Shown here one piece after another: positions 1 to 64,000 of a DNA stretch of 64,000 nucleotides. Both the position numbers and the translations under genes were made by a program. The stretch comes from Ipomoea triloba. Its lineage: Eukaryota; Streptophyta; Magnoliopsida; Solanales; Convolvulaceae. Location of the stretch: positions 3,704,615 to 3,768,614 of the forward strand of contig NC_044931.1 in assembly GCF_003576645.1 (NCBI RefSeq). Direction: 5' to 3'. The notes below the pieces were generated by a model. It did no database searches, was not told where the DNA came from, and saw only the letters and a program-made list of their open reading frames with translations. The first letter of the stretch is position 1; each line of letters starts with the position of its first letter.

Positions 1-528
1 ATTGTGGATGGAATCCGAAGAAAGTTAAGTGACTTGGGAGGAACCTGGGTTGATGAGTTAGATCGAGTCCTGTGGGCGTACCGAACAACTCCTCGGAGAG
101 CAAACGGGGAGACCTCGTTCTCTTTGACTTATGGCTTTGAAGCCAAGGTACCTGCCGAAATTACTACCCCAACCCTTCGGGTGCTACAATACAATGACGA
201 TGAAAATGAAGAGAATCTGCAAGTGGAGAAAAACTTCCTTGAGGAAAGGAGGGACGTGGCGTATGGATGAATGGCTGAGTATCAGCAGTCGGTGAAACGT
301 TACTATGATAAAAGAGTGAAAGAGAAGAGGTTTCAGGAGGGAGATCTGGTCTTAAGGGATCGGAACGCCAGTCAACCTAATCAAGGCGGAAAGTTTGCAA
401 TCAAGTGGGAAGGTCCTTATCGGATTCGAGAAGTCGTTCGACCGGGAACATATCGTTTGGAGAGCCCGGAAGGTCAGGCTGTGGAAAGGAAGTGGAATGC
501 GATACACCTGAAGAAGTTCTTTCAGTAG
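1..528 (+). pseudogene. Ty3/gypsy integrase C-terminal part
   Basis: The reading frame enters from the left edge and ends at the stop at 526-528. It reads as the end of a Ty3/gypsy integrase: the catalytic-core tail (VLWAYRTTPRRANGETSF), then the spacer with MAEYQQSVKRYYDKRV, then a GPY/F-type module (KWEGPYRIREVV) and the typical ending AIHLKKFFQ. One in-frame TGA at 268-270 separates the halves, exactly where relatives usually have Arg before MAEYQ, so a CGA to TGA change is likely. The rest of the polyprotein lies outside the window. The tandem array and antisense ORF that follow are typical of the Tat side of Ty3/gypsy (family knowledge). Lineage assignment is tentative. Confidence 0.9.
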
Positions 529-617
529 AAGGTTAGGCTTTTAAAAGATTGTAATGAAAGGCATGAGTTTAATAGAATGATCTCTTTTGCGATATCTTAT
601 CTTGATTATACCAACTT

Positions 618-1310
618 GGCAGTCTGTCTGCCTTTGAGTGAGTTAGGTTGAGATAACCTAAGTCTCATTTCGATCTCCGGATCCTTATGAGTTTGGCAGT
701 CTGTCTACCCTTGAGTGAGTTAGGTTGAGATAACCTAAGTCTCATTTCGATCTTCGGATCCGTATGAGTTTGGCAGTCTGTCTACCCTTGAGTAAGTTAG
801 GTTGAGATAACCTAAGTCTCATTTTGATCTTTGGATCCGTATGAGTTTGGCAGTCTGTCTGCCCTTGAGTGAGTTAGGTTGAGATAACCTAAGTCTCATT
901 TCGATCTCCGGATCCTTATGAGTCTGGCAGTCTGTCTGCCTTTGAGTAAGTTAGGTTGAGATAACCTAAGTCTCATTTCGATCTCCAGATCCTTATGAGT
1001 CTGGTAGTCTGTCTGCCTTTGAGTGAGTTAGGTTGAGATAACCTAAGTCTCATTTCGATCGCCGGATCCTTATGAGTCTGGCAGTCTGTCTGCCTTTGAG
1101 TAAGTTAGGTTGAGATAACCTAAGTCTCATTTCGATCTCCGGATCCTTATGAGTCTGGTAGTCTGTCTGCCTTTGAGTGAGTTAGGTTGAGATAACCTAA
1201 GTCTCATTTCGATCTCCGGATCCTTATGAGGTTGGCAGTCTGTCTGCCTTTTGAGTGAGTTGGGTTGAAATAACCTAGGTTCTAATGATCTTCGGATCGC
1301 CTTTGAGTTG
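618..1310. repeat. 77-bp tandem repeat array (9 units)
   Basis: Starts of the word GGCAGTCTGTCT (or a one-base variant) fall at 618, 695, 772, 849, 926, 1003, 1080, 1157 and 1234, an exact 77-bp period. Units differ by a few substitutions and the last is degenerate. Each unit contains the hairpin TTAGGTTgagatAACCTAA. The array lies just downstream of the Ty3/gypsy pol stop, in the position of a 3' untranslated region. Confidence 0.97.
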
Positions 1311-1333
1311 GGTCGTTTATCTACTGTGAGGAA

Positions 1334-1556
1334 GGTTGAGAAGGCCTCCCAGACGAGTCCTCAACTGAGGGACTCGGGATCTATAAGTTAGGCAATTTAT
1401 CTGCTGTGATATAGGTTGAGAAAACCTACCAGATGAGTCCTCGACTGAGGGACTCGGGACGCATGAGTTTGGCAGTTTGACCATCCTGAAGTTAGGTTGA
1501 GAAAACCTACTCGACAGGCCCCCGACTGAGGGACTTGGCATACAGCTAAGGCAAGT
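1334..1556. repeat. Second, 80-bp tandem repeat (3 units)
   Basis: GGTTGAGA starts at 1334, 1414 and 1495, so the units are 80-81 bp. Each keeps the GGTTGAGA..CCT core of the 77-bp array but adds a second near-palindrome (GAGTCCTCGACTGAGGGACTC type). It appears to be a diverged relative of the neighbouring array. From here to about 1720 there is only AT-rich spacer. Confidence 0.85.
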
Positions 1557-1720
1557 GAATCCACGGTTGAAAAGTTAAGGCGAAGAAAAGACGGAATAAA
1601 GCTAAAGTAAGCAAATAAGAAGGAAAAGCAATTGTTTGTTCGAAGCATAAAAAGGCCTGAGATAGTCAAAAGAGGCCTGCCAAAAAAGTTCAAATAAAAC
1701 AAAAACGCAGCGAATATCTT

Positions 1721-2056
1721 TTAAGCCCCCGAGTTGCCACCAGATGTCTCCCCTTCCGTTGAGCCAGTAGGGGGAGGGTCGCTGGAGCTTCCATGGAGGC
1801 GAGAACGTTGCACTAGGCCGCCTTCCGCCGGCTCCTCCTCCTCTGATATGTTGAGCATTGAAGGCACAGGATTACGATCCATTCCCGCCAGAGCAGTCAA
1901 GTTGGCAGCAGAATTCAGATATGAGGAATCTATCGGAATTTGCCCGCCACTTGAGTTCTCCGGAGTGACCCTGTCGGTTTCTCCAGCCCCCTGTTGACGT
2001 ACGGGGGTAGCAGGAATGCGAGAAGGGAGCTCGGCTAGTGGTGCTAGAGGCCCCAT
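1721..2056 (-). pseudogene. Possible C-terminal tail of the antisense ORF
   Basis: This open frame overlaps the end of exon 2 by 13 bases in another frame (MGPLAPLAELPSRIP...). It is rich in Pro, Gly, Ser and Glu (for example ISEEEEPAEGG and PPPTGSTEGETSGG). It could be the original tail of the antisense protein after a one-base indel near 2050, or chance. No domain is recognisable. Confidence 0.35.
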
Positions 2057-2743
2057 GTCATTGGGTCAAAAGTCGGATCCCTCTCCAGAAGAACCGGGTA
2101 GATGTCACGTTGCATGTCCAAGGACCCCATGTGGTAATCCTCCTCCCCTAGGTCCGTCAGATAGAACCGGCCCTCATCAGAACTTAGCCACTCCATGGCC
2201 AGCAGCTTTAGCCTTGAGCGAATGTTGGCCACCACGTCCTCCTCAAAGGCTCGAGAAGACTTATAAGTAGCCACGGCTAAGTCCGTAGCCTCAGCACTCT
2301 TCTTCTTCTCCGCCTCTAGCTCCGACTCCAGTTGACCCACTCGGAGTGCCGAGTCGTCTAGCTCTTTCTCCCGCTTGTGAAGGTCGGCCCGTAGAGTTGG
2401 CACCAATTCCGCATCCGCCAGGAGAGGACTCATTTTCTTCCGCATTTCAGACTGGACAGCCAGAGCCTGCCATGTAACGAAAAAGTAAGGAGAACAATAT
2501 AAAATCCATGGAAGAACTTTTCGACATAAGTTTGTAGCTTACCCGGTATGAGTAGCGAGAGACACCCTCGAAGATCTTCTCGGAAGGATGACTTTCATAG
2601 TGAGCTGCGTCCTTGGGAAGGATAACTTTATCCAGCCAGTCATGCACTGGAAAAGCACCCTGAACGATGCCATCGTCGGCATCAATTTCAAGGCCGACAG
2701 CCTCCCTCTTGGCTGAAGGGGCTGGCAGAGAAGTAAGGTTCAT
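2044..2743 (-). CDS. Antisense spliced ORF of the Ty3/gypsy element
   Basis: On the strand opposite to pol, two coding blocks join across a 76-bp GT-AG intron (2467-2542). Exon 1 (2743-2543) starts MNLTSLPAPSAKREAV and ends with SRYSYR. Splicing continues in frame as ALAVQSEMRKKMSPLL into exon 2 (2466-2044), which stops after DPMTWGL. Exon 2 has a charged helical stretch likely to form a coiled coil (VGQLESELEAEKKKSAEATDLA). Length is about 207 codons if the ATG at 2743 is the start; the N-terminus may be truncated because the element seems to end there. Extra ORFs in either orientation between pol and the 3' LTR are known for Tat-lineage Ty3 elements. The function is unknown and I do not assign one. 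The intron is inferred from splice signals and frame continuity. Confidence 0.7.
2467..2542 (-). other. Predicted 76-bp phase-0 intron in the antisense ORF
   Basis: On the minus strand the donor is CGG|GTAAGC and the acceptor is CATGGCAG|GCT. The interior is T-rich, in contrast to the GC-richer exons. Removing it joins the two open frames without a stop. Confidence 0.7.
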
Positions 2744-2821
2744 ATGGTTTTTTCCTTTTTGTTTTGATTCATTGTAAATATTATTTGCAAGATTATATTA
2801 GATGAAATAATGAGAAATTTT

Positions 2822-3420
2822 AAATCTATATTATATATAAAAGTAAAATCCCCCTATTTCATTTTCCTGCCTAAACTTTTGTAGTCAATTAATTAAATAT
2901 TTTATTTGTCAAATAATTAATAAATTTTATTTGGTAAGAAAATGTAGAACATAAATCTATACTATATATAAAAGTAAAATCCTCCTATTTCATTTTCCTG
3001 CCCAAACTTTTGTAGTCAATTAATTAAATAATTAATTAATTATTGATCAAATAATTAATAAAGCTTATTTTGGTAAGAAAATGTAAAATGAAAATTAACT
3101 AATGTCTATTAATTGGTAATATTTTTTTTTATTCACGTATCAATACTATTAATAAAAAACTAATAAAGCTTAATAGGTAACAAAATTTTATTTACTAAAT
3201 TCTGAGAATAATTAAACCATTATAATTTTGGGAATAATGAAAACAAATAAGAAAATTCCTTGAAAATTATACGTAATTTTATAAGAAATAATAATTTATT
3301 AATTATTATTTACTCCAATAATGATAATTCAAATACTTATCTATACTTCTATATTTATACTACTATTAATAAAAATAAAATCATCCTTTGTAAAATTCCT
3401 ACCCAAACAATAGTAAAGAT
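2822..3420. repeat. AT-rich DNA with three diverged Helitron-like repeat units
   Basis: The word TAAATCTATAxTATATATAA followed by AAGTAAAATCC, a pyrimidine stretch and CCTGCCxAAAC occurs at 2821 and 2952 (131 bp apart). A more diverged version lies near 3355 (TATACTACTATTAATAAAA, then CCTACCCAAACAATAG). TCTATA...AAAAGT starts resemble 5' ends of plant Helitrons, but no convincing 3' hairpin plus CTRR end was found. The 3420-3860 stretch is AT-rich and shows no gene. Confidence 0.4.
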
Positions 3421-3863
3421 AAAATGAAAAAAAAAACGATATTACTAATTGATTGAAAACATAAAAAGATCCTAATGGAAAAGGAAATGAAAATCCGACA
3501 AATTGGAAAACGAAAATGATATTACTAATTGACTGAAAATTATTTAAAAACTTTTAAAAAATTGATTACACTTTCCTTTTGAAAAATTATACAAATTTAT
3601 AGTTCTCACATTCTCTACATACCTATAAATACATTCTTCATTTTGCATTGTCTCCCTCCTCTTTCCATGCTGGTGACTCTCTCATTCACTTCTATTACCT
3701 AGCTAGTAAGAAATCATATTAGAACTTTATAAATTGACATGTAATATTCATTATTATATAATTATATAATAGTTGACACTATATTTACTTTTTAAATTAT
3801 TTCACTTTATTTTTTCTATATTTATTTTAATAATAATATAATTGTTTAAATCATATTAAAAGA

Positions 3864-4124
3864 TCACTTTATGATAATAATTAATTGTCGTAGTAGAAAG
3901 CCGTCGTAAATCACCGCGAGAACGCCAAGGTCTTCACCGATCTGTCGGTGTGCAAGGAGAATAGGAGAAAATCCACATGTCGAATACGTGGAAATGGATG
4001 GGGGCGGAACGGGGAAACAAAGTTCGTGTGGATGAAGCAAAAGAAGGCAAAGGAGCACAAATTTAAGAAGATCAGAGTTCGTGTTGATGAAATCAATGTT
4101 TCATACAATATTTTCTATAAGAAT
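3864..4124. other. Unidentified GC-richer patch
   Basis: This segment is richer in G and C than its AT-rich surroundings and is open on both strands for about 65-85 codons. I recognise no protein family. It may be the remnant of a captured gene fragment or the interior of an unknown transposon. Confidence 0.3.
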
Positions 4125-4380
4125 AAGGGTCAAATAGGTCATCAAACTACACACCAAATTTCAATTAAGTCATCCAACTCAAAAATGCTACAATCAGGTC
4201 CCTGAACCGCACAAATTTAAACAATTGAACCTAAAGTGACCTGTTGACCGGATGATTAGATGACGTGGCAGTTACCAAATTATTATTATTTTTAATTATT
4301 TTAATAATTAAAAAAAACTATTACAAAAAAAAGTAATAATCTACCGGCCACCCCTTCCCCTCCAACGAAGGACCTGGCTT
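4125..4380 (+). repeat. Terminal-repeat-like block, left member of an inverted pair
   Basis: The segment starting GAATAAGGGTCAAATAGG reappears reverse-complemented at 14095-14331, with extended similarity through CAAACTACACACCAAATT, the AACAATTGAA-CTAAAGTGACCTGTTGA core, an AT-rich stretch and a CGGCCACC..CCTTCCCC block. Both copies point inward, as terminal inverted repeats would. The flanks show no matching target-site duplication, so two independent insertions are equally possible. Confidence 0.65.
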
Positions 4381-4383
4381 CCC

Positions 4384-4870
4384 AGTACAAAAAAATGCAA
4401 AAATAGCGACGGACGATTTCCATCGCAAAACAGTTTAGCGACGGATATTGCCCGTCGCTAAAATAAGTGTCGCTACATTTTAGCGACACAATATTTTTTC
4501 TTTAGATTTCCGTCGCTACATGAAAATCATCTGTCGCTATATTTCTCCCGACGAAGATTTGGACGCTGAAATTTGCGAGGGAATTTGCGACGAAAATTTC
4601 CGTCGCTACGTCTAACGACGGACTAACCGTTACCACACCCACAATATTTCCGTCGCTAGACTCCTACCGTGATGATTTGGTGACGAACTTTGTAAGGGAA
4701 TAGCTACGAATTTTTCCGTCGCTAGACTTAGCGACGAAAAATTTCGTCGCTATGGTCCGTCGCTACATGTAGTGACAAACTCGTCACTAATTTGTTTTAA
4801 TTATTTGAATTTGTTGTCATTTAGCTACAGTTTAGTGACGGAATTATCCGTCGCTAAATTTAACTACAGA
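4384..4870. mobile_element. CACTA-like transposon end with subterminal repeats
   Basis: The block opens with CAGTACAAAAAAATG, one base from the canonical CACTACAAAAA terminus. It then carries many copies of GCGACGGA and its complement TCCGTCGC in both orientations, for example TTTAGCGACGG...CCCGTCGCTAAA near 4433-4461. Dense short inverted subterminal repeats are a hallmark of plant CACTA (En/Spm) ends. No transposase and no partner end were found. From 4870 to 5199 the sequence is AT-rich. Confidence 0.55.
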
Positions 4871-5199
4871 TTTTCAGTCCATTGCTAAATTTAAATATTG
4901 TTTTAAAAAAAAAAAAAAGCTACCCACTAATTAATATCACATGCATGCTTTAAATCTATAATATAGTACCTGAATAATATAATTGTAAAATATATTTATA
5001 TATTATATCAAAACACATTCAAACTCAATCACAAATTCATAATAACAAAAGTGTTCTTGTGTAGTAAAGATTTGAAGGCTTAAAATGAATAAAAGCACTT
5101 TAAAGCAATATAAAGCAATGTTCATCACAACAGTGTTCATAGTTAGCTGAAATTCATTTTGTATACAAATTAAGTATATTTATATTACATGTCATTAAC

Positions 5200-5479
5200 C
5201 TTTCAAAGTCTTGAACCTCATTGTAAAGTTTTCTATTCTCTTCAAGCATTGTATGGTAATTCTGAGCAGCTTCTATTAGCCCCTTGAGATCAAATCCTAA
5301 TAAAAATAACAGGTTTATATCATCATTCAATTCTGGAAAAGATGAAATCAAACATCCACAAGTTAAGAATGAACAATAGGTTAGCCGATATTCTCACCAA
5401 AGTTGTATAGTTCTTCAGCATAGATCTCCTTGGTCCGCAAAACATCTTTTTTTAAAGACTCAAATGCCATTCTCAATGC
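5200..5479 (-). pseudogene. Kinesin-14 gene fragment (two exons and an intron)
   Basis: Two minus-strand exons are visible. Exon A (5479-5398, 82 bp) reads ALRMAFESLKKDVLRTKE then IYAEELYNF plus one base. Exon B (5296-5200) reads FDLKGLIEAAQNYHTMLEEN then RKLYNEVQD. The ENRKLYNEVQDLKG neck just before the motor domain is characteristic of plant kinesin-14 proteins. Splice sites are GTGAGA..TTATTAG between A and B, and AAAG|GTTAATG after B. Exon B is 97 bp where 96 bp is needed: an extra T in the QDL codon shifts the frame. No motor-domain exon follows. Because introns are retained, the fragment was copied as DNA, not RNA. Its position beside a CACTA-like end suggests transposon capture. It is not a working gene. 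Confidence 0.8.
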
Positions 5480-5554
5480 CTAACAAAACTTTAAAATGTC
5501 ATAATTAAGCATGATACTCAGTGATAAGGCATAATGTTGGTCCCGATAGGGTGG

Positions 5555-6126
5555 AAAACTGGAAAGGAAAGAGATTCATGAGTGAAGGATAAGATTTGAT
5601 CTTATCTCTCCAGCAAAGCCCCAGCAAAGCAAATCTCATCTGCAACAAAAAATCTTATCTTCAAAGATAAGATCCCCATCCTGACAGGGTCATGTCAGCG
5701 TTATCTTATCAGTTTGGCGTGTTGTATGAATTATTAGACAACTTTATTAAAAGGTAGCTTTACTTTATGTCAAGAAGGCCATCACACTTTGTCGGCCACA
5801 TGTATTGTAATAATTGTAAACAGCTGTATTGTATTTCGAGAACCATCCTTGATCCCTATAAAAGGAGGTTCAGGTTGCTTTGTAAGATATCGCAGTTTGA
5901 AATATAAAATTTCCCAGTTTGCAAAATATCATGAGTTTCTAAGTTTTTAGTTGAAGGTTTTGAATAGATTTATGGTTATGTTCCTGCTAAGTCTCAAGTA
6001 ATCTCTAACATGTAGAGAGGTTAGGAAGTGGTTCGAGAGTCTTGTTGTCATGCCCCGGAGAGGCTTTTAGTTTTCTCTCACCTTTGGTCCTGATTCTCCA
6101 CTGCTTTTAGAGACTCCCCGATTTGG
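5555..6126 (+). mobile_element. Petuvirus-like endogenous pararetrovirus fragment
   Basis: This segment matches 35457-36016 of the full-length element with scattered differences. It covers the last codons of the viral ORF, the 3' non-coding region, the TATA promoter (TATAAAA at 5857-5863) and the leader up to the primer-binding site, where it stops (GATTTGG, then LTR sequence GGGTGAATAG). It differs from the full copy by substitutions and a short CAAAGCCCCAG duplication near 5619, so it is an independent, older-looking integrant. It interrupts the family-1 LTR between GATAGGGTGG and GGGTGAATAGAC. Confidence 0.93.
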
Positions 6127-6649
6127 GGGTGAATAGACTTTTCTAACTTTCAAATATTATTATAACACTTTAACAGAGAGAATTCAAGTGAATAAATTCA
6201 ACTTGAATTGCACAACGGAAATAATAATACGGTAAAATGCTATAAACAAAATTACGTAGAAATGAAGAGCTTCACGACATGCACGTTGGAAACCTCTGGA
6301 ATAGGTCAACTAACAAGTATATAAAGTTTGGCTCGCATAGCATAACAACTAATAAGCTTGATGAGGATGAGGTTGAGTAGGAAATATGTCTTGTGCATGC
6401 AAAAGGTATGTCACGTGAATCTAGGAAGCTCTAGGATAATTAGTGTGACAAAGTGTAATGCATGTGATGATTAGATGAATAAATATGCATGCAGATATGT
6501 AAGCATATAAAGTAAATGGACACAAGGATTTATAGTGGTTCGGAGGTGATGTAATCCTCCTACTCCACTTTCTCCTTCCTCCAAGGAGAGATCCACAATC
6601 TTCAATCACCCAGATACAATAGTGAATCAATGCCCTTCTAGCACTCTGC

Positions 6650-6865
6650 TACTCCGAATGCCTTTGCACACAGCTACACTCAAACCCGAACGTCTTGCAC
6701 CCAGCTATGTTCACGAGCGTCTTGCACCCAGCTACGCTCAGTCTCCACGAGTGTTCTGCACAAAGCTGCACTCCTTTGAGTATTTCACACAAAGCTATTC
6801 AACCAAGTGTTTTGCACCCAGCTACACTTAGTTTCTCCCGAGTGTTTTTGCACAAAGCTACACTC
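6650..6865. repeat. Degenerate short tandem repeats within family-1 LTR
   Basis: About seven units of 27-37 bp share the core TTGCAC(C/A)(C/A)AGCTA(C/T)..CTC. The same repeat occurs in the related LTR fragment at 40140-40300. Confidence 0.8.
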
Positions 6866-7449
6866 CTACAGTTTATTTTAAGAAATAAAAGTATTTTTTT
6901 CTAAGACTTGATTTCTCTCGTGTTTAGCTCAATACTTAGCACTTGCTCAATCTTTTTTTTTTTGGTGGATAGCACTTGCTCAATCTGATATCACTTGTTG
7001 TGCTCTCAATGCTATTATTGTGTCCGTATTCTCAACCCCTTTGTTAGTTCCGCGTACTTGTCATCAAGTCTTCTTGGGTTTATATAGCTAAATTAGCTAT
7101 TTACCCGTTATGTTTATTCAGAGCATTAAATGCCTTCAGATGATCTTTATCAACTTTGATGGCTCTGTCAGATGAATTTGAATATTTGCTTCTGATAATC
7201 CTCCAACGTTCTTCTTCAATCACTAACATAATTTTCCTTGTAACTTGTAGCCATCCATCCTTGACTTTGGTAATGTGAACACTTGACTTTGTTCATAATC
7301 CATAAGTCAGGTTGCTCTGAAATATATCTGTTTGGTGACTCTTGCTTGAGCATAATTAATGCCACCGAAAAGTACTCTGACTTTTCTCAAAATGATCTTC
7401 AGCTCCATGTAGCAAGAATATTTGAATTCACCTTTTAGGAGTCATCCTC

Positions 7450-7985
7450 ATGCCTTATTTAGGAAAAATAATATTTACCTTTTTAGAAGTGTTGTAGGCA
7501 GTGTTGGACTCCTTTTGAAATAAATAGGTCATCCTATTTAATTGATCACGCGATACTTAGCCTCAAAATGAATTTATTTCTTCCCCCTTTGGATGATACA
7601 TAATTCTTCCTCCTTGCATGAAATAATAGGTAGGTCATCCTCATCCTCAATTTTAATCTTCCAAAAAGCAAGCAAGTCATCCTCTTTCCATTTGAAGTCA
7701 CGGTCATCCTCTCCATCAATTAATGTGATTGACCTTTTTGCGTGGATCTTTATTTAGCCTTGAAACCAAGTCATCCTCATCCTCAATTTTAATCTTCCAA
7801 AGGTTAAGTCATCCTCATCCTCAATTTTGAATTCCAAAGGCTAAGTCATCCTCACATTAAGCCTTCTTTAAATGTTGCTAGTCATCCTCATCACCAATAT
7901 TAAAGAGTAAGGTCATCCTTCCCCTTTTAATCTTTGCAAGTCATCCTCATAACCAAAATAAATCTTAAAGCAAGTCATCCTCCAT
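7450..7985. repeat. Dispersed GTCATCCTC repeats within family-1 LTR
   Basis: GTCATCCTC (or one mismatch) occurs about a dozen times, several times within the longer unit GTCATCCTCATCCTCAATTT. Spacing is irregular, 25-60 bp. Confidence 0.85.
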
Positions 7986-8229
7986 TTTGATTTTTCCACA
8001 CGGTCAACTTTTTATTTTTGATTTTAAGTAATAATTTATTTATTTTTTTATTATGAGATAGATATTATGAGTTTTATTTTTTTATTTGACATCTGAAACC
8101 AGTCGGCCACTTTTATTATTTTTTATTTTTTATTTTTTTATGAGATAGATATTATTTTGTTGTGATTATTTTATTTTTTGGATTGTATATTTGTTATAAA
8201 TGTTGTTACATTTAAACAAATTAATTAAA

Positions 8230-8411
8230 ATATTCAATTATATAATTCTGTTCATTTTCCTACCCATTTTCTGGAAAATGAGCCAAACACACCAACACAG
8301 TTTTCTGTTCTGCAGCCAAACACAAGAAATGAAAATGTTTTCTAGAAAATGACTCATTTTCCAGAAATCATTTTCCAGAAACCATTTTCCTGCTTTCCAA
8401 ACACACCCTTA
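8230..8411. mobile_element. MITE-like fragment
   Basis: One end is CCAAACACACCCTTA (8397-8411), as in Tourist-like MITEs. The interior has repeated TTTTCCAGAAA/TTTCTGGAAAA blocks. The opposite terminus is not recognisable. Confidence 0.4.
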
Positions 8412-8518
8412 ATCGACTAGGCTTGTACTCTAGGTAATCCTATACTAGACTCAAAATAAAATTGGGGTCTAATATTACATTTTTGGTTCATCAAAACAAT
8501 TACAATATAATCCTAACA

Positions 8519-8533
8519 ATTTTCCCCTTTTTG
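8519..8533 (-). other. Polypurine tract of family-1 element
   Basis: On the minus strand CAAAAAGGGGAAAAT lies directly before the LTR start TGTTAGG. This is the expected plus-strand priming site. The spacer 8535-8913 between it and the 3' ORF is AT-rich and non-coding. Confidence 0.85.
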
Positions 8534-8913
8534 ATGATACCAAATCCTATACCCGAACATTTTGACTTAGTCCAATCAAAAATTGATTTTTCATTTTTCT
8601 AATTTTATTTTGACTAGCCAATTTGATGAGTTTACAATAAATTGGACCTACATGCTTTATAATTAGACACACACGAGAGATTGCAATGTTTTGAGATTTT
8701 GATGTCAATTTTAATCTTTTCTTAATAATTCTTTTTCACCCTCAAATTGCATGTTACAAAATTTAAAGCTTGTGTCTAACATTAAAGCAATAAAACAACA
8801 AAAATATAACCACTAAAATTAACAATTTATACCATAAAATTTTAATATCAAATAACAAGCCATAGTGACAAATTGTAATAGTGGTACGTACATAACATAC
8901 TAGAAGCTAGAAA

Positions 8914-11382
8914 TCAATAAAGTCCAATCATGTCATTAATTCTAGCTCTAAGCTTCGTAAAATTACCTCTACAGTCATCGTGTAGGAACTTCTCCTTGAC
9001 TCTTCCTTCCATGTAGTGTTCGATGACTTCCTTTGGATCACTAGTGAGGAACACTCCTCTAGTGTATCATTGTGCACACTCCTTCAAAGTCCTTCCTTCA
9101 GTGAGTATTGCTCCTTCGGGTAGGTGATTCTTGAACATCTTGATCACTCTATCTTCATCAATACATACAGGTGTACTTGGAAAGTCAATAACAAACTGAA
9201 AAGTAGGTGGTGCCCATTCTTCTTCCCCATGTGAAGATGATCCACCACCAAAATGAGAGGGTATCCTTTCTTCCCCCTTTTTGATAGCATTAAAAATTTT
9301 TCTGAACATCACCATGTCACCCTTTTGTTGCAATCTCATTTCCTTGATAAGATTTGAATCGGCATTGTGTCTTGCGTTCATCTCCTCCATCTTCTTTTCC
9401 ATTCCTTGCATGGTGTTGACTAGAGTGTTTAGACAACCTTGCAAGACATCAAAGCTTGCTTCATGTGACAAGTTGCTCCTTGTTGTCACACTTCTTAAAT
9501 TTTCCACTTGAGCCATGATATGCCTTAGCTTTGATCCATCACACGGTTACTTTTATCATTTGCATCCTTGTGAGCAGTTACCACTTCACTAACTGCTTTC
9601 CTTTCCTTCTCCAACGTGCTCATCATCTTGGTAATAAAACCATTTAACTCCTCGTTGATCACTGAATTCAATCTGTTCACACCTCGTTCCATGCCTGCAA
9701 TTTGTTCAAATAATTTCAAGAAATTGGTATACAGTGTATTGTCTGTACTGCTTACCGCTTCCTTGAATTCTTTAAGTTCTACAATAATCACTTCATTCGA
9801 ATTTTCCCTTGCTAAATTCGAAATTGCCCTGGTTTGTTGCATTCGGCCTTCAATGTTTATTGGCACAGGTCTAGGTATAGATGTACTAGCCTGTCCAACT
9901 TCAACTGCTACATCATCATCACTTTCACTTGAATTAACTTCAATGCCTCTTCCTTGGTTTCTCTCGGCCTCAACATCATCAAGACCAACATTAATCTCTC
10001 CTTGTTCATTAGCCTCAACCACTTTATTTGTTGCATTTAAGTTAGCCTCAACACTTCCACGTTCAATATTGTCACCTTCAATATTTTCACCATAAAGATC
10101 ACCATGGTCAGCCTCATCATCATGGGTACGTGTGTCACTTTCAACTTGTGACATAAATCCAACTCCTTGGTTGGCCTCAACCACAATATCATTTTTGTCC
10201 AAGTTAGCCTCATCCACAAAGTTAGTGGTCTCAACATTTGTGTCTAAGTTAGCCTCATCCACAAGGTTGTCACCATCAACATTCTCAATGTCAATATCTC
10301 TTGGGTTGGCCTCAACCTCCTCAACATCATTTTCAATTTCCACTCAACGAACATCACCTTCGGTTTCAACACAAACAAGATTTGTTTCAACTTGCTCAAC
10401 TTCCATCTGGCCCTCTTGATGAATTTCTTGATTTTCTTCAATATTTGTTCCACGAATAGCTTGGTCATTCATAAAGACATCCATAAAATCACCTCCGATG
10501 TCACTAGTCGTGTTTACTGCCACCAACTCCCTTCCGGTCACCAATTCCTCTTCATTGACTCTTATTTCAACTCTAGGAGTCCTCTTTCTCTTCCTAATTG
10601 GTGGGATTTGCCTCATGGGAAGTTCTCCCTCCACAACATCCTCCGGTCCGGGTTTCTTTGCGTTGATGCGAAACAAAAATTTGTTGTAGGCAATCGGCTT
10701 TGGTTGACCCATCTTTACTCCTTTTCTTCTCAAAAATTCACCAATCAACATGCTATACCCGAGCTTGTCTTTTGATTTTACCATTTCAACCAACCTCTCA
10801 TACATCACACCACTCCAATCCAATTCACGGTCAGTTTTCATCATAGCATATATAATACGGGAAATTTGGAACGTTAATCTATCAAAGCCACCAAGTTTGC
10901 ACAAAAGATATTTTGCAATAATTTCTAGCAACTTGGCATACTCCCAAATAATATCTCTACGAAAACCGGATAGCTTCGGCACAACTATGTTCACATTTCT
11001 TCGTACCATACTCCAATAATCATGTGAATCAAATAAGAAATCCTCAAATTTAATAGCATGCTCATCAACATCAAATAAATTTCTAAAATCATCCAAATCA
11101 ACTTGCACATGAACCTTACCAACCATAGATTCTATATGCGAAATCCTATTTGTGACATGCTCAAAAAATTCACTAACTTCATCAATAAACATACCCACAT
11201 ATCCAAAAGTGCATACCTTCATAATGCCACTTCTTTCCATTCCATTGAAGACATTTTGAGCAATTCTTGGGTTGATTGAGATGTTCATGAAATCTTCTTG
11301 TGAGTAGATGTCCCGAATGAATCTTCTCAATAGGTGTTTCAACTTGGGTGCATTCACATTGGGTAGAGCTTGTAGATGCCAT
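8914..11382 (-). pseudogene. Decayed extra 3' ORF of family-1 Sirevirus-like element
   Basis: Downstream of pol a long frame starts MASTSSTQ at 11382 and ends at a TGA at 8914-8916. A frameshift near 11358 moves it to NVNAPKLKHLLRRFIRD. Further damage is an in-frame TGA at 10344-10346, a frameshift near 9530 and a TGA at 9067-9069. The N-terminal part (residues about 10-240) resembles that of the 1203-aa ORF at 55499-59110, for example NPRIAQNVFNGMERSGIMK aligned with NPTMAERVLKKFEKAGLMR, and a later LDRLTFQI/ELDW-type block. The middle is acidic with repeated VEAN/DEANLD units and the C-terminal part is helical. Such ORFs are called env-like in Sireviruses, but I see no signal peptide or membrane segment. 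Confidence 0.75.
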
Positions 11383-12161
11383 TTTAGAGGATAATTTGGT
11401 GTGGGTAAGATTTTGCTTGAATGAATTTTGGTTAGGAATGTGTAGGGTTTGTTCGAATTTTGGAATGAATAATTTGGTTTGGGTTGGCTCTTGAGTACGA
11501 CGGGTTGAGTGAGTTTGGAAGATGAAAAGATTTGCTTTTAGGTTTAAAAATGTGAGTGGGAATCAATGATTCTTATAGGTCAAAGATTTGGTGTTCATTT
11601 TCCAAAATACCCTTGTCATTAAAGCTTTGGATTAAAAAGTAGAAGGGTAATTTGGTCAAATAAGGTAAGATTTGAAATTGCTCAATTTGCCCAAAATGGG
11701 TGAAATTTAGGTGCATTTAAGAAGTAGGGATGCATCAAATCACACATTAAATTAAAGCTGACAACTTAGGAAACATTCTTTCAATAAGTAAATGCAATCA
11801 GATAAGTAAGTCAACAAATATGTCAGGTGGTAGTCCTAGGAAATGTAAACTTCTATCAGTAGAAAAATATGAAATCTACCACAATAAGTAAACTCAATTT
11901 CTAATGCTGAAGACAAAACATGTAAACCCATTTCACATGAGTCATGCATGGCAAGCATTACAATTTTAAATACTGAGCAAATATTTTATCTATCTACTAA
12001 CAGTAACACATAATTAATGAACTGATGGCTAGCATGCGTAATGATTAAAAACACAAAAAAAAAATCATATGCATATAAACGTGCGTAATTAAAAAAAATT
12101 AAAACATACATGTGTACATAATTAAAATAAATAATGAGGTTAAGAGATAAAAATTTGATAC
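11383..12161. other. Spacer between pol and 3' ORF of family-1 element
   Basis: AT-rich, no open frame of note. The small ORF present at the same place in the later Sirevirus copies (48493-48987) is not recognisable here. Confidence 0.6.
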
Positions 12162-13875
12162 TTAGCTCATTTCAATCATACCCATCTCGTGCCTTAAAGT
12201 AATGAATCTTGATTCGCATAAAGGCTTCGTGAGAATATCAGCAATTTGACTTTCTATGGGTATATACTCGATCTTTAAATCCTTCATTTCAACATGGTCT
12301 CGGATAAAATGATGTCTCACGTCAATATGTTTGGGGTATGCGAGTGAAACACTGGATTTTGGGTAATCGCAATTGCACTAGTATTATCACAGAAAATACT
12401 AACGTCATCGCAATTGATCCCGTAATCTTTTAATTGTTGCTTCATCCATAGAATTTGCGCACAACAACTCCCTGCTGTGATATATTCTGTTTCGGCTGTG
12501 CTTGTAGCAATGGAGTTTTGTTTCTTGCTAAACCAAGAGACCAATCTTCCCCCTAAGAACTGGCACGTTCCTGAGGTACTTTTTCTGTCTATTTTGCACC
12601 CTGCAAAATCTGCATTTGAAAATCCTATTAGTTCAAAATTACCTTCTTTGGGATACCATAATCCCACATTAATAGTTCCTTTGAGATAACGGATAATCTT
12701 CTTGGTAGCTTGAAAATGACTTTCTTTCGGCTGTGATTGGAATCTAGCACATACACCCACTGAGTAAGATATATCGGGTCTACTCGCAGTGAGGTATAGT
12801 AGAGATCCAATCATTCCTCGATATTTCGTTTGTTCGACATCTTTTCCTTCTTCATCTTTGTCCCGTCTAAGTGCGGTACTCATTGGTATTTTGACTTAAC
12901 CTTTTACTTCCATGCCAAATTTCTTTATGAGATCTTTTGTGTACTTGGCCTGGTTGATAAAAATTCCTTCCTTTAATTGTTTGACATGTAGTCCAAGGAA
13001 GTAATTTAATTCACCCATCATGCTCATTTCGAATATGTTCTGCATAAGCTTAGAAAATTTCTCGCACAAAGATTTATCAGTACTTCCAAAGATAATATTG
13101 TCAACATAAATTTGTACCAATAAAATATGATTATTTTCTTGAATTCTAAATAAGATTTTGTCAACAAGGCCTTTGGTAAAACCACAACTAATTAAGAACA
13201 TTGATAGGGTGTCATACCAAGCTCGGGGTGCTTGTTTTAACTCATATAATGCCTTCTTTAGTTTATAGATCTTATCAACATCACCTTTTACCTCGAAACC
13301 GGGTGGTTGTTCAACATAGACTTCCTCTTCAAGTAAGCCATTTAGGAATGCACTTTTCACGTCTATTTGGTAGACCGTGAAATTCTTGTATGCTGCATAG
13401 GCTAGAAAAATTCGGATTGTTTCGAGTCGTGCAACTGGAGCGAATGTTTCATCAAAATCAATTCCTTCTTCTTGTGAATAGCCCTTTGCGACTAGCCTTG
13501 CTTTATTCCTAACAATGATTCCATCTTCATTTGTTTTGTTCCTAAAGACCCATTTCGTTCCAATAACGTTATGATCTTTTGGTCTAAGAACAAGTTTCCA
13601 TATGTCATTTCTTGTAAACTAATTTAGCTCTTCTTGCATGGCCTCAATCCAGCTTGAATCACTTAGAGCTTCATCTATTTCTTTCGGTTCAATCTGGGAC
13701 AGAAAACAAGCGAATAAATTATCTTGCGTAGAAGATCTTGTTTTCACGCCTTCTTGCAAATTTCCAATGATAAGATCTTGTGGATGACTCCTTAGCCATT
13801 TTCTATCAGGTTGAAAATTTTCTTGGATGTTGGTAGTGGGTAGAGGTTGACTTCCACGTGTAGTGTGATCTTGAA
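12162..13875 (-). pseudogene. Copia reverse transcriptase-RNase H, 5'-truncated
   Basis: The minus strand encodes the C-terminal half of a Ty1/copia pol: the [10 protein letters not shown] and [17 protein letters not shown] blocks, [10 protein letters not shown], then RNase H (NADFAG, TAETEY) and the end EMGMIEMS. Breaks: TAG at 13619-13621 (after ELN), TAA at 12896-12898 (after MEVKG) and a one-base insertion near 12335 in the HSRTKHID region. The RT catalytic motif reads YVDN instead of YVDD (AAT at 13097-13099), so the enzyme is dead regardless. Integrase, protease and gag are missing. The frame ends near 13875 at the border of another repeat. Confidence 0.92.
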
Positions 13876-14331
13876 TAATTCAAAAATAAACATATTTAAT
13901 AATATTTCAGTGTCAACAAGTACCATCGAAGAGAGGTAAGTAACAGTAGTACCAGTAGAGTTGCCATCGGAGCCGGCGAACAGAGAAGATGGGAGAAGAG
14001 AACAATTTCCATTGCAGCGATGTAGGAGTACTTCGAAAGAGCCTCTCTTCGTCTCCAGAGGCGAAGACGCGGAGACGAAGGATGGGAAAAGGAATGGTCG
14101 GCAGCTTTTTCCTCTTTTTTTTTTAAGTATTAAAATAATTTTTTAAAATAAAAATTAATTTGATAACCTCCAAATCATATAATTATCCGATCAACAGGTC
14201 ACTTTAGATTCAATTGTTTGAATTTTCACTATTCAGGGACCCAATTGTAGATTTTTTGAGTTGAATGGCCTACTTGCAATTTGGTGTGTAGTTCGATTGC
14301 CTATTTGACCCTTATTCATTTTTTCTGTTTT
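13876..14331 (-). repeat. Terminal-repeat-like block, right member of inverted pair
   Basis: 14095-14331 is the reverse complement of 4125-4380 with moderate divergence and ends GACCCTTATTC. 13960-14094 adds a GC-richer stretch with the near-palindrome CGTCTCCAGAGGCGAAGACG. I find no matching 8-11 bp duplication outside either block. 14332-14523 is AT-rich with nothing recognisable. Confidence 0.6.
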
Positions 14332-14793
14332 TGATTTCGAAGTAATTATTAAATTTTATATTAATTTGCATTATGTAAGATATTGGATGACATCTTTTAT
14401 ATGCTTTCATCTTCTTATTCTTTTTTTTTATCTCATTTTTTTAAAGTTAATAGTTCTCATAAATAATTATTAATAATTGTAAATTTAAATTAAGTAATTA
14501 TTAATAACACGAGGTTTTATCACATGGCTACGACTGTTAAACTATCTTCGTCAAGGATTAAAGGGCTTAGAAACGCCTCTGGGAAATGGATTACGGATGA
14601 CAAAGAAATAGTGGCTCTTCTCTATTTATATTATCTGGAACTATTCTCTAGTGACATGGAACTACAACTGGATGATCCCCTCAAAGCAAGCTTCCCGGAA
14701 CTACTAAGCACAGACTGGAAAATTCTAAACAGACTATTCTCACCGAATGAGGTTGAAAAAGCTGTGTTCGAGATGGCACCACTTAAGGCCCCT

Positions 14794-16051
14794 TGAAGGT
14801 GTATGTCTTAGTGGTGGGGTAAATGTGGAATGGAATGTGTTAAACGAAAAGTTAATACTCCTCGAGTGTCGGTCTCAAGATGGCAAATTGGAACCGAATT
14901 AGATGTTGGCATTTAGGATGTTAAGAGGTAAGAGTTACAAGAACTAGCTAAGGACAAGAGGAAAAACAAGCATTGGTTTGAAAGACACGAAACAAATTGA
15001 AAAGGGACAAGGGGGCGTGTGACTTAGTCTATATGATTGATCATTCTATTAGAGTTGTAAAAACGAGGTTCGAGGATTAACTTGGGAGTCTATGGTATCA
15101 ATACCAAGTGGCGTCACACTTGGACTCTCAATCCTCATTCGGTTGAGGCATTTTAATCGAACACCTTGCCTACCACTCCTCCCGGGCTTCATCCTTTCAG
15201 ATAGAGAGCGGGGATGTGGATGAGTTGGACTCGTGAAAGGCCGCTATCGCGCGCGCACGCACTCACTTTCACAAAGTCTACTATCTACTCTGACCGAAAT
15301 AGAAGCAAATCATGAAGAACATCATCCACACAAAACTAAAACCCTACTTCATTTTCACAAGCAAATGGAAGAATTCAAACATCAATCATAAGATCTAACA
15401 TGGGGCACACACACCCCTCAACTAATCTACTCAATATAATTCAAATCGAAGATCAAAGCAAGAGAAAACAACCAAAACAAATAGATTAAAGTTACAATCT
15501 TTCAAGAACAAGAGTAGAGTAATATACCTAGGAGTCCAATGGATCTATTACATCTTCACTCTCATCCTTCATCTTGCATCCATCATGAAGAATTAATCTA
15601 ATCTAAGGGGAAATGGGGATTCCCCCAAAAGGGGAGAAACTAAGGAAAATCAGATCTGGAAAATTGAGGCTCCCCTTCTCAAATGTTGAGGTAGGGCTTA
15701 AATAGCCAACCAAAAGTCGAAATCTCGCGAATGCCCTTGGTGACCCGTTCACGCCACCTTCACGCGTGAAGGGGGGTGTAGACGCGTACTGGAAGTGGTC
15801 CACGCCTCCTACACGCGTGATACCTACGTGGTCAAGCCCTGCCTGGTTGCTTCTTCGTTTGTTACTTCCTTTTTGGCCTTGGGCCCCGTTATATCATGCG
15901 GGAATGACTTAAAACACTATTCTTAAAGTTGCATTTGCTGATTTGATCCTATTAGAGTCTTTACGCATGAAAGTGATCACAAATGGGTGGTGAAACTACA
16001 TAATATTGTCCTATAATTGACCCTAGATTTTACTATTCTTGGCGCTTATCA
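14794..16051 (-). mobile_element. Solo LTR (Athila-like family) with 5-bp TSD
   Basis: A 1,258-bp insertion with ends TGAAGG...CTTATCA is flanked by CCCCT at 14789-14793 and 16052-16056. Removing it and one CCCCT restores the LINE frame across APLKAP|RPDGF. On the minus strand it starts TGATAAGCGCC, like the LTR at 38627-39837, and it shares the CGAGTGTCGGTCTC word and a CpG-rich cluster of CACGCG motifs (15745-15820). No internal region is present. Confidence 0.95.
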
Positions 16052-17085
16052 CCCCTAGACCAGATGGATTTCATGCTGGATTCTATCAAAAAACATTGGA
16101 TGCGGTTAAAGAAGTAACAACAAAGTTCGCATTGAAATTCTTTCAAACTGGTCAGCTTCCTCTAAGCTGCAATGATACTGTTTTATCACTAATTCCTACG
16201 GTTCCCAGCCCAGAATTTGCTAATCAGTTTCGACCAATAGGATGGTGTAATTCTGCGTACAAGGTGTTAACAAAAGCAATGACTACAAGACTCAAGTCGG
16301 CTATGCGAAAACAAATTGGTCCTTATCAAAGGAGTTTTGTTCGGGGTAGGCAAATCACGGACAATATCCTAGTGTATCAAGAAGCTTACGTTCGATGAGG
16401 TACAAGCAAGGCAATGAAGGATGGATGATTGTCAAAATTGACTTGGAGAAGCCTACGACAGACTGTCATGGAATTTGATCCTAACAACCCTCCAATCTGC
16501 AGGTTTCAATCAGCCCTGGATAATGAATATCATGACCGGTATAAGTACATCAAGCCTAGTAGTTGCATGCAATGGACATACATTTGAATGGTTTAAGCTA
16601 CAGCGTGGAATCAGGCAAGGAGACCCGATCTCCCCCTTTTGTTCTTTGTGTAGAAAGGTTGAGTCACTTGATCGAAAAGGCAGTTGATAATGGCATATAG
16701 AAAGGGTTGAAAATCACGAGAAAAGGTCAAATATTAAGCCATTTATTTTTTGCTGATGACCGTGTACTCTTTGGCGAAGCTTCATTACAACAATCTGCAA
16801 TCATAAAAAAGTGCCTTAAAGAGTTATGCTCCATGTCTGGACAATGAGTCAACTTCGCGAAATCCTCTCTGTTTATGTCAAAGAATACTAATGTGGAAAT
16901 CCAGCAAGCTATTAGTTCTAGTTTGGGAATACCGAGAGTAGAGGATTTGGGTAGATATTTAGGCGCGCCTTCTTTGCATAGAAGAATCAACCAGGAGTCA
17001 TATGCAGACTTGATATTGAGAGTGCAAAACAGAATGGCTAGATGGAAGAGGAAAACACTCTCAATGGCAGGTAGAATGACTCTTA

Positions 17086-17386
17086 GGGTGCGTTTGGTTC
17101 GCACATGGGAATCGGAATCGGAATGGGTATCAAATACTTGGTAATGATAATGGGTTTTGGTGAAAGTATTTAGCATGTTTGGTAGTTGGGTGGAATGGGA
17201 ATGATTATTAATAGTTGGGGAAAAAATGATGAAGGGAGATGAAACCCTTATTTAATAAGGGTATGGGTTTTGCCATTAATGGGGTATTCCAAACCCATAG
17301 TAGCATCCACAAAACCTATCAACCAAACACTAGCAATCACTTTGATACTCATACCTTATGCCTAAACCCCTTAACCAAACACACCC
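17086..17386. mobile_element. Tourist-like MITE (PIF/Harbinger), 301 bp
   Basis: The terminal inverted repeats GGGTGCGTTTGGTT and AACCAAACACACCC are flanked by TTA on both sides (17083-17085 and 17387-17389). Excision in silico restores the LINE reading GRMTLSQSVLSAIP. Confidence 0.95.
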
Positions 17387-19110
17387 TTAGTCAATCTGTT
17401 CTCTCTGCTATTCCTAGCTACACCATGCAGTCGGCATACCTTCCAACTCGAGTTACCTCACAACTAGAAAGACTATCGAGAGATTTCCTATGGGGTGCTG
17501 CGGAAGGAGAAAGAAAGTGCAACTTGATTAATTGGCAGACAGTTCTACAGCTAAGGAAAATGTTGGCCTGGAAATTTGTAGTCTTGAACCGATGAATCGT
17601 GCATACTTAGCTAAATTTGGCTGGAGGTTTATTAATGACGAAGAAAGCCTATGGGTAAAAGTACTTAAAGCCAAATATACAAATGGAACCTCTGATTTAG
17701 ATGCCTAGAGGTTTGGAGCAAGAACATCAAACGTATGGAAGGGAATGCTCAAAGCTACCCCAATCCTCAAGGATGGACTCAAACGACATGTTAAAAATGG
17801 AAAAATACCTTATTCTGGTAAGATAACTGGATTGGACACAAGCTTCTATGCAATGACGTTGTACAGGAAATACCAACATCAGAGATCCAAGCAAAAGTCT
17901 CTAATTATTGGGATCCTAATACAGGCTGGATATGGAATAAATTCTCAGAATTACAGCCTACAAGTATGATAGAAAAGTTAGACGCAATCATTCTCAGTAC
18001 TAGTAATATGGAACAAAACAGTTGGGGATGGAGAAGTGAGAACTCTAAGAACTTTTCTGTAACACTGCTTACAAGATTGCAAATGTTGTAGCTCAAAGCA
18101 ATGATGAGAAAATTTGGAAAGTCATTTAGACGCTAAAGGTACCTAACCGTATTCTAACTTTTCTATGGTTAGCTAAACATGATCGGCTCATGACAAATGC
18201 CAATAGAGCTAGACGAGGTTTTACAAATGATTTTGCATGAAAAGTCTATGGATATTTCAATGGAGACATGAAGCATATCATACGAAAATGCCCGATTGCG
18301 AATAGTTTTTGGGAAAATCTTCTACCCCAAATTCAAGACAAAACACGAAATATGTATTACGCGAGATGGTTCAATGCAGGAGTAAGGGGATTTGAAAGCA
18401 GAAAGGATAAACATCTCACAAGTGTTACGTCTCGCAGTCGCAGCTTGGTGGTTGTGGAAGTGGCAAAATGACCTTATCTTCTCAAATACTAGAGTGGACC
18501 TGTCTAATAGAATCTATTGGATCAGAGAACAAATCAGAGACATTAACATTGCTTTCTCTAGAGCCAAGCAACCAAATACTATGGTAGGAAACAGATCCTG
18601 GAAACAGATTGGTTGGATTAAACGACCAATAGACCGGTGAAGGTAAATATAGATGGAAGCCATAGTCTGAGAAGCAACTTAGCCGGATGTGGAGGGCTAG
18701 CTAGAAACCATAATAGAGAATGGATTGCAGGATTCAAATATATGATCGACAGATGCACAGCTAGAGGAGTAGAGGCCTAGGCCCTTCTAAAAGGAATACA
18801 ACTTGTGCAATCTCTGGGAATTAACAAAGTTATCTTCGAAACTGACTCTAGAGGTATCATAGAAGGATTAAATAATGGAGTGAGATTCGGAAATGCGGTT
18901 GATAATATGCCTGCAAGCAAGAAGTTGCTAAACTAAATATTTGGAAGGTTGAATGCGTTGGTCGCGAACAGAATACAACCACTGACATCTTGGCATGCAA
19001 AGCAAGGGAGATGGAAAAAGGAACGCATGTCCTCCACCCCCCTCCAGCTGAAATACTAGAAGCTCTCGATAGTGATAATATTTTTGATTTTATTAAATTA
19101 TACCTTAATT

Positions 19111-19609
19111 ATAAAAATCTTACCTAATAATTTTAGTATTACATGGGACACAATAATTACCATAAATAATGTTCAATAATGGTCAATTTGTATTTAGCAA
19201 TAAATTAATAGTTAATTTTTAAGTCAATAAAATCTTTTGTCTTGTGAGCACATTATTTTTAATTATTTGAATTTAATTATATTATATCTTATTTATAAAA
19301 AATCCAAAGTAATATTTTTAGTACTATAGATGTGACTAAGAATTATTTTAATTATTAAGAAAATTAATAGATATTTAGCTTGAAAAGTCTTCAAATGCAC
19401 GAATTATTACCGTTGCAGCATTTACTCAAGCTTTATGCACTCACTAAAATGTATTTGTAATCTTGCTGAGATATTAATGAAAGTTTTTCGGTGTGGGTTG
19501 CATAGTGTTTTAAATTTTCGGTACTTAAATTCCTTGGAAATATTCTGTCAAACTCAATTATGGGTGGAATTGAATGAAATAAAATCACTTTGAATGATAA
19601 CATCCTTAT
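19111..19609. other. AT-rich spacer
   Basis: No gene, repeat unit or motif that I can support between the end of the LINE remnant and the next LTR element. Confidence 0.6.
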
Positions 19610-21058
19610 AATATGAGTATAAGTTTTGGCTTCATCAAAAAGTTGAGAATTGTTAGGAGCATTTGTAATTTTGATTTTGATGATACTAAAAGTTAGGAAT
19701 GTTATTAGTCACATACTTATTTTATCTTTTTTGACTTAGGAACTCCTTTCTCTATTTCGAAGAATCCTAATGGTAATATGAAAGGATACATTTAGGATAA
19801 GTCAAGACAATCTGAATGGTCACCCGAATGGTTACATTTCGGTTAGCCAGAGATAAAGTTTCGATGGATTGAAGATCAGAAGAGTTCAAGAAAAGAGTTG
19901 AAGAGTAGAAGATTTCAAGATTGAAAGGTTGCAAAGGCCGAATGGTGGAAGGCCTACCTTCTGATCTTGAACTCAGAAGGTAAGGACAACCATTCATAAC
20001 CGAGAAATAGCAAAGTGTTAAGGTTCGAAGCAATAACTCGAATAGTGCCAGTTAACTGCTCAAAAGGACTGCTTGAGACATTATCTGAGCCAATAGTTCA
20101 AAACCTTAAAACATTAGTTCTTTGTGGTAAAATGTGACCAATGCAAAGAGAGTCCTATGTACAGTACAGATCCCGATGAAGATTTTCCTAAAAAAGCCTA
20201 TACATTTTGTGCAAAACAAAAAGATATGTTCTGTGCAAATTAAGTGGTCTAACTGCTGAAAAGTCTAACACACAAAAGTCACTTTCTAGAAAATCCACAA
20301 GTCTCTACTCGCTGGTCAATAGACGTTTGAAATGGGTTTCCCTCCAACGGATCCTTTTCAAAATGCCTATAAATACCTTCATTCAAAGCTAAAGAATGTG
20401 CTAGTCTATTGAAGTAAAAATTACAAGCTATTTAAGTCCTCTTAACAAGTTCAAAGAAAGATCAGTAAGAGAGATTCAAAAAGCTACAAACTTTCATCAA
20501 AATTTAGAAGCTTGGGCTACTCAAACGTGAAGATCAAGTTCATCATTCAAAGCCAAACTTTCTTGTTGGAGATAGAAGAATTATTTTCTTCAAACCTTTG
20601 AAACTCTACACGGTAGAAGTAGAAAGAGGTGGAGTAAACTCGGCGTTGAGTTGAAAAACTTAAGAAGTTCAAGGCCGACTTAGTGTTCAAGGCTTGGACA
20701 TTCTGTTTTGTATTAAAGGGATTAGTGCAAACCTCCTTATGATTTTTAAGGAGAAGAGTGGAGTATGCTAGTGTTTAGCCGAATCACTATAAAATCTCTC
20801 TCTATCCATTTCTTACATTACTGTTTTTATCCATAGTCACTCATACATGCTCAAGATCATTAAACTTTCAAAGAATAAGTATTATGTGCACAACTAAATA
20901 AAAAAGGTTAACAATATATTTTTGTTGTGCATACTCTATGAAATGTTGAAGTAACCTCTCGATTTTTTTGTAAGAATCGTTAAAATTTTCAAAATCTTTC
21001 AAGTTTATTCCCCATCCCCATCTCTCTAAATTTGCACCCTAACCCTTCGAGACCAACA
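19610..21058 (+). mobile_element. 3' end of a Sirevirus-like element (decayed PPT plus LTR)
   Basis: 19612-19650 aligns with the segment just upstream of the LTR in the Sirevirus copies (GAGTATAAGTTTTGGCTTCA, then TCAAAAAG and a decayed polypurine tract). The LTR follows at 19651-21058, starting TGTTAGGAGC and ending CGAGACCAACA. It contains a TATA-like CTATAAATA near 20367. No flanking duplication matches, as expected for a truncated element. It is older than the copies at 40752-55209. Confidence 0.75.
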
Positions 21059-21750
21059 CAAGGTAGTATCTGTTCAATATTCATAAACATCGTAATATAT
21101 AATTGATGTGTGTTAAAACCCAATTTAGTCATCGACTATAATAATTTTTTTGATTTAGTCCTAAATGACTCTTTGTACTTAATTGGGTCCTCAACTTCAA
21201 TGATTTCACCTAATTGAGTCTTATGTTCCCGTCGGTTGTTAGAATCAATGGCTAAATAGAAAAAAACCACTATAGTCTAGAACTAAATTTGATAAAACCA
21301 CTATACTCGATGATAACTTAAATAGGTATTAATAAAGGAAAAATTACTAAGATATCTTAACAATGTCTCAATTAGATAAAACCATCAAAGTCGAGGATCT
21401 GATAATACACAAAAATCATTAGTACTAAATTGAAAAAATCACTATAGTGGAGAACTAAATTGGAAATTAACTATTTTCTACACACTCATATATATATATA
21501 TAATTTTAAATTTTAGGATTGGGAACCGAATTCGGAAATTTCAACTCAATGGTTCCCTACTAAAACTACAGAAAGTAGTGAACATGTGGATGGGTGGTCT
21601 CTGAAACTTTGAAGTAATTTTATTCATTCAAGGAAATAAGTAACATAAAGCAAGGGAGGGAGAGATCAGAGAAGATTATAAATGCATCAGCAAACTTGAT
21701 AGGAAGCTAGATTCATTGACACTTGTGGAAGAAGCTCTGATCCGCTTGAT
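21059..21750. other. Spacer with weak dispersed repeats
   Basis: AT-rich. The 21110-21480 part repeats phrases such as TTAGTCCT/AATTGAGTCTTA and AAACCACTATAGT in both senses, suggesting an old unclassified non-coding repeat. 21600-21750 probably holds the 3' untranslated region of the X8 gene. Confidence 0.4.
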
Positions 21751-21941
21751 TCAAGGAAGAACCTCAAATTTGCATGAGCCATGACCTGTAATTGTAAAAA
21801 AATAAAATAATATCCTAATTTATATTCAATAATAATCATATTGTGTTTTAATTTAACTAATCTGAAACCATGTTATAAAACGCGTTACGCAGGGACGGAT
21901 CCAGAATCTTTTTCAATAACGCCGAAACATAAAAACTAATG

Positions 21942-21994
<53 letters not shown>

Positions 21995-23229
21995 CGAAAC
22001 AGTTAGAGGCTGAACCATAACTATTGTTGACTTGGTATAAAGAAATAAAAATACATTAAAATCCAATAAAAAATATTCAAAATAAAATATAAAACATAAT
22101 TAATTAGATATAGTAATTCGAATAGAAAATCACATTATAAATCACTTATCTCACTATTAACATTAAAAAAAAAAGTAACCTAATATTACAAATAAAGAAT
22201 CCAATTAAAATTAGAAATTAACCTCATAAATCAAAAATAATAATCTCACTATTAATATTAAAAAATAAGTCAAAAAATAAAATTTAAAAAATCTATGCTC
22301 TAGGATTTGAACCCATGACATTAAGACTCTAACATCACCTTATCATCTACACTAGTTCATCCATTACACGTTTACCAAAACGTATATACATACAATATAT
22401 ATAATGGAGAGGGGGCGCGGGGGAGGGGGCAACGATCTGACCAATTGTGAATCCGCCCCTTGCGTTAAGCACTAATCGAGCATCCGGGAGTGCCTAGCGC
22501 GTAATGCCTAGGCGGGTAAGTAATAATAATAAGAAGAAAAACACATCAATGTACACATTACATACAAATAAACACTCAGATAGACTAACCATCGGTCAAC
22601 TAACTAATATCCGTCTAAGGGTAAAATTTCTTCGACCTAAGGGGGTTAACCCCTAATGAACATTCATTTGATCAAAGTCGAGTTCCTCTTTTGAACTCCA
22701 TTATTCAGAGGAAAAGTTTTTCATGATGCATAGATAGATGAAACTAGCTAGGTGTAGGCATTGTGAACTTACTTGGATCAAGGGCAGTCAAGAGAGCAGC
22801 AGCATTGAAGTAGCAATTTCCTCCTTTGTGCTTCATCTTCTGAAAATAGCTATTGAAAGCAAAGGAGGCATGGTCCTTCACAGTGTTGGGCAGATAGCAA
22901 GGTTGGTTCACTTCTATCTTGCTGCAATCTGCACCATTCCTGCATGCCCAATCAACTGCCCTCTGCAATTCTTCATCTGGTGTCTGCTCATCTGCTATGC
23001 ACCAGTCCTCAAACTGTCCATCTGATCACAATTACCATATATATCACTACAAAACTACATCTTCAACATATAATATATAATATAAAAAATATAAATATGC
23101 ACTCATTATCAATTTAAATTTTTAGTTGAGATAAAGCACATGTATGATATGTTTCTTACCAGATTCTCTGGGAATGGTCCCAAGGATCAGGATCAATGGA
23201 AACAGAAACCTTAGCAATCCCAAACACAT
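21751..23229 (-). CDS. Secreted X8/CBM43 domain protein (Ole e 10-like)
   Basis: Three exons on the minus strand join in frame: exon 1 23229-23160 (70 bp), exon 2 23021-22773 (249 bp), exon 3 21785-21751 (35 bp), giving 117 aa. Splice sites are TCTG|GTAAGA, GATCAG|ATGG, CCAA|GTAAGT and ATTACAG|GTCA. Residues 1-20 are a hydrophobic signal peptide (LLRFLFPLILILG). The rest is one X8 domain: DWCIADEQTPDEELQRAV, CRNGADCSKIEV, CYLPNTVKDHASFAFNSYF, C-rich end DPSHGSCKF. The six domain cysteines are present (31, 50, 56, 65, 93, 111). X8/CBM43 domains bind beta-1,3-glucan (callose) and occur in secreted or plasmodesmal cell-wall proteins. Here there is no glycosidase domain and no GPI-anchor tail, so a free secreted carbohydrate-binding protein is likely. 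It is the only apparently intact host gene in the window. Confidence 0.93.
21947..21993. repeat. (AT)n microsatellite in intron 2 of the X8 gene
   Basis: About 23 uninterrupted AT dinucleotides. The rest of the 987-bp intron (21786-22772) is AT-rich with no transposon end that I could define. Confidence 0.97.
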
Positions 23230-23323
23230 TATATTATTGATATGATATTCAATTCGAGTGAAACTAGCTGTACTAGATTGCAGGAAAAGTCTGTGTAGTA
23301 TGTAAGAAGTAACGCCGGCCAGC

Positions 23324-23331
23324 TATTTAAA
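23324..23331 (-). promoter_or_regulatory. Putative TATA box of the X8 gene
   Basis: TTTAAATA on the minus strand, about 95 bp upstream of the start codon at 23229, in an otherwise GC-moderate stretch. Assigned by position and composition only. Confidence 0.45.
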
Positions 23332-23805
23332 AGTAATGGAACTTGCTCAAAATCTTTTTTTTTTTTTTTAAAATAATGTGACGCGGATTAAGAATCATAT
23401 CATTTTGAACAAGATGGTCAAGTAGCATCTCCTACTTTCAAAAAGAGATTTTGAGGATGTGATTGAGGCTAGAATATAATGTCTGAGTTTCCAAGAAAGG
23501 AATTTTCTTTATTGTTTCCAATTCAATCTTATTTTTTCTCAAAAATCGAAGAATAAAATCACGTGGAAAGAAACAAAAGAATGAAAATCGTATCTCGTTG
23601 GTCTTCTAGATCTGGTACATTAACATTAATGATTTTCTGAATTGAAGCATCTAATGTAGTAGAATCTTTGAATTATGTAGAATATAATTACACAGTCAAA
23701 GTTGGATTAGAGCGAATTTGAAGGGAATGTGAATCCAATTTCTTAAAAGGTGGATTTGAACCCATCTGCATCTAAATCCGTTGGGGTGAGAATTCAATCC
23801 ATTAC

Positions 23806-24019
23806 GGGCGTTTGGTGAGGGGAAAGGATCAAAGAAATTAGGTGGGAAAAGAATTGCAATTCCATAGAAAAAAAATAATGCGAGAATAAAATGGGAGTTC
23901 AAATTTTAGTGTTTGGTTTTCAGGAATAAAATTACTGGAAATTCTAATTCCAATGTTTGGTATACATGGGAATTGAGAAGGAATAAGTAGTATAAAGTCC
24001 AAAATGCACATTGTTGTTG

Positions 24020-24054
<35 letters not shown>

Positions 24055-24377
24055 TATAATTGACAAATTAATTCACAAATTGTTAGAGTTGTTGCATATA
24101 AACAATGCAAATTTTGAAGAGTTCTACATATAAAGAACTCAAAGGAACATACACGAAAGTTGCTGTATATAAATAACGCATATAAATAATGCAGATTTTG
24201 AATAGTTGTTGCATATAAAGATATAAATTAAATGAACATACACAAAGGGAAGTCGAAGAATAATACAGAGTATAATTTAGAAGGGAAGGTCATGTATCAA
24301 TTTTAGGTTAAAAAATGAGGGGTAATTTTGTCCCATGACTATCTTTTTTTCTTCCTAAAATCCATGGAATTAAAATC

Positions 24378-24409
<32 letters not shown>

Positions 24410-24553
24410 NNNNNNGGGGGGCTATGAGATTCTAATTCCATGAAAATGATGGAATTGCAATTCCCTCCAACCAAACGCAGGAAATTTTTTGCATTCGGAA
24501 TTATGTAGGAATTAAGTGGGAATGGAATTGTAATTCCCTTCAACCAAACACCC
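23806..24553. mobile_element. MITE-like composite with an assembly poly-G tract
   Basis: The outer ends are GGGCGTTTGGT and ACCAAACACCC. Inside there are repeated GTTTGGT/ACCAAAC words (near 23911, 23955 and 24470), a GTT/ATT microsatellite (24011-24055), and a G run 24380-24422 interrupted by six N. No clear target duplication is seen. The flanks 23332-23805 and 24554-24979 are AT-rich without recognisable genes; 24950-24968 holds a TG repeat. Confidence 0.45.
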
Positions 24554-24937
24554 TGTTAATAGCAAATTTATCAGATTTGATGCAAATTGGATGATGGATT
24601 TTATGTTTAAACAATAAAATAAATTATAATACAAGATTCTGAACATTTAAAAAATTAAAATCACAAATTTTCAAGCATTTCATTAAAAAAAACAAATATC
24701 ATATTACAAAATATAAATATTTAAATAAAAAACACACTGTTGACCTTGTGATTGTGACATTGTGAAAAATAACAAATTTGACTTAAAGAATGAAGAAGGG
24801 AGAAAGTCACAAATGAAAATTGATAAAAGAGAACTAAAATCCTATGCTATGTATAGAAAAATTAAAAATTAACATTGAATTATAATTTTACATTTGGCTA
24901 CACTCATCGAGAATACTCAACAGTGGACTACTAGGCT

Positions 24938-24968
<31 letters not shown>

Positions 24969-24979
24969 CATGAAGTCTA

Positions 24980-26121
24980 TTCAGGTGAGGACTAATCTAT
25001 TATAGAGGATTTTGAGGATCAATCCTAGCCATTGATTTCTAAAAATTAATGGTGTAGATTTAGGTAATGTTTAGATTAGTTTTTTAGTTAATTAAGGGAA
25101 AAGATGATATTTTACATTAATTAGTATTATGGAAAGCTTTTGATTAATTAATATAAAATCACTATTGAATTATAATTAAGGTTAGAAAATCAGTATTGCA
25201 TTCCATACGGACGAAACAAAAAACAAACCAAAGACTGGCGTAGAAAAGGTTATAAACACCGTTGTGTGCCTATTTGCTAAGTATTGTGTGCCTGTAACGT
25301 ATGAGTTGTGTGCCTAACGTGAAAAATAATAGAATTAGGTTAATGAAAGTTTTAAAGATAATTGTTTTTTTAAAGGTTATGAACACCGGTGTGTGCCTAT
25401 GTCGTATTCAAATGCTTTGTTTTTATTAATTTTTTTGCGAAGAATTTTTTGAATCAACTTCATGTAGATACTTGAATTACCTATGACGTATGAGTTGTGC
25501 GCATAGCGTGAATAATAATTGAAGTAGGCAATGAAAAATTTAAGGAATAATATTTTTTTAAAAGTGTTAGATTGATTACTAAATGCTTTTGTTTTATTAA
25601 TTTTTGTTTTGGAAGAATTTTGTGCATATATTTTACTTATATTCCGTATGCGTAAGGAATTGAAGCATACAATGTGTGACATTTACTGATATAATGTATG
25701 CCTCAATAATTAAATCGTGTGCCCAGACAGACAAGAAAGAAGTACTGAGGCACACATTACTCAGTAAATCTTTAAAACTTTTCATTAACCTACTTCTATT
25801 ATTTTTCACGTTAGGCACACAACGCATACGTTATAGGCACACAATAGTCAATAAATAGGCACAATCTGGTGTTCATAACCTTTTCTACGCGAGTCTTTAG
25901 TTTGTTTTTTGTTTCGTCCGTATGGAATGTAGTAGTGATTTTCTAACCTTAATTACAATTCAATAGTGATTCTATATTAGTTAATCAAAAGCCTTCCATA
26001 ATACTAATTGCATGCGTCATTACCATATTAATCATCTTCTAATCTATGTCGTTTATGTTTTTTTATTTGATGGCTAGGATTAGTCCTCATAGTCCTCTAT
26101 AATATATAGTCCTCATGTGAA
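24980..26121. mobile_element. Non-autonomous element with about 370-bp terminal inverted repeats
   Basis: 24980-25355 is matched in reverse complement by about 25765-26121, from TTCAGGTGAGGACTA / TTCACATGAGGACTA inward through CATTCCATACGGACGAAAC and GGCACACAA...TTCACGTTAGG. The middle repeats related words (GACGTATGAGTTGTGCGCAT near 25484), so the whole unit can fold back. No transposase. Long TIRs suggest a Mutator-like or foldback element; a 9-bp target duplication was not evident. 26122-26477 shows nothing recognisable. Confidence 0.7.
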
Positions 26122-26477
26122 CAAGGGCCAATGATAATCAATCTTCTCATGCGAACTTGTGAACTGCTTATGGAATGCACTTTAAGTTCTACATGGATGC
26201 ACAACATCTACTCCTAAAATGTGTGTAATGCATTCATGTAGTAATTGTGATGTATTCTTAGATTAAAATTTCTAAAAGATAATTATTTATAATTATTTCA
26301 AAATTATGAAACAAATTCATAGATGTATAGTATACGTTGATAAATTACAATAAATAAATACCTATTTTGAAAATCTAAAAATAGATTATTGTTAATCAAT
26401 GAAATTTAATACACAAGCTTTAAAAAAAATCGTTTCACAAATAATAGTCATCTTGTTATGTGGTAATATTTGATTGG

Positions 26478-26852
26478 ATATTATTTGTAGAGTTCCCTCT
26501 TGATATCTAGGGATGCAAGAAACTCATAAGTCGGCACTCTCCAATCAAAAACCTTACTCCATTGAGCATGCGAAAGTAACCGGTTCATCTCTTCTTCACA
26601 CCCGAACTCTCGAAGGACACTTGGGTCAAGATATTTTCCCTTCATCAAGTTTTTTCCTTTGTATATATACATCCACCAAAACTAATGAGTGCGAGTCAAG
26701 TTCCGAAGAACTCTATTCCCTCTTGCATTCAGCTCTAGTGGTGGTGGAATTCATAGGGGTTGCGTCCTCGGTGGTTGTACTCTAACTCTAGCTCGGCTCG
26801 TGCCACCTTCTTCATAGCTTTGTTTCTTTGCGTGTTCCTTGGTTCTCCCCAT
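26478..26852 (-). pseudogene. ATHILA-type ORF N-terminal fragment
   Basis: From ATG at 26852 (MGRTKEHAKKQSYEEGGTSR) one frame continues through two in-frame stops (TGA after RTQPL, TAG after LTRTH) to KYLDPSVLREFGCEEEMNRL, then LLSHAQWSKVFDWRVPTYEF and KRELYK. The KYLDP...LxEFG..EEM...L pattern resembles the ATHILA ORF-1-type protein of Athila retrotransposons, which lies downstream of pol. It ends at 26481. Identification is by resemblance only. Confidence 0.5.
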
Positions 26853-27459
26853 GATCTACAAAAATCTTTGAAACAGGAAATTTCATAAACACATTGGTTA
26901 GTCCACACTCTTAATTATCTTCTTCTCTCAAAGCAAATTCTTTTTCTTCATATTTCTCCTTCATTTTCGAAATTCCTCTTCATATTTTCGAAAATGCTAT
27001 CAAATTATTTTCAAAAATTTTGCCATAATTTTCCCTCTTTTTTGGACAGTTCTAAACATCAAAATCATGACAATTAAGCTCCAATATCACACACATTCAC
27101 AATTTCAAGATAAAGCAAGTCAATTCAAAAGTCAACTTCATCTTCTTCCCCAATTCCAAAATTAGGGTTGAAGAGTGAATGTGGAATTTATCAATCAAGT
27201 GTGTGCATCAACAAATTAAATGCATAATCAAGCTCTACAACATGTTTCTAAGCCAATTACATCATCAATTTCATGCTAATAACAAGAAATCAATCAAACC
27301 CAATTAGCAATTTCATGGCATTCACATTAGGGTTCTATAATGTAATTCAATCTATCAAATTAATCACAATCAATGAAAGAAATCAATGAAACAATTCTCT
27401 ATGATGCTTTCCTAACCAATACAAACAATTAAGTCCTTCAAAATTTTCAACACAATGTA
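26853..27459. other. Spacer inside the Athila-like element
   Basis: AT-rich with no coding potential. In a complete Athila element the RT, RNase H and integrase would lie between the protease (27460) and the ATHILA-type ORF; only about 600 non-coding bases are here, so the element is deleted or non-autonomous. Confidence 0.5.
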
Positions 27460-28782
27460 TTATGGAATTCCCCGTTTGCCTTCTTTCTCAACATTTGCCT
27501 TCCCCGTTTTGGCTTTTTCACCATCGAATCTCAAAGCAATCTCGCCCGTGCCCACATCAATCCGGGAACGGCACGTCGCCAAAAACGGTCTACCAAGAAT
27601 CAATGAGCCAAAGGAGTCATCTCGACCCATCTCACACATAATGAAGTTGACCGGCACAAGAAAATCGCCAATCTTAACAAGCACGTCCTCCACCAAACAT
27701 CTTGGATGCCGAGTGGTACTATCAGCTAGGTGAAGGGTGAGCCTTGTTAGCTTCAAACAAGGCAAATTCAACTCTTCAAACAAACTCAAGGACATCAAGT
27801 TAATGGAGGCTCCAAGATCGGCAAGAGCCTTAGGAAATTCTATGTTCTTGATAGAACACGGAACTACGAAAGCTCTCGGGTCACCATTCTTTATGGAGAA
27901 ATTCTCTTTGCCAAGACACGCATAGTCATCAAAGGTATCATTCTCAAACAAATCACGACATTGAGCATCATAAAAGAACTTTTGCATAAATGCATGAAAT
28001 GTACCTTTCCTTCCTTTTCGGGGTAATTGATTCGTGCTTAGAAAGCACGGTCTCTTCGCCTTCACTCCCGAGATCACAAGAGGTGATCTCCTCATGGTTC
28101 TCCTTCACATTTCCTTCACGGCTACAAGAGGTAGCCTTGCTTTCTCCTTCAAATTTTTGAACTCCACAAGAGGCATTCTCAATCATATCTTCAAGGTCTT
28201 GACTACAAGAGGTAGTCTTTTCCACATCCTTCTCCTTCTTTCTCTTCTCACAAGCACATATCCCGCATATGATTTTCATTGGATCACATCCCTCATGGCT
28301 CTCCTCTATCGCGGCTACGGCACTCACTCCCCTTCGGATTATTTTCAGTGTTGCTCGGAAGTTGACCATAATGTCTATCTGACATCAATTTGAACATTTG
28401 AGAGATTTGATTCTCTATGGTCTTGAGGGTAGCTTTGGACTCTTGTAGTAGGCCCGATATCTCTTGACGGATTTCTTGGGTAATCTCTTGCTTGAGATTA
28501 GCTTGATCATTTTTTAGCTCCATGATGGTCCTTAACAATCTTTCGTCCACTTCTCTTATATCATCTCTTCTTTGTTGAGGATGTTCCAATTGGGAGTTGA
28601 AGTTTGGTCTATAGTGAGACATTTGAGATCCATGCCCTTGATGTGGGCCATAAGCAATTCCATCTTGGTTTTCCATGACCATAGGTGGGTTTTCCACCTT
28701 GGTTATAGTTTTGCCTCCCTTGGAAACCTCCGTTGTGATTCCATCCATCACCTTGCTTCCATCCTTGGTTTTGACCTTGATT
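27460..28782 (-). pseudogene. Athila-like gag C-terminus and protease
   Basis: The right end encodes the Asn/Gly/Gln-rich gag tail (NQGQNQGWKQGDGWNHNGG) that is cut by the pararetrovirus at 28782. After a frame change a helical segment follows (DERLLRTIMELKNDQANLKQ). A retropepsin-like domain lies at 27460-28095: FPKALADLGASINLMSLSLF, with ADLGAS in place of the usual DxGAS core of Athila proteases, and SLILGRPFLATCRSRIDV. Several frame changes break the polyprotein. Confidence 0.85.
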
Positions 28783-28906
28783 CTAACATGTAGAGAAGTT
28801 AGGAAGTGGTTTGAGAGTCTTGTTGTCATGCCCCGGAGAGGCTTTTAGTTTTCTCTCACCTTTGGTCCTAATTCTCCACTGTTTTTAGAGACTCCCCGAT
28901 TTGGTA
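28782..28906 (+). repeat. Left terminal redundancy of the pararetrovirus
   Basis: 125 bp of leader sequence identical to 35894-36018. It precedes the primer site, so the integrated molecule carries slightly more than one genome length. Confidence 0.97.
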
Positions 28907-28914
28907 TCAGAGCC
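28902..28914 (+). promoter_or_regulatory. Primer-binding site for initiator tRNA-Met
   Basis: TGGTATCAGAGCC, complementary to the 3' end of plant initiator tRNA-Met and used by Caulimoviridae for minus-strand priming. The right end of the integrant and the fragment at 6126 both stop at this site. Confidence 0.95.
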
Positions 28915-28954
28915 AGCCATATCTCTTTATTCAAAACCTTCATATTTCCCAAAT

Positions 28955-31900
28955 ATGTCTTCGTCTTCAGCTTCTACATCCACATCTATTGTACCTAGCC
29001 GTTCTTCATTTTCATTAGAAAAACCTCATTTCAAAAAATCTCTCTCTTCTAAGATGGATTATCTCTATGAGATAAATTATCTTAAAGAGGACCAAAAAAT
29101 AGAAGAAACCCACCTGCCCCTTCTGAATCCATACTCTGCTTTCAATAAAAGAAACCAATCCAATTTTCTGGTTAAATCCCTTAAAGCTATTTACCAGAAA
29201 AGGTCTTTAGTTCCTAAAGAATACATCTCAGCCTCAGCCATGAGCAGATGTCCCATATATTCCACCCACCAAGAACAGTTCATTACTCTTGAAATCCCTG
29301 ATGAATTCCTGGCCATTTGGAGAAGAGAGGGATATACCCATATCCACTTTGGAGCAATCCGTTTTGCCATAACCTATCATGGCAGAAAGGGTCAACCCGT
29401 AGTTGCCAAGCTATGTCTCCTTGATTCCAGGTACTTAGAGTACCAACATGCATTGATAGCCACCATGGAAGTCACACTTGATTCTGGCACTGTCTGTGCT
29501 ACTGTTTACCCAAATTTTAACGTATCCTTAGAAGATCCACATCTTCTAGATATGTTTAAAATCCAAATCCATATTGTTGGAGCTAAGCATGCTGAGCAAG
29601 ATGCTATTGAAGCCACTGTCCACTACCAGACGTCTTATCGATTGCAAGACCATGCTTTCGATATGAAAATTCCAGGAGGAGGAGAAGCTCTCATCCTAGT
29701 CACTGATGAACAGAGAAATGTTACCTGCACTAAGGTTCCCAGGAGATGTACAAAAGAGGAGTTGATCCAAGTTATCCCTGACACTTGGATATCCAACTAT
29801 GAGAAGCTGCACCAGAACAGAAGGCCAATCGAATCCAACGAGGCAACCATCAGCAGGCGAAAAGATGGTACCGTTGGAATCTCATTCAATCATGCTCATC
29901 TAAAAAGAACAGAATTTCTACCATCCATCAATATGGTAGAAGAGGCTAGAGAAAGACAAGAGGAGCATGTCCAGGAGATCCTTGACTATGACCCAGACGA
30001 TGATGATGCAAAACCAGTTTTCCTTGGTTACGGAAAAACAGGAATGAGTGAAATTGTTCATTCGTTCGACCAATTTGGTAAACCAGTTTTCTGGTTTAAG
30101 GATCCCATCTCAAATCACTGTTTCTTTGATTTGTGTGAAGATGATTGTAAGCAATGCTACCCAACAAAGGAGCCACAGAGGAGACCCAGCTGCAAGCCCT
30201 CTGGAAGGAGAAGATCCAGAAGTAAGGATGATAGTGATGATGAAGATCCGCCGTCACCACCACCTGTGCCCCTGCAAAGAAAAAAGAAAGCTCTTAAGTG
30301 CTATGAGCAAGAGTACTTAAGAAAGGAGCCCACAATAGTACCAGCTTCACCAGCCATCCCAGCAATGGTGATCTCAGAGTCCTATGAGGAAGACTTTCCC
30401 CCTTTGGAAAGTTTTCAGCGAGGAGGTTGTATGCATGCACCAAAGATCCCAGCTCCTAATGAAGTATTACCAACAGGCCAGTTAAGAGGACAACCATCCA
30501 TTGAGCAGACTTTAAACTGGCAAACGGAGAACGCCTTAGCTCAAAACCGCACCCTCAAATCAATTTCCAACAATCTTGTTGAGCTAAGCCACAAATCTGG
30601 AGAATACTATTCAAAGATTGACTCAAGGATCCAGATTTTGGAGAAAAGATTGGAGCAGATCCCTTTTGAGAGACCTTCTTATGGTCAATCCCTTCAAGCC
30701 CATTTTCAGTACCAAGCCAACGAAACTGCTTCTATCCGGAGCATGATAGATCAGTTGAGATCCGAGATCAGGCCCAAACAACCTTACCAACCCAATTTGT
30801 TTGAAACACCCCAAAAATACCCAGCTACCTCTACTCCAACACCATTTTACCAAACCAGTTCCTTAACAAGTTCGTCGTTCCAGTCTGGAAACCCTATGTT
30901 TCCTCCTACAGACTCTTCCATTCTAGATGAGTACCATAGGAGAAATAAGCCTAAACAAAAGAATCCACAACCCCCACCACAACCAACTTTGCCTTTACCC
31001 ACATCTCAAGCCCAACCTGATTCTCAAACAAGTTTGTTCTCTGCTTGGAAAATTAGAAATCCATCTCACCCTTTACACCAGCAAGTTTTTAGACCTTTCA
31101 CCATTTCAGAACAAACTACCACTCCGTCCCAGCCAATTATATCCTCAAAATCAAATGACCTGTACCCTCCACCAAATACAACCCCAAATACAACCCAAAT
31201 GATGCTCCATGAAACAATCACAGATAAGGATCTTTTTGATTCTGTTATCAAAGGTCCAGACCCACCTGAGAGAAATCTACCAGTCATTGAAGCTTATAGT
31301 ACTGGAGAAATATCAGAAGAATCTGGCTACCAATCTGAAGCAACTCAGTCAGAATCAGAAGGATATACAGATCCAGAAGGAGAAGATTCCGAGGAGTCGG
31401 AAAACCCTGCATTTATGGCAGATCCGGCAGAATCATCAACTGGTGGATACACAACTCAACAACCTGCTGATCAACCAATGGGTCATACAGAGGAAGAATA
31501 CTTTGGTGTTGAAAATGCCACGGAAATGGTGATGCACAAAGGAGTAAATTATCAATTCTTTACAATTGATGATTTATCACCAGAAAAGTGGGGAGAGAAG
31601 TTTGCTGAGTTCCACACATGGATGACTACTAGGAATCTAGTAGAACGAGATACTTTCAAAATCCTGATGGAATTTACAGCAAAGTTCACCGGAATTCTTA
31701 AAGATTGGTGGTCTAAAGCAGATGGGGCATTCAAGATGATGTTCTCAGGACTACCTCTCCAGGAAGCCGTTTCAATGATTTACTTCATATTTCTGGGTAA
31801 ACATGAGGATGAAGTAGAACAGAAGAGAACAGAGTTTTTCAGAATGAAGTGCCTGTCTTATGAGAAAAGGCACTTAGAGGAACACTTCAAAAGGATGACA

Positions 31901-34900
31901 AAAGTTTTCTATTTTCTGGGATTTGACAACAATCTCAAGCAAGCTTTTGTTTCATCCTTACCACCCCTGCTGGCAGACAGTACAGATCAACTTATCAAAA
32001 AGAATCATGGATCCATAACACATCTTTCAACTGGGCAGATTAGGCAAGCAATATTTGAAAGCCTAGACAATATTTGCCAGATCCACAACAAGTTCCAGAC
32101 CTTGAGAAAGCATGAATCAATTCTTTCCAAAGCATGCCAGAAGCCAAATCTCATAATAGGATCCTCATGCAATGGAGTGTGTGGAGACAAACCCAGAGTA
32201 AGAAAGAGAAATTTCACTCGCTTCAGGAAGAATCCTCAAAACAACAGGAGGATCGGATGGAAGCCAAGGAGGAGATATTTCAGAAAATCCCAGAACCAGA
32301 AAGCACAACCAAAAAAGAGAGGAAATAAAGCATCTAACAAATGCTTTGTTTGTGGAAAGCCAGGACACTATGCCAAAGATTGCAAGGAGAAGCAAGCGGC
32401 TAAAATGATATCGGAAGTCATGTCTCTTATTGATGACGATATCGCCGAAGAAGACCTGGATGGCTATCTCAGCCCAAAAGACGAACCTTCAGCAGAAACA
32501 ATCTTTTCCATAGAAGATGAAGTTCCGGAAGAAGATTTTATCTCATACAACTTTGGGATAAAAGAAGATGAAGAGTTCAAGGCACCCCATGTGAAAGTAC
32601 AGATCAAACACCGGTCAAGCAAGCCATTCGATGCCATAGCCCTTGTTGATACTGGAGCTCAGTTCTCAATGATGAACCCAAAGCTGTTACCTCAAGAGGC
32701 ATGGAGACCATCCCAGAAACGTCTTACATCAGCATCTGGAGATGATTTTGATGCAGGATTAGAGACGAAGGAACCATTGGAGATTAGCATACTTCCTAAC
32801 TGCAAGATCCAAATTCATGTTCTTGGATGTGGCCTTCCAAGAAGAGATTTGCTATTAGGATTTGATGCTTTCAAGATGATGAAGGTATTGGTTCAATCAC
32901 GAGGAATTAGCAAAGGCCCCTACTTCAAGCCCTATGAAGAAGATTACAGAATGTGGCAACTCAACTTCATGGATACCATCACCCAGATCAAGCAACAATT
33001 GGTGGAGCAATTATGTGCAGATTCTCATGACGAATTCATGAAGAAACACAGTAAGCCCCTATGGACCAGAGAAGAGTTCTTTATTGAACTTCCATTCAAA
33101 GAAGGAAAGGTAATCAACCCCACCAAAGCCAGCCACTCAGGAATGAATCCTCAACATCTCAAAATGGCGGTTCAAGAGTGTAAGGAGTTGCAGAAGTTAG
33201 GATTAATCACAGAATCCAAGTCCTCATGGGCATGTGAAGCATTCTATGTGAACAAGCGAGCAGAACAAGCAAGGGGAAAATTACGACTTGTTATCAACTA
33301 TCAACCCTTGAATCAATGTCTCAAAGATGTCAAATTTCCATTACCAAGAAGATCTATGATGTTCTCATATCTCCCAGGAGCCCAATGGTTTTCAAAGTTC
33401 GATCTCAAAGCAGGATTTTGGCAGATAGGAATCAAGCCAGAAGAAAGATACAAGACAGCCTTTTGTATCCCAGGATATCATCTTGAATGGAAGGTAATGC
33501 CTTTTGGTCTCAAAATTGCACCCAGTGAATTCCAGAAAGTGATGACCAAGATCTTTGAGCCAATTCTTGACAAAGCCCTCATTTACATCGATGACATCTT
33601 ACTATTCAGTAAGACCATGGAAGAACACATCCAGCTGATCAAACAATTCATGGAGATATGCCAAAAATTTGGAATCATGTTATCCGAAAAGAAGATGTTA
33701 CTAGCCCAGCAGAAGATCCAGTTTTTAGGCATGGATATTGACCAGGGAAAGTTTCAACCAGGAAGGCATATTGCTCAGGAGTTACTCAAATTTCCTGATG
33801 AAAACCTCACAAAGCAGCAAGTTCAACAGTTTCTTGGTATAATTAATTATATCCGAGATTTTGTTCCCAACATAGCCCCTCATGTTAGCACTCTCACCAA
33901 GATGTTGAAGAAGTCACCACCAAAATGGAGCATAGAACAAACCAAGGCAATCCGATGGATGAAGGAGCACACCAAGGAATTACCACCATTGCACATTCCA
34001 GCAGGTGAAGGACTCAGAATTCTACAAACAGATGCCAGTGATTACTATTGGGGAGCAATACTCCTACAGGAAGTCAAAGGAAAGAGGCTTGTTTGCGGCT
34101 ACTCCAGTGGTAGATTCAAAGATGCAGAACTTCATTACCACTCCACTTATAAAGAGATTTTAGCCGTGAAAAATGGAATTAAAAAATTTAATTTTCATTT
34201 GATCGGTTATAAGTTTCTTATTGAGTTAGACATGTCAGCTTTTCCAAAAATGTTGCAGTTCAAGAGGAAAGAAATTCCACAAGCTCAAGCTCTAAGATGG
34301 CAACAATGGTTTTCTAGATACAACTATGATGTTCGCCATATTCCAGGAAAGAAGAATGTGGTTGCAGACTTTTTATCCAGACCACAGCAAGTTCCTCAAC
34401 TCCAGTTCCAGTCCAAGATCTATGAGGTCTATATGTTCAATGAAGGAAGTTCCAGCCAGAGCACTTCATCAAATGCAGATTTTCCACCAGACATTGATGT
34501 CAACCAGTTCCCATGGAGCCATGAATACCTTGAAGAAAGAAGAACAGATTGGGAAGTCAGATTATTCAGATACTATGGAGGTCATATGCTACAACCATAT
34601 GGTATTCACCCTAAATATCCATTTGCTCAAATCTTTATTGCTCAAGTTCAAGATTGGCCAGAAGAGTTAAATTGGATATTTTGGTATTTATGCCATGAAT
34701 ATCATATTTTAATGGAGTTCCACAGGCCTAGTTTAAGAAAAGAGTTAGATCTTTCTGTTGAGAAAGATTTAATAAAATTCTTAACTTGGTTTTATCCATT
34801 AAAATACTGGAAGAAGTTATGCCAAGATGGTCCAGAATTTTTCACAGTTCATCTGCATAGGGAAGTCACAGCATGGGTATCCAGATTTTTAGAAGGACAT

Positions 34901-35494
34901 GCAGAACCATTTATGAAGATTTATGAGCAGCACATGGAATCTGTCATAGTCCGAGAAGAAGACTATCCAGAATTTCAGAGGTACATTTTCGCCCAGAACA
35001 AGGTCATTCCAAAAGAAATTTGGCCCAGAGAAGGGATTCAGCCAGATGTGAGACAAGATGATGAGATCTACCATGAAAGGATCAAGTCAGCAAAAAACCA
35101 GTACTACTATGAGCTACACCAGACCCAGAAGGAAGATATCTGGTCACAAGATCCTTGGAACCTTGATGATATAGATTCAGTGCTTGAAGAAGTCGAAAAG
35201 ATTGAGAAAGCTTATGCTCAAAAGTCTCAAAAGAAAAGGTCAGAACACAAGAGCCAGTGGAACAAGGATGTTTGGAGAACGAAGAGAAGGCAATCTGGTA
35301 TGGATAGGCAAGAATGGGTTAACCACATGGGTTACCCCAGCTACTCTGGCTACTCCACAGAAAGCGACACAGCATCAGACGAAGACTCCGTAATGGATCT
35401 TCAATTTCATGGAGAATGGATGGTCATGAAGACAAAGCAACCAGATTGGAACCCACAAAACTGGAAAGGAAAGAGATTCATGAGTGAAGGATAA
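28955..35494 (+). CDS. Pararetrovirus polyprotein (MP-CP-PR-RT-RH), intact
   Basis: An uninterrupted frame of 2,179 codons starts at the first ATG (28955, MSSSSASTSTS); the frame is open further upstream but has no earlier ATG. Domains in order: movement protein (about 90-250; RCPIYSTHQEQF, YPNFNVSLEDPHL); a Cys/His cluster (about 386-401; HCFFDLCEDDCKQC); Pro/Ser-rich linker; capsid region (about 850-1100); zinc knuckle CFVCGKPGHYAKDC (about 1129); aspartic protease VDTGAQ (about 1230); reverse transcriptase with FDLKAGFWQIGI and YIDDILLF (about 1400-1600); RNase H with LQTDASDYYWGA and TYKEILAV (about 1690-1810). The last 370 residues match no domain I know. The key catalytic Asp residues are present. 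The polyprotein would be cut by its own protease; virions, movement and reverse transcription are cytoplasmic functions in the family. No nonsense codon or frameshift is visible. Confidence 0.95.
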   Translation: MSSSSASTSTSIVPSRSSFSLEKPHFKKSLSSKMDYLYEINYLKEDQKIEETHLPLLNPYSAFNKRNQSNFLVKSLKAIYQKRSLVPKEYISASAMSRCPIYSTHQEQFITLEIPDEFLAIWRREGYTHIHFGAIRFAITYHGRKGQPVVAKLCLLDSRYLEYQHALIATMEVTLDSGTVCATVYPNFNVSLEDPHLLDMFKIQIHIVGAKHAEQDAIEATVHYQTSYRLQDHAFDMKIPGGGEALILVTDEQRNVTCTKVPRRCTKEELIQVIPDTWISNYEKLHQNRRPIESNEATISRRKDGTVGISFNHAHLKRTEFLPSINMVEEARERQEEHVQEILDYDPDDDDAKPVFLGYGKTGMSEIVHSFDQFGKPVFWFKDPISNHCFFDLCEDDCKQCYPTKEPQRRPSCKPSGRRRSRSKDDSDDEDPPSPPPVPLQRKKKALKCYEQEYLRKEPTIVPASPAIPAMVISESYEEDFPPLESFQRGGCMHAPKIPAPNEVLPTGQLRGQPSIEQTLNWQTENALAQNRTLKSISNNLVELSHKSGEYYSKIDSRIQILEKRLEQIPFERPSYGQSLQAHFQYQANETASIRSMIDQLRSEIRPKQPYQPNLFETPQKYPATSTPTPFYQTSSLTSSSFQSGNPMFPPTDSSILDEYHRRNKPKQKNPQPPPQPTLPLPTSQAQPDSQTSLFSAWKIRNPSHPLHQQVFRPFTISEQTTTPSQPIISSKSNDLYPPPNTTPNTTQMMLHETITDKDLFDSVIKGPDPPERNLPVIEAYSTGEISEESGYQSEATQSESEGYTDPEGEDSEESENPAFMADPAESSTGGYTTQQPADQPMGHTEEEYFGVENATEMVMHKGVNYQFFTIDDLSPEKWGEKFAEFHTWMTTRNLVERDTFKILMEFTAKFTGILKDWWSKADGAFKMMFSGLPLQEAVSMIYFIFLGKHEDEVEQKRTEFFRMKCLSYEKRHLEEHFKRMTKVFYFLGFDNNLKQAFVSSLPPLLADSTDQLIKKNHGSITHLSTGQIRQAIFESLDNICQIHNKFQTLRKHESILSKACQKPNLIIGSSCNGVCGDKPRVRKRNFTRFRKNPQNNRRIGWKPRRRYFRKSQNQKAQPKKRGNKASNKCFVCGKPGHYAKDCKEKQAAKMISEVMSLIDDDIAEEDLDGYLSPKDEPSAETIFSIEDEVPEEDFISYNFGIKEDEEFKAPHVKVQIKHRSSKPFDAIALVDTGAQFSMMNPKLLPQEAWRPSQKRLTSASGDDFDAGLETKEPLEISILPNCKIQIHVLGCGLPRRDLLLGFDAFKMMKVLVQSRGISKGPYFKPYEEDYRMWQLNFMDTITQIKQQLVEQLCADSHDEFMKKHSKPLWTREEFFIELPFKEGKVINPTKASHSGMNPQHLKMAVQECKELQKLGLITESKSSWACEAFYVNKRAEQARGKLRLVINYQPLNQCLKDVKFPLPRRSMMFSYLPGAQWFSKFDLKAGFWQIGIKPEERYKTAFCIPGYHLEWKVMPFGLKIAPSEFQKVMTKIFEPILDKALIYIDDILLFSKTMEEHIQLIKQFMEICQKFGIMLSEKKMLLAQQKIQFLGMDIDQGKFQPGRHIAQELLKFPDENLTKQQVQQFLGIINYIRDFVPNIAPHVSTLTKMLKKSPPKWSIEQTKAIRWMKEHTKELPPLHIPAGEGLRILQTDASDYYWGAILLQEVKGKRLVCGYSSGRFKDAELHYHSTYKEILAVKNGIKKFNFHLIGYKFLIELDMSAFPKMLQFKRKEIPQAQALRWQQWFSRYNYDVRHIPGKKNVVADFLSRPQQVPQLQFQSKIYEVYMFNEGSSSQSTSSNADFPPDIDVNQFPWSHEYLEERRTDWEVRLFRYYGGHMLQPYGIHPKYPFAQIFIAQVQDWPEELNWIFWYLCHEYHILMEFHRPSLRKELDLSVEKDLIKFLTWFYPLKYWKKLCQDGPEFFTVHLHREVTAWVSRFLEGHAEPFMKIYEQHMESVIVREEDYPEFQRYIFAQNKVIPKEIWPREGIQPDVRQDDEIYHERIKSAKNQYYYELHQTQKEDIWSQDPWNLDDIDSVLEEVEKIEKAYAQKSQKKRSEHKSQWNKDVWRTKRRQSGMDRQEWVNHMGYPSYSGYSTESDTASDEDSVMDLQFHGEWMVMKTKQPDWNPQNWKGKRFMSEG

Positions 35495-35747
35495 GATTTG
35501 ATCTTATCTCTCCAGCAAGGCAAATCTCATCTGCAACAAAAAATCTTATCTTCAAGGATAAGATCCCCGTCCTGACAGGGTCATGTCAGCGTTATCTTAT
35601 CAGTTTGGCGTGTTGTATGAATTATTAGACAACTTTATTAAAAGGTAGCTTTACTTTATGTCAAGAAGGCCATCACACTTTGTCGGCCACATGTATTGTA
35701 ATAGTTGTAAACAGCTGTATTGTATTTCAAGAACCATCCTTGATCCC

Positions 35748-35754
35748 TATAAAA
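35748..35754 (+). promoter_or_regulatory. TATA box of the pararetroviral pregenomic RNA promoter
   Basis: CCCTATAAAAG lies about 250 bp downstream of the ORF stop and upstream of the leader, matching the position of caulimovirid pregenomic promoters. It is conserved in the fragment copy at 5857-5863. Confidence 0.8.
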
Positions 35755-35893
35755 GAAGGTTCAGTTTGCTTTGTAAAATATCGCAGTTTGAAATATAAAA
35801 TTCCCAGTTTGCAAAATATCATGAGTTTCTAAGTTTTTTTTTGAAGGTTTTGAATAGATTTATGGTTACGTTCCTGCTAAGTCTCAAGTAATC

Positions 35894-36018
35894 TCTAACA
35901 TGTAGAGAAGTTAGGAAGTGGTTTGAGAGTCTTGTTGTCATGCCCCGGAGAGGCTTTTAGTTTTCTCTCACCTTTGGTCCTAATTCTCCACTGTTTTTAG
36001 AGACTCCCCGATTTGGTA
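35894..36018 (+). repeat. Right terminal redundancy of the pararetrovirus
   Basis: Identical to 28782-28906. It ends within GATTTGGTA, the first bases of the primer site, then resumes Athila gag sequence. Confidence 0.97.
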
Positions 36019-36138
36019 GTTCACTTGTCTTTGATATTCCACCGCCTCCACATACTCTGATGCGGAAGGTGATGTACAAGCATTTGTGTCATGAGGTCCA
36101 CCGCATATGTTGCAATAAAGTGCTAATGCCATGCAAGG
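36019..36138 (-). pseudogene. Athila-like gag zinc-finger segment
   Basis: The minus strand reads CNICGGPHDTNACTSPSASE then YVEAVEYQRQVNY, a CX2CX4HX4C knuckle of Athila-type gag. It is trapped between the solo LTR (36139) and the pararetrovirus (36018). Confidence 0.85.
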
Positions 36139-37372
36139 TGATAGGTGCCAAAGATAGCCGTGTTTTGAGGGGTATTTAGGAGTAGAATATGCTAGATGTC
36201 CTTTAGGACTAAAACATTCTAGAGTAGCTCAATTTCATCGCATATAGGTTTAGGGACTAATTACAGGTGTGTTTGCTATAAATTTCACAAAGCTGAAATT
36301 TCGCAAGGCATTCCGGCGACAGCCCGGTAAAACGGGCATAACCGGAGCTAGGAGTGTCCAAATGAGGTGAGGCAAGTTGCTATGGAACCACAACTTTAAG
36401 GATTACTCGTGGAAGAATTCCAGTGTGTGTCCACGTGTCTATCCACGCGTGGAGCCCGTGTGGATCAGCCCTGGGCGCGGAAAAAATAACTATTTAATGA
36501 AGTTTTTGGCTGTGGGAATTAGGACTCTTTTCCCATTTAATTTCTAAACTTTTAGATTAGCTATTTTTCTCTCTTTTCTCCATTCTTAGCCTAGTAAAGT
36601 AGTGTAGAACTTGAAATTGCTCTTGGAATTCAAGATCAAGTGTGATCATTCTCCTCTTAGCTTGGAACTCTTTCCTTTGTCTTGCAATTCTAATTCTCTT
36701 AATTACAATTTCCATTTAGTTGATGATTGAATGATTGATTTAGGTTTTCATTTGATTGTGATGATTGCTATGTTCAAGTAGTTAGGAATTGGAGATTGGA
36801 TGTTCCAATCTAGCTTAATGGTTTGATGTGATTTACTTTTGCCAATTGATTCTAAGTGATTGATTAGGGATCTATTGTCTTGTGTGGTTGATAATTTGAT
36901 TGATTTTTGCCTATTTAAGGCCTTAGTAGGTAGCGAAGTTAGGGAAAGTGTAGTTTGTGAGATTTCGGACCTATACAAGTCCTAATCAACCACATCCCCG
37001 CCCTAGATCCAAGAGGATTAGGCCCTGGAGGAGTGGTAGACGAAGTGTTCGATGAAATGCCCCAACCGAATGAGGACTTGGGAGTCCAAGTGTGACGCAA
37101 CTCGGTGATGGTGCCAAGAGCTCCCATGATTGAGCCCAAGTCACATTGCTTAGAACCCCATAGAAATATCAAACACGAGACCTAGTTAGGACATCCATCT
37201 CCTCGTTTTCCTTTGCTTGACCTTTGTTTCCCTCTTATCCTATGCTTCCTTTTACTTTGAGTGAATCTTGTACCTCTTGCCTATTAACATCCTAAATGCC
37301 AACCCTTAATTCTACTCCAATTTGTCATCGTTGAGAACACGACACTCGGGGAATTTCTTCTTCGTTTTATCA
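36139..37372 (+). mobile_element. Solo LTR of the Athila-like family, plus orientation
   Basis: 1,234 bp with ends TGATAGGTGCC...TTTTATCA. It aligns with the start of the minus-strand LTR at 38627-39837 (TGATAAGCACCCAAGATA) and shares the CCACGCGTGG cluster (36430-36480) and the CACGACACTCGGGGA word. It splits the Athila gag in the opposite orientation. The flanking bases (CAAGG / TCTAC) do not match, so a target duplication is missing or decayed. Confidence 0.8.
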
Positions 37373-38440
37373 TCTACGTTCCACCACCACTAAAACTAAC
37401 ATCACAAGGCTTTGCTTTCACCTCCATCTTTTCCACCATAGATTGTAGCCTTTTTATCTCATGGTTCATTGCTTCGATCTTTGCCTCATTCGCTACATGG
37501 CCCTTTAGTTCATACATACCGGCGTGGTCATCCCTCTTGTCATACCAAAGGGAAGTGTTCCGTGAAATCCGCTCAATTAGTTCCTCTGCCTCGGGTAATG
37601 CTAAGGAAACAAATGCCCCACTTGATGAAGAATCAAAGAACATCTTCCCTTCATCTTATAGTCCTCCGTAGAATGAGCTCACGGCATCCCAAGGATGCAT
37701 TAGATCATGCGGACATTGTCTCTTCAACACTTTGAACCTCCTCCATGCCTCACTGCTTAAATTCTTGGATTTGCCTTCTTTTTTTCATCGTCTTGGTGAG
37801 AGGAAAAAATTTCACTCATGAACTCTTTATGGAGTTGTTGCCACGAGCGAAAATGGTGATCATCTTGACTATCTAGCCAACGAGAAGCTTCCCCGATGAC
37901 GGAAAACGGGAAGAGCTTTAATCTTATCACATCGTCGCTCACTCCTTCTTGACGGAACATGCCGCAAGCTCTAATGAACCTTGTAATGTGCACATGCGGG
38001 TCCTCCGATGGTAGTTCGGCGAACGGACTATTTTGCACCAAAGTTAGAATGGAAGGATGCACGTGGAAGTTTATGTTCTCAAGCGGTGGAACGTAGATTG
38101 AGTTGTGTATGTTGAATTCGGGGGTCATATAATCGGCAATTGACCTCCTTGGATCATGGGGCATCTCGTAATGCTCCTCAACTTGTATTGGCTCTGGATG
38201 TCCCACATGATCAACATGTGGTTCTTCTAAAGTAGGCTCCAATGGAATTGGTCCTCCGGGTGGATTGTTTGGAATAGGTGGTGGTGGTGGTGTTTGAGTA
38301 GGGGCTCCTTTCCCTTGTGATCCTCTAGTTGCACTTGTGGAAGCCATGTTCTCGGCTTGGATGTTCTTTCTTCTAGTTGCATTGTTTATCTCCGGGATAT
38401 ATGGAAGTAGACCTTGATTACCTTTTGTCCTTCTTTGCAT
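37373..38440 (-). pseudogene. Athila-like gag, N-terminal and central part
   Basis: Starts MQRRTKGNQGLLPYIPEI at 38440. A Pro-rich linker is followed by the retrotransposon gag domain: HPSILTLVQNSPFAELPSED, GVSDDVIRLKLFPFSVIGEA and RSWQQLHKEF. A stop and frame change near 37757 lead to EAWRRFKVLKRQCPHDLMHP, then MFFDSSSSGAFVSLALPEAE and a helical end (EIKRLQSMVEKMEVK). The frame stops at 37374 where the solo LTR entered. The retrotransposon is inactive. Confidence 0.88.
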
Positions 38441-38605
38441 TCACCTTCAAAGTAGCACAAGAAAGCAAACAAACATTCCTCTTTTGACTAAAAGTAGTCA
38501 AGAGAGGGTAAGTAACAAGAAAATGAAACAAATAAAGAAATTGACAACACTCAATTCACAAAAGTATTCAATCAAATAAAAGCTAAGCAATGACAACCTA
38601 TTGCC

Positions 38606-38623
38606 TCCCCGGCAACGGCGCCA
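38606..38623 (-). promoter_or_regulatory. Primer-binding site of the Athila-like element
   Basis: On the minus strand TGGCGCCGTTGCCGGGGA, the tRNA-Asp-type primer site usual for Athila/Tat elements, three bases inside the 5' LTR. Confidence 0.9.
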
Positions 38624-38626
38624 TTT

Positions 38627-39837
38627 TGAAAGTAATATTTTTGCGTGGTGATAGTATGAATGCTTTCAAAAGAATAAACGAAGAGTCAAACTCCCCGAGT
38701 GTCGGTCTCTAAGGAGGTAGTGCTGAAGATTACTTAGCCATTAATTTAATGAATGCATAGTAGAATTTGTGAGGTTATCATGGTGCATGAAGTAAACATT
38801 TGTTGGTTGTGATGCCTCACCGTGTGTCTTAAGCTAGGGAATGTTGATTCAACTACTTTTGCTATTCAAAGGTGTTAACTCACAATCCTTTTCCACAACT
38901 AGTGTACTAAGGCTCTCTAGCTTAGGAATACTTGTTAGGTAACCAAAAGCTTTAGAGGCATTTCATCAAACACTTTGGCTTCAACACCTTCCTACTAATC
39001 TACACTTAGATTTCCATAGGATCTATGATTGCAAAAGCTAATCTCAACACTAATCACTAATCACTAATCATGTTTAGGTCAAGGCCTCAATTTTCTAAGA
39101 GATTGGGAAAAAATTCTTAGAATCAAATCAAAGCAACAATCATAAAACAAGAATAGAATTCCAAAATAGTGTGAATCAACTTCCACAAATTAGAATTGAA
39201 GATCAACACTAGGCATACACAACATTGCACAATTCTATCTTCATGAAATTGAAATCACCAAAAACCTAATTGAATTAAGGAATGTAAATTGCAAGCGCAA
39301 TTGAAATAGAAAACTAGATTATGGATAGAATTTACCTAATAGAAATGAAATACAATCTTCAAAGTATCTTTGTTCTTCAACCATGGATTAATGGAAGCTA
39401 AATTCTAGAATCTTTGTTTCTCTCTCTAAAAAGCTCTCAAGTAAGAATGCTAATCTAAAAAATGTAATCTGAAAAATGATCCAACTCTCTCTAAAATTTC
39501 TAACTAAACCTTTAAATAGCCTTACTCCCCGTCCACGCGGGCTCCAAGCGTGGAGGCCAAGCGTGGATCAGCACTGGAAACGATCCACGCCGGCTCCATG
39601 CATAGAGTGGTCTTCCAGCCCGTCCTAGATCCTCACCCCGTGTGCTCGTTACATCCTCATGTTTCGCCCAATGGCTCCCGGGATCTGTAAAAACGCTTTA
39701 AAACACCAAAGAAGTAGTTTTGCACTAGACCTACGCATTAGAGCATAAAACTCCATAAGTTATTCGCACAAGGATGCTAAACACTATTAAATAACCCAAT
39801 TTAGACCCTAATTTCTAGTTATCTTGGGTGCTTATCA
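38627..39837 (-). mobile_element. 5' LTR of the Athila-like element
   Basis: 1,211 bp. On the minus strand it starts TGATAAGCACCC at 39837 and ends TTACTTTCA at 38627, next to the primer site. It contains the CpG-rich CCACGC cluster (39530-39600) also seen in the two solo LTRs. The matching 3' LTR was not found; the element is truncated near 26478. Confidence 0.88.
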
Positions 39838-40751
39838 TGGGTTCGAAATATTATAGCAAATAATACTTGAGCAGGATGATGATGAGTATGAAATATGCTT
39901 TGCATGAAAATGTAGTGTCACGTGATTCTAGGTGCTAGAATAATTAATGTGACAAAGTGTTCAATGCATATGATGATCAGTTAAGCATGCACGAAATATG
40001 TAAGTAGATAAGTAAATGGACATAAGGATTTATAGTGGTTCAAAGGTGATGTAATCCTCCTAGTCCACTCTTCTCCTTTCACTCCAAGGAGGGATTTCAC
40101 TATCTTCAACAATCCAGATACAATAGTGAACCAGTGCCATTTTAGCACTTCTACAACACAAAGCTACACTCAATCCCGAGCGCATTGCACAGAGCTATGC
40201 TCCCCGAGTATCTCGCACAAAGCTATACTCCTCAACCAAGTGTCTTGCACAAAGCTACACTTAGTTTCCCCGAGTGTTTTACACAAAGCTACACTCCTAC
40301 AATTTTTCTCAAGAAATAAAAGTATTTCTTCTTAAGACTTGATTTTCTCTCATGTTTAGCTCAATGCTAGCACTTTGCTTAATCTGATATCTCTGTATTC
40401 CTCATCGTGCTTGTCTTCAAGTCTTTTTGGGTTTTTATAGCTAAATTAGCTATTTCCTTGTTATGTATCTTCATAGCATTAAATTATCTTTCAGATGGTT
40501 TTTGTCAATTTTGATGGCTCTGTCAGATGAATTTGATTATTTGCTTATGATGATCCCTCCAACGTCTTCTTTAATCAATGACATAATTTTACCTTCTAAC
40601 TTGTAGCCACATTTTCTTGACTTTGTTTATCTGTTGATAGTGTAAACAATTGAATTGTTTCTAATTCATAAGTCAAGTTGCTCTGAAATATATCTGCTCC
40701 ATGATTCTTGCTTGAACATAATTTAATGCCACCGAAAAGTACATTGACTTT
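39838..40751 (-). mobile_element. Family-1 LTR fragment
   Basis: Collinear with about 6350-7390 of the LTR at 5535-8518, including the GCACAAAGCTACACTC repeats (40140-40300) and GGTTTTTATAGCTAAATTAGC. It is cut on the left by the Athila LTR and on the right by the Sirevirus A LTR at GACTTT|TGTTAGG. Confidence 0.85.
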
Positions 40752-42745
40752 TGTTAGGAACATCATGTAATAGGTTTTGATGATACCAACTGTTAAGTAG
40801 AAATCCCCAAGTCTCGATGCATAGGCAAAACGCTGTAAGTTCGACAAGTAAACCAAGAGCGAAAATACAACCGGGTAACTTGAGCTCAACTCGGAAAATA
40901 TTTAAGCTTAAGGTAAACCTGTTTGAACATCTTAGAAGTCTCGTGTTGTAATCATATAGACAGATCAGAAGAAAGCATGGGACAACTCTGGAGGAATAAG
41001 GGTCTGCGAGACATCAACTAAGTCTCGAGACATAAGCAGAGTTCGAGAGGTAGGACCTCTCGATACAGCTATCTAGTTCGAGACATAAACAGAGTTCGAG
41101 AGATAGACCTCTCGATATTTGAGTACGAGACATCAAGCAATCAAGATATCAACCTTGGTCTCGATACACTAACAATTCTCCAACAAAGCTGAATGACGGT
41201 CAGGAAGCATACTTAAAGTTTGGANNNNNNNNNNNNNNNNNNNNNNNNNNNNNNNNNNNNNNNNNNNNNNNNNNNNNNNNNNNNNNNNNNNNNNNNNNNN
41301 NNNNNNNNNNNNNNNNNNNNNNNNNNNNNNNNNNNNNNNNNNNNNNNNNNNNNNNNNNNNNNNNNNNNNNNNNNNNNNNNNNNNNNNNNNNNNNNNNNNN
41401 NNNNNNNNNNNNNNNNNNNNNNNNNNNNNNNNNNNNNNNNNNNNNNNNNNNNNNNNNNNNNNNNNNNNNNNNNNNNNNNNNNNNNNNNNNNNNNNNNNNN
41501 NNNNNNNNNNNNNNNNNNNNNNNNNNNNNNNNNNNNNNNNNNNNNNNNNNNNNNNNNNNNNNNNNNNNNNNNNNNNNNNNNNNNNNNNNNNNNNNNNNNN
41601 NNNNNNNNNNNNNNNNNNNNNNNNNNNNNNNNNNNNNNNNNNNNNNNNNATTCACTACAAGACAAAGAGGTTCAAGTTACAAGACAACCACTCCATAAAA
41701 TATGCTGAAAATATGCAAGACCCATGATCAGCATGGGAAACAAATTTCAAACGGAATAATTTTCCCTCCAACGGAATTATTCCTCTACTCTCATATATAA
41801 GGACGTGAAGACACAAAATACAGAGAAGTTCTCGGGGGTAGACAGAGGTTCGAAATTCTTAAGAAGTGTCCGTCTAAAACGTTCAAGTGCAAGTACTTAA
41901 ATTTGGAATATCATCCTGATATTCAAAACAGCGAGAAAACACATCTTAGTGTTTAAGAGAGTTACAAAGCTTAAACTGTTATACATCTAGAAGGTGACCG
42001 AAGCTGTTCTACATCGAAGTTGATTCAACGATAGCTTGTGGTCAGATTGGAGCCTGTTACATTCAACTGTGACAACCAAAAACACCTTGCTTTGGATTAA
42101 GCAAGAGAGGTGGAGTAACCTGGCAGCTGTCCGAGTGAAAGAAACCTGAGGCTTGACGCGGGCTTGGTGATCAAAGGTCAAGTGCTCGAGAGGTGGAGTA
42201 GCTGGAAGCGGGGAGAAAGACCTTGGAGAGGTGGAGTAACCTGGGAGCTGTCTTGTGAAGATCCTGAGGCTTGACGCGGGCTTGGTGATCAAAGGTCAAG
42301 TGCTCGAGAGGTGGAGTAACAAGAAGCGGGGCCAAAAACCTGAGGCTTGAGGCGGGCTTCGTGATCAAAGCTCAAGCGCTCGACATTGTACTAAAAAGGG
42401 AAGTTTTAGTGCAATCCTTCCAGGGAGTTTCTGGAAGAAGAGTGGACGTAGGCGGGTTGGCCGAACCACTTAAAAATCTCTCTTGCATTTACTTACTGCT
42501 TTTATCTCTCGCTAACTTCTCGATTGCACTGCATATAAACGCACTTCTCGAACTAACTTAAACTCGTGCTAACTAAAAGGGGATAACATTTCCGCTGAGC
42601 ATAAAACTTTGTCTTCACCTCGTGAGGTATCAAACCTAAACATCCTAAGTTCAATACACACGAGAGGTTGAAAAGATTTGCAAAATCTTATACAAGTCTA
42701 TTCACCCCCCCTCTAGACTTGTACCCCATCCCCTTGGGACCAACA
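40752..42745 (+). mobile_element. 5' LTR of Sirevirus copy A
   Basis: Starts TGTTAGGAACATC, ends CTTGGGACCAACA. TATATAA at 41794-41800 is the likely promoter. Three copies of GAGGCTTGACGCGGGCTTGG (or variant) begin at 42148, 42266 and 42342. CGAGAGGT words are frequent. N at 41225-41649 hides part of the LTR; the equivalent LTR of copy B is 1,822 bp long, so the true gap is shorter than the 425 N shown. Confidence 0.95.
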
Positions 42746-42747
42746 AT

Positions 42748-42759
42748 TGGTATCAGAGC
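42748..42759 (+). promoter_or_regulatory. tRNA-Met primer-binding site, Sirevirus A
   Basis: TGGTATCAGAGC two bases after the LTR end, typical of Ty1/copia elements. Confidence 0.93.
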
Positions 42760-42858
42760 AAGTTCTCTGATCGATATAAACCTTTGTTTATATTGCCTAG
42801 AGATCCTTCTTTGAAAAATCCTTTAAAAGTTTTCAAAGCACGAGATAATTCTTCTAAT

Positions 42859-45096
42859 ATGGATAGCATGTTGTCGAGACATCTTCTCTTTGATCTTAGC
42901 AGGTTCGATGACTGGAAAACACGCATGCTTGCGTATCTATCAGCCCTCCATGATGAGATGGCCGAAGTTATAACATCTGGACCAGTCAAGATCATGATGG
43001 TAAACACGACTGCTGAGCAAACCAGAGATACACCAAAGTATGTCCCCAAACCTAGGGAAGAATGGACAAGTGATGATAGGAAGAGAAACAACTTGGACAA
43101 CATTGCCAAGGATATTCTCTTCAGAGCTATAGACGAAACCATCTTTCCAAAAGTAAGAAAGTGCAAAACGGCGAAAGAGGTATGGGATACTTTGATGTTA
43201 ATTGGTGAAGGTGACGAACAGGAGAAGGAGAACAAGCTCACCGTGGCCATGAAGAAGTTCGAGGACTTCAAGATGAAGCCAGGGGAAAGCATCGACAGCA
43301 TGGAATCTCGTTTCATGAACCTATCAATAGAGATCAGTGATCTCGAGAAAGAGATTCCACAAAAAGAGCTAAACCTGAAGGTCTTACGAGGCCTTACCAA
43401 GGAGTGGGAAATGAAGGTGATCACAATGCGTGATCACAGGGATTTGAAGAACACCACAACCGACCAACTATTCAGAGATCTCAAAGCCTTCGAATTTGAG
43501 ATGTTTCCAAGAGATGAGGACGTGGTGGACAGACGGAATGTGGCACTGGTTGCGGACCAACCAACCACCTCCTCAAGGTCAGATCCTAATCCCACTGATT
43601 TTTTATCTGACGAACAGTTTGCTTTCTTCATAAGAAAATTCAGGAAGTTCATGAAGAAGACACCGGAAAGCAATACAAGTTCACCTTCCTCCTCAAGAAG
43701 GAAAAATGAGAAATACACATCCAGAGGAATGGAGGAAGAAGATCAAGGTCTATGCTACAACTGCAGGAGACCGGGGCACTTCAAGGCTGACTGTCCTTAC
43801 CCTAAGGTAAGCAAGTATCAAGGCCTAGAATGTAGGAACTCCAGGAGAAAGGAGGAACCTAAAGAGAAGCCAGCACAAAGTGGCTTCAAGGGAGATACAA
43901 AGAAACATCTGCGCAGAAAGGCGCTTGTTGCTGAGGAACTCGAGAGAACAATCGAGGAGTCCGAGACGTCGAGCTCCAGTGAAAGCAGCAGCAGCTCAGA
44001 GGATGAGAGGGGGCTCATCTGCTTATACACCGAGGAAGAAGAGAATCAATGCCTAATGGCCATTGACAATGAGGTAACCTCTACTTCCACATCTCGCTGC
44101 TCTATTTCTACCTCTCGTTGTTCTTCTTTCAGAAGCGATGAAGATCCCTTTGAGATGCTTGAAACATTTAAAAGGGATCTCGCAGTCGCTAATAGCACTC
44201 ATGCCAAAATCAGGGAAGAAAACAGCAAGCTAACTGCTGAAAGAGATATGCTTAAGAACATCTCGAAAGAGAATTCAGAGCTAACTCTCAAAGTAAGTGA
44301 GTTAGAAGCTAAAGTAATCCTACTGACTGAAGAGTGCAAAGCTCGAGAGACCAGAGAGCTTAATCTTAGAAAGGTCATAGCATCATACACTAATTCCTCC
44401 AAAGCTATGGAGAAAATGGTGGATGATTACAGACCAGCAAATGACAGAACCGGTCTCGGGTTTCGTCGGAACAGTCTCTCGAGAGATAAGCAGACCAATG
44501 GTTTGGGAACTTCAAGAAATGGAGGATCTCAACCCAAACCAAATAAAGGTCATAAAGGACCAACAGAAAAGACCAGGGTAGCTATTCATAAACCGTCCCT
44601 ATACACCAGAAATGGAAAGTATAGGAAAGCTACGAAGAATGGCCGGGTAAACAATATCGAGAGATCACCTTGCTATCTCTCGCAAGGCCATTCCAAGTAC
44701 AAAAAGAGCTACATTCCATATAATGCGCCTCAAGGCAAATATGGAAGGTCTGAGATCCACATAGTTAGGAACTCACGGATGGAGAAAGGCATACTCTATC
44801 TATCTAGTGAGAATTGGTCATCGAATCACAATTTCTGGAAGAAACCTCACTTTCAGCAATTTCACATGACCAAACAGCGTATGAAAGGCATGGTGCATAA
44901 GCCAATCGAAAAGTCTATACCTAAGTTGATTTATGCACCAAAGAGGCCCAAAACATTTGCTAGCATTCCTTATGATTATCAAACGTACAATGGCTACATT
45001 GCGCCTAGGCCTGGAATAATGGGCATAAGGTATAAATGGATGCCTAAACTCACTAACCCACCAGGACCCAAAGTTTGGGTACCTAAACTTGCTTAA
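42859..45096 (+). CDS. Sirevirus A Gag
   Basis: 745 aa from ATG 42859 (MDSMLSRHLLFDLSRFDDW); the frame is open upstream without ATG. Residues about 5-200 form a UBN2-type copia Gag domain (WDTLMLIGEGDEQEKENKL, YSLxxLRGL-like KVLRGLTKEWEMKV). A CCHC knuckle CYNCRRPGHFKADC lies near residue 298. It is followed by Ser/Glu-rich and coiled-coil segments (SELEAKVILLTEECKARE) and a basic tail ending GPKVWVPKLA, a usual Sirevirus Gag end. The stop TAA is at 45094. Gag packages the RNA into virus-like particles. No internal stop is seen. Pol starts in the -1 frame just beyond. Confidence 0.93.
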   Translation: MDSMLSRHLLFDLSRFDDWKTRMLAYLSALHDEMAEVITSGPVKIMMVNTTAEQTRDTPKYVPKPREEWTSDDRKRNNLDNIAKDILFRAIDETIFPKVRKCKTAKEVWDTLMLIGEGDEQEKENKLTVAMKKFEDFKMKPGESIDSMESRFMNLSIEISDLEKEIPQKELNLKVLRGLTKEWEMKVITMRDHRDLKNTTTDQLFRDLKAFEFEMFPRDEDVVDRRNVALVADQPTTSSRSDPNPTDFLSDEQFAFFIRKFRKFMKKTPESNTSSPSSSRRKNEKYTSRGMEEEDQGLCYNCRRPGHFKADCPYPKVSKYQGLECRNSRRKEEPKEKPAQSGFKGDTKKHLRRKALVAEELERTIEESETSSSSESSSSSEDERGLICLYTEEEENQCLMAIDNEVTSTSTSRCSISTSRCSSFRSDEDPFEMLETFKRDLAVANSTHAKIREENSKLTAERDMLKNISKENSELTLKVSELEAKVILLTEECKARETRELNLRKVIASYTNSSKAMEKMVDDYRPANDRTGLGFRRNSLSRDKQTNGLGTSRNGGSQPKPNKGHKGPTEKTRVAIHKPSLYTRNGKYRKATKNGRVNNIERSPCYLSQGHSKYKKSYIPYNAPQGKYGRSEIHIVRNSRMEKGILYLSSENWSSNHNFWKKPHFQQFHMTKQRMKGMVHKPIEKSIPKLIYAPKRPKTFASIPYDYQTYNGYIAPRPGIMGIRYKWMPKLTNPPGPKVWVPKLA

Positions 45097-45101
45097 CTGC
45101 C

Positions 45102-48100
45102 TTGCAGGACACCAGGGACGTGTGGTTCATTGACAGTGGATGTTCGAGACATATGACGGGAAATCTAACACTGCTAGAGAACATCCAACCTATCGAAGGT
45201 CCCTTGGTGACATTTGGCGACAACAAGAAGAAGGGACGCACAAAAGCTGTTGGTGAAATTCAAAAGAATGAGCTGGTTATTAAGGGGGTATCTTACGTTG
45301 AAGGGCTCAAGTTCAATCTCCTTAGTACAAGCCAGTTCTGTGACAAAGGCTACAAGGTTGTCTTCACCAAAAGCAAATGTCAGATTATGAGCGAGGAATC
45401 TCTCGAAGTCGTCTTGGAAGCAGCAAGGAAAGGAAACATGTACATAGTGGATTGGAGATCTGCAAAACCATCCCTATGTATGCTAGCAAGAAGCAAGGAA
45501 GATTTATGCTGGGATTGGCATAGTAAGCTTAGTCATCTGAACTTCAAGACTATCAACAAGCTTACTAAGAGGAACCTAGTGGAAGGACTGCCCAAAGTGA
45601 CGTTTCGAAAGGATAAAATTTGTGAGGCATGTCAACGTTGCAAACAGATCAAATCCTCCTTCAAGAGCAAAGCCGAGACATCATCCACTAGACCATTAAG
45701 TCTTCTTCACATGGACTTATTTGGCCCAGTGGATCCACCCAGCATAAAGAGAAAGAAGTACACTCTTGTGGTAGTAGATGACTACACAAGATTCACATGG
45801 ACCGTGTTCTTAACCAAGAAAAGTGAGACAAAAATTGCCCTGCCAAATCTCTTGAAGCAAGTTCAAGTTGAAAAGGATGTCTCGATACTAAAGATCCGGT
45901 CAGATCAAGGTGGAGAGTTCNNNNNNNNNNNNNNNNNNNNNNNNNNNNNNNNNNNNNNNNNNNNNNNNNNNNNNNNNNNNNNNNNNNNNNNNNNNNNNNN
46001 NNNNNNNNNNNNNNNNNNNNNNNGGAGAGTTCGTTAATCAAGTAATCGAGAGCTACTGCAACGAGAACGGGATTCATCATCAACTGTCAGCTGCTCGAAC
46101 TCCTCAACAAAATGGGGTTGCTGAAAGAAGAAACAGAACTCTCAAGGAAGCTGCAAGAACCATGCTCTCGCAAGCCAACATAGCACAAGGATTTTGGGCA
46201 GAAGCAATCAACACAGCATGCTACACCCANCAAATGCTATATCCACAACAATGGAAAGGCTCAACTAAGAACCTTTGAAGAAAAGGCAGATGATGGAGTA
46301 TTTCTGGGATACTCATCGACAAGCAAAGCATTCAGAGTCTTCAACAAACGGAGTTTGGTGGTTGAAGAGTCCTTACATGTTACCTTTGATGAAAGGGCAT
46401 CGACAGATCAACCATCAAAGACAACGGAAGCAGCTGAGGAAGATCAGCCACAGTCTATCGAGAGATCAAACTTACCTCTCGAAGACAAGCAGTCGATAGT
46501 TCGAGACGTAGCAGAACTCTAGTCAGATTCAGATGATGAAGAATCTACCAAGAAGAAAGCACCTGACTCAGTTGATCCAATCCAGATCATAGATGTTCAA
46601 ACCACATCTCAACCTTCAATGGAAGTATCAACTGAGGAGCCACAACCCGACCTAAGATGGCTGAGAAGTCACCCTGCTGATCAAGTGATTGGAAATGTAC
46701 GTGACAGAGTTCGAACCAGATCAGCATACAGAGAAAGCATGTTTGCTTGCTTTCTATCTCAAATAGAGCCTAAGGTGATCGATGAGGCTCTATGTGATCC
46801 AGATTGGGTGCAAGCCATGCAATAGGAACTTCATCAGTTTGAGCGGAACGATGTTTGGGAACTAGTTCCGAGACCTCATCATCAAAATGTCATTGGTACA
46901 AAGTGGGTTTTCAGAAACAAGATGAATGAGGATGGAGTTATTGTTAGGAACAAGGCCAGACTTGTTGCCAAAGGCTATTGTCAGGAGGAAGGAATAGATT
47001 TTGATGAAACCTTCGCTCCAGTGGCACGTCTCGAAGCCATACGCATCTTTCTCGCATATGCCGCCTTCAAAGACTTTAAGGTATATCAAATGGATGTCAA
47101 GAGCGCTTTTCTGAACGGACTTCTCGAAGAAGAGGTGTACGTTGAACAACCTCCGGGTTTCTTGAAGGACGTGGGAGCTGACAAAGTATACAAATTAAAG
47201 AAGGCACTTTACGGCTTAAAACAAGCTCCGAGAGCTTGGTATGATACCTTATCCTCTTTTCTACTTCAGTGTGGGTTCACCAAAGGCCTAGTGGACAAAA
47301 CATTGTTTAGAATTAAGGATGAGGATCACATCTTATTGGTGCAAATCTATGTGGACGATATCATTTTTGGAAGCACCAATCCAGACTTGTGCGAGAAGTT
47401 CTCCAGATTGATGAAAGGGAAGTTCGAGATGAGCATGATGGGAGAACTAAACTACTTCCTTGGATTACAAGTGCGACAGCTTAAGGAAGGCATCTTCATC
47501 AATCAGGAGAAATACACCAAGGATCTGCTCAGAAAATACAATATAGAAGGGAAATCCTCAGTCAAAGTACCCATGGGAACCTCTCTACGTATCGATGTCG
47601 ACAGTGAAGGTCGAGAGGTCGATCAGACTACATATCGAGGTATCATCGGATCTCTTCTCTATTTAACTGCTAGTAGACCAGATATATCCTTTGCAGTAGG
47701 TGTATGTGCTAGATTTCAGGCAAGTCCTAAGGAAAGTCACTTAAATGCATCTAAAAAGATCCTTAGATATCTCAAAGGTACGCAAAGTGTTGGACTTTGG
47801 TATTCGAGAGGTGGATCTTTCGAACTTATGGGTTATTCAGATGCGGACTTTGCCGGTTGTAAAATAGATCGAAAGAGCACATCAGGGACATGTCAGTTTC
47901 TAGGTGGAAGACTTGTCTCATGGTTTAGCAAGAAACAGCATTCGATAGCTACAAGCACCGCTGAGGCAAAGTACGTAGCAGCTGGAAGTTGCTGTGCTCA
48001 GGTTTTGTGGATGAAGCAACAATTACTGGATTATGGTGTTGAATGTAAAGAGGTTAAGATTATGTGTGATAACACAAGTGCCATAGCTATCACTCAGAAT

Positions 48101-48292
48101 CCAGTATTACATTCCAGGACGAAACACATTGATATCAAATATCACTTCATCCGAGACCATGTTGAGAAAAAGGACATAACTTTGGAATATGTTGCGACGG
48201 AGGAGCAACTTGCAGATATTTTCACAAAAGCGTTAAGTGAGAATAGATTCTCTCAACTAAGGTTAGAATTGGGAATGATAGAATTGGGATAA
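45102..48292 (+). pseudogene. Sirevirus A Pol (PR-IN-RT-RH), defective
   Basis: Begins [18 protein letters not shown] (protease DSG). It continues with the GAG-pre-integrase HHCC region (HSKLSHLNF...CEACQRC), the integrase core ([26 protein letters not shown]), RT ([22 protein letters not shown]) and RNase H (DADFAG). Real damage: TAG 46520-46522 (Gln in copy B), TAG 46823-46825 (Glu in copy B), and AEAKY for AEAEY in RNase H. Doubtful damage: 103 N at 45921-46023 flanked by the same GGAGAGTTC, and one N at 46230 where 96 bp present in copy B are missing. Both may be assembly faults. The copy would need help from an intact relative. Confidence 0.93.
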
Positions 48293-48492
48293 ATGGTCAA
48301 ATCTTATCTTCTTGTATTTAGTGCCATGAACTGTTTCGCATGTGAGGGGCGGTTTCATCAACTTTATGGCAGCTTTGGAGTTACACAAGCATTGAATGGT
48401 CATTCATATTGCATCCCGTGACTCAAAAGTGATAACCTTATTGGGCTATAAATAAGAGGGTTTCTTTCAGAAGTTCATATCATCAACTTCCC

Positions 48493-48987
48493 ATGGAGAA
48501 AAAGAAAGGAAAAGATGATGTTCCATTCTTTTATAGAGGAAAGAAACCGGCAGTCAAGTCCAAAGATTTTCAAGGAGAAAACTATCTAGAATCAACGAAG
48601 GGTGAACAGATTGCGAAGCTTCCTGATAATCCAAGCAAGAATCCTATTCCCATCCAAGGTGAATGGATCCCCAAATACGAGGAGATCCACAACGATGGAT
48701 ACTGGAATCGGGAGGAGAGTCTTGCACAAGACGGACTCCTACTGCTGCACATTCTGGAAAAGGGCCTTCCTCAACCAAATGGAGAACCAAGGGAAATGGA
48801 GAGGAAGACCAGATGGGACTTTCTGAGGTCAGCAGCAGTCAAAGGGGTGATCATACCTAATCCAAAGACATTAAGAGGATTAGCGATGAAGATGGTCACT
48901 CCCAACTACAGTAAGCAGCTCCGGAGAGAAGAACAAGAAAAGGAAATAGCCACCCCTAGTTTTGTTATTAGACAAATAGGACTTTAG
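48493..48987 (+). CDS. Small ORF between pol and 3' ORF, Sirevirus A
   Basis: 164 aa, MEKKKGKDDVPFFYRGKKPA ... FVIRQIGL. Basic ends, a leucine-rich middle (DGLLLLHILEKGLPQP) and RKTRWDFLRSAAVKG; no transmembrane segment, zinc finger or known domain. It lies 200 bp after the pol stop, in the same direction. The copy B homologue keeps about the same protein sequence apart from one indel, which hints at past coding constraint. Function unknown; I assign none. Confidence 0.65.
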   Translation: MEKKKGKDDVPFFYRGKKPAVKSKDFQGENYLESTKGEQIAKLPDNPSKNPIPIQGEWIPKYEEIHNDGYWNREESLAQDGLLLLHILEKGLPQPNGEPREMERKTRWDFLRSAAVKGVIIPNPKTLRGLAMKMVTPNYSKQLRREEQEKEIATPSFVIRQIGL

Positions 48988-49871
48988 ATGGCTAGTTCCT
49001 GCTTTAACGATAGATTCTTATTAGGCTGACCAAGGCCAAACAAAAGTTTCTAGGGAATCTAATAGGATATTGATTCATATGTAATGTATCTGGAAGTCAC
49101 TAAATGAACTTAAGGATATGTTCCAAGTGATATCTTTTAGATGAATCAAACTTGTTTCTCTCGCAATCTGTGTTCGAAAGGTAGTTCGAGAGGTCACCCG
49201 ATCAGTTTGTCTATATACGTTATGTCTCGAAGAAGGGTAGTTCAAGATGTCACTTCGAAAGATAACAAACTAATATCTCTGAACGGAGGAATAAGGAGGG
49301 TTAGGGATCAATCACTCAGGGGGAAGATCCTTAACCAGATCAAGACGGAGGAATAAGGAGGTTTAGGGATCAATCACTCAGGGGGAAGATCCTTAAACTC
49401 ATGTGGAAGACAACTCACCTTCGAGAGGTGAATCTGATAAGTTCAACGAATATATGAGGGGGAACGGCTAACTATGAATATTAATGCTAGCCACGTGGGC
49501 ACCGGTTACTGACGGTTTTCCATATTTAAAAATCTTTTCGTGATAAGTGGGAGCATGCTCATATAGTTACTATTCTTCAATACCTCACTATCCTGAACCT
49601 GAAACCGCTCTGTTAAATTACCAAAAATACCCTTATTTTTCATATACGCTGACCGTTATTAGGGGTATTTCTGACCTTTTACTTCCTTAAAGAAAACCGG
49701 TATCCTTCCTTGGGTCAGGCTCTCAACCCTACCCATATATCCAACCCGAATCCACACGATATAAAAGCCAAATCCTTCTTCTTTACCCGGATTCAAGCTA
49801 AAACCATTTACCCAAAATCCCCAAATCCTAAACGCAGTACACATTCCCTCCAAAACATCTAACCTTCATCA
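48988..49871. other. Internal non-coding region of Sirevirus A with a 62-bp repeat
   Basis: Contains CGAGAGGT words, then two tandem 62-bp units (TTAGGGATCAATCACTCAGG starts at 49301 and 49363). The remainder leads to the 3' ORF. No further ORF is supported. Confidence 0.8.
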
Positions 49872-52800
49872 ATGGCGTCCCAATCCTCTACATCAACCTC
49901 ATCTTCCGACGCATATCAGAGGGAGTTGCTACACATTCGCTCTCAGATCAAACAAGTCAAGACGGGGAGTATCCTTGACAGAAACGGCTTCATCACCAAC
50001 TCCCCTAATCCAAAAATGGCGAAAAAGGTCCTGAAAAAGTTTGAGAAAGCAGGACTGATGAAATACATGACGCACGACTACAGAACCATTCACGCCCTCG
50101 ACTTCACAGAATGGTTCGCAAATGCCAAGGTCACGAAGGGTAAAATCGAAAGCCGCTTTAATGATTTTCCCATCACAACATCTGTAGGTGACCTCAGAGC
50201 GGCATTTGATTTCGCGTCATCGGAGGAAGCAGTCAAGCATCTATCGGATTACGACTTGGACAAGCAAGCCTTCTAGGAGAAAATCCGACTAGCAACTGCA
50301 CCACCCAGAGCATCCTCTGCCCTCCGCAAGTACCATCTAAAGGAGAGGTTTGCTCTCGCTGCCGACCTAATCATGAAGTTTGTGCTCGGCAAGGTGTCCG
50401 GAACTGACGAGGTTAATCTAGACCTCCTCAAAATCCTCCATGCCATTTGGAACAACAACAAGCTGGACTGGGCACATATTATCTTCAACTTCCTCCAACA
50501 GCAAGTGATACGCTCAGTCTCCAACACCAACCTGTCGATCAGTAAAAAGGTTGGTTTCGGATTTGTTGTTCAATTTCTCCTAAGCCTGAAGGGCTTCGAA
50601 CTGAGGGAGGGAAAAGAGATTCATCGAAATACCTATATGGGTAGGACGAAATCTCTAGTCCTCAAAACTAAAGGTGTTAAGGCTGCACCTTCTCCCTCAC
50701 AGCCAAAAGGAAGGGGCAAAAGGAAAGCCCAAACCGAGGAAAAGAATTCTGATGATGAACCTCTCGATGTACTGATACAAAGGGTTCATCTGCCAAAGAG
50801 GGCTAGGAAAGCCAAAACTGCTGTTGTCACCCAGATCCGAGAGGTAACACCCTCTGTTGTTCAAGTACCGTTTGAGGACAGGGCACAAGCCCAGGGGGAA
50901 CCTCAGGCTACACTGGCCACTGAGGTTGAGAGAGTGCCCCCTACCAGATCCCTGTCAGCAGCTTTCTCTGTCGGTCTGCACGCTGGTGATGATGCCGAGG
51001 GAGATGTTGACTCTGTTGGTTTATCTCGAGAGATGGCTCGAGAGGTTGAAGGTACTGGGATCAGTGATCCAGTACAAGGGGGTGCAGAAGAACCACGTGA
51101 GATGGTTCGAGAGATAGACTACACAGTCAGGGTGGGAGATGATCTCTTGGAGCATAGTCGAGAGATCACAGCTCAGATAGACGAAGAAATTTCTGCCACT
51201 GAAATCATCTCTGATGGGCGGGATGACTTATATGAAGAAGTTTCCACTCAGTTGGCAGTGGAAGCACCCACTCTTGATGACTTCTCCAGGGTGATCAGGT
51301 GGATCAACTGGAGAACCAGTTCTTTCACTCAATTGATGAGTCAAGCAGCTGAAATGGAGGCAGAAGAGCAGTTTGCACTCCAGTGGTTGGGCATCTCCGA
51401 GATCCCAGCTCAACAACTGATGGATCTTGCCCACGAAACACGAGTAATGAAGCTGAACAGTGGAAGAACTGATAAAGGGAAGGGCATAGCAGGTGATGCA
51501 CCAGAAGTTGAAGCTGAGCCTGAAGAAGATCCTGAAACAGAAGCTCGATTTCAAGAAGAAATAAGGCTGGCCACTGCCATCTCCTTGGGACAAAACATTG
51601 AATTCACGAGAGGTCCAGGAGAGACCTCTGGGGTTGCTCACGATGATATCGCAACAGCCGCAATCCCACTGTCCCAAGTCAGCAACTCTGCTCTGGACGA
51701 ACAGGTAGAAGCTTCGAGAGGNTCAGCAACTCTGCTCTGGACGAACAGGTAGAAGCTTCGAGAGGTGAATCCGAGACCTCTGAAGCACTTCAAGTGGCAC
51801 CCAACACCGTTCTACTTTTGCCACCACCTGCGTCCACACCCTCGAACACTACAGATGAAGCACAGACAATTCGAGAGGGTGAAGTTCCGTTGCTCACACT
51901 GCCAGGTTTTCCTACTGCTCCTGAAATAATCATCATCCCAGACTCATCGGAGCAGACCGAAGAGCAGCACAATGAGCAACATGAGCAGAATGTTCCAAGT
52001 TCTGCTGGTTCGAGAAATGCTGAGGAGGACGATGCAACTATCGAAGGTGGAAACAGGGAAGCACCTATCGAAACCTCGTCTCCAATTCCACCAGCAAATG
52101 ACCAAGTTCCCAGCACTGGTTCGAGAAGTGACGCTGAAGGGGAACTTCTATTGGATGGAAACCGGGAAGCGTCCAATACCGAAGAACCCTCTCCGGCTGA
52201 TCCTATCTCCACAGTTGCTGAAGCTGAGGCTCCAGGTTCGAGAGGTGAGGAGCAAGAAGTGATCCATCCCTCAGGTGGAAACCGGGAAGCGCCTAACATG
52301 GAGCTACCTTCGAGCTCTGAACCCGGTGTCCCTGTGGCCCCTCAGACACTTACTCGAGAGGTAGACTCGCAACTGCAAGTCATGGGTGGAAATCTGGAAG
52401 CACCCAAGTCCCCTCCAACGAAAGGTACCTATCGATCCTCTTCTCCTTCTACTTCCGATCATGATCAACAGGCCGCGCAAGAGTTCTTTGGCGAAGTACG
52501 TCAATTTATGGCTGATCAAACTCAGAAGATGGCTCGCTTTGAGCGCGTACTTGCCATGGCTGGCACAACCGAGTCTCAGGCCAATCATGAAGAACTACTC
52601 GAACAGGCAGTATGGGCTGAGACTGCAGCACAGAAAGCTGCCGATGAGGCTGCTCTCGCTCGAGCAGAGGCTGCAAGTGCGAAAGCTGAACTAGCTGAGT
52701 TACGNNNNNNNNNNNNNNNNNNNNNNNNNNNNNNNNNNNNNNNNNNNNNNNNNNNNNNNNNNNNNNNNNNNNNNNNNNNNNNNNNNNNNNNNNNNNNNNN

Positions 52801-53136
52801 NNNNNNNNNNNNNNNNNNNNNNNNNNNNNNNNNNNNNNNNNNNNNNNNNNNNNNNNNNNNNNNNNNNNNNNNNNNNNNNNNNNNNNNNNNNNNNNNNNNN
52901 NNNNNNNNNNNNNNNNNNNNNNNNNNNNNNNNNNNNNNNNNNNNNNNNNNNNNNNNNNNNNNNNNNNNNNNNNNNNNNNNNNNNNNNNNNNNNNNNNNNN
53001 NNNNNNNNNNNNNNNNNNNNNNNNNNNNNNNNNNNNNNNNNNNNNNNNNNNNNNNNNNNTAAGCCTGGTAAATCCGAAAGACCCCATCAAGACACGAGAA
53101 GCCATTAACAAGAAGAGGAAAGCCAACAAGAAGTAA
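49872..53136 (+). pseudogene. Extra 3' ORF of Sirevirus A, near-intact
   Basis: Homologue of the 1203-aa ORF of copy B, starting MASQSSTSTSSSDAYQREL and ending NKKRKANKK. One true lesion is visible: TAG at 50274-50276 where copy B has Trp (QEFWDK). A second apparent frameshift at 51722 is caused by a 43-bp sequence duplicated on both sides of a single N; removing 44 bases restores the frame. A further N gap (52705-53059) hides the coiled-coil and basic region. The layout is otherwise as in copy B. Confidence 0.88.
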
Positions 53137-53387
53137 GCTCTCGTGGTCCAAACTCCGTCTTATTTCAATGTATTGATGTTTATGTTGTTCTTGGTCTTAT
53201 TTCCTTCAATCTTGTCTACTAAACTCTGTTTTGTAAACATTCCCTTTTTATAATCATATATATATCTTTTGCTGGGGGTGTTGCGTGAGTACTATTTTAG
53301 TAGAGTATTTGTCAAACTTACCATATGCGCTGAAAAATAAAATCTGTGTTAATTCTTTCTATCAAATCAGCCATATAGAGTAAGTAT
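53137..53387. other. 3' untranslated stretch of Sirevirus A, cut before the polypurine tract
   Basis: Matches the reverse complement of 55240-55498 up to ATATAGAGTAAGTAT. In copy B another 30 bases with the polypurine tract follow; in copy A the sequence instead meets the outer end of copy B's LTR (TGTTGGTCCC). Confidence 0.9.
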
Positions 53388-55209
53388 TGTTGGTCCCAAG
53401 GGGATGGGGTACAAGTCTAGAGGGGGGGTGAATAGACTTGTATAAGATTTTGCAAATCTTTTCGACCTCTCGTGTGTATTGAACTTAGGATGTTTAGGTT
53501 CGATACCTCACGAGGTGAAGACAAAGTTTTATGCGCAGCGGAAATGTTATCCCCTTTTAGTTAGCACGAGTTTGAGTTAGTTCGAGAGGTGCGTTTATAT
53601 GCAGTGCAATCGAGAGGTTAGCGAGAGATAAAAACAGTAAGTAAATGCAAGAGAGATTTTTAAGTGGTTCGGCCAACCCGCCTACGTCCACTCTTCTTCC
53701 AGAAACTCCCTGGAAGGATTGCACTAAAAACTTCCCTTTTTAGTACAATATCGAGCGCTTGAGCTTTGATCACGAAGCCCGCCTCAAGCCTCAGGTTTTT
53801 CGCCCCGCTTCTAGTTACTCCACCTCTCGAGCACTTGACCTTTGATCACCAAGCCCGCGTCAAGCCTCAGGATCTTCACAAGACAGCTCCCAGGTTACTC
53901 CGCCTCTCCAAGGTCTTTCTCCCCGCTTCCAGCTACTCCACCTCTCGAGCACTTGACCTTTGATCACCAAGCCCGCGTCAAGCCTCAGGTTTCTTTCACT
54001 CGGACAGCTGCCAGGTTACTCCACCTCTCTTGCTTAATCCAAAGCAAGGTGTTTTTGGTTGTCACAGTTGAATGTAACAGACTCCAATCTGACCACAAGC
54101 TATCGTTGAATCAACTTCGATGTAGAGCAGCTTTGGTCACCTTCTGGATGTATAACAGTTTAAGCTTTGTAACTCTCTTGAAACACTAAGATGTGTTTTC
54201 TCGCTGTTTTGAATATCAGGATGATATTCCAAGTTGAGCACTTGCACTTGAACGTTTTAGACAGACACTTCTTAAGAATTTCGAACCTCTTTTCTTTTTA
54301 ACTCCTTTTTCTCTCTTTTCCCCTTTTTTCTTCCCTTTTTTTCTTCTGTGTCTTTACGTCCTTATATATGAGAGTAGAGGAATAATTCCGTTGGAGGGAA
54401 AATTATTCCGTTTGAAATTTGTCTCCCATGCTGATCATGGGTCTTGCATATTTTCAGCATATTTCATGGAGTGGTGATCTTGTAACTTGAACCTCTTTGT
54501 CTTGTAGTGAATATTCCATAGTTCACTTTCTTGAGTCCATGCTCCACTTTCGTCTTTTGGTAAAAGTTACTCTTTTTATATTCCCATTATTCCTTGTTTG
54601 TAGGGAATCAGACCACTTCAGCATTGGTGCACCTTTTGACCGTTTGTGGTGGAAATCTGACGTGTCATCCATTTCCGCCCATTTTGAAATCTTCACGTTC
54701 GGCACCTCTTCATTATTCCATCTCCATGATATTCTTCTTCTCCAAACTTTAAGTATGACCGTCATTCAGCTTTGTTGGAGAATTGTTAGTGTATCGAGAC
54801 CAAGGTTGATATCTTGATTGCTTAATGTCTCGAACTCAAATATCGAGAGGTCTATCTCTCGAACTCTGTTTATGTCTCGAACTGGATAACTGTATCGAGA
54901 GGTCCTACCTCTCGAACTCTGCTTATGTCTCGAGACTTAGTTGATGTCTCGCAGACCCTTATTCCTCCAGTGTTGTCCCATGCTTTCTTCTGATCTGTCT
55001 ATATGATTACAACACACGAGACTTCTAAGATGTTCAAACAAATTTACCTCAAGCTTAAATATTTTCCGAGTTGAGCTCAAAGTTACCCGGTTGTATTTTC
55101 GCTCTTGGTTTACTTGTCGAACTTACAGCGTTTTGCCTATGTATCGAGACTTGGGGATTTCTACTTAACAGTTGGTATCATCAAAACCTATTACATGATG
55201 TTCCTAACA
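53388..55209 (-). mobile_element. 3' LTR of Sirevirus copy B
   Basis: Complete 1,822-bp LTR. Minus-strand start TGTTAGGAACATC at 55209, end GGGACCAACA at 53388. TATATAA at 54362-54368. Compared with the copy A LTR it has a long pyrimidine tract at 54288-54350 (plus-strand sense) between the TATA box and the AGGTTCGAAATTCTT word. Confidence 0.96.
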
Positions 55210-55224
55210 ATTTCCCCCTTTTTG
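55210..55224 (-). other. Polypurine tract of Sirevirus B
   Basis: CAAAAAGGGGGAAAT on the minus strand directly before TGTTAGG. Confidence 0.93.
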
Positions 55225-55498
55225 ATGATGCCAACACTTATACTTACTCTATATGGCTGATTTGATAGAAAGAATTAACAAGGATTTTATTTTTCAGCGC
55301 ATATGGTAAGTTTGACAAAATACTCTACTAAACTATGAATAATATAACTCACGCAACACCCCCAGCAAAAGATATATATGATTATAAGAAGGGAATGTTT
55401 ACAAAGTAGAGTTTAGTAGACAGGATTGAAAGAAATAAGACCAAGAACAACATAGATATCAATACATTGAAATGAGATGGAGTTTGGACCATGAGAGC

Positions 55499-58400
55499 TT
55501 ACTTCTTGTTGGCTTTCCTTTTCTTGTTAATGGCTTCTCGTGTCTTGATGGGGTCTTTCGGATTTACCAGGCTTAAGTATTCATCTGTGACATCTAGATG
55601 CCTGTAGTTCCTGTAGGCTTCCCCCACGAACTCACCATCAATTACTCCATCTTTCCACCAAGCAATGCATTCTTCTGGAGACATATTGCTGTGTGTAGAT
55701 ATCCCAGTGATTTTCAGAAGCTTGAATATCTCCAGAGTCAGAATTTGTTCAGTGTCTTCTCTGTTCCCAAACTTAAAGTTTGTCATGAGAAGATCTATCT
55801 TCCTTTCTTCTTCTGACTGTCGTTCTTGTCTTTTTCTTCTTCTTTCTCTGTCCTCTTCTCTCCTTCTCTCCATTTCCAGTGTACGCTGGACCCTTAGGTT
55901 TTCTGCCTGTTTAGCATCCTCCACTGCTTTGCTCATGATTCTTGGTATTTTTGGAGGTGGTCCAGCTGGTTCACTTGCTGCCCTTTTCTTGCCCGTTGTA
56001 TCCCCCTTCTTTTTCTCTTTATTTTCCCCCTTGTTGGCATCATCAGTACGGGAGAGGAGGGTGGACATACCTTCGAAAATAGCTTGAAGTTGGGCAGGGA
56101 CTTGGTTCGACAGGTCATCGAGTATGGCCTTCATCACATCCTGTCGAAGTTCACTGGAATATTGGAAGGCTCGCAGCTCTGCTCGCATCTCGGCTAATTC
56201 AGCCCTCGCACTTGCAGCCTCTGCTCGAGCTACAGCGGCTTCATCAGTGGCTTTCCGTGCTGCATCCTCAGCCCATATCGCCTGTTCGAGAAGTTCGGCA
56301 TGACGGCCTTGGGATTCACTTGTGCCATCAGCAGGCATTGCAGCATTGCGGACCACAGCGAGTATTCTTTCGAGCTGAGCCATCTTCTGAGATTGATCAG
56401 CCATGAATTGACGCACTTCGCCAATGAAGACTTCTTCGGCCTGTTGATCATAGTCAGAAGTAGGAGTTGAGGATCGAGATGTACCTTTCGTTGGAGGGGA
56501 CTTGGGTGCTTCCAGATTTCCACCCATGACTTGCAATTGCGAGTCCACCTCTCGACTGACTTCCTGAGGTTCAGCAGGGACACTGGGATCAGAGCTCGAA
56601 GGTAGCTCCATATCAGGTGCTTCCCGGTTTCCACCTGAGGGATGGATCACTTCTTGCTCTTCACCTCCCGAACCTGGAGCCTCAGCTTCAGCTGCTGGTA
56701 AGGTAGGATTGGCCAAGGTGGGAGTCTCTGCATCAGATGCTTCCCGGTTTCCATCTGATTGAGGTTCCCCCTCAACACTACCTCTCGAACCAGTGCTGGG
56801 AACGTGATCATCTACTGGAGGAGTTGATTCATCGGCAGGTGCTTCCCGGTTTCCACCTTCTTGAACCTCAACTCTCGAACCAGCAGGGTTCTCCTCATTC
56901 TGCTCTTGTTGCTCACTTGTTTGCACTTCAGTATGCTCTGGTGAATCTGGAATATCTATTATCTCAGGAGCAGCTGGTGCACTCCACCTTTCCCTATTAA
57001 CCATATCGATGGGAAAGCCTGGGAGTTGGAGCAACAAAATTTCACCCTCTCGAACTGTCTGAGCTTCATCTGTTGCATTCGAGGGTGTGGACTCAGGTGG
57101 TGGCAGTAGTAAGACAGAGTTAGGTGCCACCTCATGTGCTTCAGAGGTCTCGGATTCACCTCTCGAAGCTACCTGGTCTTCTAGAGCAGATTCACTCACT
57201 TGGGACAAGGGGATTGCTGCAGTTGGAGTAGGAGTGTCAGCATCATCTCGAGCAACCCCAGAGGTCTCTCCTGGACCTCTCGTGTGTTCTACACTTTGTC
57301 CCAAGGATATTGCTGTGGCAAGCCTGATATCCTCTCGAAATTGAGCATCTAGTTCAGGATCTTCTTCAGGCTCGGCTTCATCTTCTTGTGCATCAACAGC
57401 TATGCCCTTTCCTTTGTCAGATCGACCAAGATTACTCCTGATTACTTGCATCTCATGGGCACGGTTTTGAAGCTCGTCGGCTGGGATTTCAGTGAGATCT
57501 AACCAGTTTAGTGCAAATCGTTCCTCAGCCTCCATCTCTGCTGCTCTTGAGATCAATTGATCAAAGGGACCTGTTCTCCAGTTGATCCAGCGAAGTACTC
57601 TGGAGAAGTCGTCCAAACTCGATACATTCTCAACACTTTGATTCAATCGAGATGTGATTTCAGCATTCAGCTCATCAGAGTCAGCAGGTAGGATTTCTGT
57701 TGCTGATGCACACTCCACAGCTTGTTCAGTTATCTCTCGAACAACCGAGAGATCATGTGTCAACCCATCATTCAGAAAAGCTTGCACTGGGGTCCTGACC
57801 ACAGTGCCCTGACCATCAGCAGCCACCACACAGTCTAGATCTTCAGCTGCTGGAATATCTACCTCTCGAACCACCTGTCGTGGTTCCTCAACAATACCCT
57901 GTACTGGATCACTGATCCCAGTACCTTCAACTTCTCGAGCCTCCTCTTGAGGCAAACCAACAGATTCATCAACATCCTCAGCACCATCAACAGCAAGTAT
58001 ATCAACACTTAAAGTTCCTGACAGGGACTTGGTAGGGGGCACTCTCTCAACCTCAGTGGCCAGTGTAGCCTGAGGTTCCCCCTGGGCTTGTGCCCTGTCC
58101 TCAAATGGTACTTGTATAACGGACGGTGTCACCTCTCGAACCTGGGTGACAGCAGCAGTCTTGGTCCTCTTGGCCTTCCTTTTCAATTCAACCCTCTTGA
58201 CTAGGGTGTCCAAAAGCTCGTCATCAGAGCGCTTCTCCTTAGCTGGGGCTTTCCTTTTGCCCCTTCCCTTAGGCTTTGAGGGTGAAGATGCATCCTTAGC
58301 ACCTTTTGCCTTAGCTTGAGGTTTCGTTCTACCCATATAGGTATTCCGATGAACCTCTCGCCCTTCCCTCAGTTCGAAGCCCTTCAGTCTCAATAGAAAT

Positions 58401-59110
58401 TGAACAACAAAGCCAAAACCAACCTTTTTGTAGATTGTCAGGTCGGAGTTGGAAACTGAGCTCTGCACTTGGTGTTTGAGGCAGTCGAAGATGATGTGAG
58501 CCCAGTCCAACTTGTTGTTGTTCCAGATGGCGTGGAGGATTTTCAGAGTGTCCAGATTGACTTCGTCTGTTCCGGACACCTTGCCGAGGATGAATTTTAT
58601 GATGAGCTCGGCGGCTAGGGCAAACCTCTCCTTCAAATGAAATCTGCGGAGGGCAGAGGATGCTCTGGGTGGTGCAGTCTCCAATCGGATTTTGTCCCAA
58701 AACTCCTGCTTATCCATGTTGTAGTCCGATAGGTGCTTGACTGCCTCCTCCGACGTAGCAAAGTCGAATGCTGCTCGTAAATCACCCACAGAGATTGTTA
58801 TGTCTATTTCGTTGAAGCGGCTTTCAATCTTGCCCTTCGTGACCTTGGCATGAGCGAACCATTCTGTGTAGTCGAGGTCATGAATGGTTCGGTAGTCATG
58901 CGTCATGTACCGCATTAGTCCTGCCTTCTCAAATTTCTTCAAGACTCTCTCCGCCATTGTTGGATTTGGCGAGTGGGTGATGAAGCCATCTTTGTCAAGG
59001 ATGCTTCCCGCCTTGACTTGTTTAATCTGAGAGCGTATGTGGTCTAGCTCTCTCTGGTATGCACTGGAGGATGAAGATGAAGATGAAGAAGATGATGATT
59101 CAGACGCCAT
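55499..59110 (-). CDS. Extra 3' ORF of Sirevirus B, 1203 aa, intact
   Basis: Ser-rich start (MASESSS) then a probably folded N-terminal domain (about 15-265; YQRELDHIRSQIKQVKAGSI, GLMRYMTHDYRTIHDLDY, NNNKLDWAHIIFDCLKHQ). Next comes a basic NLS-like stretch (KPKGRGKRKAPAKEKR, about 282-297) and a long acidic region with several GNREA-type repeats (about 730-870). Then a coiled coil (about 975-1020; ARKATDEAAVARAEAASARA), an Arg/Glu-rich helix (MERRREEDRERRRKRQER) and a C-terminal domain (ISTHSNMSPEECIAWWKDGV). No signal peptide or transmembrane helix is visible, so the usual label env-like rests on position only. The N-terminal domain is shared with the family-1 ORF (8914-11382). No stop or frameshift. 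Function unknown; a nuclear or particle-associated role is only a guess. Confidence 0.85.
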   Translation of the reverse strand: MASESSSSSSSSSSSSAYQRELDHIRSQIKQVKAGSILDKDGFITHSPNPTMAERVLKKFEKAGLMRYMTHDYRTIHDLDYTEWFAHAKVTKGKIESRFNEIDITISVGDLRAAFDFATSEEAVKHLSDYNMDKQEFWDKIRLETAPPRASSALRRFHLKERFALAAELIIKFILGKVSGTDEVNLDTLKILHAIWNNNKLDWAHIIFDCLKHQVQSSVSNSDLTIYKKVGFGFVVQFLLRLKGFELREGREVHRNTYMGRTKPQAKAKGAKDASSPSKPKGRGKRKAPAKEKRSDDELLDTLVKRVELKRKAKRTKTAAVTQVREVTPSVIQVPFEDRAQAQGEPQATLATEVERVPPTKSLSGTLSVDILAVDGAEDVDESVGLPQEEAREVEGTGISDPVQGIVEEPRQVVREVDIPAAEDLDCVVAADGQGTVVRTPVQAFLNDGLTHDLSVVREITEQAVECASATEILPADSDELNAEITSRLNQSVENVSSLDDFSRVLRWINWRTGPFDQLISRAAEMEAEERFALNWLDLTEIPADELQNRAHEMQVIRSNLGRSDKGKGIAVDAQEDEAEPEEDPELDAQFREDIRLATAISLGQSVEHTRGPGETSGVARDDADTPTPTAAIPLSQVSESALEDQVASRGESETSEAHEVAPNSVLLLPPPESTPSNATDEAQTVREGEILLLQLPGFPIDMVNRERWSAPAAPEIIDIPDSPEHTEVQTSEQQEQNEENPAGSRVEVQEGGNREAPADESTPPVDDHVPSTGSRGSVEGEPQSDGNREASDAETPTLANPTLPAAEAEAPGSGGEEQEVIHPSGGNREAPDMELPSSSDPSVPAEPQEVSREVDSQLQVMGGNLEAPKSPPTKGTSRSSTPTSDYDQQAEEVFIGEVRQFMADQSQKMAQLERILAVVRNAAMPADGTSESQGRHAELLEQAIWAEDAARKATDEAAVARAEAASARAELAEMRAELRAFQYSSELRQDVMKAILDDLSNQVPAQLQAIFEGMSTLLSRTDDANKGENKEKKKGDTTGKKRAASEPAGPPPKIPRIMSKAVEDAKQAENLRVQRTLEMERRREEDRERRRKRQERQSEEERKIDLLMTNFKFGNREDTEQILTLEIFKLLKITGISTHSNMSPEECIAWWKDGVIDGEFVGEAYRNYRHLDVTDEYLSLVNPKDPIKTREAINKKRKANKK

Positions 59111-60110
59111 TGAAGAAAGTTTGTGTGTTTTGGAGGGAATGTGTACAGCGTCTAAGGATTTGGGGATTTTGGGTATATGGTTTTGAGTTTGAATCCGGGT
59201 AAAGAAGAAGGATTTTGCTTTTATATTAGGCGGATTCGGGTTGGATATATGGGTAGGGTTGAGAGTTTGACCCGTGGAAGGATCCCGGTTGATTTAAAAG
59301 ATGTGAGAAGTCAGAAATACCCCTGATAACGGTCAGCTTATAAGGTATTTTGGTAAGGGTATTTCGGTAAAGTATAGAACGGTTTAAGCTTTGAGACAGT
59401 GGAGTATTGATATTTTAAAATAAGCATGCTCCCACTAATCAAGATAATGCCCTTAAGTGCGAAAAACCGTCAGTAACCGATGACCACGTGGCTAGCATTT
59501 ATGTCCAAAGATAGCCGTTCCACCTCATATATCCGTTGAGCTTATCAAATTCACCTTTCGAAGGTGAATGATCTTCCTCATGAGTTTAAGGATCTTCCCC
59601 CTGAGTGATTGATCCCTAAACCTCCTTATTCTTCCGTCTTGATCTGGTTAAGGATCTTCCCCCTGAGTGATTGATCCCTAACCCTCCTTATTCCTCCATC
59701 TTGATCTGGTTAAGGATCTTCCCTCTGAGTGATTGATCCCTAACCCTCCTTATTCCTCCATCTTGATCTGGTTAGGGATCTTCCCTTTGATCCCTAACCC
59801 TCCTTATTCCTCCTTTCAGAGATATCAGTTTGTTATCTTTCGAAGTGACCTCTCGAACTACCCTTCTTCGAGACATAATGTATGTAGACAAACTGATCGG
59901 GTGACCTCTCGAACTACCTTTCGAACACAGATTGCGAGAGAAACAAGTTTGATTCATTTAAAAGATATCACTTGGAACATATCCTTAAGTTCATTTAGTG
60001 ATTTCCAGATACATTACATATGAATCAATATCCTATTAAATTCCCTAGAAACTTTTGTTTGGCCTTGGTCAGCCTAATAGGAATCTATCGTTAAGGCAGG
60101 AACTAGCCAT
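59111..60110. other. Internal non-coding region of Sirevirus B with 62-bp repeats
   Basis: Four tandem 62-bp units (GAGTGATTGATCCCTA starts at 59603, 59665 and 59727; the fourth has lost 12 bp) against two in copy A. CGAGAGGT-type words occur near 59850-59940. Confidence 0.85.
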
Positions 60111-60606
60111 CTAAAGTCCTATTTGTCTAATAACAGAACTGGGGGTGGCTATTCCCTTTTCTTGTTCTTCTCTCCGGAGCTGCTTACTATAGTTGGGAGT
60201 GACCATCTTCATCGCTAATCCTCTTAAGGTCTTTGGATTAGGTATGATCATCCCTTTGGCTGCTGCAGACCTCAGAAAGTCCCATCTGGTCTTCCTCTCC
60301 GTTTCCCTTGGTTCTCCATTTGGTTGAGGAAGGCCCTTTTCCAGAATGTGCAGCAGTAGGAGTCCCTCTTGTGCAGGACTCTTCTCCCGATTCCAGTATC
60401 CCATCGTTGTGGATCTCCTCGTATTTGGGGATCCATTCACCTTGGATGGGAATAGGATTCTTGCTTGGATTATCAGGAAGCTCCGTAATCTGTTCACCCT
60501 TCGTTGATTCTGGATAGTTTTCTCCTTGAAAATCTTTGGACTTGACTGCCGGTTTCTTTCCTCTATAAAAGAATGGAACATCATCTTTTCCTTTCTTTTT
60601 CTCCAT
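60111..60606 (-). pseudogene. Small ORF between pol and 3' ORF, Sirevirus B, frameshifted
   Basis: Same 164-aa ORF as 48493-48987, starting MEKKKGKDDVPFFYRGKK at 60606. An extra G in the HNDG codon run (GATGGGATAC versus GATGGATAC) shifts the frame near 60400; the rest continues in the other frame to VIRQIGL at 60111. Confidence 0.75.
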
Positions 60607-60806
60607 GGGAAGTTGATGGTATGAACTTCTGAAAGAAACCCTCTTATTTATAGCCCAATAGGGTTACCACTGTTGAGTCACGGGATGCAATATGAATGAC
60701 CATTCAATGCTTGTGTAACTCCAAAGCTGCCATAAAGTTGATGAAACCGCCCCTCACATGCGAAACAGTTCATGGCACTAAATACAAGAAGATAAGATTT
60801 GACCAT

Positions 60807-63800
60807 TCAACCCAACTCTATCATTCCCAATTCTAACCTTAGTTGAGAGAATCTATTTTCACATAACGCTTTTGTGAAAATATCTGCTAGTTGCTCCTCC
60901 GTTGCAACATATTCCAAAGTGATGTCCTTTTTCTCAACGTGGTCTCGGATGAAGTGATACTTAATATCAATATGCTTTGTTCTGGAGTGTAACACTGGGT
61001 TGTGGGTGATGGCAATAGCACTTGTATTGTCACACATAATTTTAACCTCCTTACACTCAACACCATAATCCATTAGCTGTTGCTTCATCCATAAGATCTG
61101 AGCACAACAACTTCCAGCTGCTACATATTCTGCCTCAGCAGTGCTTGTAGCTATCGAATGTTGTTTCTTGCTAAACCATGAGACAAGTCTTCCACCTAGA
61201 AACTGACATGTCCCTGATGTGCTCTTTCGATCTATCTTACAACCGGCAAAGTCCGCATCTGAATAACCCATAAGTTCGAAAGATCCACCTTTCGAATACC
61301 AGAGCCCAACACTCTGCGTACCCTTTAGATATCTAAGAATCTTTTTGGATGCATTTAGGTGACTTTCCTTAGGACTTGCCTGAAATCTAGCACATACACC
61401 TACTGCAAAGGATATGTCTGGTCTACTTGCAGTTAAATAAAGAAGAGATCCGATGATACCTCGATAAGTGGTTTGATCGACCTCTCGACCTTCGCTGTCG
61501 ACATCGATACGTAGAGAGGTTCCCATAGGTACTTTGACTGAGGATTTCCCTTCTATGTTGTATTTCCTGAGCAGATCCTTGGTGTATTTCTCCTGGTTGA
61601 TGAAGATACCTTCCTTAAGCTGTCTCACTTGTAGTCCAAGGAAGTAGTTGAGCTCTCCCATCATGCTCATCTCGAACTTTCCTTTCATCAAACTGGAGAA
61701 CTTCTCGCACAAGTCTGGATTGGTGCTACCAAAAATGATATCGTCCACATAGATTTGCACCAATAAGATGTGATCCCCATCCTTAATCCTAAACAATGTT
61801 TTGTCCACTAGGCCTTTGGTGAACCCACACTGAAGTAGAAAAGAGGATAAGGTATCGTACCAAGCTCTTGGAGCTTGTTTTAAGCCGTAGAGTGCCTTCT
61901 TCAACTTGTATACTTTGTCAGCTCCTACGTCCTTCAAGAAACCCGGAGGTTGTTCAACGTACACCTCTTCTTCGAGAAGTCCGTTCAGAAAAGCGCTCTT
62001 GACATCCATTTGATATACCTTAAAGTCTTTGAAGGCGGCATATGCGAGAAAGATGCGTATGGCTTCGAGACGTGCCACTGGAGCGAAGGTTTCATCAAAA
62101 TCTATTCCTTCCTCCTGACAGTAGCCTTTGGCAACAAGTCTGGCCTTGTTCCTAACAATAACTCCATCCTCATTCATCTTGTTTCTGAAAACCCACTTTG
62201 TACCAATGACATTCTGATGATGAGGTCTCGGAACTAGTTCCCAAACGTCGTTCCTCTCGAACTGATGAAGTTCCTCTTGCATTGCTTGCACCCAATCTGC
62301 GTCGCTTAGAGCCTCATCGATCACCTTAGGCTCTATTTGAGATAGAAAACAAGCAAACATGCTTTCTCTGTAAGCTGATCTGGTTCGAACTCTGTCACGT
62401 ACATCTCCGATCACTTGATCAGCAGGGTGATTTCTCAGCCATCTTAGGTCGGGTTGCGGCTCCTCAGTTGATACTTCCATTGAAGGTTGAGATATGGGTT
62501 GAACATCTATGATCTGGTTTTGATCAACTGAGTCAGGCGCTTTCTTCTTGGTAGACTCTTCATCATCTGATTCTGACTGGAGTTCTGCTACGTCTCGAAC
62601 TATCGACTGCTTGTCTTCGAGAGGTAAGTTTGATCTCTCGATAGACTCTGGCTGATCTTCCTCAGCAGCTTCCGTTGTCTTTGATGGTTGATCTGTTGAT
62701 GCCCTTTCATCAAAGGTAACATGTATGGACTCTTCAACCACCAAACTCCGCTTGTTGAAGACTCTGAGTGCTTTGCTTGTCGATGAGTATCCCAGAAATA
62801 CTCCATCATCTGCCTTTTCTTCAAAAGTTCTTCGTTGAGTCTTCCCATTGTTGTGAATATAGCATTTGCACCCGAATGAGTGGAAGTGGCTTACATTCGG
62901 TTTTCTTCCATTCCACAACTCATATGGAGTCTTTCCAACTCCTTTTACTATCAAGGACCGATTTTGGGTGTAGCACGCTGTGTTGATTGCTTCTGCCCAA
63001 AATCCTTGTGATATGTTGGCTTGCGAGAGCATGGTCCTTGCGGCTTCTTTGAGAGTTCTGTTCCTTCTTTCAGCAACCCCGTTTTGTTGAGGTGTTCGAG
63101 CAGCTGATAGTTGATGATGAATTCCGTTCTCGTTGCAGTAGCTCTCGATTACTTGATTAACGAACTCTCCACCTTGATCTGACCGGATCTTTAGTATCGA
63201 GACTTCCTTTTCAACTTGAACTTGTTTCAAGAGATTTGGTAGGGCAATTTTTGTCTCGCTTTTCTTGGTTAAGAACACGGTCCAAGTGAATCTTGTGTAG
63301 TCATCCACTACCACAAGAGTGTACTTCTTTCCCTTTATGCTGGGTGGATCCACTGGGCCAAATAAGTCCATGTGAAGAAGACTTAATGGTCTAGTGGATG
63401 ATGTATCGGCTTTGCTCTTGAAAGAGGATTTGATCTGTTTGCAACGTTGACATGCCTCACAGATTTTATCCTTTCGAAACGTCACTTTGGGCAGTCCTTC
63501 CACTAAGTTCCTCTTAGTAAGCTTGTTGATAGTCTTGAAGTTCAGATGACTAAGCTTACTATGCCAATCCCAGCATAAATCTTCCTTGCTCCTTGCTAGC
63601 ATACATAGGGATGGTTTTGCAGACCTCCAATCCACTATGTACATGTTTCCTTTCCTTGCTGCTTCCAAGACGACTTCGAGAGATTCCTCGTTCATAATCT
63701 GACATTTGCTTTTGGTGAAGACAACTTTGTGGCCCTTGTCACAGAACTGGCTTGTACTAAGGAGATTGAACTTGAGCCCCTCAACGTAGGACACTCCTTT

Positions 63801-64000
63801 AATAACCAGCTCATTCTTTTGGATTTCACCAACAGCTCTTGTGCGCCCCTTCTTCTCGTTGTCGCCAAATGTCACCAAGGGACCTTCGATAGGTTGGATG
63901 TTCTCAAGCAGTGTTAGATTTCCAGTCATATGTCTCGAACATCCACTGTCAATGAACCACACGTCCCTGGTGTCCTGCAAGGAAATCAAGCAAGTTTAGG
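60807..64000 (-). CDS. Sirevirus B Pol (PR-IN-RT-RH), intact in window
   Basis: 1,060 codons with no stop, from [19 protein letters not shown] (protease, DSG near residue 14) to [11 protein letters not shown]. Integrase zinc-binding region near 150-185; core residues in LHMDLFGPV (about 206), SDQGGEF (about 271) and [12 protein letters not shown] with YVDDIIFGS (about 750). RNase H with DADFAG (about 913) and AEAEY (about 953). All these catalytic motifs are complete, unlike copy A. Gag lies beyond the right edge; its last codons (KLA then TGA) are visible at 63985-64000 region, in the +1 frame relative to pol. This pol could serve both copies in trans. Confidence 0.95.

What the first reader, a model, noticed from the sequence alone, without database searches (positions are those of the whole stretch)
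28783..36018. Intact, apparently very young petuvirus-like endogenous pararetrovirus
Seen: one uninterrupted 2,179-codon ORF with MP, capsid zinc knuckle, PR, RT and RNase H motifs, primer site, TATA box, and 125-bp terminal repeats with zero differences. Known: most endogenous caulimovirids are fragmented and mutated; Petunia vein clearing virus is one of few with near-complete copies. Inference: the integration is recent, and the locus may still be transcribed or could give rise to episomal DNA.
Basis: partly seen in the sequence, partly recalled or inferred. Interest (0 to 1): 0.92.

Follow-up and report, generated by a model that had tools for sequence, protein, structure and literature searches.

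The report
Young petuvirus copies in satellite hotspots
A morning-glory genome (likely Ipomoea triloba) carries over a hundred mostly near-identical copies or pieces of an integrated plant virus, 84% of those counted on placed chromosomes lying in about 1% of that sequence; most of the downstream ends that could be read stop at the site where viral DNA copying is predicted to start, so the copies likely arose when DNA breaks were sealed with freshly copied viral DNA.

Summary
In detail: a 2,179-codon open frame (28955-35494) with movement protein, zinc knuckle, reverse transcriptase and RNase H, flanked by identical 125-bp repeats. It is an endogenous petuvirus-like pararetrovirus, but not a singular one. 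The genome (anchored share matches Ipomoea triloba) holds at least 113 movement-protein matches of this family, and a 2022 paper already lists 22 identical petuvirus RT sequences in I. triloba. New here: (i) of 22 resolved right ends in a set chosen by other viral DNA, 15 fall within a 10-nt window at the tRNA-Met primer site, while left ends scatter; (ii) 76 of 90 anchored copies lie in 13 clusters covering 1.15% of the chromosomes, against 0 of 33 for two other caulimovirid families, and 11 of 42 junction flanks are a 431-bp satellite; (iii) variants shared between copies are mostly synonymous, so they arose in a replicating virus; (iv) the window copy replaced about 22 bp of a retrotransposon without target duplication. 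That this copy may itself be transcribed is weakly supported: its promoter lies downstream of the ORF. The repeats date it loosely (<1.7 My); ORF and family suggest 0.3-0.45 My at an assumed rate. The assembly is short-read based, so intactness is provisional.

The parts
28782..28906 (+). left copy of the 125-bp terminal overlap (part of the leader upstream of the primer site)
   Evidence: left viral end, flank is retrotransposon DNA
28902..28918 (+). putative tRNA-Met primer binding site TGGTATCAGAGCCAGCC
   Evidence: sequence; tRNA assignment recalled
28955..35494 (+). single polyprotein ORF, 2,179 codons plus stop
29285..29656 (+). movement protein domain PF01107
   Evidence: 3.1e-15
32336..32389 (+). 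CCHC zinc knuckle PF00098, taken as part of the coat protein region
   Evidence: 1.8e-6
32585..32887 (+). aspartic protease-like stretch PF00077 (E 0.0016, below cut-off)
33260..33736 (+). reverse transcriptase PF00078
   Evidence: 2.7e-31
33926..34321 (+). RNase H PF17919/PF17917
35495..36018 (+). intergenic region; TATAAA at 35748 and 35794, i.e. promoter downstream of the ORF
35894..36018 (+). right copy of the 125-bp overlap, ending 5 nt into the primer site (TGG starts 36014)
27460..28781 (-). host LTR retrotransposon gag/protease, left flank of the insertion
   Evidence: protease matches below cut-off; empty-site paralogues
36019..36138 (-). same retrotransposon, right flank; about 22 bp of target missing between the two flanks, no target duplication
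5555..6126 (+). second, more diverged fragment of the same virus (equals 35457-36016, 95%), right end again inside the primer site

Best explanation
This is one copy of a recently active endogenous petuvirus-like family, and it likely arose when host end-joining repaired a chromosome break with a linear product of viral reverse transcription. Shown: the copy holds one viral unit plus 125 nt, its right end stops 5 nt into the primer-like site, it lacks about 22 bp that paralogues of its target retrotransposon keep, it made no target duplication, and most right ends that could be read elsewhere stop at the same place. Inferred: the right end is the start of the tRNA-primed minus strand; the scattered left ends mark how far minus-strand synthesis ran past that start; breaks in repeat-rich, partly satellite DNA supplied most of the target sites; tandem arrays came from concatemers or from recombination at existing copies. 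Inferred from the substitution pattern: the copies descend from several related, protein-constrained viral genomes rather than from duplication of one dead copy. A single copy like this one is predicted to give no complete pregenomic RNA, because its promoter lies behind its ORF.
For: Right ends, set chosen by ORF 3' DNA only (40 matches): 12 run straight on into a next unit, 6 abut N or were unread, 22 resolved; 15 of 22 at 36009-36018 (primer site starts 36014), 3 more at 35974, 36002 and 36002. A uniform spread over 800 nt gives P about 1e-22 (computed with 15 of 25, before three joins next to a single N were dropped). Left ends, set chosen by DNA 29250-29650 (40 matches): 12 tandem, 5 tandem with rearrangement, 2 N, 21 resolved: 12 at 35817-35995 and 9 at 28926-29131, none between 35662 and 35812. 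Empty site: the 22-bp segment is whole in 11 of the 12 paralogues aligned and missing in the window. Selection: variants shared by two or more loci are 48 synonymous, 21 non-synonymous, 0 stop (neutral expectation 0.266/0.689/0.045; P 1e-13); private ones 77/85/4. Clusters: 76 of 90 anchored MP copies in 13 RT-defined clusters of 5.1 Mb. Satellite: 11 of 42 junction flanks match a 431-bp tandem repeat that makes up about 0.2% of the assembly by a 15-mer count.
Against: 4 of 22 resolved right ends lie elsewhere (35478-35867), three of them virus-to-virus joins. A left-end group at 29044-29057 (L048, L137=L138, L140, L147) is not predicted by the model. Only the window insertion has an empty site; target duplications were not tested for the others. 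Six 6-kb samples between copies in clusters held no 431-bp satellite. The I. triloba assembly is Illumina with 5x PacBio gap filling (PMC6214957), and this one shows an artefact of exact 42-bp duplications, so some joins may be assembly errors and copies may be mosaics.
Confidence: 0.75

Rival explanations
1. The copies spread mainly inside the genome: one or a few integrations were multiplied by satellite amplification, unequal exchange and segmental duplication in heterochromatin, without repeated capture from replicating virus.
For: 76 of 90 anchored copies sit in 13 clusters; satellites amplify; some flanks recur exactly or nearly so (L137/L138, L089/L090, L057/L069).
Against: 42 junction flanks gave no pair matching at 30 or more of 40 positions (the known duplicates L090 and L138 were left out beforehand, and the L057/L069 pair, shifted by one base, escaped the test); variants shared between copies are under protein constraint; left ends differ from copy to copy.
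Confidence: 0.15
2. It moves as an LTR retrotransposon-like element with an integrase, its own or borrowed, and the repeats are short LTRs.
For: Terminal repeats; fixed right end at the base before the primer site as in U5; [quoted passage not shown]
Against: No integrase domain in five pieces; about 22 bp of target lost and no duplication; left ends vary over some 400 nt.
Confidence: 0.05
3. The apparent intactness and the perfect repeats are products of a short-read assembly that merged many near-identical copies.
For: Illumina assembly with 5x PacBio (PMC6214957, section seen); exact 42-bp duplications 28 times in 320 kb and never at units 38-41 or 43-46; the window lies on the 18-Mb contig C16, apparently the unplaced bin.
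Against: No N and no 42-bp duplication in the window element; the copy has its own flanks and in its 5' region differs from each of the 39 other listed matches.
Confidence: 0.15

Closest known systems
Petuvirus-05 / cluster100-8 of Ipomoea triloba (de Tomas and Vicient 2022, PMC9794742)
   Same: Same host by assembly statistics, petuvirus RT, 22 identical copies listed in Table 3 and 52 sequences in one Ipomoea species in Table 1 (abstract, passages and tables seen)
   Different: That paper treats RT domains; no sequence was at hand to prove identity; in the passages seen no ends, targets, satellites or selection of this cluster were described
Petunia vein clearing virus (genus Petuvirus) and its endogenous copies
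   Same: Single long ORF, 7.2-kb circle, quasi terminal repeat, head-to-tail arrays (PMC7496347, PMC10377300, passages)
   Different: Host; no episomal form known to me here; the window copy is a lone unit with promoter behind the ORF; sequence not compared, none at hand
Endogenous RTBV-like sequences of rice and tobacco TPVL (PMC526188, passages; Jakowitsch 1999 as cited there)
   Same: Ends gather at the strand discontinuities, taken as integration of a replication intermediate
   Different: Rice ends are flanked by AT repeats in 93%; here 1 of 42 flanks has (TA)n against 1.3% in control windows
Petuvirus hotspots at Fritillaria imperialis centromeres and pararetrovirus in citrus centromeric repeats (PMC10377300, passage)
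   Same: Pararetrovirus copies concentrated in a few repeat-rich places
   Different: Here the clusters come from an assembly with satellite junctions; centromere function untested

Membership tests
Petuvirus (Caulimoviridae) | single ORF in the order MP, coat zinc knuckle, protease, RT, RNase H | tested here: met
   the protease hit is below its Pfam cut-off
Petuvirus (Caulimoviridae) | circle of about 7.2 kb with tRNA-Met primer site | tested here: met
   repeat spacing 7,112; seamless tandem joins; tRNA label recalled
Petuvirus (Caulimoviridae) | RT-RNase H phylogeny within Petuvirus | tested here: inconclusive
   no named petuvirus sequence available, no tree built; best viral fold match, 54% identity, is unnamed; named caulimovirids among the 50 rows shown lie at 22-40%, the highest on short fragments; the published RT tree places the I. 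triloba cluster in Petuvirus
Petuvirus (Caulimoviridae) | virions or episomal DNA | not testable with these tools
   no reads or tissue
Florendovirus | second ORF besides the polyprotein | tested here: not met
   no second ORF of 150 aa or more beside it on the + strand of the unit; 524 nt follow the stop; ORF2 is mentioned in PMC4241990 passages, its role as a defining feature is recalled
Florendovirus | bias to (TA)n flanks | tested here: not met
   1 of 42 flanks, control 1.3%
LTR retrotransposon (Metaviridae) | integrase domain | tested here: not met
   no Pfam match in five pieces
LTR retrotransposon (Metaviridae) | target-site duplication | tested here: not met
   window insertion only

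The most novel reading that the evidence does not exclude
This petuvirus is drawn to centromeric chromatin: its reverse-transcribed DNA is delivered to, or trapped at, breaks in centromere-type satellite arrays, while two other caulimovirid families in the same nucleus are not, making it a virus that has repeatedly colonised the centromeres of its host.
Probability: 0.2. Interest if true: 0.8.

Novelty: new member of a known kind. Interest (0 to 1): 0.5.

Why it matters
How plant pararetroviruses, which lack an integrase, enter chromosomes is called speculative in a 2023 review (PMC10377300, section seen). A young family with many copies, ends that can be read almost to the base, an empty target site and two other virus families in the same genome as internal controls makes the replication-intermediate model and the question of target choice directly testable. 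Ipomoea triloba is a wild relative of sweetpotato, so diagnostics there should expect endogenous copies.

Tried and rejected
Dating by the 125-bp repeats: too short to be useful (bound 1.7 My at 7e-9; 0.8-4.8 My over three rates). A synonymous excess in the RT piece was set aside because most of those copies had been picked by protein identity; one search leaves that piece out. End positions alone were set aside as biased towards full matches; searches replaced them. Three right-end joins first counted as resolved (L068, L148, L152) abut a single N and were dropped. Hotspot intervals drawn by eye (78 of 90) were replaced by RT-only clusters with a fixed margin (76 of 90). A search of viral contigs for RT relatives found nothing. 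The fold search did not name the nearest virus (model mean pLDDT 69). Rfam found nothing in the window. A protein search with a Copia element gave an unnamed 93% match, then Cuscuta at 65%, consistent with Convolvulaceae; no Ipomoea name appears among the 120 of 7,901 listed. The first RT search shows no named exogenous virus among the 120 of 555 listed. A look for Ipomoea in a survey of centromeric tandem repeats gave no mention (PMC4053949), and the Petunia satellite paper (PMC10587573, passages) reports no link of satellites to pararetrovirus in what I saw.

Full report
WHAT IS THERE. The window carries a stop-free frame at 28901-35494; its first ATG is at 28955, giving 2,179 codons. Two 125-bp direct repeats at 28782-28906 and 35894-36018 are identical and 7,112 bp apart. 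Five pieces of the frame, searched apart, contain the caulimovirid movement protein, a CCHC knuckle, a weak aspartic protease match, reverse transcriptase and RNase H. The primer-like sequence starts at 28902, and its first five bases end the right repeat at 36014-36018. Two TATAAA boxes lie at 35748 and 35794, behind the ORF. The unit is therefore one viral circle (7,112 nt) plus 125 nt of overlap.

HOST. The window is G000:C16:3704615-3768614 in a 461,989,178-base assembly of 17 contigs. C16 is 18.35 Mb, which leaves about 443.6 Mb; Ipomoea triloba NCNSP0323 has 443.3 Mb anchored to 15 linkage groups, I. trifida 373.4 Mb (PMC6214957, section seen). Against this, the total of 462.0 Mb equals the figure that paper gives for I. 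trifida (457.8 for I. triloba); the anchored share decides for I. triloba, as do the 22 identical RT copies reported for it. The nearest named protein to a Copia element in the window is from Cuscuta, also Convolvulaceae (family membership of Cuscuta recalled). I take the host as I. triloba, likely but not proved, and C16 as the bin of unplaced scaffolds.

THE INSERTION. The flanks are part of an LTR retrotransposon on the minus strand. A query made of the two flanks finds 40 matches, among them paralogues that cross the join; 25 places were fetched. Twelve were aligned: 11 hold whole a 22-bp segment that the window lacks at the join, and L014 has a gap of its own there. So the virus replaced about 22 bp and no target duplication was made. 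This is the signature of end joining, not of an integrase.

A FAMILY, NOT A SINGLE COPY. The RT piece gives 159 matches (150 of 2,287 candidates scored); of the 150 listed I class 131 as petuvirus-type, 33 of them in the top score class at 100% protein identity, the window included. The Pfam MP model gives 150 matches (150 of 206 candidates scored), of which I class 113 as this type by score and matched range. These are lower bounds. De Tomas and Vicient (PMC9794742, tables and passages seen) list 22 identical petuvirus RT sequences in I. triloba; their sequences were not at hand, so identity with the present family is inferred. Of my ten paper searches, two paired Ipomoea with Caulimoviridae or pararetrovirus (5 and 18 papers); besides that paper, none of the titles or abstract beginnings listed describes this family. 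Subscription journals and preprints are not in that library.

ENDS. I read ends in two sets chosen without regard to where a copy stops; positions come from local alignments and may be off by a base or two. Set 1 (DNA 34950-35350, 40 full matches): 12 continue seamlessly into a next unit; 6 abut N or were unread (L068, L148, L150, L152, L153 and C16:2472569); 22 are resolved. Of the 22, 15 end at 36009-36018, three at 35974, 36002 and 36002, four elsewhere (35478, 35638, 35832, 35867). Twelve of the 22 are followed by host DNA, nine by other viral sequence, one (L062) by an unclear stretch. Set 2 (DNA 29250-29650, 40 matches): 12 tandem, 5 tandem with extra repeats or inversions, 2 N, 21 resolved; 12 left ends at 35817-35995 and 9 at 28926-29131, two of the 21 being duplicates of a neighbour's flank, and several followed by other viral sequence. 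None lies between 35662 and 35812, just behind the TATA boxes. Left ends further inside the viral genome could not be seen by this design; copies broken inside the ORF exist (for example L118, L120). The sharp right end at the base where tRNA-primed minus-strand DNA would begin, and the blurred left end within the leader, are what a linear or opened reverse-transcription product would leave. Ends at discontinuities were already proposed for rice and tobacco (PMC526188, passages); here they are resolved almost to the nucleotide in a young family. The window holds a second witness: a 572-bp fragment at 5555-6126 that again stops at 36016.

TARGETS. Thirteen RT clusters (three or more matches, 400-kb linkage, 100-kb margin) cover 5.1 Mb, 1.15% of the anchored sequence; 76 of 90 anchored MP copies lie in them. 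Because RT and MP often belong to the same insertion, this describes clustering and is not an independent test. Two other caulimovirid families in the same genome, with 20 and 13 anchored MP matches, have none there. Sixty-five host pieces next to or near viral ends were compared with one another; 18 form one family that is a tandem repeat of about 431 bp, and each of the 18 matches reference pieces of it directly, L045 only in the 88 bp next to its junction. Arrays lie at C3:13.25 Mb and C1:20.45-20.48 Mb beside petuvirus clusters, and at C1:18.02-18.08 Mb, where an otherwise isolated copy also sits. Of the 42 junction flanks, 11 belong to it; a 15-mer of it occurs 2,055 times, its reversed control never, about 0.2% of the assembly. 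Six 6-kb samples from clusters showed no such satellite, so it is only one of several settings. (TA)n flanks, typical of florendoviruses, occur in 1 of 42. Whether the satellite is centromeric is untested.

AGE AND SELECTION. Over 43,092 aligned coding bases from 63 loci, with the RT piece used for picking left out, differences from the window that recur in two or more loci are 48 synonymous, 21 non-synonymous and 0 stop, against 27/69/4.5% expected without constraint. They arose while the protein was needed, that is in a replicating virus; changes private to the window count among them and can only weaken the signal. Differences seen once are 77/85/4. Taking the shared set as the viral mix, 54% of these are neutral, 0.21% per site, and four stops are expected, as observed. 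At an assumed (recalled) 7e-9 per site and year this is 0.3 My on average (0.14-0.83 My over the rates tried); assembly errors make it an upper figure. The window copy alone: under 1.7 My from the repeats, under 0.45 My from its open frame, the latter with an assumed frameshift rate.

ACTIVITY. Nothing here shows transcription. In PVCV, head-to-tail copies allow a full transcript (PMC10377300, passage). The window copy is single and its promoter points away from its ORF. I do not single out any other copy.

CAUTIONS. The assembly behaves as a short-read one and carries an exact 42-bp duplication artefact, 28 cases in 320 kb of held sequence, none in the window. Joins next to a single N were not counted as resolved ends. 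Copy numbers are lower bounds because the tools score only part of the candidates.

Noticed in passing
window 5555-6126: A second petuvirus fragment in the same window, 95% identical to 35457-36016, ending inside the primer site.
   Followed up: partly
window 616-1277: A 77-bp tandem repeat, 8.6 copies, that also occurs (93%) at C14:11.225 Mb inside a petuvirus cluster (L159).
   Followed up: partly
L168 (G000:C4:11686900-11692899) and 23 MP places: A second endogenous caulimovirid family with separate coat and protease-RT-RNase H ORFs; none of its 20 anchored MP matches lies in the petuvirus clusters; two pairs are 9,292 and 9,298 bp apart. That the MP places and L168 are one family is inferred from RT and MP matches lying close together.
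   Followed up: partly
G000:C7:18779780, C10:12287581, C6:508398 and others: A third group of caulimovirid movement proteins, most over 100 bits, 14 places including weaker ones.
   Followed up: no
28 places in held loci, e.g. L163:1324, L160:4980: Exact head-to-tail duplications of exactly 42 bp and of no neighbouring length: probably an overlap artefact of the assembler.
   Followed up: yes
29044-29057 (element coordinates) in L048, L137, L138, L140, L147: A recurrent left breakpoint just after a pyrimidine-rich stretch, in at least four different flanks; not explained by the model.
   Followed up: no
G000:C11:18066194 and C11:18095781: Open frames of 10,263 and 9,701 aa reported around petuvirus RT and MP matches; perhaps runs of N read as open, not checked.
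   Followed up: no
window 42784-48289 and 60807-63989: Two Copia-type retrotransposons (RVT_2, integrase), the first interrupted by N.
   Followed up: no
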